Below, piece by piece: positions 1 through 40,169 of a stretch of 40,169 nucleotides of DNA (the first letter of the stretch is position 1; each line of letters opens with the position of its first letter). The notes under the pieces were generated by a model, which worked only from the letters and a program-made list of their open reading frames with translations, did not search any database and was not told where the DNA came from. The translations under genes and the position numbers were made by a program. This DNA is from an uncultured Eubacteriales bacterium (lineage in GTDB: Bacteria > Bacillota_I > Bacilli_A > RF39 > UBA660). The stretch spans positions 1 through 40,169 of the forward strand of contig ONTJ01000025.1 in the NCBI GenBank assembly GCA_900320735.1. The letters run 5' to 3'.

Positions 1-1
1 A

Positions 2-91
2 ACTGATCCAGATTATTGTGTTTTAAAATTTACTGCTACAAGTGGTAGATATTATTGCGATTTAAAGACAGAAAGTTTTGATATAAACTAA
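2..91 (+). CDS. C-terminal end of a pyridoxamine 5'-phosphate oxidase-like (PPOX-class) protein, truncated by the window edge
   Basis: Only the last 29 codons are present, ending at TAA 89-91. The visible tail contains YCVLKFTATSGRYYCDLK followed by a short end, which resembles the C-terminus of small PPOX-fold flavin-binding proteins, where a final beta strand (V-L-K-F-T-A) precedes G-x-Y-Y. This is family resemblance from a short fragment, so the function is tentative. The 3' UTR holds a structured element and a terminator (247-275). Confidence 0.45.
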   Translation, partial: TDPDYCVLKFTATSGRYYCDLKTESFDIN

Positions 92-108
92 TCGGAAGAT
101 TAAGATGC

Positions 109-241
109 TACGATATGTTCGTAATACTCAGTGTTGTCTATAACAATGGAGATGAATTGATATGTTCTTTATCTCCAAAACGATGAGAGTGACATGTTCG
201 TCATCTCCATACTAGGCATGTGGAAACAGTTATGATGTTAG
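109..241 (+). repeat. Structured 3' UTR element, copy 1 (longest)
   Basis: Between the PPOX-like stop codon and the terminator lie three hairpins. The first is TACG(109-112)/CGTA(120-123) with loop ATATGTT. The second is GGAGAT(148-153)/ATCTCC(171-176) enclosing GATATGTTC. The third is GATGA(182-186)/TCATC(201-205) enclosing ACATGTTCG. They are followed by a tail GCATGTGGAAACAGTTATGA (216-235). The ATATGTT loops and the tail recur at 1264-1390 and 1932-1972. There is no obvious ORF. It could be a regulatory RNA, a 3' UTR stability element or a decaying mobile repeat. Confidence 0.5.
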
Positions 242-246
242 AAAAG

Positions 247-275
247 AAAGATGTTTAAAAAAACATCTTTTTTTT
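247..275 (+). terminator. Rho-independent terminator after the PPOX-like gene
   Basis: Ten-bp perfect stem AAAGATGTTT (247-256) with AAACATCTTT (261-270), followed by a T run. Nearly the same stem recurs at 1395-1417 and 1976-1998, as part of the same repeated 3' UTR unit. Confidence 0.85.
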
Positions 276-363
276 GATTGTAAAATAGTAATATAACATT
301 CTTTTAAAAGAATGTTATAACTTTAATAATTCATGATATAATTGTTACACGGTGGTGATAACA

Positions 364-1251
364 ATGGAGTTTATAAAAGCAAAAACTATATTATCAAAAG
401 TCAAATATGGATCAGATTGGTATGGCGTAGATTATAATATGAATCTTTATAGAGGCTGTTCCCATGGATGTATATATTGTGATAGTAGAAGTAATTGTTA
501 TCATATAGATAATTTTGATATTCCAAAGGGAAAAGAAAATGCACTTTTAATATTAGAAAAAGAATTATCCAAAAAGAAAGAAAAAGGAGTTGTAGGTATT
601 GGCTCAATGTCTGATACATATAATCCATTTGAGAAACAATATGAACAAACAAGAGGAGCATTAAAACTTATATCCAAATATAATTTTGGAGTATCGATTG
701 ATACAAAAAGTGATTTGATTATAAGAGATTTAGATTTACTTAAGGAAATTAATTCAAAAAACAACGTAATAATTAAATTCACAATAACAACCTCTAATGA
801 TGAATTATCAAAAATAATTGAACCTCATGTATGTGTATCTTCTAAAAGATTTGAAGCAATTAAAGTTTTGACTGATAATGGAATATTTGCAGGGATAATG
901 ATGAATCCAGTATTACCATTTATAACTGACAGAGAAGAAGACATTAAGAAATTAGTAAAATTAGCTCATGAAAGTGGTGCCAAGTTTATTCATACATATA
1001 TGGGTATGACTTTAAGAGAAAATCAAAGAGACTACTATTTTGAACAATTAGATAGACATTTTAAAGGTTTAAAAGAAAAATATATCAAATACTATGGGGA
1101 AAGATATAATTGCGCTGTTCCTAATTATAAAACATTATATAAGATATTTACCGATGAATGCGATAAATATGGAATACTCTATAATATGAAGGATATTATA
1201 AAAGCATATAAAAGAGAAATAAAGAATAATGAACAAATAACATTATTCTAG
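364..1251 (+). CDS. SPL-type radical SAM protein (spore photoproduct lyase-like family)
   Basis: Protein of 295 residues with a CX3CX2C iron-sulfur motif (C32, C36, C39 in RGCSHGCIYC), which binds the [4Fe-4S] cluster that cleaves SAM. The surrounding sequence (MNLYRGCSHGCIYC, GIGSMSDTYNPFE, TKSDLIIRDLDLL) matches the SPL-like radical SAM family, whose substrates are mostly unknown; it is not a true spore photoproduct lyase by these motifs. The start is ATG 364, because GGTGGTGAT sits just upstream; an in-frame GTG at 352 lies inside that ribosome binding site. An extended -10 (TGATATAAT, 334-342) precedes it. It is monocistronic and followed by element copy 2. Confidence 0.85.
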   Translation: MEFIKAKTILSKVKYGSDWYGVDYNMNLYRGCSHGCIYCDSRSNCYHIDNFDIPKGKENALLILEKELSKKKEKGVVGIGSMSDTYNPFEKQYEQTRGALKLISKYNFGVSIDTKSDLIIRDLDLLKEINSKNNVIIKFTITTSNDELSKIIEPHVCVSSKRFEAIKVLTDNGIFAGIMMNPVLPFITDREEDIKKLVKLAHESGAKFIHTYMGMTLRENQRDYYFEQLDRHFKGLKEKYIKYYGERYNCAVPNYKTLYKIFTDECDKYGILYNMKDIIKAYKREIKNNEQITLF

Positions 1252-1263
1252 AATGTTCAGGAT

Positions 1264-1390
1264 ATTAAAATATTATGATATATTTTTAATACGCAGTCTT
1301 ATGAGTAACAGTGTGGATAGATATGTTTATTGATAAAAAACATATAAAAGTAATCTTAGCGCGCTTATGTTGAAACAATTATGATTTTAG
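1264..1390 (+). repeat. Structured 3' UTR element, copy 2
   Basis: Downstream of the radical SAM gene lies a stem ATTAAAA(1264-1270)/TTTTAAT(1284-1290). TAATACGCAGTCTTATGAGT follows at about 1287-1306 and matches TAATACTCAGTGTTGTC in copy 1. Next is an 8-bp stem ATATGTTT(1321-1328)/AAACATAT(1338-1345), then the tail CTTATGTTGAAACAATTATG (1364-1383). The tail matches copies 1 and 3, and a terminator follows at once. There is no ORF with a ribosome binding site inside. Confidence 0.5.
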
Positions 1391-1394
1391 AATA

Positions 1395-1421
1395 AAAGAT
1401 GTTTAAGAGACATCTTTTTTT
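1395..1421 (+). terminator. Terminator after the SPL-type radical SAM gene
   Basis: Stem AAAGATGT (1395-1402) with ACATCTTT (1410-1417), then a T run. The -10 hexamer TATAAT of the next gene (1426-1431) begins only a few bases later. Confidence 0.8.
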
Positions 1422-1452
1422 GTGGTATAATTAATAGCGAGGTGATTTTAAC

Positions 1453-1911
1453 ATGAATGAATTTAATACTATTGAAAAAGTAAAAGAATTATTTGAAAGT
1501 ATTAATGCTTTGGGAAGTGATAATATATATTTTGTTGCTTGCCAAGATAAACAAAAAGTAAGTGGAATGGTTGCAGGTATGGAGTATCCATATGATGGTT
1601 TATTAATAAATGATAACGAAAAAGGGATAACAATGTTTTATTTAAAAGCAAATGCTTTAAGTGGTTTAATTACTTTATCAAATCCATCAAAGATGACATT
1701 AGATAAAGATCAACATATATTTATACCAGTAGAAAATATTAAAGAAATTAAAATAAAAAAATTTGCTTTATTAAATTCTAAAACAAAAAGAATTGAAATT
1801 AATACTATAGATGGTAAATCTCATAAACTATATGCAAATATAGAAGAAAAAGATTTTCCATATCAAAATGAAAATTTTGCTAAATTTATAGAAAAATATC
1901 AAAATATATAA
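1453..1911 (+). CDS. Hypothetical protein with a PH-like C-terminal region
   Basis: A 152-residue soluble protein with no signal peptide or membrane segment. The C-terminal half (roughly residues 90-150) has alternating strands and a final helix containing PYQNENFAKFIEKY, reminiscent of bacterial PH-like domains in which strands with K-x-I-E-I precede a C-terminal amphipathic helix. No catalytic motif is visible. The start ATG 1453 has GCGAGGTGAT upstream, and TATAAT at 1426-1431 gives it its own promoter. It is followed by element copy 3. The function is unknown and the PH assignment is a guess from pattern. Confidence 0.7.
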   Translation: MNEFNTIEKVKELFESINALGSDNIYFVACQDKQKVSGMVAGMEYPYDGLLINDNEKGITMFYLKANALSGLITLSNPSKMTLDKDQHIFIPVENIKEIKIKKFALLNSKTKRIEINTIDGKSHKLYANIEEKDFPYQNENFAKFIEKYQNI

Positions 1912-1931
1912 AATAAAATTTATTAGACTAT

Positions 1932-1972
1932 TGCGATATGTTTACCGCAGTACACTTATGTTGAAACAATGG
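1932..1972 (+). repeat. Structured 3' UTR element, copy 3 (minimal unit)
   Basis: One hairpin TGCG(1932-1935)/CGCA(1946-1949) with loop ATATGTTTAC, then CTTATGTTGAAACAATGG (1955-1972), directly followed by a terminator. Compared with copy 1 (TACG/CGTA with loop ATATGTT), the stem changes A-T to G-C at the second pair while the loop start is conserved. This looks like a compensatory change. Confidence 0.5.
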
Positions 1973-1975
1973 AAG

Positions 1976-2001
1976 AAAGATGTTTAAAAAACATCTTTTT
2001 T
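1976..2001 (+). terminator. Terminator after the PH-like hypothetical gene
   Basis: Stem AAAGATGTTT (1976-1985) with AAACATCTTT (1989-1998) and a T tail. The stem is identical to that at 247-270. Confidence 0.85.
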
Positions 2002-2052
2002 AAATCGTAAAATAGTATATTCATATGATATAATAAATATAGAGGTGTAAGA

Positions 2053-2244
2053 ATGAATGATAAATTAAGAATTATAATAGGATTGATATTATATTTAGCT
2101 ATGCCAGTGTTAATGGCTTATATAATAGCAAAATTATTTATGAAAAATGAAGGTAAAATCCTTTTTATAATATTCATAACTCTAATAATTTTAGAAATAA
2201 TTGCAGTAATAATTAAAGTTGTTAGATACAATAAAAATAAATAA
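2053..2244 (+). CDS. Small two-helix membrane protein, unknown function
   Basis: 63 residues with two hydrophobic segments (about residues 7-27 and 35-54) separated by a short KNEGK loop and ending in a basic tail. The ribosome binding site AGAGGTGT precedes ATG 2053, and TGATATAAT (-10 hexamer at 2029-2034) supplies a promoter. The next gene follows after about 50 bases with no terminator, so they may be co-transcribed. Nothing in the sequence points to a function. Confidence 0.7.
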   Translation: MNDKLRIIIGLILYLAMPVLMAYIIAKLFMKNEGKILFIIFITLIILEIIAVIIKVVRYNKNK

Positions 2245-2295
2245 AAATATGTTTAGAAAATTCTTTTAATTTTATATAAATGGAGGTAAAAATAA

Positions 2296-2685
2296 ATGAA
2301 CAAAAAAGTAATGATAGGTATTGTAATTATATTTGCAGCAGTTTTATTTATAGTTTTAAAAATTGTGATTCCTAATAAAACAGGATCAAAAGAACTAGAA
2401 TTAACTTATAAAACAAATGGAGGTGTTCCATATAAATGGGAATATAAAATAGAGGATGAGTCTATAGTAGAGTTTGTAAAAACTAAAGATATTACATCTG
2501 AAGAAGATAAGAAATTAACTGGGGGACCGGTATATATTAATTATATATTTAAAGGCTTAAAAAAAGGAAAAACAACAATTACTTTCAAATATGTGAATAT
2601 AACTAATGGCTCTATAGAAAAAGAAAATAAAATTGCAGTTAAAGTTGATAAATATAAGAATATATCTTTAATTGTAATTCCATAA
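2296..2685 (+). CDS. Membrane-anchored chagasin-like (I42 family) protease inhibitor, probable
   Basis: 129 residues with an N-terminal hydrophobic anchor or uncleaved signal (about residues 4-24), so the domain faces outside. The exported part reads TNGGVPYKWEY, then DESIVEF, then GGPVYINYIFKGLKKGKTT. This parallels the I42 inhibitor layout: a first NPTTGY-like loop before W-x-Y, a GG loop, and a strand with G-x-T-x-I-x-F-x-Y. The classical NPTTGY and RPW motifs are not intact, so inhibition of cysteine proteases is inferred. TGGAGGT lies upstream of ATG 2296. Another Ig-like exported domain is the main alternative. Confidence 0.6.
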   Translation: MNKKVMIGIVIIFAAVLFIVLKIVIPNKTGSKELELTYKTNGGVPYKWEYKIEDESIVEFVKTKDITSEEDKKLTGGPVYINYIFKGLKKGKTTITFKYVNITNGSIEKENKIAVKVDKYKNISLIVIP

Positions 2686-2718
2686 TAATGGTTTGTAAGA
2701 TTAAGATGTTCCTGTACG

Positions 2719-2747
2719 AAAAAACAGATGTAAAAATCTGTTTTTTC
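2719..2747 (+). terminator. Terminator after the I42-like gene
   Basis: Stem AAAAAACAGAT (2719-2729) with ATCTGTTTTTT (2736-2746). Just upstream, AGATTAAGATG (about 2698-2708) also occurs near the start of 3' UTR element copy 1 (98-107), so a fragment of that element may be present here. The -10 hexamer of the next gene, TATAAT 2753-2758, follows directly. Confidence 0.85.
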
Positions 2748-2795
2748 TATGTTATAATATTAACTATATAATTGGACTGTGAAAGGAGAAATAAA

Positions 2796-3473
2796 GTGGG
2801 TGAAATAAGAGAAGAATTATTTAAGATGCAAGATAAAAAATATAGGGATTTTCAGATTAAATTAATTCCAACTGTAAATCCAGATAATATAATAGGAATA
2901 CGTACACCAGAACTCAGAAAATATGCGAAAGAATTAATTAAAAACAACAAACATTTTTCTTTTTTAGAAGATTTACCACATAAGTATTTTGATGAAAATC
3001 AGTTACACGCATTTATTATTTCGGAGCTTAAATGTTTTGACGAATGTATATCATATGTGAATAAATTTCTACCATATATAGATAATTGGGCAACATGTGA
3101 TCAAATGTCACCTAAAGTATTTTCAAAACATCATAATGAGTTGTTAGAACAAATTAGAGTATGGATTAGATCTAATAAAACATATACTATACGCTTTGCC
3201 GTAGGCATGCTTATGCAACATTATCTGGGCGATTATTTTAAGGAAGAATATTTAAAATTAGTATCTGATATTAAATCAGATGAATATTATGTTAAAATGA
3301 TGGTAGCATGGTATTTTGCAACGGCATTATCAAAGCAATATGATTTTGCAATATCATATATTGAAAATGAAAAATTAGATGTATGGACACATAATAAAAC
3401 TATTCAAAAAGCAATAGAGAGTTACCGAATTACATTAGAACAAAAAGAGTATTTAAGAAGTTTAAAACAATAA
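2796..3473 (+). CDS. DNA alkylation repair protein, AlkD-like HEAT-repeat glycosylase family
   Basis: 225 residues, all-helical, with the AlkD family signatures GIRTPELRKYAKEL near the N-terminus and DNWATCD in the middle; the Asp/Trp region lines the site contacting alkylated bases in family members. Such proteins excise N3- and N7-alkyl purines. The start is GTG 2796, with AAAGGAGAA (2782-2790) six bases upstream; a TTG at 2772 lies before that site. The stop codon abuts the ribosome binding site of the DUF362 gene, so the two form an operon. The substrate is not determinable from sequence. Confidence 0.8.
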   Translation: MGEIREELFKMQDKKYRDFQIKLIPTVNPDNIIGIRTPELRKYAKELIKNNKHFSFLEDLPHKYFDENQLHAFIISELKCFDECISYVNKFLPYIDNWATCDQMSPKVFSKHHNELLEQIRVWIRSNKTYTIRFAVGMLMQHYLGDYFKEEYLKLVSDIKSDEYYVKMMVAWYFATALSKQYDFAISYIENEKLDVWTHNKTIQKAIESYRITLEQKEYLRSLKQ

Positions 3474-3485
3474 GGAGGATTTAAT

Positions 3486-4370
3486 ATGTCTAAAGTATAT
3501 TTCACCAAGGAAATAACACCAGAATCTCTAATTAAAATATATGAAGCATTAGGGATAAAATTAAAAGGGAATGTTGCAGTAAAGGTTTCTACAGGTGAGA
3601 AAGGTTCAAAAGGATATTTAAAATCAGAATTAATAAAGCCTCTTGTAGATAGACTAAATGGAACTATAGTTGAATGTAATACAGCATACCCAGGGGCTAG
3701 AAATACTGTTAAGGAACATTTGCAAGTGGCTAAGGAACATGGATTCTTTGAAGTTGGTAAGGGAGTAGAAATAATGGATAGTAATGGCGAAATAAAAATA
3801 CCTGTTAAAAATGGCAAACACTTGAAATATGATTTAATAGGAAAAGGAATTGAAAAATATGATTCAGTATTAAATTTAGCTCATGGAAAAGGTCATGCAA
3901 TGGGAGGCTTTGGAGCAAATTTAAAAAATCAATCGATAGGAATAGCATCTAGAAAGGGTAAAGCATATATACATTCTTGCGGAAAAACTACAAGTCCAAG
4001 ATTATGTTGGATATTAAAACATAATCAAAAAGATTTTATTGAATCTATGGCTGAAGCAGCAAAAGCAGTATCTGACTACTTAATAGAAAATAATAAACCA
4101 ATTGTCTATATTACAGTTGCTAATGCAATATCACTCGATTGCGATTGTGATGCGCATCAAGGAGATCCTGTGATTGCAGATATAGGTATATTTGCGAGCT
4201 TAGATCCTGTTGCCAATGATCAAGCATTTATCGATACTATATGGAAATGCCATGATGAAGGTAGTGAAAAAATACAAGAGAGAATTGATACAAGAGAAGG
4301 ACGACATATTACAAAATATGCACAAGAATTGGGTCTTGGTTCGACAAAATATGAATTAATTGAAATATGA
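3486..4370 (+). CDS. DUF362 domain protein (iron-sulfur-associated family, without a ferredoxin module)
   Basis: 294 residues matching the DUF362 fold throughout: VAVKVSTGE near the start, LAHGKGHAMGGFGANLKN in the middle and LDCDCDAHQGDPVIADIGI followed by ASLDPVANDQA towards the C-terminus. Many relatives carry a 4Fe-4S ferredoxin domain, which is absent here. The cysteine pair in DCDCD and C-G-K-T could bind metal (inference). AAGGAGGA overlaps the stop of the AlkD gene. It ends in TGA, which shows that UGA is read as stop. Biochemical role unknown. Confidence 0.8.
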   Translation: MSKVYFTKEITPESLIKIYEALGIKLKGNVAVKVSTGEKGSKGYLKSELIKPLVDRLNGTIVECNTAYPGARNTVKEHLQVAKEHGFFEVGKGVEIMDSNGEIKIPVKNGKHLKYDLIGKGIEKYDSVLNLAHGKGHAMGGFGANLKNQSIGIASRKGKAYIHSCGKTTSPRLCWILKHNQKDFIESMAEAAKAVSDYLIENNKPIVYITVANAISLDCDCDAHQGDPVIADIGIFASLDPVANDQAFIDTIWKCHDEGSEKIQERIDTREGRHITKYAQELGLGSTKYELIEI

Positions 4371-4416
4371 TGATTCAATATATATTTTAGCTGATAATAT
4401 TATGTGAGTTAAATAT

Positions 4417-4445
4417 TTGCGCTTTTTATAATTTATTGGTATAAT
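4417..4445 (+). promoter_or_regulatory. SigA-type promoter of the kinase-fold gene
   Basis: TTGCGC (4417-4422), a 17-base spacer and TATAAT (4440-4445) with upstream TG (TGG before the hexamer). Confidence 0.65.
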
Positions 4446-4469
4446 TGTGTACTTAACAAGGGGGGTAAT

Positions 4470-5246
4470 ATGAAAGAAATCAAGATAAGCAAGAAAAATA
4501 TCATATCAAATAGTAGAGATATTAATGAACTTGAAGAATTTAGTAGTGGACTTGAAAGTATTATTTATCTATATAAAGATTCTAAGTATTATGATAGAAA
4601 TGTGTTACTTAAGTATTTTAGATCATTAAAACATTTTGTAGAATATAATATTAATTTTACGGTTGATATCATGGAAAACAAAAGAAAAAAAATAGAATTG
4701 ATATCTAATATGAAATGTTTTAAGGATGAAATAAAGATATTAGATGCGGCATATGAATTTGGTGAGTTTAAAGGATATACAATGGAAATATGTCCTTATA
4801 GAGTAATTAATCCATATGCAGATACAAGAATAGTAATCAAATATTTAAAAATAATAAAAGAAAAAATAGAATTACTTAATAAAAATGACATTTATATAGG
4901 CGATTTTAATCCTACCAATTTTTTAGTGGATATAAATGATAATAATATATCAATGTGTGATCTAGACAACTTAAAAATAAAAGATTTGGATTTTGATATA
5001 AAACATAGATTTGTAAGGAATTTTATGGAAAACTGCAATAAAATTGAGAATATAGATTCATATTGCTTTAATTTGTTTACAATATCTATGTTAACAAAAT
5101 ATAGAAATAGTTATGTATTAGATAATTTAAGTGAGAAATTACTCCCAATAGAGCTTAATAATAAAAAGAATAAAGAAATAATTGAAAGTATGATTAACCT
5201 AGATAATAATTATGAAAAGAAGTATTTACTAGATAATCTAAATTAA
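4470..5246 (+). CDS. Protein-kinase-fold protein, divergent (possible pseudokinase or small-molecule kinase)
   Basis: 258 residues. [14 protein letters not shown] (D145, N150) followed by MCDLDNL (D164) has the layout of a kinase catalytic loop D-x-x-x-x-N and a metal-binding D-x-D in place of DFG. Near the N-terminus, [13 protein letters not shown] and VLLKYF (K49) could be the glycine-poor loop and ATP lysine. The usual His of HxD is replaced by Gly, as in some antibiotic or lipopolysaccharide kinases. The substrate is unknown. GGGGGGT precedes ATG 4470. It is monocistronic, with its own promoter and terminator. Confidence 0.65.
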
Positions 5247-5270
5247 AGTACCTAATATGGTACTTTTTCT
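5245..5270 (+). terminator. Terminator after the kinase-fold gene
   Basis: Stem AAAGTACC (5245-5252) with GGTACTTT (5259-5266) and a T-rich tail. It begins at the stop codon. Confidence 0.85.
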
Positions 5271-5316
5271 TTACTATAAAAAGTTAATAAAGTATAATAT
5301 TAATGGAGGTATAATT

Positions 5317-5856
5317 ATGGAACTAAGAGGTAGTAAGACAGAAGAAAATTTAAAAAAAGCATTTGCTGGTGAAAGTGAAGCAAGAAATAAATATACATAC
5401 TTTGCGAGCAAAGCAAAAAAAGATGGTTATGAACAGATAGCTGCAATATTTGAGGAAACTGCTAATAATGAAAAAGAACATGCTAAAATGTGGTTTAAGG
5501 AATTAAATGGTGGAGAAATACCATCAACAGAAGAAAATTTAAAGGCCGCAGCAGATGGTGAAAATTATGAGTGGACTGACATGTATGAAGAATTTGCTAA
5601 AACAGCAGAAGAAGAGGGCTTTAATGAATTGGCATTTAAATTTAGGGCAGTTGCACAAATAGAAAAGCATCATGAAGAAAGATATAGAAAATTACTTAAA
5701 AATATAGAAGATAAAGTTGTATTTTCTAAAGATGAAGAGTGTATTTGGATATGTAGAAATTGTGGACATGTAGTAATAGGAAAATATGCTCCTGAAATAT
5801 GTCCTGTATGTAAACATCCAAAATCATATTTTGAACTTAAAAATAATAATTATTAA
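5317..5856 (+). CDS. rbr: Rubrerythrin
   Basis: 179 residues. The N-terminal ferritin-like four-helix domain carries the diiron ligands (E-S-E-A-R-N, E-x-x-H in NNEKEHAK, and EKHHEERY). The C-terminal rubredoxin domain has two CXXC pairs (CRNC and CPVC). Rubrerythrins reduce hydrogen peroxide in anaerobes using electrons from rubredoxin/NADH systems. The start is ATG 5317 because TGGAGGT (5304-5310) lies just ahead; an upstream in-frame extension to 5257 runs through the promoter. The -10 hexamer TATAAT is at 5293-5298. This implies an anaerobic, oxidant-exposed life style. Confidence 0.93.
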
Positions 5857-5883
5857 TAACTTACAAATGTAAGTTATTTTTAT
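5855..5883 (+). terminator. Terminator after rubrerythrin
   Basis: Stem AATAACTTAC (5855-5864) with GTAAGTTATT (5869-5878) and a T run. Its T run touches the -35 box of the fic promoter. Confidence 0.87.
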
Positions 5884-5910
5884 TGACATTTTAAATCATA
5901 AATATATAAT
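5883..5910 (+). promoter_or_regulatory. Consensus SigA promoter of the fic gene
   Basis: TTGACA (5883-5888), a 16-base spacer and TATAAT (5905-5910). Both hexamers are perfect, suggesting strong expression. Confidence 0.8.
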
Positions 5911-5931
5911 ATTTACCAAAAAGGTGATTTT

Positions 5932-6660
5932 ATGTTTTTAGAATTTATAACAGTAAACCAATTTAAAAGCATATATTTACAACTTCTTGTTACTAGATTT
6001 ACTATTGGGAATTTAGAAATGGAAGATAAAAATACTGATTTGGCTAGTTCAAAAAGATCAATGGAACTATATACTAATATGAAAGCTTTTAGTGATATTG
6101 TTGAAAAAAATCCAAACAAGATTTCTCCATATGATTTAATTGATATTGCCCATACAGTAAATGGTGAAATATATGATAGAGGCTTTAGAAAGACCCAGGT
6201 GAGTGTAAAAAAAGCAAAGAAGTTCACTCCTTTAGCTGCAAAAAGAATTCCAGAAGCAATTTATAGTTTATTTGATGCTTATCACAATATATGGAATGAT
6301 TTAAATGTATATGAAAGAGAGGCAAAACTTCACATAGAACTTGTTAGAATGCAACCATTTGAAGATGGTAATAAAAGAACTGCTAGAATATTAACTAATT
6401 TCAATTTATTAAAAAATAATAAAGCACCAATTGTAATAACTGAGGATCAAACTGAAGAATATTTCAAATATATAGATGAATATGATGTTGAATCACTTGC
6501 TAAATTATTTAGAAAAAATTCTATTGAAGAACTTGAAGTTATGATGAATTTATTTGAAAAGATTTGTGGCTGCATTGATATTACAAATACTGAATGTGAA
6601 GATACTGATGTAAAATTATATAAATATGTAAGAGAAAGAAAAGAGAAAATTAATAATTAA
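5932..6660 (+). CDS. Fic/Doc family protein with Gln in place of the catalytic His
   Basis: 242 residues with a central Fic fold. The active-site motif reads RMQPFEDGNKRTAR (Q141-R152). This matches HPFx(D/E)GN(G/K)RxxR except that the first His, the base that activates target hydroxyls during AMPylation or phosphorylation, is Gln. The phosphate-binding GNKR is intact and Doc-like. No antitoxin gene is adjacent, and an inhibitory S/TxxxE(G/N) helix is not clear; TVNGE at about 75-79 is only partial. AAAAGGTGAT precedes ATG 5932. It may be an inactive or altered-activity Fic protein. The 3' end overlaps the convergent gene by 4 bases. Confidence 0.85.
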   Translation: MFLEFITVNQFKSIYLQLLVTRFTIGNLEMEDKNTDLASSKRSMELYTNMKAFSDIVEKNPNKISPYDLIDIAHTVNGEIYDRGFRKTQVSVKKAKKFTPLAAKRIPEAIYSLFDAYHNIWNDLNVYEREAKLHIELVRMQPFEDGNKRTARILTNFNLLKNNKAPIVITEDQTEEYFKYIDEYDVESLAKLFRKNSIEELEVMMNLFEKICGCIDITNTECEDTDVKLYKYVRERKEKINN

Positions 6661-6670
6661 TTTTCTCTTT
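6640..6670. terminator. Bidirectional terminator inside the overlapping 3' ends of fic and the radical SAM gene
   Basis: A perfect 15-bp inverted repeat (6640-6654 with 6656-6670) of A/T composition plus GAGA/TCTC contains both stop codons. T runs lie on both strands (TTTTTC after 6668, and the A run at 6636-6642 read in reverse). Confidence 0.75.
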
Positions 6671-7580
6671 TTCTAAAACCCTGATAAGTATTTCTTCTTT
6701 TTAATTCTTTATCAATTTCATTAAGTACACCAAATTTTTTTGTAAGCCAAGTAGGTTCAATCAATTCATTTATATCAGGATCACCTGTGATTCTATTTAT
6801 TACAATGTTTTCATCTAGATATTCCAATTGATCACAAACTATAGAAACATATTCTTCCTTAGTGAGCACATGAAATTTATCTTCTAAATATAATTTAAAT
6901 AAATTAGTATTTTTAAGTATATGAAGCATGTGAATTTTTATACCTAGTATTTTTTTGTCCGATAAGTATTTAGCAGTTTCTATCATATCTTCTTTTGTTT
7001 CATATGGTAGACCATTAATAATATGAACTACAACATCTATATTTCTATCATTCAATTTACTTAGGCAATCTTCAAATTCTTTCAAAGTAGAACACCTATT
7101 AATTAATTTAGCAGTTTTTTCATGTATAGTCTGAAGACCTAGTTCAATTACTAGATTAGTTCGATTATTTAAATCACTTAGATAATCAAGAACTTCATCA
7201 CTTATACAATCTGGCCTAGTTGCAATATTTAATCCAATAACATTATCTTGTTTTAATATTAATTCATATTTTTCTTTTAATTCATCTAAAGGAGCATATG
7301 TATTTGAATTTGCTTGAAAATAACCAATATATTTAGAATTAGGCCATTTTTTAAGCATTATATTCTTGACATCATTAAATTGTTTGACTAAGTCAGGTTC
7401 ATAAGTTTCGCCAGAACCATTAAGGCAATATATGCATCCACCATAACCTTTAGAACCATCAATATTTGGACATGTAAAACCTGCGTTTAAACTTACCTTA
7501 AATACTTTTTGCCCATATTTATTTTTATAGTAATAGTTAAGAGTATGATATCTTTTATTATCTAATGTATATTTAAACAT
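6657..7580 (-). CDS. TIGR01212/YhcC-type radical SAM protein
   Basis: About 307 residues. A CX11CX2C cluster motif (C37, C49, C52: FTCPNIDG then GGCIYC) and the following GSGETYEP region are typical of the YhcC family, which is related to Elp3-like radical SAM enzymes but of unknown substrate. IATRPDCISDEVL and VIELGLQT are further family blocks. The start is the ATG at 7580-7578, with CAGGTGAT just upstream on the minus strand. An in-frame extension to 7616 lies in the promoter region. Confidence 0.87.
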   Translation of the reverse strand: MFKYTLDNKRYHTLNYYYKNKYGQKVFKVSLNAGFTCPNIDGSKGYGGCIYCLNGSGETYEPDLVKQFNDVKNIMLKKWPNSKYIGYFQANSNTYAPLDELKEKYELILKQDNVIGLNIATRPDCISDEVLDYLSDLNNRTNLVIELGLQTIHEKTAKLINRCSTLKEFEDCLSKLNDRNIDVVVHIINGLPYETKEDMIETAKYLSDKKILGIKIHMLHILKNTNLFKLYLEDKFHVLTKEEYVSIVCDQLEYLDENIVINRITGDPDINELIEPTWLTKKFGVLNEIDKELKRRNTYQGFRKREN

Positions 7581-7598
7581 ATTTATCACCTGTAAAAT

Positions 7599-7627
7599 AT
7601 TATAACACATAAACATAAGTACTTGAA
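7599..7627 (-). promoter_or_regulatory. Promoter of the YhcC-like gene (minus strand)
   Basis: Read on the minus strand: TTCAAG (7627-7622), 17 bases, TATAAT (7604-7599) with TGT directly ahead (extended -10). The leuS leader promoter diverges from the same stretch and the two -35 regions overlap. Confidence 0.6.
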
Positions 7628-7651
7628 AAATAATAAAATATGTATTATACT
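7623..7651 (+). promoter_or_regulatory. Promoter of the leuS T-box leader
   Basis: TTGAAA (7623-7628), a 17-base spacer, TATACT (7646-7651). Confidence 0.6.
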
Positions 7652-7654
7652 TTA

Positions 7655-7856
7655 ATTACTTGAGCAATGAAGAAAAGTAGTAATATATGAATTATTTAAA
7701 GAGAGTCTATGATTGGTGTAAATAGATAATATGAAATATATGAACTTGTTTTGGAGCTTAAAACGTAGATAGGCGTTAACTATTAAAAGAGCATAGAATA
7801 TCTATGAAGTAAGGTGGTACCGCTAGAAATAGTCCTTACATTATAGATATTTTTTA
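7655..7856 (+). promoter_or_regulatory. T-box leader (leucine) for the membrane gene and leuS
   Basis: A tRNA-sensing leader. Stem I has ATGA and GGAG as the kink-turn halves, AGTA/GAA as the loop-E motif, AGAGA and TTGGTG. The specifier loop strand GAACTTG (7742-7748) contains Leu codons CTT (7745-7747) and, shifted by one, TTG (7746-7748). The conserved T-box AAGGTGGTACCGC is at 7811-7823. The terminator is AATATCTAT (7797-7805) with ATAGATATT (7843-7851) plus a T run. Uncharged tRNA-Leu would stabilise the antiterminator and permit read-through. Confidence 0.9.
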
Positions 7857-7870
7857 TTTTAGGAGGATTT

Positions 7871-8230
7871 ATGATGTATGCGATTTACTTTATAGTATCA
7901 TTTGTAATAATATATGTGCTGTATTATTTATTATATGTAAGGAAACGTGTAGTATATGATAAAAACAAATTATCTTCTGATATTAGAATACTTGTAGGTT
8001 ATTATAAAATTGATGTAGAAAAAATTGGATATCAAAAAGTGCTTCGAATACTTAATTTTGTGAATGCATTAATGATGTCAGTAATGGTTATGATTGTTTT
8101 TAATATAGATAAAACAATATTTAAAATACTAATATTAACTATACTTATGTTTCCATTCATATGGGTAACATATTATTTCTTATCAAAATATTTAAAACAT
8201 TTAGAAGGGAAGAGTGAAGAAAATGTATAA
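7871..8230 (+). CDS. Small membrane protein co-transcribed with leuS under the T-box
   Basis: 119 residues with an N-terminal helix (about 3-24), a basic cytoplasmic stretch (RKRVVYDKNK) and two further hydrophobic segments (about 64-82 and 86-106). No known motif is recognised. AGGAGGA lies at 7861-7867; ATG 7871 and ATG 7874 are both possible starts. The end overlaps the leuS start by 8 bases (ATGTATAA), so translation is probably coupled. Its place between the T-box and leuS means it should rise on leucine starvation. Role unknown; a link to leucyl-tRNA synthetase function or amino acid entry is only inference. Confidence 0.8.
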   Translation: MMYAIYFIVSFVIIYVLYYLLYVRKRVVYDKNKLSSDIRILVGYYKIDVEKIGYQKVLRILNFVNALMMSVMVMIVFNIDKTIFKILILTILMFPFIWVTYYFLSKYLKHLEGKSEENV

Positions 8231-10637
8231 TTTTAAAGAAATAGAAAAAAAATGGCAAGATTATTGGAAAGAAAATGAAACATTTAAGACAGATATATGG
8301 GATTTTAGTAAACCAAAATATTATGTGTTAGATATGTTTCCATACCCATCTGGTGTAGGTCTTCATGCAGGACATGTAGAGGGGTACACTGCAAGTGATA
8401 TTGTATCGCGTTTCAAAAGAATGCAAGGATGCAATGTTCTTCATCCAATGGGATATGATTCATTTGGTCTTCCAGCTGAACAATATGCTGTCCAAACAGG
8501 AAATCATCCAAATGGTTTTACACAACGTAATATTGAAACTTTTTCAAAACAGTTAATTGAACTTGGATTTGATTATGATTGGAATAGAGTAATTTCAACA
8601 TCGGATCCAAAATATTATAAATGGACACAATGGATATTTAAAAAGTTATATGAAGATGGTTATGCCAAATATGTAGATATGCCAGTCAATTGGTGTGAAG
8701 AATTAGGTACTGTTTTATCAAATGACGAAGTAATTGATGGTAAAAGTGAACGTGGTGGATATCCTGTTGTTAGAAAAAATATGAAACAATTATGTATAGA
8801 TCAACCAAAGTTTGCAGAAAGGTTACTTGAAGGATTAAATGAAATAGATTGGCCTGAATCTACAAAAGAAATGCAAAGAAATTGGATTGGTAAATCAACA
8901 GGTGTTGAGATGGACGTGCAAATAGCATCAGGTGGTAAATTTAGTATTTTTACAACATGCATAGAAACCGTTTATGGAATTACATTTTTTGTGATTGCAC
9001 CAGATGGTAAACTAATTAAAGAATTAATGCCAAGAGTAGAAAACAAAGAAGAAGTTCAAAAATATATAGATGAGACATCTAGAAAATCAGCAATGGATAG
9101 AACAGAACTTAATAAAGGCAAGACAGGTGTCCAAGTAAAGGGTATTAAAGCAATTAATCCAATTAATGGAAAAGAAGTTCCAATTTTTCTAGGTGACTTT
9201 GTGCTTGGGGATTACGGTACGGGTGCAGTTATGGCAGTTCCAGCTCATGACCAAAGAGATTATGAATATGCTAAAGAACATAATTTAGATATAATAGAAG
9301 TTATCGAGGGAGGCAACTTAGATGAAAGAGCATGGGAGAAATATGATTATCTAGGAAAAGGATGTAAGCTAGTTAATAGTGAAGAATTCACTGGTTTAAC
9401 TGTCGAAGAAGCAAAGGAAAAGATAACAGATAAACTTGTAGAAAAAGGTATTGCCAGAAGAACAATTAATTATAAATTTAGAGAATGGATTTTTGCAAGA
9501 CAAAGATATTGGGGTGAACCTGTACCTATTGTTCATGGAAATGATGGAAAAGATTATGTACTTCCTGATGATGAACTTCCACTTGTATTACCAGTACTTG
9601 AAGATTACCAAGGACACAATGGTAAAGCACCACTTGAAAATGCAGAAGATTGGAAAAAATATAATAAAAATAACATTGAAGGTATAAGAGAAACATCAAC
9701 TATGCCTGGTTCTGCAGGTTCGTCTTGGTATTTCTTAAGATACATAGATCCTCATAATGATAGCGAGTTTGCAAATTATAAATTACTAGAGCACTGGATG
9801 CCAGTAGATTTATATTTGGGTGGACCAGAACATGCCGTTGGTCATTTGATGTATTCTAGAATATGGAATAATTTCTTATATAATAAAGGATTAGTACCAG
9901 TTAAGGAACCATTCAAGAAACTTGTTCATCAAGGTATGATTTTAGGATCAAATGGAATAAAAATGGGTAAACGTCATCCAGAATATTGCATAAATCCATC
10001 AGATGTAGTACGTGAATATGGTGCCGATACAATTCGTTTATATGAGATGTTTATGGGTCCTCTTGAAGCTTCTAAACCATGGAGTAATCAAGGTGTTGAG
10101 GGAGCCAGAAAATTCTTAGATAGAGTTTATAGAGCAATAATTGAGGATAGCAAAGTTTCAAATTCTGAAAATAAGAATCTTGAAGTTGCATATAACAAAA
10201 TGGTAAAGAAGGTTACTAATGATTTTGAAAATTTATCATTTAACACAGCAATTTCTGAAATGATGATATTTATAAATGCGGTTTATAAAGAAGATATTTT
10301 ACCAAAAGAATATGCAGAGGGTTTTGTAAAAGTATTAAATCCAATATGTCCTCATATAACAGAGGAAATGTGGCAATTACTTGGTCACAATAATACAATT
10401 GCATATGAACCTTGGCCAGTTTATGATGAATCTAAGCTAGTAGAAGATACATATGAAATGGTTGTTCAAGTAAATGGAAAAGTAAGAGGTAAAATAACTG
10501 TTTCTACTGATGTTTCTGAGGAAGAAATGAAAAAACTTTCTAAAGAAATAGATAATGTCAAAACATTTATAGATGGTAAAGAAATAGTTAAAGAAATAGT
10601 TGTACCAAAAAAATTAGTAAATATAGTTGTGAAATAA
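8223..10637 (+). CDS. leuS: Leucyl-tRNA synthetase
   Basis: 804 residues from ATG 8223 (807 if GTG 8214 is used), the usual bacterial LeuRS length. The class Ia HIGH motif is HAGH in YPSGVGLHAGHVEG; the KMSKS motif is present as KMGKR in GIKMGKRHPEY. A CP1 editing domain is present with AVPAHDQRD (the Asp that contacts the mischarged amino acid), but the threonine-rich TTRPDT motif reads TTCIET. The C-terminal domain ends in VNGKVRGKI, as usual. It charges tRNA-Leu and is controlled by the T-box at 7655-7856. Confidence 0.96.
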   Translation: MYNFKEIEKKWQDYWKENETFKTDIWDFSKPKYYVLDMFPYPSGVGLHAGHVEGYTASDIVSRFKRMQGCNVLHPMGYDSFGLPAEQYAVQTGNHPNGFTQRNIETFSKQLIELGFDYDWNRVISTSDPKYYKWTQWIFKKLYEDGYAKYVDMPVNWCEELGTVLSNDEVIDGKSERGGYPVVRKNMKQLCIDQPKFAERLLEGLNEIDWPESTKEMQRNWIGKSTGVEMDVQIASGGKFSIFTTCIETVYGITFFVIAPDGKLIKELMPRVENKEEVQKYIDETSRKSAMDRTELNKGKTGVQVKGIKAINPINGKEVPIFLGDFVLGDYGTGAVMAVPAHDQRDYEYAKEHNLDIIEVIEGGNLDERAWEKYDYLGKGCKLVNSEEFTGLTVEEAKEKITDKLVEKGIARRTINYKFREWIFARQRYWGEPVPIVHGNDGKDYVLPDDELPLVLPVLEDYQGHNGKAPLENAEDWKKYNKNNIEGIRETSTMPGSAGSSWYFLRYIDPHNDSEFANYKLLEHWMPVDLYLGGPEHAVGHLMYSRIWNNFLYNKGLVPVKEPFKKLVHQGMILGSNGIKMGKRHPEYCINPSDVVREYGADTIRLYEMFMGPLEASKPWSNQGVEGARKFLDRVYRAIIEDSKVSNSENKNLEVAYNKMVKKVTNDFENLSFNTAISEMMIFINAVYKEDILPKEYAEGFVKVLNPICPHITEEMWQLLGHNNTIAYEPWPVYDESKLVEDTYEMVVQVNGKVRGKITVSTDVSEEEMKKLSKEIDNVKTFIDGKEIVKEIVVPKKLVNIVVK

Positions 10638-10668
10638 AAAATATCAGTCAAATGATATTTTTTATTTC
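10636..10668 (+). terminator. Terminator after leuS
   Basis: Stem AAAAAATATCA (10636-10646) with TGATATTTTTT (10653-10663) and a T-rich tail. The following 10669-10800 is almost pure A/T with no supported feature. Confidence 0.85.
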
Positions 10669-10806
10669 TTATAAATGCACAAGTTTTCCTAATATTATTA
10701 TGCATAAATATTCAAAAAGTAAAAAAATAATTAAGTATACTAAATAAATAAGTAAACAAAATATAAATATAAAAAATAATTTTCCAAAAAATGTATAAAA
10801 TCTTGC

Positions 10807-10835
10807 TTGACAAAATATAATAGTAATGGTATTAT
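10807..10835 (+). promoter_or_regulatory. Promoter of tRNA-Asn
   Basis: TTGACA (10807-10812), a 17-base spacer, TATTAT (10830-10835) preceded by TGG (extended -10). It lies 19 bases before the mature tRNA start. Confidence 0.75.
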
Positions 10836-10853
10836 TATTTACGTCAGCGAGTT

Positions 10854-10930
10854 GCTCGATTAGCTCAGTTGGTAGTAGCACTTGACTGTTAATCAAGGTG
10901 TCGTAGGTTCGAGTCCTACATCGAGCGCCA
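10854..10930 (+). tRNA. tRNA-Asn (anticodon GTT)
   Basis: 77 bases including an encoded CCA. Acceptor GCTCGAT pairs with ATCGAGC, the discriminator is G, the D arm is AGCTCAGTTGG, and the anticodon stem is CTTGA/TCAAG with loop CTGTTAA (anticodon GTT 10888-10890). The T arm contains GGTTCGAGTCC. It is monocistronic, with its own promoter and terminator. It sits directly upstream of the T-box operon for aspS-gatCAB, whose product completes this tRNA's aminoacylation if Asn is made by transamidation. Confidence 0.96.
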
Positions 10931-10940
10931 TTTGATATTA

Positions 10941-10966
10941 AAAGTTCTATTTTAGAACTTTTTTTC
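10941..10966 (+). terminator. Terminator after tRNA-Asn
   Basis: Stem AAAGTTCT (10941-10948) with AGAACTTT (10954-10961) and a run of T. Confidence 0.85.
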
Positions 10967-11036
10967 TTTATAAAAAAATTGTAAATGTATATAATATAAA
11001 TGATTGACTTTAATTTATAGTTATGATAATATATAA

Positions 11037-11276
11037 GTGCTTAAAAACTTTGATGTGGAAAAGTAATATAAAGATTCCTTAAAAGAGAGTCCTACTTGGT
11101 GAAAATGGATATGTGATATTTATATGAAAGAACACCACGGAGTTCATTTCTTGAAATAATAGTAGAGAAGTGCGTAGATATGCGTTAAATAATGAGTGAT
11201 CACGGTTAGTGATAATTTGGGTGGTACCACGGATTTAACAGTTATTCGTCCCTTTTGGGATAGTAGCTGTTTTTTT
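11037..11276 (+). promoter_or_regulatory. T-box leader with overlapping Glu/Asn specifier codons, for aspS-gatCAB
   Basis: Stem I contains TGAT/GGAG kink-turn halves, a GTGG/CCAC helix, AGTA and GAA loop-E parts, AGAGAG and TTGGTG. The specifier-loop strand is GAAAGAACA (11126-11134) and carries AAC (Asn, 11131-11133) and, one base earlier, GAA (Glu, 11130-11132); no Asp codon is there. The T-box GGGTGGTACCACGG is at 11219-11232. The terminator hairpin spans 11237-11270 and is followed by T residues to 11276. A TTGACT (11004-11009)/GATAAT (11025-11030) pair with a short 15-base spacer is a possible promoter. It should induce the transamidation operon when tRNA-Asn, and possibly tRNA-Glu, is uncharged. 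Confidence 0.92.
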
Positions 11277-11296
11277 AATTTTAAGGAGGATAAAAT

Positions 11297-13051
11297 ATGA
11301 AAGTAAATAGTTATAGAACCAATACATGTGGTGAACTTACAATAGAAGATTTAGGTAAGAAAGTAACATTATCAGGATTTGTTTCTACTATAAGAGATCA
11401 TGGTGGAGTAATGTTTTTAGATTTAAGAGATCATGCTGGAGTAACACAAGTTGTTGTACATGATGAAGAAATGCTTAAAGGTGTATCAAAGGAAACAGTG
11501 ATAAAAGTTACTGGAGAAGTTATAAAAAGAGATGAAGAAACAATCAATACTAAACTTCTAACTGGAGAAATTGAAATAAAAGTAGATACTTTAGAAATAT
11601 TATCACCAAAGGCTAAAACTCTTCCGTTTGAAATAGATGGTGTTAATGAGGTAAATGAAGAAGTTAGACTTAAATATAGATATTTAGATATGAGAAGTAA
11701 AAAAATTTCTAGAAATATGCGTCTTAGAAGTGATGTGCTTCATTATTTAAGAAATAAGATGTATGATTTAGGATTTATGGAAGTACAAACACCAATACTT
11801 ACAGTATCTTCACCAGAAGGAGCTAGAGATTTTGTTGTACCTTCTAGAAAATTCAAAGGTAAATTTTATGCTCTTCCACAGGCACCTCAAATATATAAAG
11901 AACTTTTGATGGTAGGTGGAGTAGATAAATATTTCCAAATTGCTCCATGTTTTAGGGATGAAGATTCAAGAAAAGATAGAACACTAGAATTTTATCAATT
12001 AGATTTTGAAATGAGCTATGTAAATGAAGATGATGTACTCGAAATAGGTGAAGAAATTTTTTATGATGTATTCACTAATTTTTCAAATAAGGAAGTAAGC
12101 CCAAGACCTTTTAGAAGAATTACATATAAAGAATCTATGGATACTTATGGAACAGATAAACCTGATTTAAGAAATCCACTTGTAATAAAGGATGCAACTG
12201 AAGTATTAAAAAATACTACATTTAATCCATTTAAAAATAGTATTATAAAAGTGATTGTTGTGGATGATATAGGTAGTAAACCAAACAGTTGGTTTAATGA
12301 AATAGTAGATTTTGCATCTTCAATTGGTATGCCTGGTATTGGATATATTACTTTAATGGAAGATGGAAGTTTAAAAGGACCAATTGATAAATTTTTATCT
12401 GATGAAGAAAGAAAATCATTAATTGAAGAATTTAATATGAAGACTAATTCTGTAATGTTCTTTATTGCAAATAAAAGATTATCACATGCAAGAAATTTTG
12501 CAGGTCAAATAAGAGATGAACTTGGAAGAAAACTAGATTTAATAGATAAAAATAAACTAGAACTTTGCATAATAAAAGATTTTCCTATGTTTGAACTTGA
12601 TGAAAAAACTAACAAATATAAATTCTGTCATAATCCATTTTCAAAACCTTATGAGGAACATAAAGATTATGAAAATCATAATATGGATGATATACTTGCA
12701 TATCAATATGATTTTGTATGTAATGGTAATGAAGTAGCATCAGGAGCTATTAGAAATACTGATCTTGATTCACTTGTTAAAGGGTTTGAAATGGTTGGAT
12801 ACACTAAAGAAGAGGTTGAAAAAAGGTTTAATAGTTTATTTACAGCATTTAAATATGGTGTACCACCACATGGAGGTATGGCACCTGGACTTGATAGAAT
12901 TTTAATGCTTATATTAGATGAAGCAAATTTAAGGGAAGTTCAATCATTCCCAGCAAGTGCATCAGGAGCTGACCAAATGATGGGATCACCATCTACTTTA
13001 ACAGATGAACAACTTTCTGAACTTGGAATTAAATTCGAAGAGGAGGAATAA
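11297..13051 (+). CDS. aspS: Aspartyl-tRNA synthetase, probably non-discriminating (Asp/Asn)
   Basis: 584 residues, the bacterial type: N-terminal OB-fold anticodon-binding domain (about 1-105), class II catalytic core with an inserted GAD domain (about 290-410), and motif 3 GLDRILMLI near the C-terminus. RDHGG (His35) is the residue pattern of non-discriminating bacterial AspRS, where discriminating enzymes such as that of E. coli have Leu (RDLGS). It would charge both tRNA-Asp and tRNA-Asn with Asp, feeding GatCAB encoded just downstream. AAGGAGGA precedes ATG 11297. It is the first gene of the T-box operon. Confidence 0.95.
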   Translation: MKVNSYRTNTCGELTIEDLGKKVTLSGFVSTIRDHGGVMFLDLRDHAGVTQVVVHDEEMLKGVSKETVIKVTGEVIKRDEETINTKLLTGEIEIKVDTLEILSPKAKTLPFEIDGVNEVNEEVRLKYRYLDMRSKKISRNMRLRSDVLHYLRNKMYDLGFMEVQTPILTVSSPEGARDFVVPSRKFKGKFYALPQAPQIYKELLMVGGVDKYFQIAPCFRDEDSRKDRTLEFYQLDFEMSYVNEDDVLEIGEEIFYDVFTNFSNKEVSPRPFRRITYKESMDTYGTDKPDLRNPLVIKDATEVLKNTTFNPFKNSIIKVIVVDDIGSKPNSWFNEIVDFASSIGMPGIGYITLMEDGSLKGPIDKFLSDEERKSLIEEFNMKTNSVMFFIANKRLSHARNFAGQIRDELGRKLDLIDKNKLELCIIKDFPMFELDEKTNKYKFCHNPFSKPYEEHKDYENHNMDDILAYQYDFVCNGNEVASGAIRNTDLDSLVKGFEMVGYTKEEVEKRFNSLFTAFKYGVPPHGGMAPGLDRILMLILDEANLREVQSFPASASGADQMMGSPSTLTDEQLSELGIKFEEEE

Positions 13052-13052
13052 T

Positions 13053-13349
13053 ATGAGTAAATTTACTAAAGAAGTAGTAGATAGCTTAGCTGACAAACTT
13101 CTTATTGGTTTAACCGATGAAGAAAACCAAATGGTACTAGATGAATTTGAAGTAATAGATAAAACTATTAATATAATTAATAATATAGATAATATAGAAA
13201 AAGTAGAACCTATGACACATACACTTGATGATTTTGTATATGAATTAAGAGAAGACGTAGCAGAAGAATCAGTGCCAATTGAGGATTTACTTTCAAATTG
13301 TGATTGTCATAGTGCAAGAGAAGTAGAAGTTCCAAAGGTGGTGGGATAA
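13053..13349 (+). CDS. gatC: Asp-tRNA(Asn)/Glu-tRNA(Gln) amidotransferase subunit C
   Basis: 98 residues, the normal size. GatC wraps around GatA and helps assemble the complex. The N-terminal helical part (LADKLLIGLTDEE) and the later EPMTHTLDD followed by a negatively charged stretch are the family signature. The start ATG 13053 has GAGGAGGAA ahead; it lies 1 base after the aspS stop, so the genes are translated in sequence. Confidence 0.93.
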   Translation: MSKFTKEVVDSLADKLLIGLTDEENQMVLDEFEVIDKTINIINNIDNIEKVEPMTHTLDDFVYELREDVAEESVPIEDLLSNCDCHSAREVEVPKVVG

Positions 13350-13350
13350 T

Positions 13351-14814
13351 ATGAAATATATGAATAAGTCTATAGAAGAATTACATGAACTTTTAAAGAC
13401 TGGAAAAGTAACTTCAAAAGAATTAATTGATGAATCATTAGAATTATCTCATAAATTACAAGATAGTTGTAATGCTTTTGTAACTATATTAGATGATGCA
13501 TCAGAAGCTAAAGTGACAGACAATTTACTTTCAGGTATTCCATGTGGAATAAAAGATAACTATTCAACAAAAGGAGTGCTTTCAACTGGTAGTTCTAACA
13601 CTCTTAAAGATTATGTACCATTTTTTGATGCAACTGCATATGCCAAGCTTAAAAGTGCAGGAGCAGTAATGGTAAATAAAACAGTTATGGATGAATTTGG
13701 TATGGGTGGTACTGGTACAACAGGACATACTGGTATTGTAAGAAACCCATGGGATAAAGAAAGAATGTGTGCAGGTTCTTCATCGGGATCTGCTTGTGCA
13801 GTAGCTGCAGGTGTATATCCATATGCAACAGGATCTGATACAGGAGATTCTATTAGAAAACCAGCTGCATATTGTGGTATAGTAGGATATAAACCAACAT
13901 ATGGAATGATATCAAGATATGGACTTTTTCCATTTGCATCATCTTTAGATCATTTAGGAGTACTTACAAGAAATGTAGCAGATGCTGCTATAGTAGTTGA
14001 TAATATGAAGGGTATTGATAAAAATGATATGACTTCATGGGATTCATCAAATATTCATTTAAGAGATTCATTAAATGGAAATGTTTCTGGAAAGAAACTT
14101 TGTTATATAAAAGAAATATGTGATATAAATAATTATAATAATCCTACTGAAGAATTAAAATTACATCTAGAAAATTTTATGAAAACAGTGCAAAAAGCAA
14201 GAGAACTTGGAATAAAAGTAGATGAAGTATCAGTTGATAGGACTCTACTTAATGCTTCACCTTCTGTATATGTAGTTATATCTTGTGCAGAAGCAACATC
14301 TAATATGTCTAATCTAACTGGTATTATATTTGGACCAAGAGATGATGCCAATAACTGGATAGACATGGTAAAAAATTATAGAACTAAAGGATTCTCACCA
14401 CTTATCAAAAGAAGATTTGTAATTGGCTCATATGTACTTCAATCAGAAAATAAAGAAAGATATTTTAGAAATGCACAAAGAGTAAGAAGATTGCTTGTTG
14501 ATAAATGGAAAGAATTATATAAAGAATATGATGCAGTTATACTTCCAGTAGGTAGTGGTCCTGCAAAATATTTGGATGATGACAAGAATATGTTATCGAG
14601 CGATACTGATGTACTTGAAGAACATTTACAAATAGGAAATTATGGTGGTTTCCCATCAATAACTATTCCAAATGGATTTATAAATAATCTTCCTGTAGGA
14701 GTTAATATTACAGGTAATTGCTATGATGATGAGAATGTCTTGAATATAGCATATGCTTTAGAATCAACTCTTGGCTTTAAAAATCAAATAGCAGGAGGTG
14801 TGAATAATGAATAA
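13351..14814 (+). CDS. gatA: Asp-tRNA(Asn)/Glu-tRNA(Gln) amidotransferase subunit A (glutaminase)
   Basis: 487 residues of the amidase-signature family. The Ser-cisSer-Lys catalytic set is visible: Lys in GIPCGIKDNY, cis-Ser in CAGSSSGSA, and nucleophile Ser in GSDTGDSIRKPAA. The last motif has TGDS where many relatives have TGGS; the Asp form also appears, as I recall, in Mollicutes-type GatA. The subunit releases ammonia from glutamine and passes it through a channel to GatB. ATG 13351 lies 1 base after the gatC stop, with AAGGTGGTGGG upstream. The end overlaps gatB by 8 bases. Confidence 0.95.
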   Translation: MKYMNKSIEELHELLKTGKVTSKELIDESLELSHKLQDSCNAFVTILDDASEAKVTDNLLSGIPCGIKDNYSTKGVLSTGSSNTLKDYVPFFDATAYAKLKSAGAVMVNKTVMDEFGMGGTGTTGHTGIVRNPWDKERMCAGSSSGSACAVAAGVYPYATGSDTGDSIRKPAAYCGIVGYKPTYGMISRYGLFPFASSLDHLGVLTRNVADAAIVVDNMKGIDKNDMTSWDSSNIHLRDSLNGNVSGKKLCYIKEICDINNYNNPTEELKLHLENFMKTVQKARELGIKVDEVSVDRTLLNASPSVYVVISCAEATSNMSNLTGIIFGPRDDANNWIDMVKNYRTKGFSPLIKRRFVIGSYVLQSENKERYFRNAQRVRRLLVDKWKELYKEYDAVILPVGSGPAKYLDDDKNMLSSDTDVLEEHLQIGNYGGFPSITIPNGFINNLPVGVNITGNCYDDENVLNIAYALESTLGFKNQIAGGVNNE

Positions 14815-16276
14815 ATATTTAGCAAAAATAGGACTTGAGATGCACTGTGAAATATCAGAAACTAATACTAAAGTTTTTTCGTCAGCAAGAAATGAGTATT
14901 CATCTACACCAAACTGTAATATAAGGCCAGTAGATATGGCTTTTCCTGGTATACTTCCAGTAGTCAACAAAGAAGCAGTTAAAATGGCAATCAAGACTTC
15001 AATAGTTCTAAATTGTAGTCAACCTGAATATATGTATTTTGAAAGAAAAAATTATTATTATCCAGATTTACCAAAAGGATATCAATTAACACAAGAAACA
15101 AAACCAATACCAGTTGGTATATATGGTGAAGTAAAATATGAATGTAATAAAGAAGAAAAAACACTAAAAATAAATAATCTACATTTAGAAGAAGATGCAG
15201 CAAGTTCAAATCATTTATATGATACAACATCAATAGATTATAATAGAGCAGGTGTTCCTTTACTTGAATTAGTAACTGAACCAGATTTACATTCGGCAGA
15301 TGAAGCAGTTGCATTCCTTGAACATATGAGAAGCGTATATCAATATTTAGATATATCTGAAGCGGATACTAAAAAGGGTCAAGTTAGATGTGACGTCAAT
15401 GTATCAATAATGGATTCATCTTTAGATGAAAGTGATCCAAGCAATTGGGGAACTAAAGTTGAAATAAAAAATGTTAACTCATTTGGTGGAGTAAGAGACG
15501 CAATTAACTATGAAATCAAGAGACAAACAAAAGCAAAAGAAAATGGTACATATGATGAAGAAGTAGTTCAAGAAACTAGGAGATGGGATGAAGAGACTAT
15601 GTCTACAATACGTATGAGAAGTAAAGTAGATGCAATAGACTATAAATATTTTGTTGAACCAAACATCCCAAAATATAAAATAAGTAAAGAGTGGATAGAA
15701 GAAATAAAAAAAGAAATACCAAGTTTAGCCTATGACAGAAAGAAAAAATATATGAGTGAATATGGTCTTTCGGAATATGATAGTGATATATTGGTTAAAG
15801 ATAAGAAAAATAGTGATTACTTCGAAAAAGTAGTTGATCTAAAAACAGATCCAAAATCAGCAGCTAACTGGGTAAATGGTATGATTTTATCTTACTTAAA
15901 TTATAATGAAATATCTATTAATGATTTTTATATGACACCAGAATATCTTAAAGAATTGATTGATTTAATTGATTCCAAAGTTATATCTTCAAAACAAGGA
16001 AAAGATGTTTTTTATAAAGTGTTAGAAGATAAAAAAACACCAAAACAAGTAGTAGAAGACGAAGGAATGAAACAAATAACTGATGAAAGTGCAATATTAA
16101 GTATAATAGATGAAGTTATAAATGAAAATCCAAATCAAGTTGAAGCTTATGATCCACAAAATCCAAAATTACTTGATTATTTTGTAGGTCAAATAATGAA
16201 AAAGACAAAAGGAAAAGCAAATCCAGCTTCTGCTAGAACAATGATGAAAGAAAAACTTGATAATTTATCAAAATAA
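14807..16276 (+). CDS. gatB: Asp-tRNA(Asn)/Glu-tRNA(Gln) amidotransferase subunit B
   Basis: 489 residues, full length. GLEMHCEI at the N-terminus, YYPDLPKGYQLTQ, NRAGVPLLELVTEPD and DYKYFVEPNIP are GatB signature blocks. The C-terminal YqeY-like tail that contacts tRNA ends in ASARTMMKEKL. It activates the side-chain carboxylate of Asp-tRNA(Asn) or Glu-tRNA(Gln) with ATP and amidates it. The start ATG 14807 lies inside the end of gatA (ATGAATAA), so translation is coupled. It is the last gene of the operon and is followed by a terminator. Confidence 0.95.
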   Translation: MNKYLAKIGLEMHCEISETNTKVFSSARNEYSSTPNCNIRPVDMAFPGILPVVNKEAVKMAIKTSIVLNCSQPEYMYFERKNYYYPDLPKGYQLTQETKPIPVGIYGEVKYECNKEEKTLKINNLHLEEDAASSNHLYDTTSIDYNRAGVPLLELVTEPDLHSADEAVAFLEHMRSVYQYLDISEADTKKGQVRCDVNVSIMDSSLDESDPSNWGTKVEIKNVNSFGGVRDAINYEIKRQTKAKENGTYDEEVVQETRRWDEETMSTIRMRSKVDAIDYKYFVEPNIPKYKISKEWIEEIKKEIPSLAYDRKKKYMSEYGLSEYDSDILVKDKKNSDYFEKVVDLKTDPKSAANWVNGMILSYLNYNEISINDFYMTPEYLKELIDLIDSKVISSKQGKDVFYKVLEDKKTPKQVVEDEGMKQITDESAILSIIDEVINENPNQVEAYDPQNPKLLDYFVGQIMKKTKGKANPASARTMMKEKLDNLSK

Positions 16277-16305
16277 TCTATAATATATTATAGATTATTT
16301 TTTTT
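16272..16305 (+). terminator. Terminator of the aspS-gatCAB operon
   Basis: Stem AATAATCTATAA (16272-16283) with TTATAGATTATT (16288-16299) followed by a T run. It overlaps the gatB stop codon. Confidence 0.87.
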
Positions 16306-16348
16306 GTTTTATGAAAATTATGGTATTATTTATGTAATGGGGTGCAAA

Positions 16349-17293
16349 ATGGAAAAAGAAGAAAGACAATTATTTATAGTAAAATTTATAATCGGTATTT
16401 TATCACTAATAACAATAAGTCTTATAATATGTCAATTTACCATAGAAAAGAATACCACTGAATTTTCATTGCTAGGTAAAAATAAAGTTGTACTTGAAGT
16501 AGGAGATAGATATATTGAAGAAGGATTTAATGCACAATCTAATGGTAAGAATATAAATAAAAGAGTAGTAGTTAAATCTAATGTTAATACAAAAAAAGTA
16601 GGTAATTATAGAGTGCTATATAACTTAAATATTAAATATATTAATGTAAATAAAACACTCGTTAGAAAAGTATCTGTAAAAGATACAAAAAAACCAAATT
16701 TAACGATAAATAGTAATAGAGAAATTGATTATTACATAGGTAATGAATTCGAATATCCAACATATGCTGCACTGGATGAGTATGATGGTGATATAACTAA
16801 TAGGGTAAAGGTAAAAACAAATTTAGATATTACCAAAGAAGGAAAGTATGAAATAAATTATTCAGTTAATGATTCATCAAATAATGAAGCAACCGAAAAA
16901 ATAATTGTAATGGTTAATGAGAAAAGAAAAAATCCATATATTAATGTATCCATATCAAACCAAAAATTATATTATTATGAGTATGGTGAATTGGTACTTG
17001 AATCAGATGTAGTTACAGGTATAAATGGAAAAACTCCAACAGGAACGTTTAGAGTATTAAATAAAATAAGAAATACTGTATTAAAAGGTGATGACTATGA
17101 ATCTTTTGTAAGTTATTGGATAGCATTTAATGGAAATTCATATGGTTTTCATGATGCATCTTGGAGAAACAAATTTGGTGGCAATATATATAAATATAAT
17201 GGCTCACATGGATGTGTAAATATGCCATATTATAAGGTTCAATCATTATATAATATGGTGGAAATTGGTACACCAGTATACATATACTATTAA
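16349..17293 (+). CDS. Membrane-anchored L,D-transpeptidase (YkuD) with two Ig-like modules
   Basis: 314 residues. One N-terminal transmembrane helix (about 12-32) is followed by two Ig-like (DUF5011-type) modules, the first ending KVSVKDTKKP, the second containing EYDGDITNRV and ending IIVMVNE. The YkuD catalytic domain ends in the active site SHGCVNMP (catalytic Cys about 289, His about 287). It forms 3-3 peptide cross-links or attaches molecules to murein outside the membrane. The start is ATG 16349, with GGGGTG upstream; a longer in-frame ORF from 16304 overlaps the terminator. The same layout recurs at 17558 and 32379. Confidence 0.88.
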   Translation: MEKEERQLFIVKFIIGILSLITISLIICQFTIEKNTTEFSLLGKNKVVLEVGDRYIEEGFNAQSNGKNINKRVVVKSNVNTKKVGNYRVLYNLNIKYINVNKTLVRKVSVKDTKKPNLTINSNREIDYYIGNEFEYPTYAALDEYDGDITNRVKVKTNLDITKEGKYEINYSVNDSSNNEATEKIIVMVNEKRKNPYINVSISNQKLYYYEYGELVLESDVVTGINGKTPTGTFRVLNKIRNTVLKGDDYESFVSYWIAFNGNSYGFHDASWRNKFGGNIYKYNGSHGCVNMPYYKVQSLYNMVEIGTPVYIYY

Positions 17294-17315
17294 GATTTCT
17301 ATTGAAATCTTTTTA
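17292..17315 (+). terminator. Terminator after the L,D-transpeptidase gene
   Basis: Stem AAGATTTC (17292-17299) with GAAATCTT (17304-17311) plus T. The tRNA-Leu -35 box lies inside the hairpin. Confidence 0.8.
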
Positions 17316-17329
17316 TTTTGTGTTATAAT
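17302..17329 (+). promoter_or_regulatory. Promoter of tRNA-Leu
   Basis: TTGAAA (17302-17307), 16 bases, TATAAT (17324-17329) with TGT ahead. It overlaps the preceding terminator stem. Confidence 0.7.
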
Positions 17330-17337
17330 TTATTTAT

Positions 17338-17423
17338 GCGGAAGTGGCGGAACTGGTAGACGCGAAGGTCTCAAACACCTTTATTCTTTGAATGTGTGGG
17401 TTCGATTCCCATCTTCCGCACCA
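17338..17423 (+). tRNA. tRNA-Leu (anticodon CAA)
   Basis: 86 bases with an encoded CCA. Acceptor GCGGAAG/CTTCCGC, discriminator A. Anticodon stem AAGGT/ACCTT with loop CTCAAAC (anticodon CAA at 17372-17374, reading UUG). There is a long variable arm with stem ATTC/GAAT, as in class II tRNAs, and a T arm GTGGGTTCGATTCCCAT. Confidence 0.95.
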
Positions 17424-17433
17424 TATTGAATGT

Positions 17434-17470
17434 AAACTCAAATTTTTATTAATTTGAGTTTTATTATTTT
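17434..17470 (+). terminator. Terminator after tRNA-Leu
   Basis: Stem AAACTCAAATT (17434-17444) with AATTTGAGTTT (17451-17461) followed by a T-rich tail. The -10 hexamer TATAAT of the next gene is at 17476-17481. Confidence 0.82.
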
Positions 17471-17557
17471 TATGATATAATTTATTTGAAATAATACAAA
17501 AAACATTTATGAATTTATTTTATTAAATGTGCAAGAATAAGTATAGAGGTAATTTTC

Positions 17558-18946
17558 ATGAGTAGTAAATTTAAAAAAAATTATATCATAGTTTTAATTA
17601 TTCTGATTGCAGTGATTCCACTTATCTTCCTATGTTATAGTTTATTAAAAGTAGATTTTCAAATAAAAAATTTTAAGAGTGAAATAACATTAAATTATAA
17701 CGATAAATATAAAGAAAGTAGGCCAAAAGTTTGTTTTGGTAACATAATTAGATGTGAAAATACTACAGTAGAGAAAAAAGGTATTGTAGATACCAGCAAA
17801 TTAGGCACTTATAAAATAATATATACATATAGATTTTATAGCAAATCTAAAAAAATAAAACAAATAGTAAAAGTAGTTGATTTAGAAAAACCAAAAATAA
17901 AAATAAACGGTGATATTGTAGTTTGCCCAAATGGTAAGGTAAGTAAGCTTGATATTAATGTAAATGATAATTATGATGGGGATATTACAGATAAGATTAA
18001 GACTAGATTATTAGATAACAAACTAATAATAAGTGTTAGTGATTCTAGTAAAAATATAAGTAAAAAGGAATTAGATGTAACTATTAAAGATGCAGAAGCA
18101 CCAACAATAACATTAAATGGTCCAAGTACTAGAAATATAAAGGTAGGTTCTACGTATGAAGATTCTGGAGCAACTGTCGTAGATAATTGTGATGAAAATG
18201 TTAAATTAGATATAAAAAATGAAGTTAATACTGCAGCAGTAGGTGCATATACAGTAACTTATACTGCAATTGACTCATCTGGAAATAAGACTTCAATTAA
18301 AAGAACTGTAAATGTAAAATCTGAAAATGTAGGCTCACGAGTAATATATTTAACATTTGATGATGGTCCATCAGCTTATACATCAAAATTATTGGATGTA
18401 CTAAAAAAATATAATGTAAAGGCAACTTTCTTTGTAACTTGTTATGGACCTGATGAAATGATTTTAAGGGAATATAGTGAAGGACATCAAATCGCACTTC
18501 ATACATGTTCTCATAACTATTCTAGTATATATGCAAGTGCGGATGCATACTTTAATGATCTGCAGCAAGTAAGTGATAGAGTAAAAAGAATTACTGGATA
18601 TGAATCTCATTTGATAAGATTTCCAGGAGGATCTTCCAATACTGTTTCAAGATTTAATAGAGGTATAATGTCATATTTAGTAAAAGAAGTACAAAATAGA
18701 GGGTATTATTACTTTGATTGGAATGTATCTAGTGGTGATGCAGGTGGTGCAAGCACACCTGATCAAGTATATAATAATGTAGTTAGTACTTTAAAAGAAG
18801 GAACTTCAGTTGTACTTCAACATGATGTTAAAGATTTTTCTGTAGATGCTGTTGAGAAAATTATAAATTATGCAAATCAAAATGGTTATACTTTCATGAC
18901 ACTTGATGAAACATCATATGGTGCACATCATGGAGTAAACAATTAA
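17558..18946 (+). CDS. Membrane-anchored polysaccharide deacetylase (peptidoglycan GlcNAc deacetylase-like) with Ig-like modules
   Basis: 462 residues. An N-terminal transmembrane helix (about 8-30) and about three Ig-like repeats (each ending with D-x-E-x-P or similar; NDNYDGDITDKI and SGATVVDNCDENV are typical) precede a NodB domain. NodB motifs are TFDDG (266-270), HTCSH (H315, H319; zinc ligands), RFPGGSSN, DWNVSSGDA and LQHD. It likely removes acetyl groups from murein sugars outside the cell, giving lysozyme resistance. The start ATG 17558 follows AGAGGT. The terminator is shared with the convergent methyltransferase gene. Confidence 0.88.
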   Translation: MSSKFKKNYIIVLIILIAVIPLIFLCYSLLKVDFQIKNFKSEITLNYNDKYKESRPKVCFGNIIRCENTTVEKKGIVDTSKLGTYKIIYTYRFYSKSKKIKQIVKVVDLEKPKIKINGDIVVCPNGKVSKLDINVNDNYDGDITDKIKTRLLDNKLIISVSDSSKNISKKELDVTIKDAEAPTITLNGPSTRNIKVGSTYEDSGATVVDNCDENVKLDIKNEVNTAAVGAYTVTYTAIDSSGNKTSIKRTVNVKSENVGSRVIYLTFDDGPSAYTSKLLDVLKKYNVKATFFVTCYGPDEMILREYSEGHQIALHTCSHNYSSIYASADAYFNDLQQVSDRVKRITGYESHLIRFPGGSSNTVSRFNRGIMSYLVKEVQNRGYYYFDWNVSSGDAGGASTPDQVYNNVVSTLKEGTSVVLQHDVKDFSVDAVEKIINYANQNGYTFMTLDETSYGAHHGVNN

Positions 18947-18974
18947 AAAAAGATTCTAGTTAGAATCTTTTTTT
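18945..18974. terminator. Bidirectional terminator between the deacetylase and methyltransferase genes
   Basis: Fourteen-bp perfect stem (18945-18958 with 18961-18974) of A7GATTCTA and its complement. It starts inside the deacetylase stop codon and contains the stop codon of the minus-strand gene. Confidence 0.85.
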
Positions 18975-19729
18975 AATATATCAAGAATATGCCTTCCGGC
19001 ACCAAGCATTTCTTTTCTTTCACATATACTAAGATGATAATCTAAATATATTTTAAAAGTTTCATCATCCATTTTATTTATAGTTTTTTTTATATATTCA
19101 GTAGGTCCATCTTGCGAAATTATTTTTTCTCGTTTTAAATTTAATTTATCTTTTAGGTAGTCAATATCTTCAATTCTTACAAATGAGTATAAATCATCAT
19201 TTTTAGGTGTAACTTTATAATTTGAATCTACTAAATTATCTTTAATAGATTCTTTAATATTGTTATCAATAAAACCATGAGTTATTAAAGCATATTCATT
19301 CATACAGTAACTTATAAATATGTATCCACCTTTTTTTGTGATTCTCTTAGCCTCACTTAAAGCTTTTGTCTTGTCTTCCATTTGAATTAAATGATACATA
19401 GGTCCAAACAAAATAGTAATATCAAAACTGTTATCTTCAAATTTATTTAAATCAATCGCATTACCTTGATAAGCTTTAATACCTTTATCTTCTATTAATC
19501 TCAGATTATGCTTCACAAGTTCAACTGCACATACATCATATCCTAAATCATTAAAATATTTTGAATATTTTCCAGTACCTGCGCCTATATCAATTATCTT
19601 GTCATTCTTTTTTAAATATTTTTCAATATACTTAATTGAAGTCAAAAACTCAATTTGTCCATGTTTTGAATTAAGCCTTTTTTCTTCATTAAATTTATTA
19701 TAATATTTTATAAGTTCTTTTTCATTCAT
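18956..19729 (-). CDS. Class I SAM-dependent methyltransferase, substrate unknown
   Basis: About 257 residues. The Rossmann motif I is IIDIGAGTGKYSKYF (about 38-52), motif II ends AVEL, and the post-II block reads NSFDITILFGPMYHL, followed by AKRITKKGGYIFISY. The layout is typical of class I small-molecule or protein methyltransferases. The C-terminal half has no recognisable substrate domain. The likely start is ATG 19729, with GTGATG upstream; ATG 19735 and GTG 19738 are in-frame alternatives. It is divergent from pduL and convergent with the deacetylase gene. Confidence 0.82.
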   Translation of the reverse strand: MNEKELIKYYNKFNEEKRLNSKHGQIEFLTSIKYIEKYLKKNDKIIDIGAGTGKYSKYFNDLGYDVCAVELVKHNLRLIEDKGIKAYQGNAIDLNKFEDNSFDITILFGPMYHLIQMEDKTKALSEAKRITKKGGYIFISYCMNEYALITHGFIDNNIKESIKDNLVDSNYKVTPKNDDLYSFVRIEDIDYLKDKLNLKREKIISQDGPTEYIKKTINKMDDETFKIYLDYHLSICERKEMLGAGRHILDILKKDSN

Positions 19730-19808
19730 ATACATCACAAATATATGATAACCAAAAATATTATTTATTTCAAGATATATTTTTGATATAATTAAAGTGG
19801 GTGGTAAT

Positions 19809-20354
19809 ATGAAAACGTTAGTACAAATTAGTAATAGACACGCACATTTGACAAAAAAGGTATATAAAAAATTATTTGGTAATACTAATATAATGGTAAA
19901 ACGCTATTTAAATCAAAAAGGAGAATATGCATCTTTTTCTAAGATAGATATAGAGTATAATGGTAAAGTAATAAAAAATATTACAGTTGTGGGTCCTTTT
20001 AGAAAATATAATCAGGTTGAACTTTTAAAATCAGATTTAGAGTATTTAGAAATTGATGAATATGTCAGAAAAAGCTCGGATATTGAAGGTACTCCAGGCA
20101 TAACTCTAATTAAAAATAACAATAAGGTAACTATTTCACAAGGTGTTATAAGAAGTCAAAGACACATTCACATGAATAAGAAAACCGCAAAAAAAATAGG
20201 GGTGTCAAATAATGAAAAAGTTGTTGTCAATAATTTGTTTGATGCATATATAAAAGTTTCAAAAAATGGTTATTATGAACTTCATATTGATAAGGATGAA
20301 GCAAAAGAATTTAATTTATCAAGCGGGGACGAGATTGAATTTAAAAAAATATAA
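19809..20354 (+). CDS. pduL: Phosphate propanoyltransferase-like phosphotransacylase (PduL family)
   Basis: 181 residues. PduL converts acyl-CoA and phosphate to acyl phosphate, the step normally done by Pta. The duplicated barrel is recognisable from SNRHAHLT near the N-terminus (zinc-binding His), [11 protein letters not shown], and SQRHIHMN in the second half. No microcompartment, acetate kinase or diol dehydratase genes are near, and no encapsulation peptide is evident at the N-terminus, so it probably serves as a housekeeping phosphotransacetylase. The start is ATG 19809 with GTGGGTGGT as ribosome binding site. The -10 hexamer TATAAT is at 19787-19792. Confidence 0.9.
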
Positions 20355-20375
20355 AGACACATTTGTGTCTTTTTA
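20353..20375 (+). terminator. Terminator after pduL
   Basis: Stem AAAGACAC (20353-20360) with GTGTCTTT (20365-20372) and a T tail, overlapping the stop codon. Confidence 0.83.
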
Positions 20376-20428
20376 TTATTTATTGTAAATATTTTTACAT
20401 ACGATATATTGAAAAGGAGGTAAAAACG

Positions 20429-20782
<354 letters not shown>

Positions 20783-20784
20783 AA

Positions 20785-21870
20785 ATGAAAATATGTGTTT
20801 ACGCCATATGCAAAAATGAAGAAAAATTTGTAGATAGATGGATGGATAGTGTATCAGAAGCGGATAATATATATGTATTGGATACAGGTTCTACTGATAA
20901 AACTGTTGAGAAATTACGACAGAGAGGTGCAATTGTAAAAAAAGAATTAATTACTCCTTGGCGATTTGATGTTGCAAGAAATATTTCGTTAAATATGGTT
21001 CCAATTGACACTGATATATGTGTATGTCTAGATCTAGATGAAGTAATTGAAAAGGGTTGGAGAAGAAAAATAGAAGAAATTTGGAAAGAAGGTACGACAA
21101 GACTTAGATATAATTATAATTGGAGTTTTGACGAATATAACAATCCTTTAATTAATTTTTATATTGAAAAAATACATAAACGAAATTGCTATAAGTGGAC
21201 TCATCCAGTCCATGAAGTGCTTACATATTTAGATGAAAATGAAAAATTTATAACAACTGATGAGATAACAGTTAATCATTATCCAGATAATACGAAATCA
21301 AGAAGTTCATATTTACCATTGTTAGAACTATCAATAAAAGAAGATCCTAATGATGACAGAAATATGCATTATTTAGGAAGAGAGTATATGTATTATGGAA
21401 AGTGGAATAAAGCTATTGACACTTTAATAAGACACCTGAATATGCCAAAGGCAACTTGGAAGGATGAAAGATGTGCATCGATGAGATTTATATCAAGATG
21501 TTATATAAATTTGAATAGATATGATGAGGCAAAGATGTGGCTTGATAAGGCAATTTTGGAAGCACCATACCTTAGAGACCCTTTTGTAGAAAGAGCTATA
21601 CTAGAATATAGATTAGAAAATTATGATGGTGTAAAAAAATATTGTTTAGAAGCATTAAAATTAGAAAAAAATACAAAAACATATATAAATGAACCTTTTA
21701 GCTATGATCATACTATATATGATTTATTATCAATATGTTATTATTATGACAAAAATTATGAGCTATCAATAAAATACATAGATAAGGCTTTAGAAATATC
21801 TCCAAACGAAGAAAGAATAAAAGAAAATAAAAAAATAATTGAAAATATAATTAGTAACAATCAACTATAG
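20785..21870 (+). CDS. Family 2 glycosyltransferase with C-terminal TPR repeats
   Basis: 361 residues. GT-A domain at the N-terminus: ICVYAICKNEEKFVDRWMDS, LDTGSTDKTVE, and the DxD-type metal site CLDLDEVIEKGW. The second half (about 180-355) has TPR-like helix pairs, such as YYGKWNKAIDTLIRHL and YDEAKMWLDKAILEAP. ATG 20785 lies 2 bases after the collagen gene stop and has no ribosome binding site of its own, so translation is coupled. It probably glycosylates the neighbouring collagen-like protein on Thr, by analogy with the clostridial BclA/SgtA pair; this is inference. Confidence 0.87.
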   Translation: MKICVYAICKNEEKFVDRWMDSVSEADNIYVLDTGSTDKTVEKLRQRGAIVKKELITPWRFDVARNISLNMVPIDTDICVCLDLDEVIEKGWRRKIEEIWKEGTTRLRYNYNWSFDEYNNPLINFYIEKIHKRNCYKWTHPVHEVLTYLDENEKFITTDEITVNHYPDNTKSRSSYLPLLELSIKEDPNDDRNMHYLGREYMYYGKWNKAIDTLIRHLNMPKATWKDERCASMRFISRCYINLNRYDEAKMWLDKAILEAPYLRDPFVERAILEYRLENYDGVKKYCLEALKLEKNTKTYINEPFSYDHTIYDLLSICYYYDKNYELSIKYIDKALEISPNEERIKENKKIIENIISNNQL

Positions 21871-21888
21871 TGTTGATTGTTATTTTTT
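21856..21888 (+). terminator. Terminator after the glycosyltransferase gene
   Basis: Stem AACAATCAAC (21856-21865) with GTTGATTGTT (21872-21881), then T. The stop codon TAG is in the loop. Confidence 0.87.
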
Positions 21889-21924
21889 TATAATTGTGTT
21901 AATATCATATTATAGGTGATTCAT

Positions 21925-22860
21925 GTGGATAAATATGGTTTAGTAAATGAAAATGTTGATTTAAAAAAATATAATACATATAAAATACAATCAATATGTA
22001 AGTATTTAATTATGCCAGATACTATAGATAACTTAATTTGTTTAATAAAATATTTGACTGAAAAAAATATTAAATACTTTATAATGGGAAATGGATCAAA
22101 TATAATATTTAAAAATAATTATTTTGATGGTGCAATTATAAGATTAGACTTATTAAAAAAATATGAAATAGATGAAGAAAAATCAATATTAAATTGTGAA
22201 TGTGGTGTATATTTGCCTTTGATATCGAGCAAACTAATAAATATGGGATACAGTGGTTTTGAATGGTGTACAGGACTTCCAGGTTTTATTGGAGCGTCTA
22301 TCTATAATAATGCAGGTGCATATAAGAAACAAATAAGTGATAATCTAATCGATGTGACTGTTTATAAAGATGGCAAGATAATTACCTTAAAAAAAGATGA
22401 TATAAGTTTTAATTATAGAAATAGTTCATTTAAAGAAAATAAAGATTGTATTATACTGTTAGCTCGATTTAAAATAGAAAAAAAAGACATAAATGAAATG
22501 AAAGAATTAGTAAAAGATAGACTAAAAAGAAGGGTAGAAACACAGCCACTTGATTATCCATCTGCAGGGAGTACTTTTAGAAATCCTCATATAAAAGATT
22601 ATAGTGATGTGTTTAAAAAATATAATTTACCAGTTAATGCTGATGGATTTGTTCCAGCTGGGTATTTAATTGAACAAACAGGATTAAAGGGTAAGTGTAT
22701 AAATGGTGCGATGGTTTCAGAAAAACATGCTAATTTTATTATTAATTATAATAATGCAACAAGTGACGATATAATTAATTTAATAAATTATGTAAAAATA
22801 AGAGTAAAAGAAAAATATGAAATTAATTTAATTCTTGAACAAGAAATAATTGATTTATAA
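21925..22860 (+). CDS. murB: UDP-N-acetylenolpyruvoylglucosamine reductase
   Basis: About 311 residues. MurB reduces the enolpyruvyl group with NADPH and FAD to give UDP-MurNAc in murein precursor synthesis. FAD-binding region: FIMGNGSNIIF and GLPGFIGASIYNNAGAY. Catalytic blocks: YRNSSFK, SAGSTFRNP (proton donor Ser) and a C-terminal Glu in LILEQEI, with GYLIEQTGLKG and SEKHANFI typical of the short type II MurB. The start is GTG 21925, with TAGGTGAT just upstream. GTG 21916 is in frame but lies inside that site; the overlapping ATG 21923 is in another frame. Confidence 0.93.
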   Translation: MDKYGLVNENVDLKKYNTYKIQSICKYLIMPDTIDNLICLIKYLTEKNIKYFIMGNGSNIIFKNNYFDGAIIRLDLLKKYEIDEEKSILNCECGVYLPLISSKLINMGYSGFEWCTGLPGFIGASIYNNAGAYKKQISDNLIDVTVYKDGKIITLKKDDISFNYRNSSFKENKDCIILLARFKIEKKDINEMKELVKDRLKRRVETQPLDYPSAGSTFRNPHIKDYSDVFKKYNLPVNADGFVPAGYLIEQTGLKGKCINGAMVSEKHANFIINYNNATSDDIINLINYVKIRVKEKYEINLILEQEIIDL

Positions 22861-22901
22861 TACAAAATAAGCAATATGACTATATTTTTTTAAAAAAACT
22901 A

Positions 22902-22930
22902 TTGCTCTAATAAAATAATTTTGATATAAT
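22902..22930 (+). promoter_or_regulatory. Promoter of tRNA-Met
   Basis: TTGCTC (22902-22907), a 17-base spacer, TATAAT (22925-22930) with TGA ahead. An 11-base inverted repeat AAGCAATATGA (22869-22879)/TCATATTGCTT (22930-22940) flanks it. Confidence 0.7.
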
Positions 22931-22949
22931 CATATTGCTTAATTCAAAT

Positions 22950-23026
22950 GGCGATGTAGCTCAGTTGGCTAGAGCATTCGGTTCATACCCGAAGGGTCGA
23001 GGGTTCGAATCCCCCCGTCGCTACCA
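22950..23026 (+). tRNA. tRNA-Met, elongator type (anticodon CAT)
   Basis: 77 bases with an encoded CCA. Acceptor GGCGATG with CGTCGCT, D arm AGCTCAGTTGGCTAGAGC, anticodon stem TTCGG/CCGAA with loop TTCATAC (CAT at 22984-22986), T arm GAGGGTTCGAATCCCCC. Its body matches elongator tRNA-Met rather than initiator; a lysidine-modified tRNA-Ile2 is less likely. Confidence 0.92.
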
Positions 23027-23038
23027 AAAGTCGATGAG

Positions 23039-23060
23039 TCGAACCTATGGTTCGATTTTT
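23039..23060 (+). terminator. Terminator after tRNA-Met
   Basis: Stem TCGAACC (23039-23045) with GGTTCGA (23049-23055) and T5. Confidence 0.87.
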
Positions 23061-23183
23061 TAAATTAATTATGAAAAAGTGACTATATGAATGTAATATT
23101 TTTATATTTTAATCCTATAGTAATAAATATTATAAATTTGAAACAATGAAATTTAAAAATTAGTAAAAAAGTAGGGGGATACA

Positions 23184-23822
23184 ATGGATAATTTTCAACT
23201 AGAAAGATATATAATGGCATCACTTAAGAAAAATATAATAAATAGTAATGAATCTAATTATGATAGGTATCATCACAATACAGACTATAATTGTGCTTTA
23301 TCTATATTGAATCATGGAATATTATCAATAAAGACTCAAAACGATCTAAATATAAGTAATATTTCTAATAATAGATTAAAATTGTTAGATGATACAACAT
23401 CACATATAAATGGTATTGAAGGTATATCACTATCCGCAACCGGACTTTGTGATTTATACCCAGACGAGGAAGAATATAATCCAAAAAATCCAAATTATAT
23501 TGATTTTATAATATCGTCCAAAATAAAAGCAATTAGACATACTGAACATTACGGTAATGAATATATATCATACAACGATATAAAAGTTTCAAAAATAAAA
23601 GCAGTAGATTTTAGATTGATCAAATTGATTGAAAAAACTAAAAATAAAGATGATAAATTTTATAGTGATTTAATTGATAAATATAATATACTACTTAAAA
23701 CTGCAAAGCATATTAAAGATAATAATTTAAAGGTAAAAATGAGAGAGATGAGTAATAAAACAATTTTAGATGTAAATAAAATTTCAGCTATGCCTATATT
23801 AAAAAACATTGACAAAAATTAG
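23184..23822 (+). CDS. Unknown protein, possible ADP-ribosyltransferase-like fold
   Basis: 212 residues, soluble, no signal. RYHHNTDYNCALSILNHGIL (about 28-47) resembles the first strand and helix of ART-superfamily proteins such as DarT and KptA, which begin with H-x-T and S-I-L-x-x-G-[IL]-L. GISLSATG follows, and HYGNEYISYNDI (Glu about 128) could hold the catalytic Glu, with KIKAVDFRL after it. No antitoxin-like partner is adjacent. GGGGGAT precedes ATG 23184. The -35 box of the valS leader promoter lies within its last codons. The fold assignment rests on motif spacing only. Confidence 0.6.
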   Translation: MDNFQLERYIMASLKKNIINSNESNYDRYHHNTDYNCALSILNHGILSIKTQNDLNISNISNNRLKLLDDTTSHINGIEGISLSATGLCDLYPDEEEYNPKNPNYIDFIISSKIKAIRHTEHYGNEYISYNDIKVSKIKAVDFRLIKLIEKTKNKDDKFYSDLIDKYNILLKTAKHIKDNNLKVKMREMSNKTILDVNKISAMPILKNIDKN

Positions 23823-23837
23823 TTATATGAATATAAT
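23809..23837 (+). promoter_or_regulatory. Consensus promoter of the valS T-box leader
   Basis: TTGACA (23809-23814), a 17-base spacer, TATAAT (23832-23837). The -35 box overlaps the 3' end of the upstream gene. Confidence 0.8.
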
Positions 23838-23843
23838 TTATAT

Positions 23844-24072
23844 TGTAAAAAACAAAGACCAAGAGGAGTAAATTATAATTTATTTTATAGAGAGCAAATG
23901 TGTGGTGAAAATTTGTAAATAAATATAATTGAAGGTAGCTTGCAAGTTGTATATTTGAAATAGTAGTAGAATATACTGTTAGTCGCATTAAGACTTTAAG
24001 GTAGTAGAAATACTGCGAATAAAGGTGGTACCACGGCAAGTTCGTCCTTTTTAGGATGACTTGTCTTTTTTT
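23844..24072 (+). promoter_or_regulatory. T-box leader (valine) for valS
   Basis: Stem I has AGTA/GAA loop-E parts, a CAAG/CTTG helix and AGAGAG with GTGGTG. The specifier-loop strand GAAGGTAG (23931-23938) gives GTA (Val) at 23935-23937, with the usual one-base gap after GAA and a purine after the codon. The T-box AGGTGGTACCACGGC is at 24023-24037. The terminator hairpin spans 24037-24063 with T residues to 24072. Confidence 0.92.
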
Positions 24073-24093
24073 ATTAAGAAAGGATGTGTTAAT

Positions 24094-26652
24094 GTGTTAG
24101 ATACTAAATATGATCACATAAAAACTGAAGAAGGAAAATATAAAGCATGGCTTGATAAAAATTATTTTTTATCTGGTGATAAGACTAAGACTCCATATTC
24201 AATGGTTTTACCTCCACCAAATGTAACAGGTAAACTTCATTTAGGACATGCTTGGGATGTAACTATTCAAGATATCATTGCAAGATATAAAAGAATGGAT
24301 GGATATGATGTTTTATGGCTTCCTGGTATGGATCATGCTGCAATTGCGACAGAAGCAAAGGTAGTTCAAAGATTAAGAGAACAAGGAATTAATAAGTACG
24401 AATTAGGAAGAGAAAAATTTCTAGAAAAGGCCTGGGATTGGAAAAATGAATATGCTGAAAATATAAGATCACAATGGGCTAAACTTGGTATAAGTCTAGA
24501 TTATTCAAAAGAGAGATTCACACTAGATGAAGTATCAACACAGGCAGTTAATAGTGCGTTTATAAAGATGTATAATGATGGACTTATTTATAAAGGTAAG
24601 AAAATAATTAACTGGGATCCTGAAGCTAAAACTGCACTTTCTAATGAAGAAGTTATATATAAAGATGTTGAAGGTGCATTCTATCACATAAAATATTTTA
24701 TAGAAGAAACAGATGAATATCTTGATGTTGCTACTACAAGACCAGAAACTTTATTTGGTGATACCGCGGTTGCAGTAAATCCTAATGATGAGAGATATAA
24801 TAAATTAATTGGTAAAAATGTTATACTTCCAATAGTAAATAAATTAATACCAATTATTGGTGATGAACATGCTGATATGGAAAAAGGAACAGGTGTAGTT
24901 AAAATTACTCCAGCTCATGATCCAAATGACTTTGAAGTAGGTAATAGACATAATCTAGAAAGAATTGTTATTATGGATGAAACTGCACATATGAATGAAC
25001 TTACTGGTAAATATCAAGGTATGGACAGGTTCGAATGCAGAGATAAATTAGTAGATGATCTAAAAAAACAAGGCTTACTTATTGATATTGAAAAAATAAT
25101 TCATAATGTAGGACATTCTGAGAGAACTGATGTAATGATTGAACCATATCTATCAGAGCAATGGTTTGTTAAGATGAGACCACTTGCTGATCGAGTATTA
25201 GAAATACAAAAGACTGATGAAAAAGTAAATTTTGTTCCAAAAAGGTTTGAAAAAATATTAGAAAATTGGATGAGAGATTGTTATGATTGGTGTATATCAA
25301 GACAACTTTGGTGGGGTATTAGAATACCAGCTTGGTACAAAGATGGACAAATGGTTGTTCAAGTTGATTCTCCAGGAGAAGGTTGGATTCAAGATCCTGA
25401 TGTACTTGATACTTGGTTTTCAAGCGCACTTTGGCCTTTTTCGACACTTAAATGGCCAACTAACAATGAACTAATGGATAGATATTTTCCAAATGATTGT
25501 TTAGTTACAGGATATGACATTATATTTTTCTGGGCATCTAGAATGATATTTCAATCACTTAATTTAACTGGTAAAATACCATTTAAAGATTGCTTAATAC
25601 ATGGTCTTATAAGAGATAAACAAGGAAGAAAGATGAGTAAATCTTTAGGTAATGGTGTAGATCCTATGGATGTTATAAACGAATATGGATGTGACTCACT
25701 TAGATTTTTCTTAACTACTAATTCAGCGCCTGGTCAAGATCTAAGATATGATGAAGAAAAAGTAAAATCAGCATGGAATTTTATTAATAAAATATATAAT
25801 GCATCAAGATTTACTTTAATGAATACTGAAAATTTAAAAGAACTTGATTTTTCTAATTTAACATTTGCAGATAAGTGGATATTAACTAGGGTAAATGAAA
25901 CAATTAGAATAGTTAGAAAAAATATGGATAAATATGAATTCAACAATGCAGGAGCTGAACTTTATAAATTTATTTGGGAAGATTTTTGTGATGGATATAT
26001 AGAATTTTCTAAATTCACTAGTGACAATATATCAACAAAGAGTACTTTAATTTATACTTTGACTTGTATACTTAAATTACTTCATCCATTTATGCCATTT
26101 GTAACAGAAGAAATATATGGTGATTTACCTATAAAAGATAGTGAATCTATAATGATATCTTCTTATCCTAAGTACGACAAAAAAATGGTATTTAATGAAA
26201 CAATTAATTTGATGGAAGAAACAAGAAGTTTTATAACAAAAGCAAGAATAGCAAAAAAAGATAACAATATTAAAAAAGATAATAAATATATATTTAATTT
26301 AAAAAATGAGGATATCAAATTTATAATTGAAAAGTCATTAAAATTAAATGATGAAAACATTTTTAATGGAGATATAGATGAATATAAAACTTTAGTTATT
26401 AATCAAAAGACAAATGAACTTGATATAGCATTGACATACTATTATAAAGAAAGTTTAGAAGATAAAAATAAATTAACTGAAGAATTAACTAAGGAAAAAG
26501 AAAGATTAGAAAATTCAATTTCAAGGAGAGAAAAACTATTATCAAATGAAGGATATGTAAAAAATGCTCCTGAAAATTTAGTTTTAGAAGAAAAAAGAAA
26601 ATTAGAAAATGAAAAAAATTCATTAGAAGAAATAATAAAAAAATTAAAATAA
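24094..26652 (+). CDS. valS: Valyl-tRNA synthetase
   Basis: 852 residues. HIGH motif as HLGH in [18 protein letters not shown] in [14 protein letters not shown]. The editing domain has [16 protein letters not shown] and [14 protein letters not shown]. In the catalytic core, the segment between RQLWWG and [14 protein letters not shown] is short ([13 protein letters not shown]) and lacks the zinc-type cysteine pairs found in many ValRS. The C-terminal coiled-coil arm (about 790-850) is present. The start is GTG 24094 with AAAGGATG upstream; a longer frame from 24061 starts inside the leader terminator. T-box controlled. Confidence 0.95.
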
Positions 26653-26657
26653 TTTTT

Positions 26658-26688
26658 AAATCGAATTACACAATTCGATTTTTTTTAT
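26658..26688 (+). terminator. Terminator after valS
   Basis: Stem AAATCGAATT (26658-26667) with AATTCGATTT (26672-26681) and a T run. Confidence 0.87.
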
Positions 26689-26726
26689 GCTTCACTAGCT
26701 CTATATTAAAATAAAGGAGAGTGCAT

Positions 26727-27194
26727 ATGGAAAGAAAAGTAATTATATCATTATTAATAGAGGTCTTACTATCACTTGTAATTTTCGTATATTTAACAGT
26801 GAGTACAAAAACTACAGGAGATATAACTAAAAGTGTTGCAAATATAGAAAATAAAAAAATATTAGTTACATATATATATGATGATGATACAATAAAGATT
26901 TCTAATTATATAAGAGAATATTTACAATCAGATTTATTTGAACTAAATAATAATAAATTAAATAATTTTCATGATTATGATACTATAGTTATAATTTTCA
27001 AAACTATAGATGATAACTTCTATACATTTTTAAATAATATATTGGATAAAAATATAATATTAATTAATATAGATAATATAAATAATGCAGTAGATTATAA
27101 TAATATATTAAAAAGTTCGAATATTAATATAAATTCATTCAGTAAAGAAAATATTCATGATATTATTATTTGGTTAAAAGAATTAGGTTATTAA
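26727..27194 (+). CDS. Membrane-anchored flavodoxin-like protein, probably degenerate
   Basis: 155 residues. One N-terminal transmembrane segment (about 5-25), then KKILVTYIYDDDTIKISNYI and SDLFEL, which follow the flavodoxin pattern K-I-L-V-x-Y-x-Y-S-x-x-x-T-x-x-I-A with D-L-F-E-I. The FMN phosphate loop (S-x-x-G-N-T) is replaced by IYDDDT, so FMN binding is doubtful. The rest, with YDTIVIIF and KNIILINIDN, fits alternating strands of that fold. AAAGGAGAG precedes ATG 26727. Function unknown; the fold call is tentative. Confidence 0.6.
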   Translation: MERKVIISLLIEVLLSLVIFVYLTVSTKTTGDITKSVANIENKKILVTYIYDDDTIKISNYIREYLQSDLFELNNNKLNNFHDYDTIVIIFKTIDDNFYTFLNNILDKNIILINIDNINNAVDYNNILKSSNININSFSKENIHDIIIWLKELGY

Positions 27195-27234
27195 TAAATA
27201 TTTATGATATAATTAATAATAGAGGTGAAAGTAA

Positions 27235-28008
27235 ATGAAATTAGAAGGAAAAGTGGCAATCATCACAGGTGGTGCGATGGGAAATGGTAAAGGTATAGTA
27301 GATACATTTATAAAATATGGTGCTAAAGTAAGCATATTAGATTACTCTGATGAAATATATAATGTTATAAATAATGATAATATAATAGGATTTAAACTTG
27401 ATATAAGAGATAAAGAAAAAGTTAAAGACGCAGTCGATAAGACAATAGAAAAATTTGGAAAAATAGATATACTTGTAAATAATGCAGGAGTATGTAGCCT
27501 TGAAACATTTATGAATATGGATGATGAACTTAGAGATTATCATTTTGATATAAATATAAAGGGAACATGGAATGTAACAAAACAAGTATTACCATACATG
27601 ATAAAAAATAATTATGGTTCCATAATTAATTTATCGTCAGTAACAGGAGCAATGGTTGCAGATTCTGGTGAAGTAGCATATGCCACTACAAAAGCTGCAC
27701 TTATAGGATTTACGAAGGGACTTGCTAGAGAAGTAGTTGATAATAATATTAGAGTTAATGCTATTATGCCAGGTTACATAAGAACACCTATGGTAGATAA
27801 TATGGCTAAAATTTCAAATCCGAATAATCCAGAAGAAATAATAAAGGGTATAGAAGATGCTATTCCAATGAAAAGAATGGGCACAATTAAAGAACTTGGA
27901 GAGCTTGCAGCATTTTTAGCTTCAGATGAATCAAGTTATATAACTGCTGATTCTATAGTTATCGATGGTGGTTCAACTCTACCAGAAACACTTACGATGG
28001 GAGTTTAA
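27235..28008 (+). CDS. Short-chain dehydrogenase/reductase (UcpA-like)
   Basis: 257 residues of the classical SDR family. Cofactor motif TGGAMGNGKG (11-20), NNAG (82-85), catalytic Ser near 135 (INLSSV), Tyr149 and Lys153 in YATTK, and C-terminal DGGSTLPET. Acidic SILDYSD after beta-2 suggests a preference for NAD(H). The ending PETLTMGV resembles UcpA-type oxidoreductases; the substrate is unknown. TGATATAAT (-10 hexamer 27208-27213) and AGAGGTGAAAG precede ATG 27235; a terminator follows at once. Confidence 0.9.
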   Translation: MKLEGKVAIITGGAMGNGKGIVDTFIKYGAKVSILDYSDEIYNVINNDNIIGFKLDIRDKEKVKDAVDKTIEKFGKIDILVNNAGVCSLETFMNMDDELRDYHFDINIKGTWNVTKQVLPYMIKNNYGSIINLSSVTGAMVADSGEVAYATTKAALIGFTKGLAREVVDNNIRVNAIMPGYIRTPMVDNMAKISNPNNPEEIIKGIEDAIPMKRMGTIKELGELAAFLASDESSYITADSIVIDGGSTLPETLTMGV

Positions 28009-28034
28009 GATTGATTTAATCAATCTTTTTTTAT
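28007..28034 (+). terminator. Terminator after the SDR gene
   Basis: Stem AAGATTGATT (28007-28016) with AATCAATCTT (28018-28027) and T run, overlapping the stop codon. Confidence 0.83.
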
Positions 28035-28093
28035 ACTCTAGCACATTCAAAATTTAATATATTAAATATAATAAATCAGAAAAGGGGTATAAA

Positions 28094-28174
28094 ATGATTA
28101 AGAATGATGATTTTTTAGAGGAAGCTATTAAAGATAAAAATGTAATTGTACAAATAATTGAGGATACAGATTGA
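28094..28174 (+). CDS. Candidate 26-codon ORF directly upstream of the CHAP protein
   Basis: ATG 28094 follows a good ribosome binding site (AAAAGGGG, about 28080-28087) and reads 26 acidic residues beginning MIKNDDFLEEAIKDKN and ending in TGA 28172-28174. The CHAP gene starts at ATG 28176, one base later, with no ribosome binding site of its own. So this ORF either carries the translation signal for the enzyme (coupling) or is a remnant of a longer gene. No family is recognised. Confidence 0.5.
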   Translation: MIKNDDFLEEAIKDKNVIVQIIEDTD

Positions 28175-28175
28175 T

Positions 28176-29030
28176 ATGGACTATGTACCTAGATTAACAT
28201 CACCATCTAGTGATAATAAGAATTATATATATCATGAAAATGGAGGGTATAATTATTGTATTAGAATTACCAAAGATGGTTCTTGTTTACCTAATTGCGT
28301 AGGTTATGCATGGGGTAGATTTAGAGAATTATTAGGTAAGTATCCAAATTTAAGTAAAGGCAATGCAGAGAGATGGTGGTCTTATAATGATGGATATAAG
28401 CGAGGTCAAACTCCGAAGTTAGGTTCAGTAATATGTTATAGGAAAGGTAGTGATAGGAATAACAATGATGGCGAAGGACACGTAGGAATAGTTGAAAAGA
28501 TAAATCCAGATGGCTCAATAACAATATCTAATAGTGCGTATAATGGTTCTAGATTTTATTTGGTTACTGTAAAGTATCCGTATAATATAGGAAATAGTTA
28601 TTATTTTCAAGGATTCATTTATAATCCAAATAGTTATGATGACAAAAATGTAATAAAAGAAATACAAAGTACACTAAACCGAAAATATGATTATAATCTT
28701 ACAGTTGATGGCAGTGCAGGACCAATAACTAGAAAACATATGATAATGGCACTTCAAACAGAATTCAACAAACAATTACATACGAATTTACAAATAGATG
28801 GATCATTTGGTCCAAAAACAAAAAAAGCATGTCCTAACTTAAAAAAAGGTAATAAAGGTAATATTACATGGCTTATGCAAGCAATGCTTACAATAAAAGG
28901 TTATGTTTTACAATTGGATGGATCATTTGGCCCAGATACTAAATCAAAAGTAATGTCGTTTCAAAAAAATAATAAACTTATAGTAGACGGTATATGTGGC
29001 CCAAATACATTTACCAAATTATTTAGATAA
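28176..29030 (+). CDS. CHAP-domain amidase/endopeptidase with two peptidoglycan-binding repeats (endolysin-like)
   Basis: About 284 residues. The N-terminal CHAP domain has catalytic Cys41 in LPNCVGYAWG and His102 in GEGHVGIVEK, with NSAYNG after it; such enzymes cut peptide bonds or the amide link in murein. Then come about two or three PG_binding_1-type repeats (VDGSAGPITRK, IDGSFGPKTKKA, LDGSFGPDTKSKV, VDGICGPNT). The layout is typical of phage endolysins, yet no phage genes surround it and there is no signal peptide, so a domesticated or remnant lysin is likely. The start MDYVPRLT at 28176 matches family starts; TTG 28158 is an unlikely alternative. Confidence 0.87.
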   Translation: MDYVPRLTSPSSDNKNYIYHENGGYNYCIRITKDGSCLPNCVGYAWGRFRELLGKYPNLSKGNAERWWSYNDGYKRGQTPKLGSVICYRKGSDRNNNDGEGHVGIVEKINPDGSITISNSAYNGSRFYLVTVKYPYNIGNSYYFQGFIYNPNSYDDKNVIKEIQSTLNRKYDYNLTVDGSAGPITRKHMIMALQTEFNKQLHTNLQIDGSFGPKTKKACPNLKKGNKGNITWLMQAMLTIKGYVLQLDGSFGPDTKSKVMSFQKNNKLIVDGICGPNTFTKLFR

Positions 29031-29087
29031 TTTAGTGTTGTATATATTTTGTAATTATGTTAAAATCTTATAGGAGGAGATGTAAAA

Positions 29088-29666
29088 ATGAAAAAAATTA
29101 TAACAGTAGTATTATGTCTAATATCCGTATTTATGGTAGTAGGATGTGGAAAAAAATCAGATGAAAATTATGTAGCACCAAACAGTAAAGAAGCTCAAGA
29201 AAAGAGTACTAAAAAATCAAATTGTACAGTATTTGAATGTCTTAAAAAAATTAAACCTGAGAGTACTGTAGAACAAATAAATAAAATAATAGGTTTTGAA
29301 GGAAAATTAACAAATGAAAAGTATAATGAATATACTTGGGAATTTTCTAATACTGAATCATTAACAGCAACATATTATTCTTCAGATAAAGCTACAATTG
29401 ACACAAAATATAATAGAGATTCTCTAAAAAATAAGAAAGTTGACTTAACTAAATATAGTGAAATTCAATCAGCACTAAAATCAGGAAGTTCATTAACATA
29501 TGATGAATTCAAGTCAAAAGTTGGTGGAGTAGATGGAACATTAACTTATATGAGTTCATCTAGCAACAAATATATTTGGGTTAATAAAAATGGAGAATAT
29601 TTAATTGGAACATTCTCAAATACTACTAATAAATGTACATTCATAATAGGACAAATACGTAAATAA
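29088..29666 (+). CDS. Lipoprotein with two BLIP/SmpA-like repeats
   Basis: 192 residues. The signal peptide ends in lipobox VVGC (Cys about 20), so it is lipid-anchored outside the membrane. After a Lys/Ser linker, two similar units occur: CLKKIKPESTVEQINKIIGF...EYTWEF, and ALKSGSSLTYDEFKSKVGG...KYIWVN. The pattern of a helix with T-x-x-x-[IF] then V/G-G and strands with Y-x-W recalls the BLIP/SmpA (BamE) fold. Binding partner unknown. TAGGAGGAG lies upstream of ATG 29088; a terminator follows. Confidence 0.75.
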   Translation: MKKIITVVLCLISVFMVVGCGKKSDENYVAPNSKEAQEKSTKKSNCTVFECLKKIKPESTVEQINKIIGFEGKLTNEKYNEYTWEFSNTESLTATYYSSDKATIDTKYNRDSLKNKKVDLTKYSEIQSALKSGSSLTYDEFKSKVGGVDGTLTYMSSSSNKYIWVNKNGEYLIGTFSNTTNKCTFIIGQIRK

Positions 29667-29692
29667 AAAACAGATTTAAAATCTGTTTTTTT
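29666..29692 (+). terminator. Terminator after the lipoprotein gene
   Basis: Stem AAAAACAGATTT (29666-29677) with AAATCTGTTTTT (29679-29690), overlapping the stop codon. TATAAT of the next gene is at 29697-29702. Confidence 0.85.
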
Positions 29693-29724
29693 ATGTTATA
29701 ATTTATATAAATAGGAGGTGTATT

Positions 29725-31212
29725 ATGCTTAAAGATAATAAAATATTAATTGGAAAAAATAAAAATGCACAAGCAAATATACTTTTAAATATGGCAAATA
29801 GACATGGTCTTATAACAGGAGCATCTGGTTCTGGTAAGACAATAACTTTAAAAGTAATGGCTGAGAGTTTTTCAGATGCGGGAGTTCCAGTATTCTTTTC
29901 TGATGTAAAAGGTGATTTAGCTGGATGTGTACTTGAAGGTGAAAATAATGAATCTATTGCAAAAAGATTAGAAAATTTGGATATAAAAGATTTTGAATTT
30001 AAGTCTTATCCAGTAAGATTTTGGGATTTATTTAGGGAGTTTGGTCATCCAATAAGAACAACTGTTTCTTCAATTGGACCTGATATATTATCGATTATGC
30101 TTGGCCTTAGTGAGGCACAAGAAGGTAACCTAGATATAGTATTTAAAATAGCAGAAGATGAAAATAGAAATCTAGATGATCTAAAAGATTTAAAAATTTT
30201 TCTTCAATATGTTGCGGATAACAAGAATGATTATATTACAAAATATGGCAATATAACTTCTCAAAGTATAGGTGTTATACAAAGAAGTTTACTGTCTCTT
30301 GAAAATCAAGGATTAGATAAATTTTTTGGTTTACCATCTCTTGATATAAATGATTTAATATCAATAAATAGTGATGGAAGAGGTGTAATAAATATACTTA
30401 ATGCAGTAAAATTATTTAATAGCCCAGATCTTTATGCTTCATTTATGTTATGGCTTTTAATTGAACTATATACTAAAATGCCTGAAGTAGGAGATCTTGA
30501 TAAACCAAAAATAGTATTCTTCTTTGATGAGGCACATTTATTATTTAACGAAATGCCAGGTTATAGATTGAAGAGAATAACACAAATAGTAAAATTAATA
30601 AGATCAAGAGGAATAGGGCTTTATTTTGTATCACAAAAACCAACAGATATACCAAATCACATAATTGCTCAACTTGGAAATAGAGTACAGCATACACTTA
30701 GAGCATATACACCTGCTGAACTAAAAGTAGTTAAGACAGCTGCAGATGCATTTAGGGAAAATCCAAAGTTTAATACTGAAAAAACAATACTTGAACTTGG
30801 TACAGGCGAAGCACTAGTTAGTTTTCAAAATGAACAAGGTGAACCAGAAATAGTACAAAAGGTTACAATATTGCCACCACAAAGTAAAATTGGAACTATA
30901 GATACATCAACATATAATAGAGTAATAAATTCATCCATTTATGCAGGTAAGTATGACAAAGATGAAGATAGATACTCGGCATATGAAGAAGTATCTAAAA
31001 TAAATGAAGAAAAGAAGATTAAAGAAGAAGAACTCAAAAAAATAAAAGAGGAAGAAAAACTTGCAAAAGAAAAAGAAAGACAAAAATCAAAAGAAGAAAG
31101 GGAAAAAAGAAATTCAACTCAGAGTAAGATAAAAAGAAAAATATTTAATAAAACTACAGATAAATTATTAAATAGAATATTAAATGCTATAATTAAAAAA
31201 ATTTTTAAATAA
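29725..31212 (+). CDS. HerA-like (DUF853) ATPase
   Basis: 495 residues. Walker A GASGSGKT (32-39) and Walker B IVFFFDEAH (about 263-271) are intact. SDVKGDLAG, LKRITQIVKLIRSRGIGLYFVSQKP and TLRAYTPAELK are signature blocks of the YjgR/DUF853 group, related to the HerA and FtsK motors. The C-terminal 60 residues are a charged coiled coil (about 425-465) followed by a basic tail. Cellular role is unknown; no NurA nuclease is adjacent. A gene for a possible zincin follows 20 bases later, so they may be co-transcribed. Confidence 0.88.
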   Translation: MLKDNKILIGKNKNAQANILLNMANRHGLITGASGSGKTITLKVMAESFSDAGVPVFFSDVKGDLAGCVLEGENNESIAKRLENLDIKDFEFKSYPVRFWDLFREFGHPIRTTVSSIGPDILSIMLGLSEAQEGNLDIVFKIAEDENRNLDDLKDLKIFLQYVADNKNDYITKYGNITSQSIGVIQRSLLSLENQGLDKFFGLPSLDINDLISINSDGRGVINILNAVKLFNSPDLYASFMLWLLIELYTKMPEVGDLDKPKIVFFFDEAHLLFNEMPGYRLKRITQIVKLIRSRGIGLYFVSQKPTDIPNHIIAQLGNRVQHTLRAYTPAELKVVKTAADAFRENPKFNTEKTILELGTGEALVSFQNEQGEPEIVQKVTILPPQSKIGTIDTSTYNRVINSSIYAGKYDKDEDRYSAYEEVSKINEEKKIKEEELKKIKEEEKLAKEKERQKSKEEREKRNSTQSKIKRKIFNKTTDKLLNRILNAIIKKIFK

Positions 31213-31231
31213 AATTATTTAGGAGTATAAA

Positions 31232-32059
31232 ATGACTAAAGAAATATTAAATTATTTTAGAAGAGAAAAGGAGTTGCTAGAAAAACTTAATTTTGATATT
31301 CCAGATGTCAAAGATTATGAAATAATGAAAATAGTTTATGATAGTTTATCTGAAATACAAAAACCTATATGCAATGAAAGATTAACTTTAGAAAAATGTA
31401 AATTAGAATCACTTAACGATATTAGTTTATTGAATAAAGATTATAGACAAAGACTTACTGAAAAAATGTTTGTAATCAATACTACTAATGATGAATACAA
31501 TTTTTCGACAGCTATATTAAATAGATATAATAAAAAAAAACAACTATTAACATCAAAAAAAGCAGTAGGGTGTTACATAATAGTACCTCCTACATTAAAT
31601 GAATTATCACCTATATGGATATCACATGAATATATACATACATTAAAAGATGTAAAATATGATGAATTTAAAAGTGTATATTCTGAAGTTATATCATTAT
31701 TTTATGAAATTTTAGTGGCAAATAATAAAGTGGGTGACATACATGAAAAATGGAAACAAGCAAGACTTTATATGTTTTGGAGCGATAAAATGGCATGGGA
31801 TTATTGCATTAAAAGATATAATATAGAAGAAGATGAAGTATATAAATATATATGCGATTCGTATGGGAAATATTTCTTAAATTATTATTATGCAGTAAAT
31901 TTATATTCAGAATACAAAGAAAATCCGAAATTAATATTAAAGCATGTTAATAGGGTATTAGACAACAGAATTACTACAGTTGATCTATTAAAAAAATTAA
32001 AACTAGATAATATGAATATAAGTGTAAATAGATATTTAAAAGAATACACAAATATATAA
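31232..32059 (+). CDS. Putative zincin-like protein, unknown function
   Basis: 275 residues, no signal peptide. HEYIH (H132, E133, H136) with acidic residues 16-23 further on (E152 in YSEVISLFYE, E159) fits a gluzincin-type metal site; IPPTL-like strand VGCYIIVPPTL lies just before. Several Trp/Tyr-rich helices follow (ARLYMFWSDKMAWDYC). Metallopeptidase activity is plausible but unproven; one HExxH can occur by chance. AGGAG precedes ATG 31232. It probably shares a transcript with the HerA-like gene. Confidence 0.6.
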   Translation: MTKEILNYFRREKELLEKLNFDIPDVKDYEIMKIVYDSLSEIQKPICNERLTLEKCKLESLNDISLLNKDYRQRLTEKMFVINTTNDEYNFSTAILNRYNKKKQLLTSKKAVGCYIIVPPTLNELSPIWISHEYIHTLKDVKYDEFKSVYSEVISLFYEILVANNKVGDIHEKWKQARLYMFWSDKMAWDYCIKRYNIEEDEVYKYICDSYGKYFLNYYYAVNLYSEYKENPKLILKHVNRVLDNRITTVDLLKKLKLDNMNISVNRYLKEYTNI

Positions 32060-32092
32060 TTTATGATAAAATTGTAATTAAGAGGTGTGAAT

Positions 32093-32365
32093 ATGGAAGG
32101 AGAAATATCTCTACTTATTTTAAGTAAAAAATATATTGATGATTCTACTGAAAAAAACAAAGAAAAATTCTTGATGGAACTTGACAATGTAGATAGCAGT
32201 GTTACTATGTCATATGTACTTACTGCTTTATCTAAATTTGCAGAGAATATTGACAATGTAGATTCACTCATATTCATAATGAATTCGATTATGAAAAAAT
32301 TAGAAGATTACAAACCCGTCGATAGTGTGTTCGATGAAGAAAGAAGAACTTTTAGAAAATTATAA
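32093..32365 (+). CDS. Small helical hypothetical protein
   Basis: 90 residues, acidic and helical, with no motif recognised. AGAGGTGTG precedes ATG 32093 (GTG 32087 is inside it). The gene for the GH25 protein starts 13 bases downstream, so this gene is likely in the same transcript. Confidence 0.65.
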   Translation: MEGEISLLILSKKYIDDSTEKNKEKFLMELDNVDSSVTMSYVLTALSKFAENIDNVDSLIFIMNSIMKKLEDYKPVDSVFDEERRTFRKL

Positions 32366-32378
32366 AATTAGGTGATTT

Positions 32379-33569
32379 ATGAAAAAAGTAATAATGATTG
32401 TAATAATATTATTTATGTGTAGTTGTAAATATGATGAATATAAAATGCCAGAAGATGTATATATTAAACTAAACTCTAATATATTTGAAGTGTATGATCA
32501 AAACATAATTATTAATGATTTAATAAAGAAAAGTAATGTGAAAATATTAAATAAAAATGAGAAAATCAATACTAATAAATTAGGTGAGTTTGCGAAGACT
32601 ATAAAATATGAATATAAAAAAAGAAAATATAAATATAATATAGAGTACTTTATTAAAGATATGAAGGAACCAATATTTTTATCTGCAAGTGAATATAGGA
32701 TAATAACTGTGGGTGATGACATTAACCTTTGTGATAACTTAAATTTTGCAGACAACTACGATAATGATGTAAAATGTTCGATAGAAGGTAATTATGATAT
32801 AAACACTGTAGGTGAATATAAATTAAAATATGTATTAAAAGATAAAGAAAATAATAAAAATGAAAGAGAATTTGTTTTGTCTGTTAAGGATAAAGACTAT
32901 AAATCAAATAATACATCAAATAATTATCAAATGGATAGAATTCCTTTTAGTAAAGCAATAAGTAAATATAAAACTAAAGACACCATGATAGGAATAGATG
33001 TATCGTATTGGCAGCAAAATATAGATTTTAAAAAAGTAAAAGAAGCTGGATGTGAGTTTGTAATAATAAGACTTGGTGTAAATTCTGATATAGATAAAAC
33101 TATAGATCCAGATAGCTTTTATGAAAAAAATATAAAGTTAGCTAAAGAAGCTGGTTTAAAGGTAGGAGTATATGTTTATACATCTGCGATTACTGCAAAA
33201 ATCTCTAAAGAACATGCTAAATGGGTAATTAAAATATTAGATAAACAAAAATTAGATTTTCCAATAGCGTTTGACTGGGAAAATTGGAGTAAATTTAGAA
33301 GCTATAAGATAAGCACATATGATTTGACTAATAGTTTTATTTCATTTAAAAATGAAATAGAAAAACATGGTTATAAAGCGATGCTATATAGTAGCAAAAA
33401 TTATTTAGAAAAAATATGGATGTTTAATGATAAATATGATGTATGGCTTGCACATTATACAAATGAGACAAATTATGAAGGAAAATATATAATGTGGCAA
33501 ATGGGAAATACAGGTAGAATAGATGGAATAACAGGAGATGTCGATATTGACATATATTATAAGGAGTAA
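32379..33569 (+). CDS. GH25 lysozyme-like lipoprotein with two Ig-like modules
   Basis: 396 residues. Lipobox at MCSC (Cys about 16). Two Ig-like modules follow, the first ending IEYFIKDMKEP, the second containing ADNYDNDVKC and ending FVLSVKDKD. The GH25 barrel has the active-site pattern GIDVSYWQ (D207) and FDWENW (D299, E301), with MWQMGNTG and GDVDIDIYY near the end. It cleaves beta-1,4 links between MurNAc and GlcNAc. It shares its module architecture with the genes at 16349 and 17558. Start ATG 32379 follows AGGTGAT. Confidence 0.88.
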   Translation: MKKVIMIVIILFMCSCKYDEYKMPEDVYIKLNSNIFEVYDQNIIINDLIKKSNVKILNKNEKINTNKLGEFAKTIKYEYKKRKYKYNIEYFIKDMKEPIFLSASEYRIITVGDDINLCDNLNFADNYDNDVKCSIEGNYDINTVGEYKLKYVLKDKENNKNEREFVLSVKDKDYKSNNTSNNYQMDRIPFSKAISKYKTKDTMIGIDVSYWQQNIDFKKVKEAGCEFVIIRLGVNSDIDKTIDPDSFYEKNIKLAKEAGLKVGVYVYTSAITAKISKEHAKWVIKILDKQKLDFPIAFDWENWSKFRSYKISTYDLTNSFISFKNEIEKHGYKAMLYSSKNYLEKIWMFNDKYDVWLAHYTNETNYEGKYIMWQMGNTGRIDGITGDVDIDIYYKE

Positions 33570-33571
33570 AT

Positions 33572-33775
33572 ATGAAAAAAGATATAAATTCACAAATAAG
33601 ATACAATGTAATATTATCACTAATAGGCATAATACTTTGTATATTTTGTTTAATATTTGAAATAGTCACAAAAGGAGATAGTATAATTTTTTGGATAGTT
33701 TTACTATCGTGTAATTTTATAATACTAATCGCAAATTTAAGACAAAAAGAAAAATATGATAAAAATAAAGAATAA
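33572..33775 (+). CDS. Small two-helix membrane protein
   Basis: 67 residues, two hydrophobic segments (about 13-32 and 39-57) and a charged tail. ATG 33572 lies 2 bases after the GH25 stop, with AAGGAG at the end of that gene, so they are co-translated. No family is recognised. A weak inverted repeat TTTACAAT/ATTGTAAA (33779-33797) follows without a clear T run. Confidence 0.6.
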   Translation: MKKDINSQIRYNVILSLIGIILCIFCLIFEIVTKGDSIIFWIVLLSCNFIILIANLRQKEKYDKNKE

Positions 33776-33835
33776 TATTTACAATTTTATTGTAAAAATT
33801 ATATAATATAGGTACAAAAAACGGGGAGGTTTATT

Positions 33836-34438
33836 ATGTATAAAAATATTATAATACTTGGCTCAAGGAGAAGTGGAAAATCAACACTTGCTAGAATGAT
33901 TAGTAACAAATATGGATATAGTTTAATTAATATCGATAACATCATTGATACTTTTGAAGAAATATTTCCAAAAAATGATGATGATGAAAATTATGATGAA
34001 TATATCACTAATTTTATTAATGAATACATTAAGAGGTTATCAAGTGATAGTAATTTTTATAACGATAAAAAATATGTAATTGAAGGAAATGTTCCTAATG
34101 TAGAGAAAATAATTTCTAATTTAGATATGGAAAAAAATACAGTTATAGGACTTGTTTATAATGAGATAACACAAGATCAATTCTTCGAAAATATGAGAAA
34201 ATTTGATAGTCCATATGATTGGACTAGATATTTATCTGATGAATTATTACAAGATAAAATAAAAGAATATTTAGATGAAAATGATAAAATAAGTAATAGT
34301 TTTGACGAATGTTCAATTAGTAAATTTGATGTTTCAGACAAAAGAGAATTAACTTTTGATATAATCTTAGATGCAATTGAAGAATATGCTAAGTTTGGAA
34401 GTTTAGTTTATAGTAAAAAAATATATGATAAAGATTAA
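33836..34438 (+). CDS. P-loop kinase-like protein (adenylate kinase-like fold)
   Basis: 200 residues. Walker A GSRRSGKST (residues 9-17) is followed by a short strand with D (LINIDNIID), as in small nucleoside or adenylate kinases. YVIEGNVPNVEKI is a likely Walker B region. It may phosphorylate a nucleoside or another small molecule; the substrate cannot be read. GGGGAGGT precedes ATG 33836; TATAAT is at 33802-33807. Confidence 0.72.
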   Translation: MYKNIIILGSRRSGKSTLARMISNKYGYSLINIDNIIDTFEEIFPKNDDDENYDEYITNFINEYIKRLSSDSNFYNDKKYVIEGNVPNVEKIISNLDMEKNTVIGLVYNEITQDQFFENMRKFDSPYDWTRYLSDELLQDKIKEYLDENDKISNSFDECSISKFDVSDKRELTFDIILDAIEEYAKFGSLVYSKKIYDKD

Positions 34439-34450
34439 GGCGTGATATTA

Positions 34451-34627
34451 ATGTATAGTGACGAGATAAAGGAATTATTAAAAATAAAAAATAATATAAT
34501 TACAATAGAAGAATACATAAAAATAATAAACAGTTCTCAAATAAATCACGTAAAATATGAAAATGATGAATTTAAAATATGGACAAGTGATGGGTATAGT
34601 TTTAAATTAAAAATAAAGAATAATTAA
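34451..34627 (+). CDS. Small hypothetical protein
   Basis: 58 residues, soluble, no motif seen. ATG 34451 has AAGGCGTGAT upstream (GTG 34442 is inside it). It lies 12 bases after the P-loop kinase gene and ends before a terminator, so it is the last gene of that unit. Function unknown. Confidence 0.55.
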   Translation: MYSDEIKELLKIKNNIITIEEYIKIINSSQINHVKYENDEFKIWTSDGYSFKLKIKNN

Positions 34628-34657
34628 AAATAAATCATATATTGATTTATTTTTTTA
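34628..34657 (+). terminator. Terminator after the small hypothetical gene
   Basis: Stem AAATAAATCA (34628-34637) with TGATTTATTT (34643-34652) and T run. TATAAT 34666-34671 for the next operon follows. Confidence 0.83.
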
Positions 34658-34703
34658 ATCTATGTTATAATTATTTTGTTATAAGATGAAAGGAAGTAGG
34701 AAA

Positions 34704-35366
34704 ATGAAAAAGATATTTATAACTATAATGATATGTTTATTATTCATTCCATTTAATGTAAAAGCAGATGAAAAAAAATACGAAACATTGAATCTAACAG
34801 AAGCATTAAAGGATGAAGAAATAGCACAAGAATTTGATAATTATTCTGAAAATGATAATCAAATTACAATTTATTTATTTAGAGGAAAAGGATGCGGATA
34901 TTGTCGTAAATTTTTAACATTCTTAAATAGTATTACTGAAGAATATGGTAAATATTTTAAATTAGAATCATATGAAGTTTGGTATAATCAAGACAATGCA
35001 TCATTAATGGAAGGTGTTTCAAAATATTTAAATAAGGAAGCAGGAGGAGTTCCATACATAATTATTGGTGATAAGGTATTTGCTGGTTATTCAGAAAGTT
35101 ATGATGAAGATATTAAAAATCAAATAAAAAAATTATACGAAACTAAAAAATCTAATAGATATGACGCAATAAAAGAATATACAAAAAATAATGGTGAAAA
35201 TAAAGATAAGAATTCTAGCTCAAGCTTTAGCATTGTAGCATTTAATGTAATATTTACGATAGCAATAGTTGCAGCAGTTGCTGTATACGATAGTAAAAAA
35301 AGATTAGATTTAGAAAATAGAATAAGTAAGCTTGAAGGAAAAAAGGTTAAGAAAAATGAAAACTAA
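34704..35366 (+). CDS. Exported thioredoxin-fold protein with C-terminal membrane helix
   Basis: 220 residues. Signal peptide (MKKIFITIMICLLFIPF then VKADE), thioredoxin/glutaredoxin-like core with CGYC in FRGKGCGYCRKFL and cis-Pro in GGVPYIIIG, an NKDKNSSSS linker and a C-terminal transmembrane helix (FSIVAFNVIFTIAIVAAVAV) with basic tail. It acts outside the membrane in thiol-disulfide exchange. The start is ATG 34704, with AAAGGAAG upstream (ATG 34686 overlaps that site). The end overlaps the next gene by 11 bases. Confidence 0.82.
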   Translation: MKKIFITIMICLLFIPFNVKADEKKYETLNLTEALKDEEIAQEFDNYSENDNQITIYLFRGKGCGYCRKFLTFLNSITEEYGKYFKLESYEVWYNQDNASLMEGVSKYLNKEAGGVPYIIIGDKVFAGYSESYDEDIKNQIKKLYETKKSNRYDAIKEYTKNNGENKDKNSSSSFSIVAFNVIFTIAIVAAVAVYDSKKRLDLENRISKLEGKKVKKNEN

Positions 35367-36060
35367 AATATTATCCGTATTAATAATATTTTTAAGTATT
35401 GCCATTGTAACAGGTTGTTCAGGTAATGTAAACAATCCTGATGCATTAAAGTTCAAACAAGATTATGAAAGCTTAAATGGAAAAACAATAAATGATAAGA
35501 AAGTAAGAACTGTTAAAATCAATCAAAATAATCCTCTTATATATAAAAATGCAGAAGATATAATAACTATGATGGATAATAATGAAAGTTTTGTAGTATA
35601 TTTTGGCTTTTCAAAATGCCCTTGGTGTAGAAGTATAATAGAGACATTAATAAAAGTTTCTAATGATTTAGGCCTTGACAAAATTTATTATGTAGATGTA
35701 TTAAATATAAGAGATACTTTATCAGTTGATAAAGATGGAAATGTAAAAGAAGATAAAAAAGGATCAAATGATTATTATAAGTTATTAGATTATTTTAAAG
35801 ATGTTTTATCAGATTATAAATTATATGATAAAGATGGTAATTTAGTTAAATATGATGAAAAAAGAATATATGCACCAAATGTAGTTTCAGTAGTAAATGG
35901 TACACCAACTAAGTTAACCACAGGGATAAGTAAAAAACAAAATGACGCATATATGAAGTTAACTGATAAAATGAAAAAAGAAACATATAATGAATTTAAA
36001 TGTTTGATTAAGTGTGTGCTTGACAGTAAAACAACATGTTCAAAAGAAAAAGAATGCTAA
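35356..36060 (+). CDS. Thioredoxin-fold lipoprotein
   Basis: 234 residues. Lipobox VTGC (Cys about 21). The thioredoxin-like core has FSKCPWCRSI (CPWC) and a long insertion before VNGTPTKLTTG (cis-Pro region). The extreme C-terminus has four extra cysteines (FKCLIKCVLD and TTCSKEKEC). It resembles bacteriocin-transport-accessory/TlpA-like lipoproteins. It overlaps the preceding gene by 11 bases, so the two make an extracytoplasmic redox pair. Start ATG 35356 is chosen over the in-frame ATG 35332 because the latter removes the lipobox position. Confidence 0.82.
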   Translation: MKTKILSVLIIFLSIAIVTGCSGNVNNPDALKFKQDYESLNGKTINDKKVRTVKINQNNPLIYKNAEDIITMMDNNESFVVYFGFSKCPWCRSIIETLIKVSNDLGLDKIYYVDVLNIRDTLSVDKDGNVKEDKKGSNDYYKLLDYFKDVLSDYKLYDKDGNLVKYDEKRIYAPNVVSVVNGTPTKLTTGISKKQNDAYMKLTDKMKKETYNEFKCLIKCVLDSKTTCSKEKEC

Positions 36061-36080
36061 CTAGAAATAGTTAGTTTTTT
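36057..36080 (+). terminator. Terminator after the redox pair
   Basis: Stem CTAACTA (36057-36063) with TAGTTAG (36068-36074) followed by a T run. Confidence 0.83.
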
Positions 36081-36132
36081 TTATTATATATTTTTTTTAA
36101 TTGTACATATTAATATAGAAAGGAGAATTATA

Positions 36133-36324
36133 ATGACACAAAAGGAACTATCCTATATGGAAGATGCAATAGGACACGAGATAAGTATTATTTCTATATG
36201 TAATGAAATTATTGAAAAACTTGATGATGAAGGATTGATATCTTTTTTAGAAAGTGAAGTAAACTCACATGAACAAATGAAAGAAGAATTAATAAATAAA
36301 TTAAAGGAGAAATCAAATGAATAA
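36133..36324 (+). CDS. Small helical protein, probable N-terminal-half partner of CotF-like protein
   Basis: 63 residues predicted as two helices with H-E and H-E-x-M-K-E positions (GHEISIISICNEI, NSHEQMKEELI), as in the first helix pair of CotF/ferritin-like coat proteins. AAAGGAG precedes ATG 36133. It overlaps the next gene by 8 bases (ATGAATAA), implying coupled translation and a shared complex. This is a tentative reading. Confidence 0.55.
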   Translation: MTQKELSYMEDAIGHEISIISICNEIIEKLDDEGLISFLESEVNSHEQMKEELINKLKEKSNE

Positions 36325-36565
36325 TAAGATATTAATTGAAAATTATTTGTTAATATTAAAAAGTACAGTAGAAGTATACGTTCATGGGACACTAGAAAGT
36401 TCTAATAAAGATATAAGAGATTTGCTTAAACATGGTCTAAGTGAAACAATGACACATCAAGCAGATACATATGACATAATGAAAAAATATGGTTTTTATA
36501 ATATAGAAAATGTAGATTTAAATAATATCAAACAAACTTTACAAAAAGTACAGGGAAATAACTAG
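36317..36565 (+). CDS. CotF-like spore coat family protein
   Basis: 82 residues: ENYLLILKSTVEVYVHGTLE, LLKHGLSETMTHQADTYDIM and KKYGFYNIENV match the C-terminal half of CotF-type coat proteins (helix pair with conserved H-Q and G-[WF]-Y). In Bacillus these coat the spore; here, no other sporulation gene is in the window, so the role may differ. The paired small gene upstream may supply the N-terminal half. Confidence 0.72.
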   Translation: MNNKILIENYLLILKSTVEVYVHGTLESSNKDIRDLLKHGLSETMTHQADTYDIMKKYGFYNIENVDLNNIKQTLQKVQGNN

Positions 36566-36588
36566 ATATTTTCTAGTTATTTTTATTT
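36557..36588 (+). terminator. Terminator after the CotF-like pair
   Basis: Stem AATAACTAGA (36557-36566) with TCTAGTTATT (36572-36581) and a T-rich tail; it overlaps the stop codon. Confidence 0.85.
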
Positions 36589-36643
36589 TGTTGACTAATT
36601 AAATTAATTTTTATAAAATAAGTTATATAAGGAGGATGCAATT

Positions 36644-37537
36644 ATGTATGATATTATTATTGTTGGTGCAGGACCAGCAGGTTTAACAAGTGCACTTTAT
36701 GCTAGAAGAGCAAATAAAAAAGTACTTGTACTCGAAGCAAATACGTATGGTGGGCAAATAACCAATTCGAGTAGAGTAGAAAATTATCCTGGGATTGAAT
36801 TTATTAGTGGTTTTGATTTTGCTACTAACTTATATAATCAAGTTTTAAAATTAGGAGCTGAAATCAAATTTGAAACAGTTATTAGAATAGAAAAAGATAA
36901 GACCGTTGTTACAAATAAAAATACATATAGTGCAAAATCAGTGATAATTGCAACTGGTTCTAAAAACAGAAAATTAAATATAAAAAATGAAGATAAATTT
37001 ATAGGAAGCGGAATATCATATTGTGCAACATGTGATGGCAATTTTTATAAAGATAAAATAGTTGCGATTAATGGTGGAGGTAATACTGCATTAGAAGATG
37101 CACTTTATTTATCAAATATAGCATCTAAAGTATATGTTATTCATAGAAGGGATAAGTTTACTGGTGATAAAAAATATATAGATGAACTTAACAATAAAGA
37201 TAATGTTGAATATATCTTTAATAGTGTAATCATATCTATAAATGGTGTAGATAAATTAGAAAGTATTTCTATAAAAAATAAAGATAATGAAGAGAAAACT
37301 ATTAATGTAGATGGATTATTTATAGCAATTGGTAGGGAACCAAATAATCAGATGTTTTACAATGTAGTTAATATTGATAAGACAGGATATATTATTTCAA
37401 AGGATAATGTACACACAAAAACAAAAGGAATATATGTTGCGGGTGATGCTAGAGTTAAAGATTTAAGACAACTTACGACAGCAGTGAGCGATGGAAGTAT
37501 AGCTGCTACAATTGCTATAAAAGAAATGAAAGAATAA
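36644..37537 (+). CDS. trxB: Thioredoxin reductase
   Basis: 297 residues. FAD motif GAGPAGLTSALYA (8-20), redox pair C127/C130 in SYCATCDG, NADPH domain GGGNTALEDALYL with HRRDKF. It passes electrons from NAD(P)H via FAD to thioredoxin. E. coli-type enzymes have a further Arg after HRRDxF, here Thr (HRRDKFT), so cofactor preference is uncertain. AGGAGGA precedes ATG 36644. A thioredoxin gene is not adjacent. It may support the exported redox pair at 34704-36060. Confidence 0.92.
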   Translation: MYDIIIVGAGPAGLTSALYARRANKKVLVLEANTYGGQITNSSRVENYPGIEFISGFDFATNLYNQVLKLGAEIKFETVIRIEKDKTVVTNKNTYSAKSVIIATGSKNRKLNIKNEDKFIGSGISYCATCDGNFYKDKIVAINGGGNTALEDALYLSNIASKVYVIHRRDKFTGDKKYIDELNNKDNVEYIFNSVIISINGVDKLESISIKNKDNEEKTINVDGLFIAIGREPNNQMFYNVVNIDKTGYIISKDNVHTKTKGIYVAGDARVKDLRQLTTAVSDGSIAATIAIKEMKE

Positions 37538-37555
37538 TTTATTATTCTTTTTTTT
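37529..37555 (+). terminator. Terminator after trxB
   Basis: Stem AAAGAATAAT (37529-37538) with ATTATTCTTT (37541-37550) and T run; it contains the trxB stop codon. Confidence 0.83.
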
Positions 37556-37615
37556 ATCAAAAAATTACTTTCAGAATATTATAAAATAGCAGATAATGTT
37601 TTGAGAGGTGATAAA

Positions 37616-38338
37616 ATGCAAACTTTTATAGGATTATTAATACCATTTATAGGAACGACTATAGGTTCCTTAATGGTAGTTTTTATGAAAAATAAAATTA
37701 ATAACTTAATGGAAAAATTACTTCTTAGTTTTGCATCTGGCGTCATGGTGGCAGCTTCTATTTGGTCACTTATATTACCATCTATTGAAATGAGCAATAC
37801 ATGTATCCCTGCAGTCATAGGTTTTGTAATTGGAATTATATTTTTGATTATAATTAATACTGTAGTAAATAGAATTAACTCAAACAAAAAGTCCATGATG
37901 ATATTTGCAATTACACTTCATAATATACCTGAGGGCATGGCTGTAGGTGTTGCTTATGCTGCATCTATATCAGGTACTACTTCTATGACATATGCGATAG
38001 CATTTGCACTAGCATTAGGTATAGCTATTCAAAATATACCAGAAGGTGCAATAATATCTATGCCACTTAAAAGTAGAGGCTATTCTAAGGGAAAGTCATT
38101 CTTGGTAGGAATGCTATCTGGAATTGTTGAACCATTATTCGGTTTTATTACAATCTTATTAATAAATTTAATAGTGCCAATACTCCCATATTTACTTTCC
38201 TTTGCCGCAGGAGCAATGATGTATGTTGTAATAAAAGAACTAATCCCAGAGTCTAGAGATGATAAATATAATTTAGATGTAATAGGATTTACAATTGGAT
38301 TTATTATTATGATGATTTTAGATGTAATATTGGGTTAA
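37616..38338 (+). CDS. ZIP-family metal transporter
   Basis: 240 residues with about 7-8 membrane helices. The two metal-binding helices carry TLHNIPEGMAVG and IQNIPEGAIISMPL, the ZIP H-N-x-P-E-G signature (the second His replaced by Gln). It imports zinc, iron or manganese, as family members do. AGAGGTGAT precedes ATG 37616 (ATG 37601 is upstream of that site). No regulator or operator is recognised; metal specificity unknown. Confidence 0.9.
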   Translation: MQTFIGLLIPFIGTTIGSLMVVFMKNKINNLMEKLLLSFASGVMVAASIWSLILPSIEMSNTCIPAVIGFVIGIIFLIIINTVVNRINSNKKSMMIFAITLHNIPEGMAVGVAYAASISGTTSMTYAIAFALALGIAIQNIPEGAIISMPLKSRGYSKGKSFLVGMLSGIVEPLFGFITILLINLIVPILPYLLSFAAGAMMYVVIKELIPESRDDKYNLDVIGFTIGFIIMMILDVILG

Positions 38339-38396
38339 GTAGTTTAAATTAGTTTAATGATATGTTATACTTATAGTGTAGATTAGAGGTAGTAAA

Positions 38397-39038
38397 ATGA
38401 AAAATAAGAAAAATATAATTATATCAATATTATTAACAATATTATCAATAGTTTATATTTATGTGGTAAAGACTATTGATGTAAGTAGTATAGGTCCAAA
38501 TAATTCAAAAGTTGGATTATCGAAATTAAATGAAGGATTTAGGAATATAGTGCATTCAAATATGACAATATACAAAATTACTGAAGTATTAGGTTACATC
38601 ATATTTATAATAGTATTATTCTATGGATTAATAGGATTATATCAATTTATAAAAAGAAAAAGTATTTTTAAAGTAGATAAAAGATTATTATTATTAGGAG
38701 TATTATATGTAGTGTTAATAGGAATATATGTATTCTTTGAAAAATTTATAATAAACTATAGACCTATATTAATTGATGGAAAGTTAGAAGCATCTTTTCC
38801 ATCTAGTCATACAATGCTTGCGCTTTGCGTGTGCATGTCGTCCATAATAATAAGCAAAAAATATATTAATATAAAATATGTTCATAAAGTTAATTTGATA
38901 ACTACAATATTGATGTTACTTGTACTTGTAGGAAGATTAGTATCTGGAGTACACTGGATAAGTGACATAATTGGTGGAATTTTGATTTCGTGTACACTTC
39001 TTATGTATTTTTATAGTATCAATAAAAAAATTGTTTAA
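38397..39038 (+). CDS. PAP2-family membrane phosphatase
   Basis: 213 residues, six hydrophobic segments. The PAP2 motifs are KFIINYRP (motif 1), FPSSHTM (motif 2, catalytic His) and GRLVSGVHWISDIIGG (motif 3, nucleophile His and Asp). Such enzymes act on undecaprenyl pyrophosphate or phosphatidate at the membrane, recycling the lipid carrier for cell-wall synthesis. AGAGGTAG precedes ATG 38397; TGTTATACT ahead of it is a possible extended -10. Confidence 0.9.
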   Translation: MKNKKNIIISILLTILSIVYIYVVKTIDVSSIGPNNSKVGLSKLNEGFRNIVHSNMTIYKITEVLGYIIFIIVLFYGLIGLYQFIKRKSIFKVDKRLLLLGVLYVVLIGIYVFFEKFIINYRPILIDGKLEASFPSSHTMLALCVCMSSIIISKKYINIKYVHKVNLITTILMLLVLVGRLVSGVHWISDIIGGILISCTLLMYFYSINKKIV

Positions 39039-39135
39039 TGTAAACTTTTACGTGCATCTCATAAATGCAACTGAAAGTTGATAGAAATGTGACTACATTT
39101 ACAATAAAATTAATCCCAGAAAGGAGAAAAATCTA

Positions 39136-40053
39136 ATGAAATTTGGAGATAATCTACGAAATTTAAGAAAATCAAGAAATATATCACAAGAAACCTTAGC
39201 GCAAAAAGTTAATGTGTCAAGACAAAGTGTAAGTAAATGGGAAACTGGGGAATCCTATCCTGAGATGAATAATATACTTGAACTTTGTAAAATATTTCAT
39301 TGTAATATAAATGATTTAGTAAATGACAATATGATTGATCTAGATTCATTAGATGAAGATGTAAAAATGAGTGTAGTCAAATTTAAAAAAGAAAAACAAA
39401 TAAAAATGAAAAATATAAGTAATATTTTATCTTTAATAGGTAAAATTTCAGGTATTGTTATTCGAGTAGCAACAACATTTGTAATACTTGCTATGATACT
39501 TATTCCAATAACATTTTCTATTATAGATGTTAAAGATGGTAGATTAGTATCAAATAATAATCACGTAACAATAGTTCAATATGACAATCAAATAGATGTT
39601 AGGGTTAACAATATAATAGTTGCATCTAATATCAAAAATAACGATGCAATTAAACTAATTGATTCATTAGAAGAATATTCAAAACCAGTAATAATAGGGC
39701 TTTTTGAACTTGGATTTGCAATTTTACTAGCATTTTTAATTATATTAATTAAGATACTTAAACATCTAGAATTATTATTTAGCAATATAAATAAGGGTGA
39801 TACACCATTTACTCTAGATAATGTCAATCACATTAAGAAAATGTCAAAATTAATGATTGTTTGTATCATTTTATCAATAGCGGGTCAAACAGTTTTGAAT
39901 ATACCTGTGAAAAATGATATAGATTTTGATGTTAATATGTTCAATATAGTTGAAATATTGTTCTTATATTCAATGTCGCTTATATTTGAATATGGATATG
40001 AAATACAACTTGATTCTAAAGGAAAAATATATGGAGAAGAAGAAAATGAATAA
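39136..40053 (+). CDS. Membrane-bound HTH (Xre/Cro-type) regulator
   Basis: 305 residues. The N-terminal HTH (about 5-60, with ISQETLAQKVNVSRQSVSKWE) is followed by a linker and four hydrophobic segments (about 100-122, 186-206, 233-250, 265-283), giving a DNA-binding domain tethered to the membrane. This layout is known for sensors of membrane or wall stress, the signal being unknown here. GAAAGGAG precedes ATG 39136. Its upstream region has several short inverted repeats. The end overlaps the next gene by 8 bases. Confidence 0.82.
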   Translation: MKFGDNLRNLRKSRNISQETLAQKVNVSRQSVSKWETGESYPEMNNILELCKIFHCNINDLVNDNMIDLDSLDEDVKMSVVKFKKEKQIKMKNISNILSLIGKISGIVIRVATTFVILAMILIPITFSIIDVKDGRLVSNNNHVTIVQYDNQIDVRVNNIIVASNIKNNDAIKLIDSLEEYSKPVIIGLFELGFAILLAFLIILIKILKHLELLFSNINKGDTPFTLDNVNHIKKMSKLMIVCIILSIAGQTVLNIPVKNDIDFDVNMFNIVEILFLYSMSLIFEYGYEIQLDSKGKIYGEEENE

Positions 40054-40169
40054 AACACAATTTATAAAAGAAATAGAAAAGAAAACTAATCTTTCAAGTA
40101 ATGATAGTATTTTAGTAAATGATATTTTAGAAAATAATGGAATATTTGGAAGAAAAAATAAAGAAAAAA
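40046..40169 (+). CDS. Truncated small protein, coupled to the membrane HTH regulator
   Basis: Starts at ATG 40046 inside the end of the previous gene (ATGAATAA) and runs off the window after 41 codons. MNKTQFIKEIEKKTNLSSND resembles the N-terminus of small HU-like or helical proteins, but the rest is missing. It is probably a partner of the regulator; the family is unclear. Confidence 0.5.
   Translation, partial: MNKTQFIKEIEKKTNLSSNDSILVNDILENNGIFGRKNKEK

Follow-up and report, generated by a model that had tools for sequence, protein, structure and literature searches.

The window (the whole stretch of DNA that was analysed, 40,169 nucleotides) carries a T-box leader that precedes the transamidation operon aspS-gatC-gatA-gatB, in a host genome of 0.80 Mb that is 72% complete. 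Its class also includes Mycoplasma-like genomes that read TGA, and is on that account probably Bacilli. The features of the locus are as follows:

10854..10930, forward strand: tRNA-Asn gene with anticodon GUU, encoded CCA and discriminator G73, the presumed ligand (ARAGORN, Rfam)
10939..10966, forward strand: hairpin and T-run AAAAGTTCTATTTTAGAACTTTTTTT, presumed terminator of the tRNA-Asn transcript (read from the sequence)
11004..11032, forward strand: possible promoter TTGACT-17-TAATAT with TG before the second hexamer (consensus scan, 9/12 matches)
11041..11256, forward strand: T-box leader, from Stem I to the antiterminator (Rfam RF00230, 130.9 bits, E 5e-29, model 1-219)
11055..11058, forward strand: GTGG, 5' strand of the lower helix of Stem I, which pairs with CCAC at 11135-11138 and anchors the specifier register
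11062..11065, forward strand: loop-E AGTA motif of the specifier loop (Rfam alignment)
11126..11134, forward strand: specifier strand GAAAGAACA, comprising the loop-E GAA, the spacer AG, AAC and A (sequence, pairing-based parser)
11130..11132, forward strand: GAA triplet in the -1 frame, claimed as a Glu specifier; conserved in the genus, not kept across the gatCAB leaders of the family
11131..11133, forward strand: AAC, Asn specifier codon in the canonical register of codon, one purine and helix (register comparison); invariant in the gatCAB leaders of the family
11222..11225, forward strand: antiterminator bulge TGGT, Watson-Crick with A73 of tRNA-Glu and G-U wobble with G73 of tRNA-Asn
11237..11276, forward strand: intrinsic terminator hairpin and T-run (folding, -17.8 kcal/mol, z -7.3)
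11297..13051, forward strand: aspS, bacterial-type aspartyl-tRNA synthetase with an RDHGG motif (NCBIfam PRK00476, 719.6 bits, passing the curated cut-off)
13005..13349, forward strand: gatC (TIGR00135, 46.0 bits against a cut-off of 47.1, best hit); the listed open reading frame start overlaps aspS and the true start is probably at about 13050
13351..14814, forward strand: gatA (TIGR00132, 428.6 bits, under the cut-off of 481, best hit)
14807..16276, forward strand: gatB (TIGR00133, 520.6 bits, over the cut-off)

The RF00230 match spans the whole covariance model, at a score that compares with a gathering score of 93, and the same Rfam search also found the T-boxes of valS and leuS. Together with the NCBIfam matches of the genes, this bears out the T-box that the first-pass annotation had placed on aspS-gatCAB. 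In the lower helix of Stem I, a relative (G003) carries TTGG/CCAA, which is a compensatory change. The specifier arrangement AAC-A-CCAC is matched by the GUU anticodon of the host tRNA-Asn gene at 10854-10930. The bulge has the UGGN form: TGGT can pair with GCCA of tRNA-Asn by wobble and with ACCA of tRNA-Glu by Watson-Crick pairing, and the competing intrinsic terminator, the hairpin at 11237-11276, lies upstream of aspS. The promoter scan gave a weak signal (7 sites vs 4.5 expected in shuffles), and the AAAAGTTCTATTTTAGAACTTTTTTT hairpin was not flagged by the consensus scan because its stem is AT-rich. Both here and in most members of the genus inspected, the T-box is directly preceded by a tRNA-Asn gene. 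At one related locus (L051) the tRNA-Asn gene is found 3' of the T-box terminator, and at two others (L048 and L065) tRNA-Asn and tRNA-Glu genes stand together just past aspS.

We did not find asnS in the host genome or in genome G001, and in the host genome, being 72% complete, this absence carries little weight; asnS is present in 280 of the 296 genomes sampled from the class. No glnS passed the cut-off in any of the 41 family genomes. GatCAB is thus probably the source of both Asn-tRNA and Gln-tRNA here, in what appears to be a lineage without AsnRS that makes Asn-tRNA by misacylation and amidation. The AspRS of the operon has the motif RDHGG, and the enzymes of Bacillaceae hisS-aspS operons mostly have RDLGG. 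Histidine at this position marks non-discriminating AspRS in Pseudomonas, and we infer that the operon enzyme is non-discriminating. The specifier strand holds no Asp codon although aspS is the first gene, a point made in the first-pass annotation and confirmed in the sequence; that an aspS operon should read Asn is explained if Asn-tRNA is made, as it appears to be, via misacylation by AspRS and amidation by GatCAB.

The specifier strand is 9 bases long, one more than the 8-base strand of the valS leader (GAAGGTAG), as had been noted. The T-boxes of this genome have strands of 7, 8 or 9 bases, and one additional base is thus nothing out of the ordinary in itself. The loop-E GAA (11126-11128) and an A (11129) are followed by the GAA and AAC triplets, which overlap with a shift of one base exactly as first described, and by an A (11134) and the helix CCAC (11135-11138); the GAA triplet results from the two-base AG spacer before AAC. 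To find Asn-type leaders we relied solely on the upper helix and the AGTA/GAA motifs of loop E, and then asked where the lower helix starts. In 112 distinct leaders it starts right after AACA, with 88% of cells paired, and a shift by one base lowers this to 39% (earlier) or 63% (later); the leaders with two-base spacers alone gave 93% after AACA, 42% earlier and 66% later. Because the helix starts after AACA, the extra base of the 9-base strand belongs to the side of loop E, and counting from the helix gives AAC as the codon. An alignment with only AAC in the pairing position, the outcome that the first-pass annotation had itself named as contrary to its proposal of two codons, is largely what these leaders give.

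The GAA triplet lies one base off this helix-anchored register, and the base after it is C, not a purine. The order of codon, purine and helix also holds in Val, Leu, Phe, Glu, Ser and Tyr leaders of the genome or genus, where the loop-E spacers are 0 or 1. The T-box database TBDB prioritises the triplet 2-4 bases from the 3' end of the specifier bulge and also weighs the '-1' frame (PMC7778990), which in the aspS leader is GAA. Another overlapping codon pair is present in the T-box of the leuS operon (7658-7840), whose 7-base strand GAACTTG has CTT in register and TTG, also a Leu codon, one base later, and here no second amino acid is required.

On this comparison of sequences, the leader is probably a transcriptional T-box riboswitch that controls aspS-gatCAB and is read chiefly by tRNA-Asn via AAC. 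For the switching itself and the ligand in vivo, we infer a scheme in which the GUU anticodon of uncharged tRNA-Asn would pair with the AAC of Stem I and the TGGT bulge would bind the 3' end of the tRNA, allowing the antiterminator to form and AspRS and GatCAB to be made. With Asn-tRNA-Asn in ample supply, it is the terminator (11237-11276) that would form.

The first-pass annotation had proposed that the operon senses both substrates of GatCAB. This part of the proposal fails: the substrates are Asp-tRNA-Asn and Glu-tRNA-Gln, and tRNA-Glu, which is read by a GAA codon, is not among them, so tRNA-Glu would report glutamate charging. Co-sensing of Glu by the aspS leader is nevertheless possible, and would amount to a two-codon T-box in which tRNA-Asn reads AAC, tRNA-Glu reads GAA by a one-base shift, and a shortage of either in its charged form turns on AspRS and GatCAB. 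We regard such a switch as rather unlikely. It draws on a comparison with the gltX gene of the same genome, which passes the TIGR00464 cut-off and has its own Glu T-box, with the arrangement GAA-A-GAA-A (strand GAAAGAAA) kept in 8 distinct leaders. The aspS leader has the same GAA-A-GAA spacing from loop E, and its AAC-A stands at the normal distance from the helix, so that the 9-base strand fits both rulers; unlike it, the gltX leader has an 8-base strand that reads Glu only, with GAA followed by A and the helix, whereas GAA in the aspS leader runs into a C where a purine is usual. The tRNA-Glu(UUC) of the genome has discriminator A73 and would pair with TGGT better than tRNA-Asn, which has G73. 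We did not accept the discriminator base as a test of Glu sensing: many asnS-only leaders carry TGGT, and the tRNA-Asn of the family, where inspected, has G73.

Conservation bears on the two codons unequally. The strand GAAAGAACA is identical in 7/7 genus leaders aligned, as a two-codon T-box would lead one to expect. We rejected genus-wide conservation of the AG spacer as evidence, because in the genus the gltX and tyrS leaders have single spacer bases that are just as conserved. Across the family, AAC is kept in the gatCAB-linked Asn leaders of 18/18 genera, while the preceding position varies: 7 genera have G there (4 with AG), 8 have T and 3 have A. The prediction that both codons would be conserved in homologues therefore stands for AAC and not for GAA. 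Moreover, gatCAB operons in five genomes without detected asnS (G047, G022, G020, G052 and G013) carry GAATAACA or GAAAAACA, strands that are unable to read Glu.

If Glu were sensed for the sake of transamidation, the leaders of AsnRS genes should less often have G in front of AAC. Conservation of GAA together with AAC beyond that in Asn-only leaders was not found, G preceding AAC in 7/18 gatCAB-linked genera vs 9/28 genera with AsnRS alone (p = 0.75). Whatever the kind of Asn leader, roughly one in three has G before AAC, so the overlap is not above expectation given AAC. It needs one base only, any G-preceded AAC containing GAA, and so it cannot by itself identify a two-tRNA switch. Two-base spacers lean weakly towards Glu co-sensing: they occur in 4/18 gatCAB-linked vs 1/28 asnS-only genera (p = 0.07, uncorrected for relatedness), and an earlier and slightly smaller set gave 3/9 for the gatCAB operons of genomes in which asnS was not detected vs 1/27 for the rest, a nominal enrichment (p = 0.04, uncorrected for phylogeny). 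Against this, an ileS leader has GAA-AG-AUC-A (GAAAGATCA), so the AG spacer is not special to Asn.

The leaders of asnS in Bacilli share strands with the aspS leader, including GAAAGAACA and GAAGAACA, in the same register, but they control AsnRS and not transamidation. In other Bacilli families GAAGAACA is the usual form of asnS leaders, among them those of G034, G079 and G090, three genomes whose asnS leaders have G before AAC and in which gatB was not found. Scanning GTDB contigs for GAAAGAACA with a T-box core returned at least 119 stretches. Among the matches listed, at least 36 precede aspS or gat genes and have gat downstream, at least 21 precede hisS-aspS operons, and at least 14 precede asnS (13 without gat genes seen, some flanks being short); the remaining listed matches are unclassified, incomplete or chance. 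The occurrence of the same strand before AsnRS genes and hisS-aspS operons also argues against the two-codon reading. Loci from Clostridia were left out of the frequencies above, since the pattern scan that found them requires GAAAGAACA. In the Bacillaceae, leaders of hisS-aspS operons (six loci and others) carry Asn AAC, as GAAAGAACA, and not Asp GAC, and most of the AspRS encoded there have RDLGG despite the AAC leader. Large hisS-(aspS)-(asnS)-gatCAB operons under one T-box reading Asp or Asn were seen at six further loci; the specifier and the synthetase content of such hisS-led operons differ within one family.

An operon of the same content under Asn control in C. acetobutylicum was reportedly described by Saad et al. 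in 2012 (JBC); it differs in organism, and the lineage here has no detected AsnRS. The two-codon precedent cited in the first-pass annotation is genuine: the T-box of the C. acetobutylicum transamidation operon has overlapping Asn and Glu codons and binds both tRNAs (Saad et al., 2013, as summarised in PMC4052509). The aspS leader is like it in preceding a transamidation operon and in the one-base shift between the codons, a likeness to the published description, and the host there is a Clostridium whereas here it is a gut lineage of Bacilli. Unlike that report, the comparative evidence in the Bacilli lineage does not point to Glu sensing, and Glu reading here is putative. The aspS leader is most likely a further example of the C. 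acetobutylicum type of T-box, with tRNA-Asn as its ligand. Should it instead be a true tRNA-Asn and tRNA-Glu T-box in uncultured Bacilli far from Clostridium, which we doubt, the AG spacer would be an adaptation to both rulers and TGGT a compromise between A73 and G73.

With tRNA-Asn as the chief ligand, the present results extend Asn-controlled aspS-gatCAB T-boxes to a reduced-genome genus of gut Bacilli and supply frequencies against which claims of overlapping specifiers can be judged. Experimental work on T-box multi-specificity is described as sparse in the TBDB account (PMC7778990), and leaders of the family that are alike except for the base preceding AAC offer natural pairs in which to test it.

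Two further readings are far less probable. A response to tRNA-His or another tRNA via a different frame, such as CAC (11133-11135) in AACAC, could appeal to GAAAGAACAC, which is common to hisS-aspS leaders, but is highly improbable: CAC would reach one base into the lower helix, where that base is paired and a compensatory change is seen, and the operon has no hisS. Least probable of all is a decayed or non-regulating T-box, for although the minimum-energy fold of Stem I alone misses the canonical stem, this is not unusual for an AT-rich T-box, and the high whole-model Rfam score, the terminator z of -7.3 and genus-wide conservation with compensatory changes speak against decay.

Among the relatives, four Asn T-boxes are without a T-run terminator of their own and have tRNA-Asn genes inside the leader:

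L049:5850-6100 (G047): leader with internal tRNA-Asn, bulge TGGC
L054 ~5282-5540, reverse strand (G041): leader with internal tRNA-Asn, bulge TGGC
L068:5661-5840 (G070): leader with internal tRNA-Asn, bulge TGGC
L387:735-960 (G411): leader with internal tRNA-Asn, bulge TGGC

The order at all four loci is T-box hairpin, about 50 bases, one or two tRNA-Asn genes, a terminator, and then gatC (G047, G041 and G070) or asnS (G411). The distal terminator has a 5' side complementary to the 3' strand of the T-box hairpin, at -17.0, -16.1, -15.1 and -8.9 kcal/mol for L049, L054, L068 and L387, with shuffle fractions of 0.003, 0.012, 0.007 and 0.137 in the same order. This suggests, from the sequences of four loci, that the decision may be relayed across an always-transcribed tRNA; a duplicated terminator hairpin could be a partial source of the complementarity. 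No comparable arrangement with a tRNA inside the leader was found in the literature searched. Another unusual T-box, found at L007 and at six loci of genus relatives (L138, L153, L155, L156, L159 and L161), has a non-canonical specifier loop, ACGGGTA/ACGAATA with TAGATCACTCT, and probably reads Ile AUC; the T-boxes of this type precede varying genes, some of which encode a probable Ca/Na antiporter.
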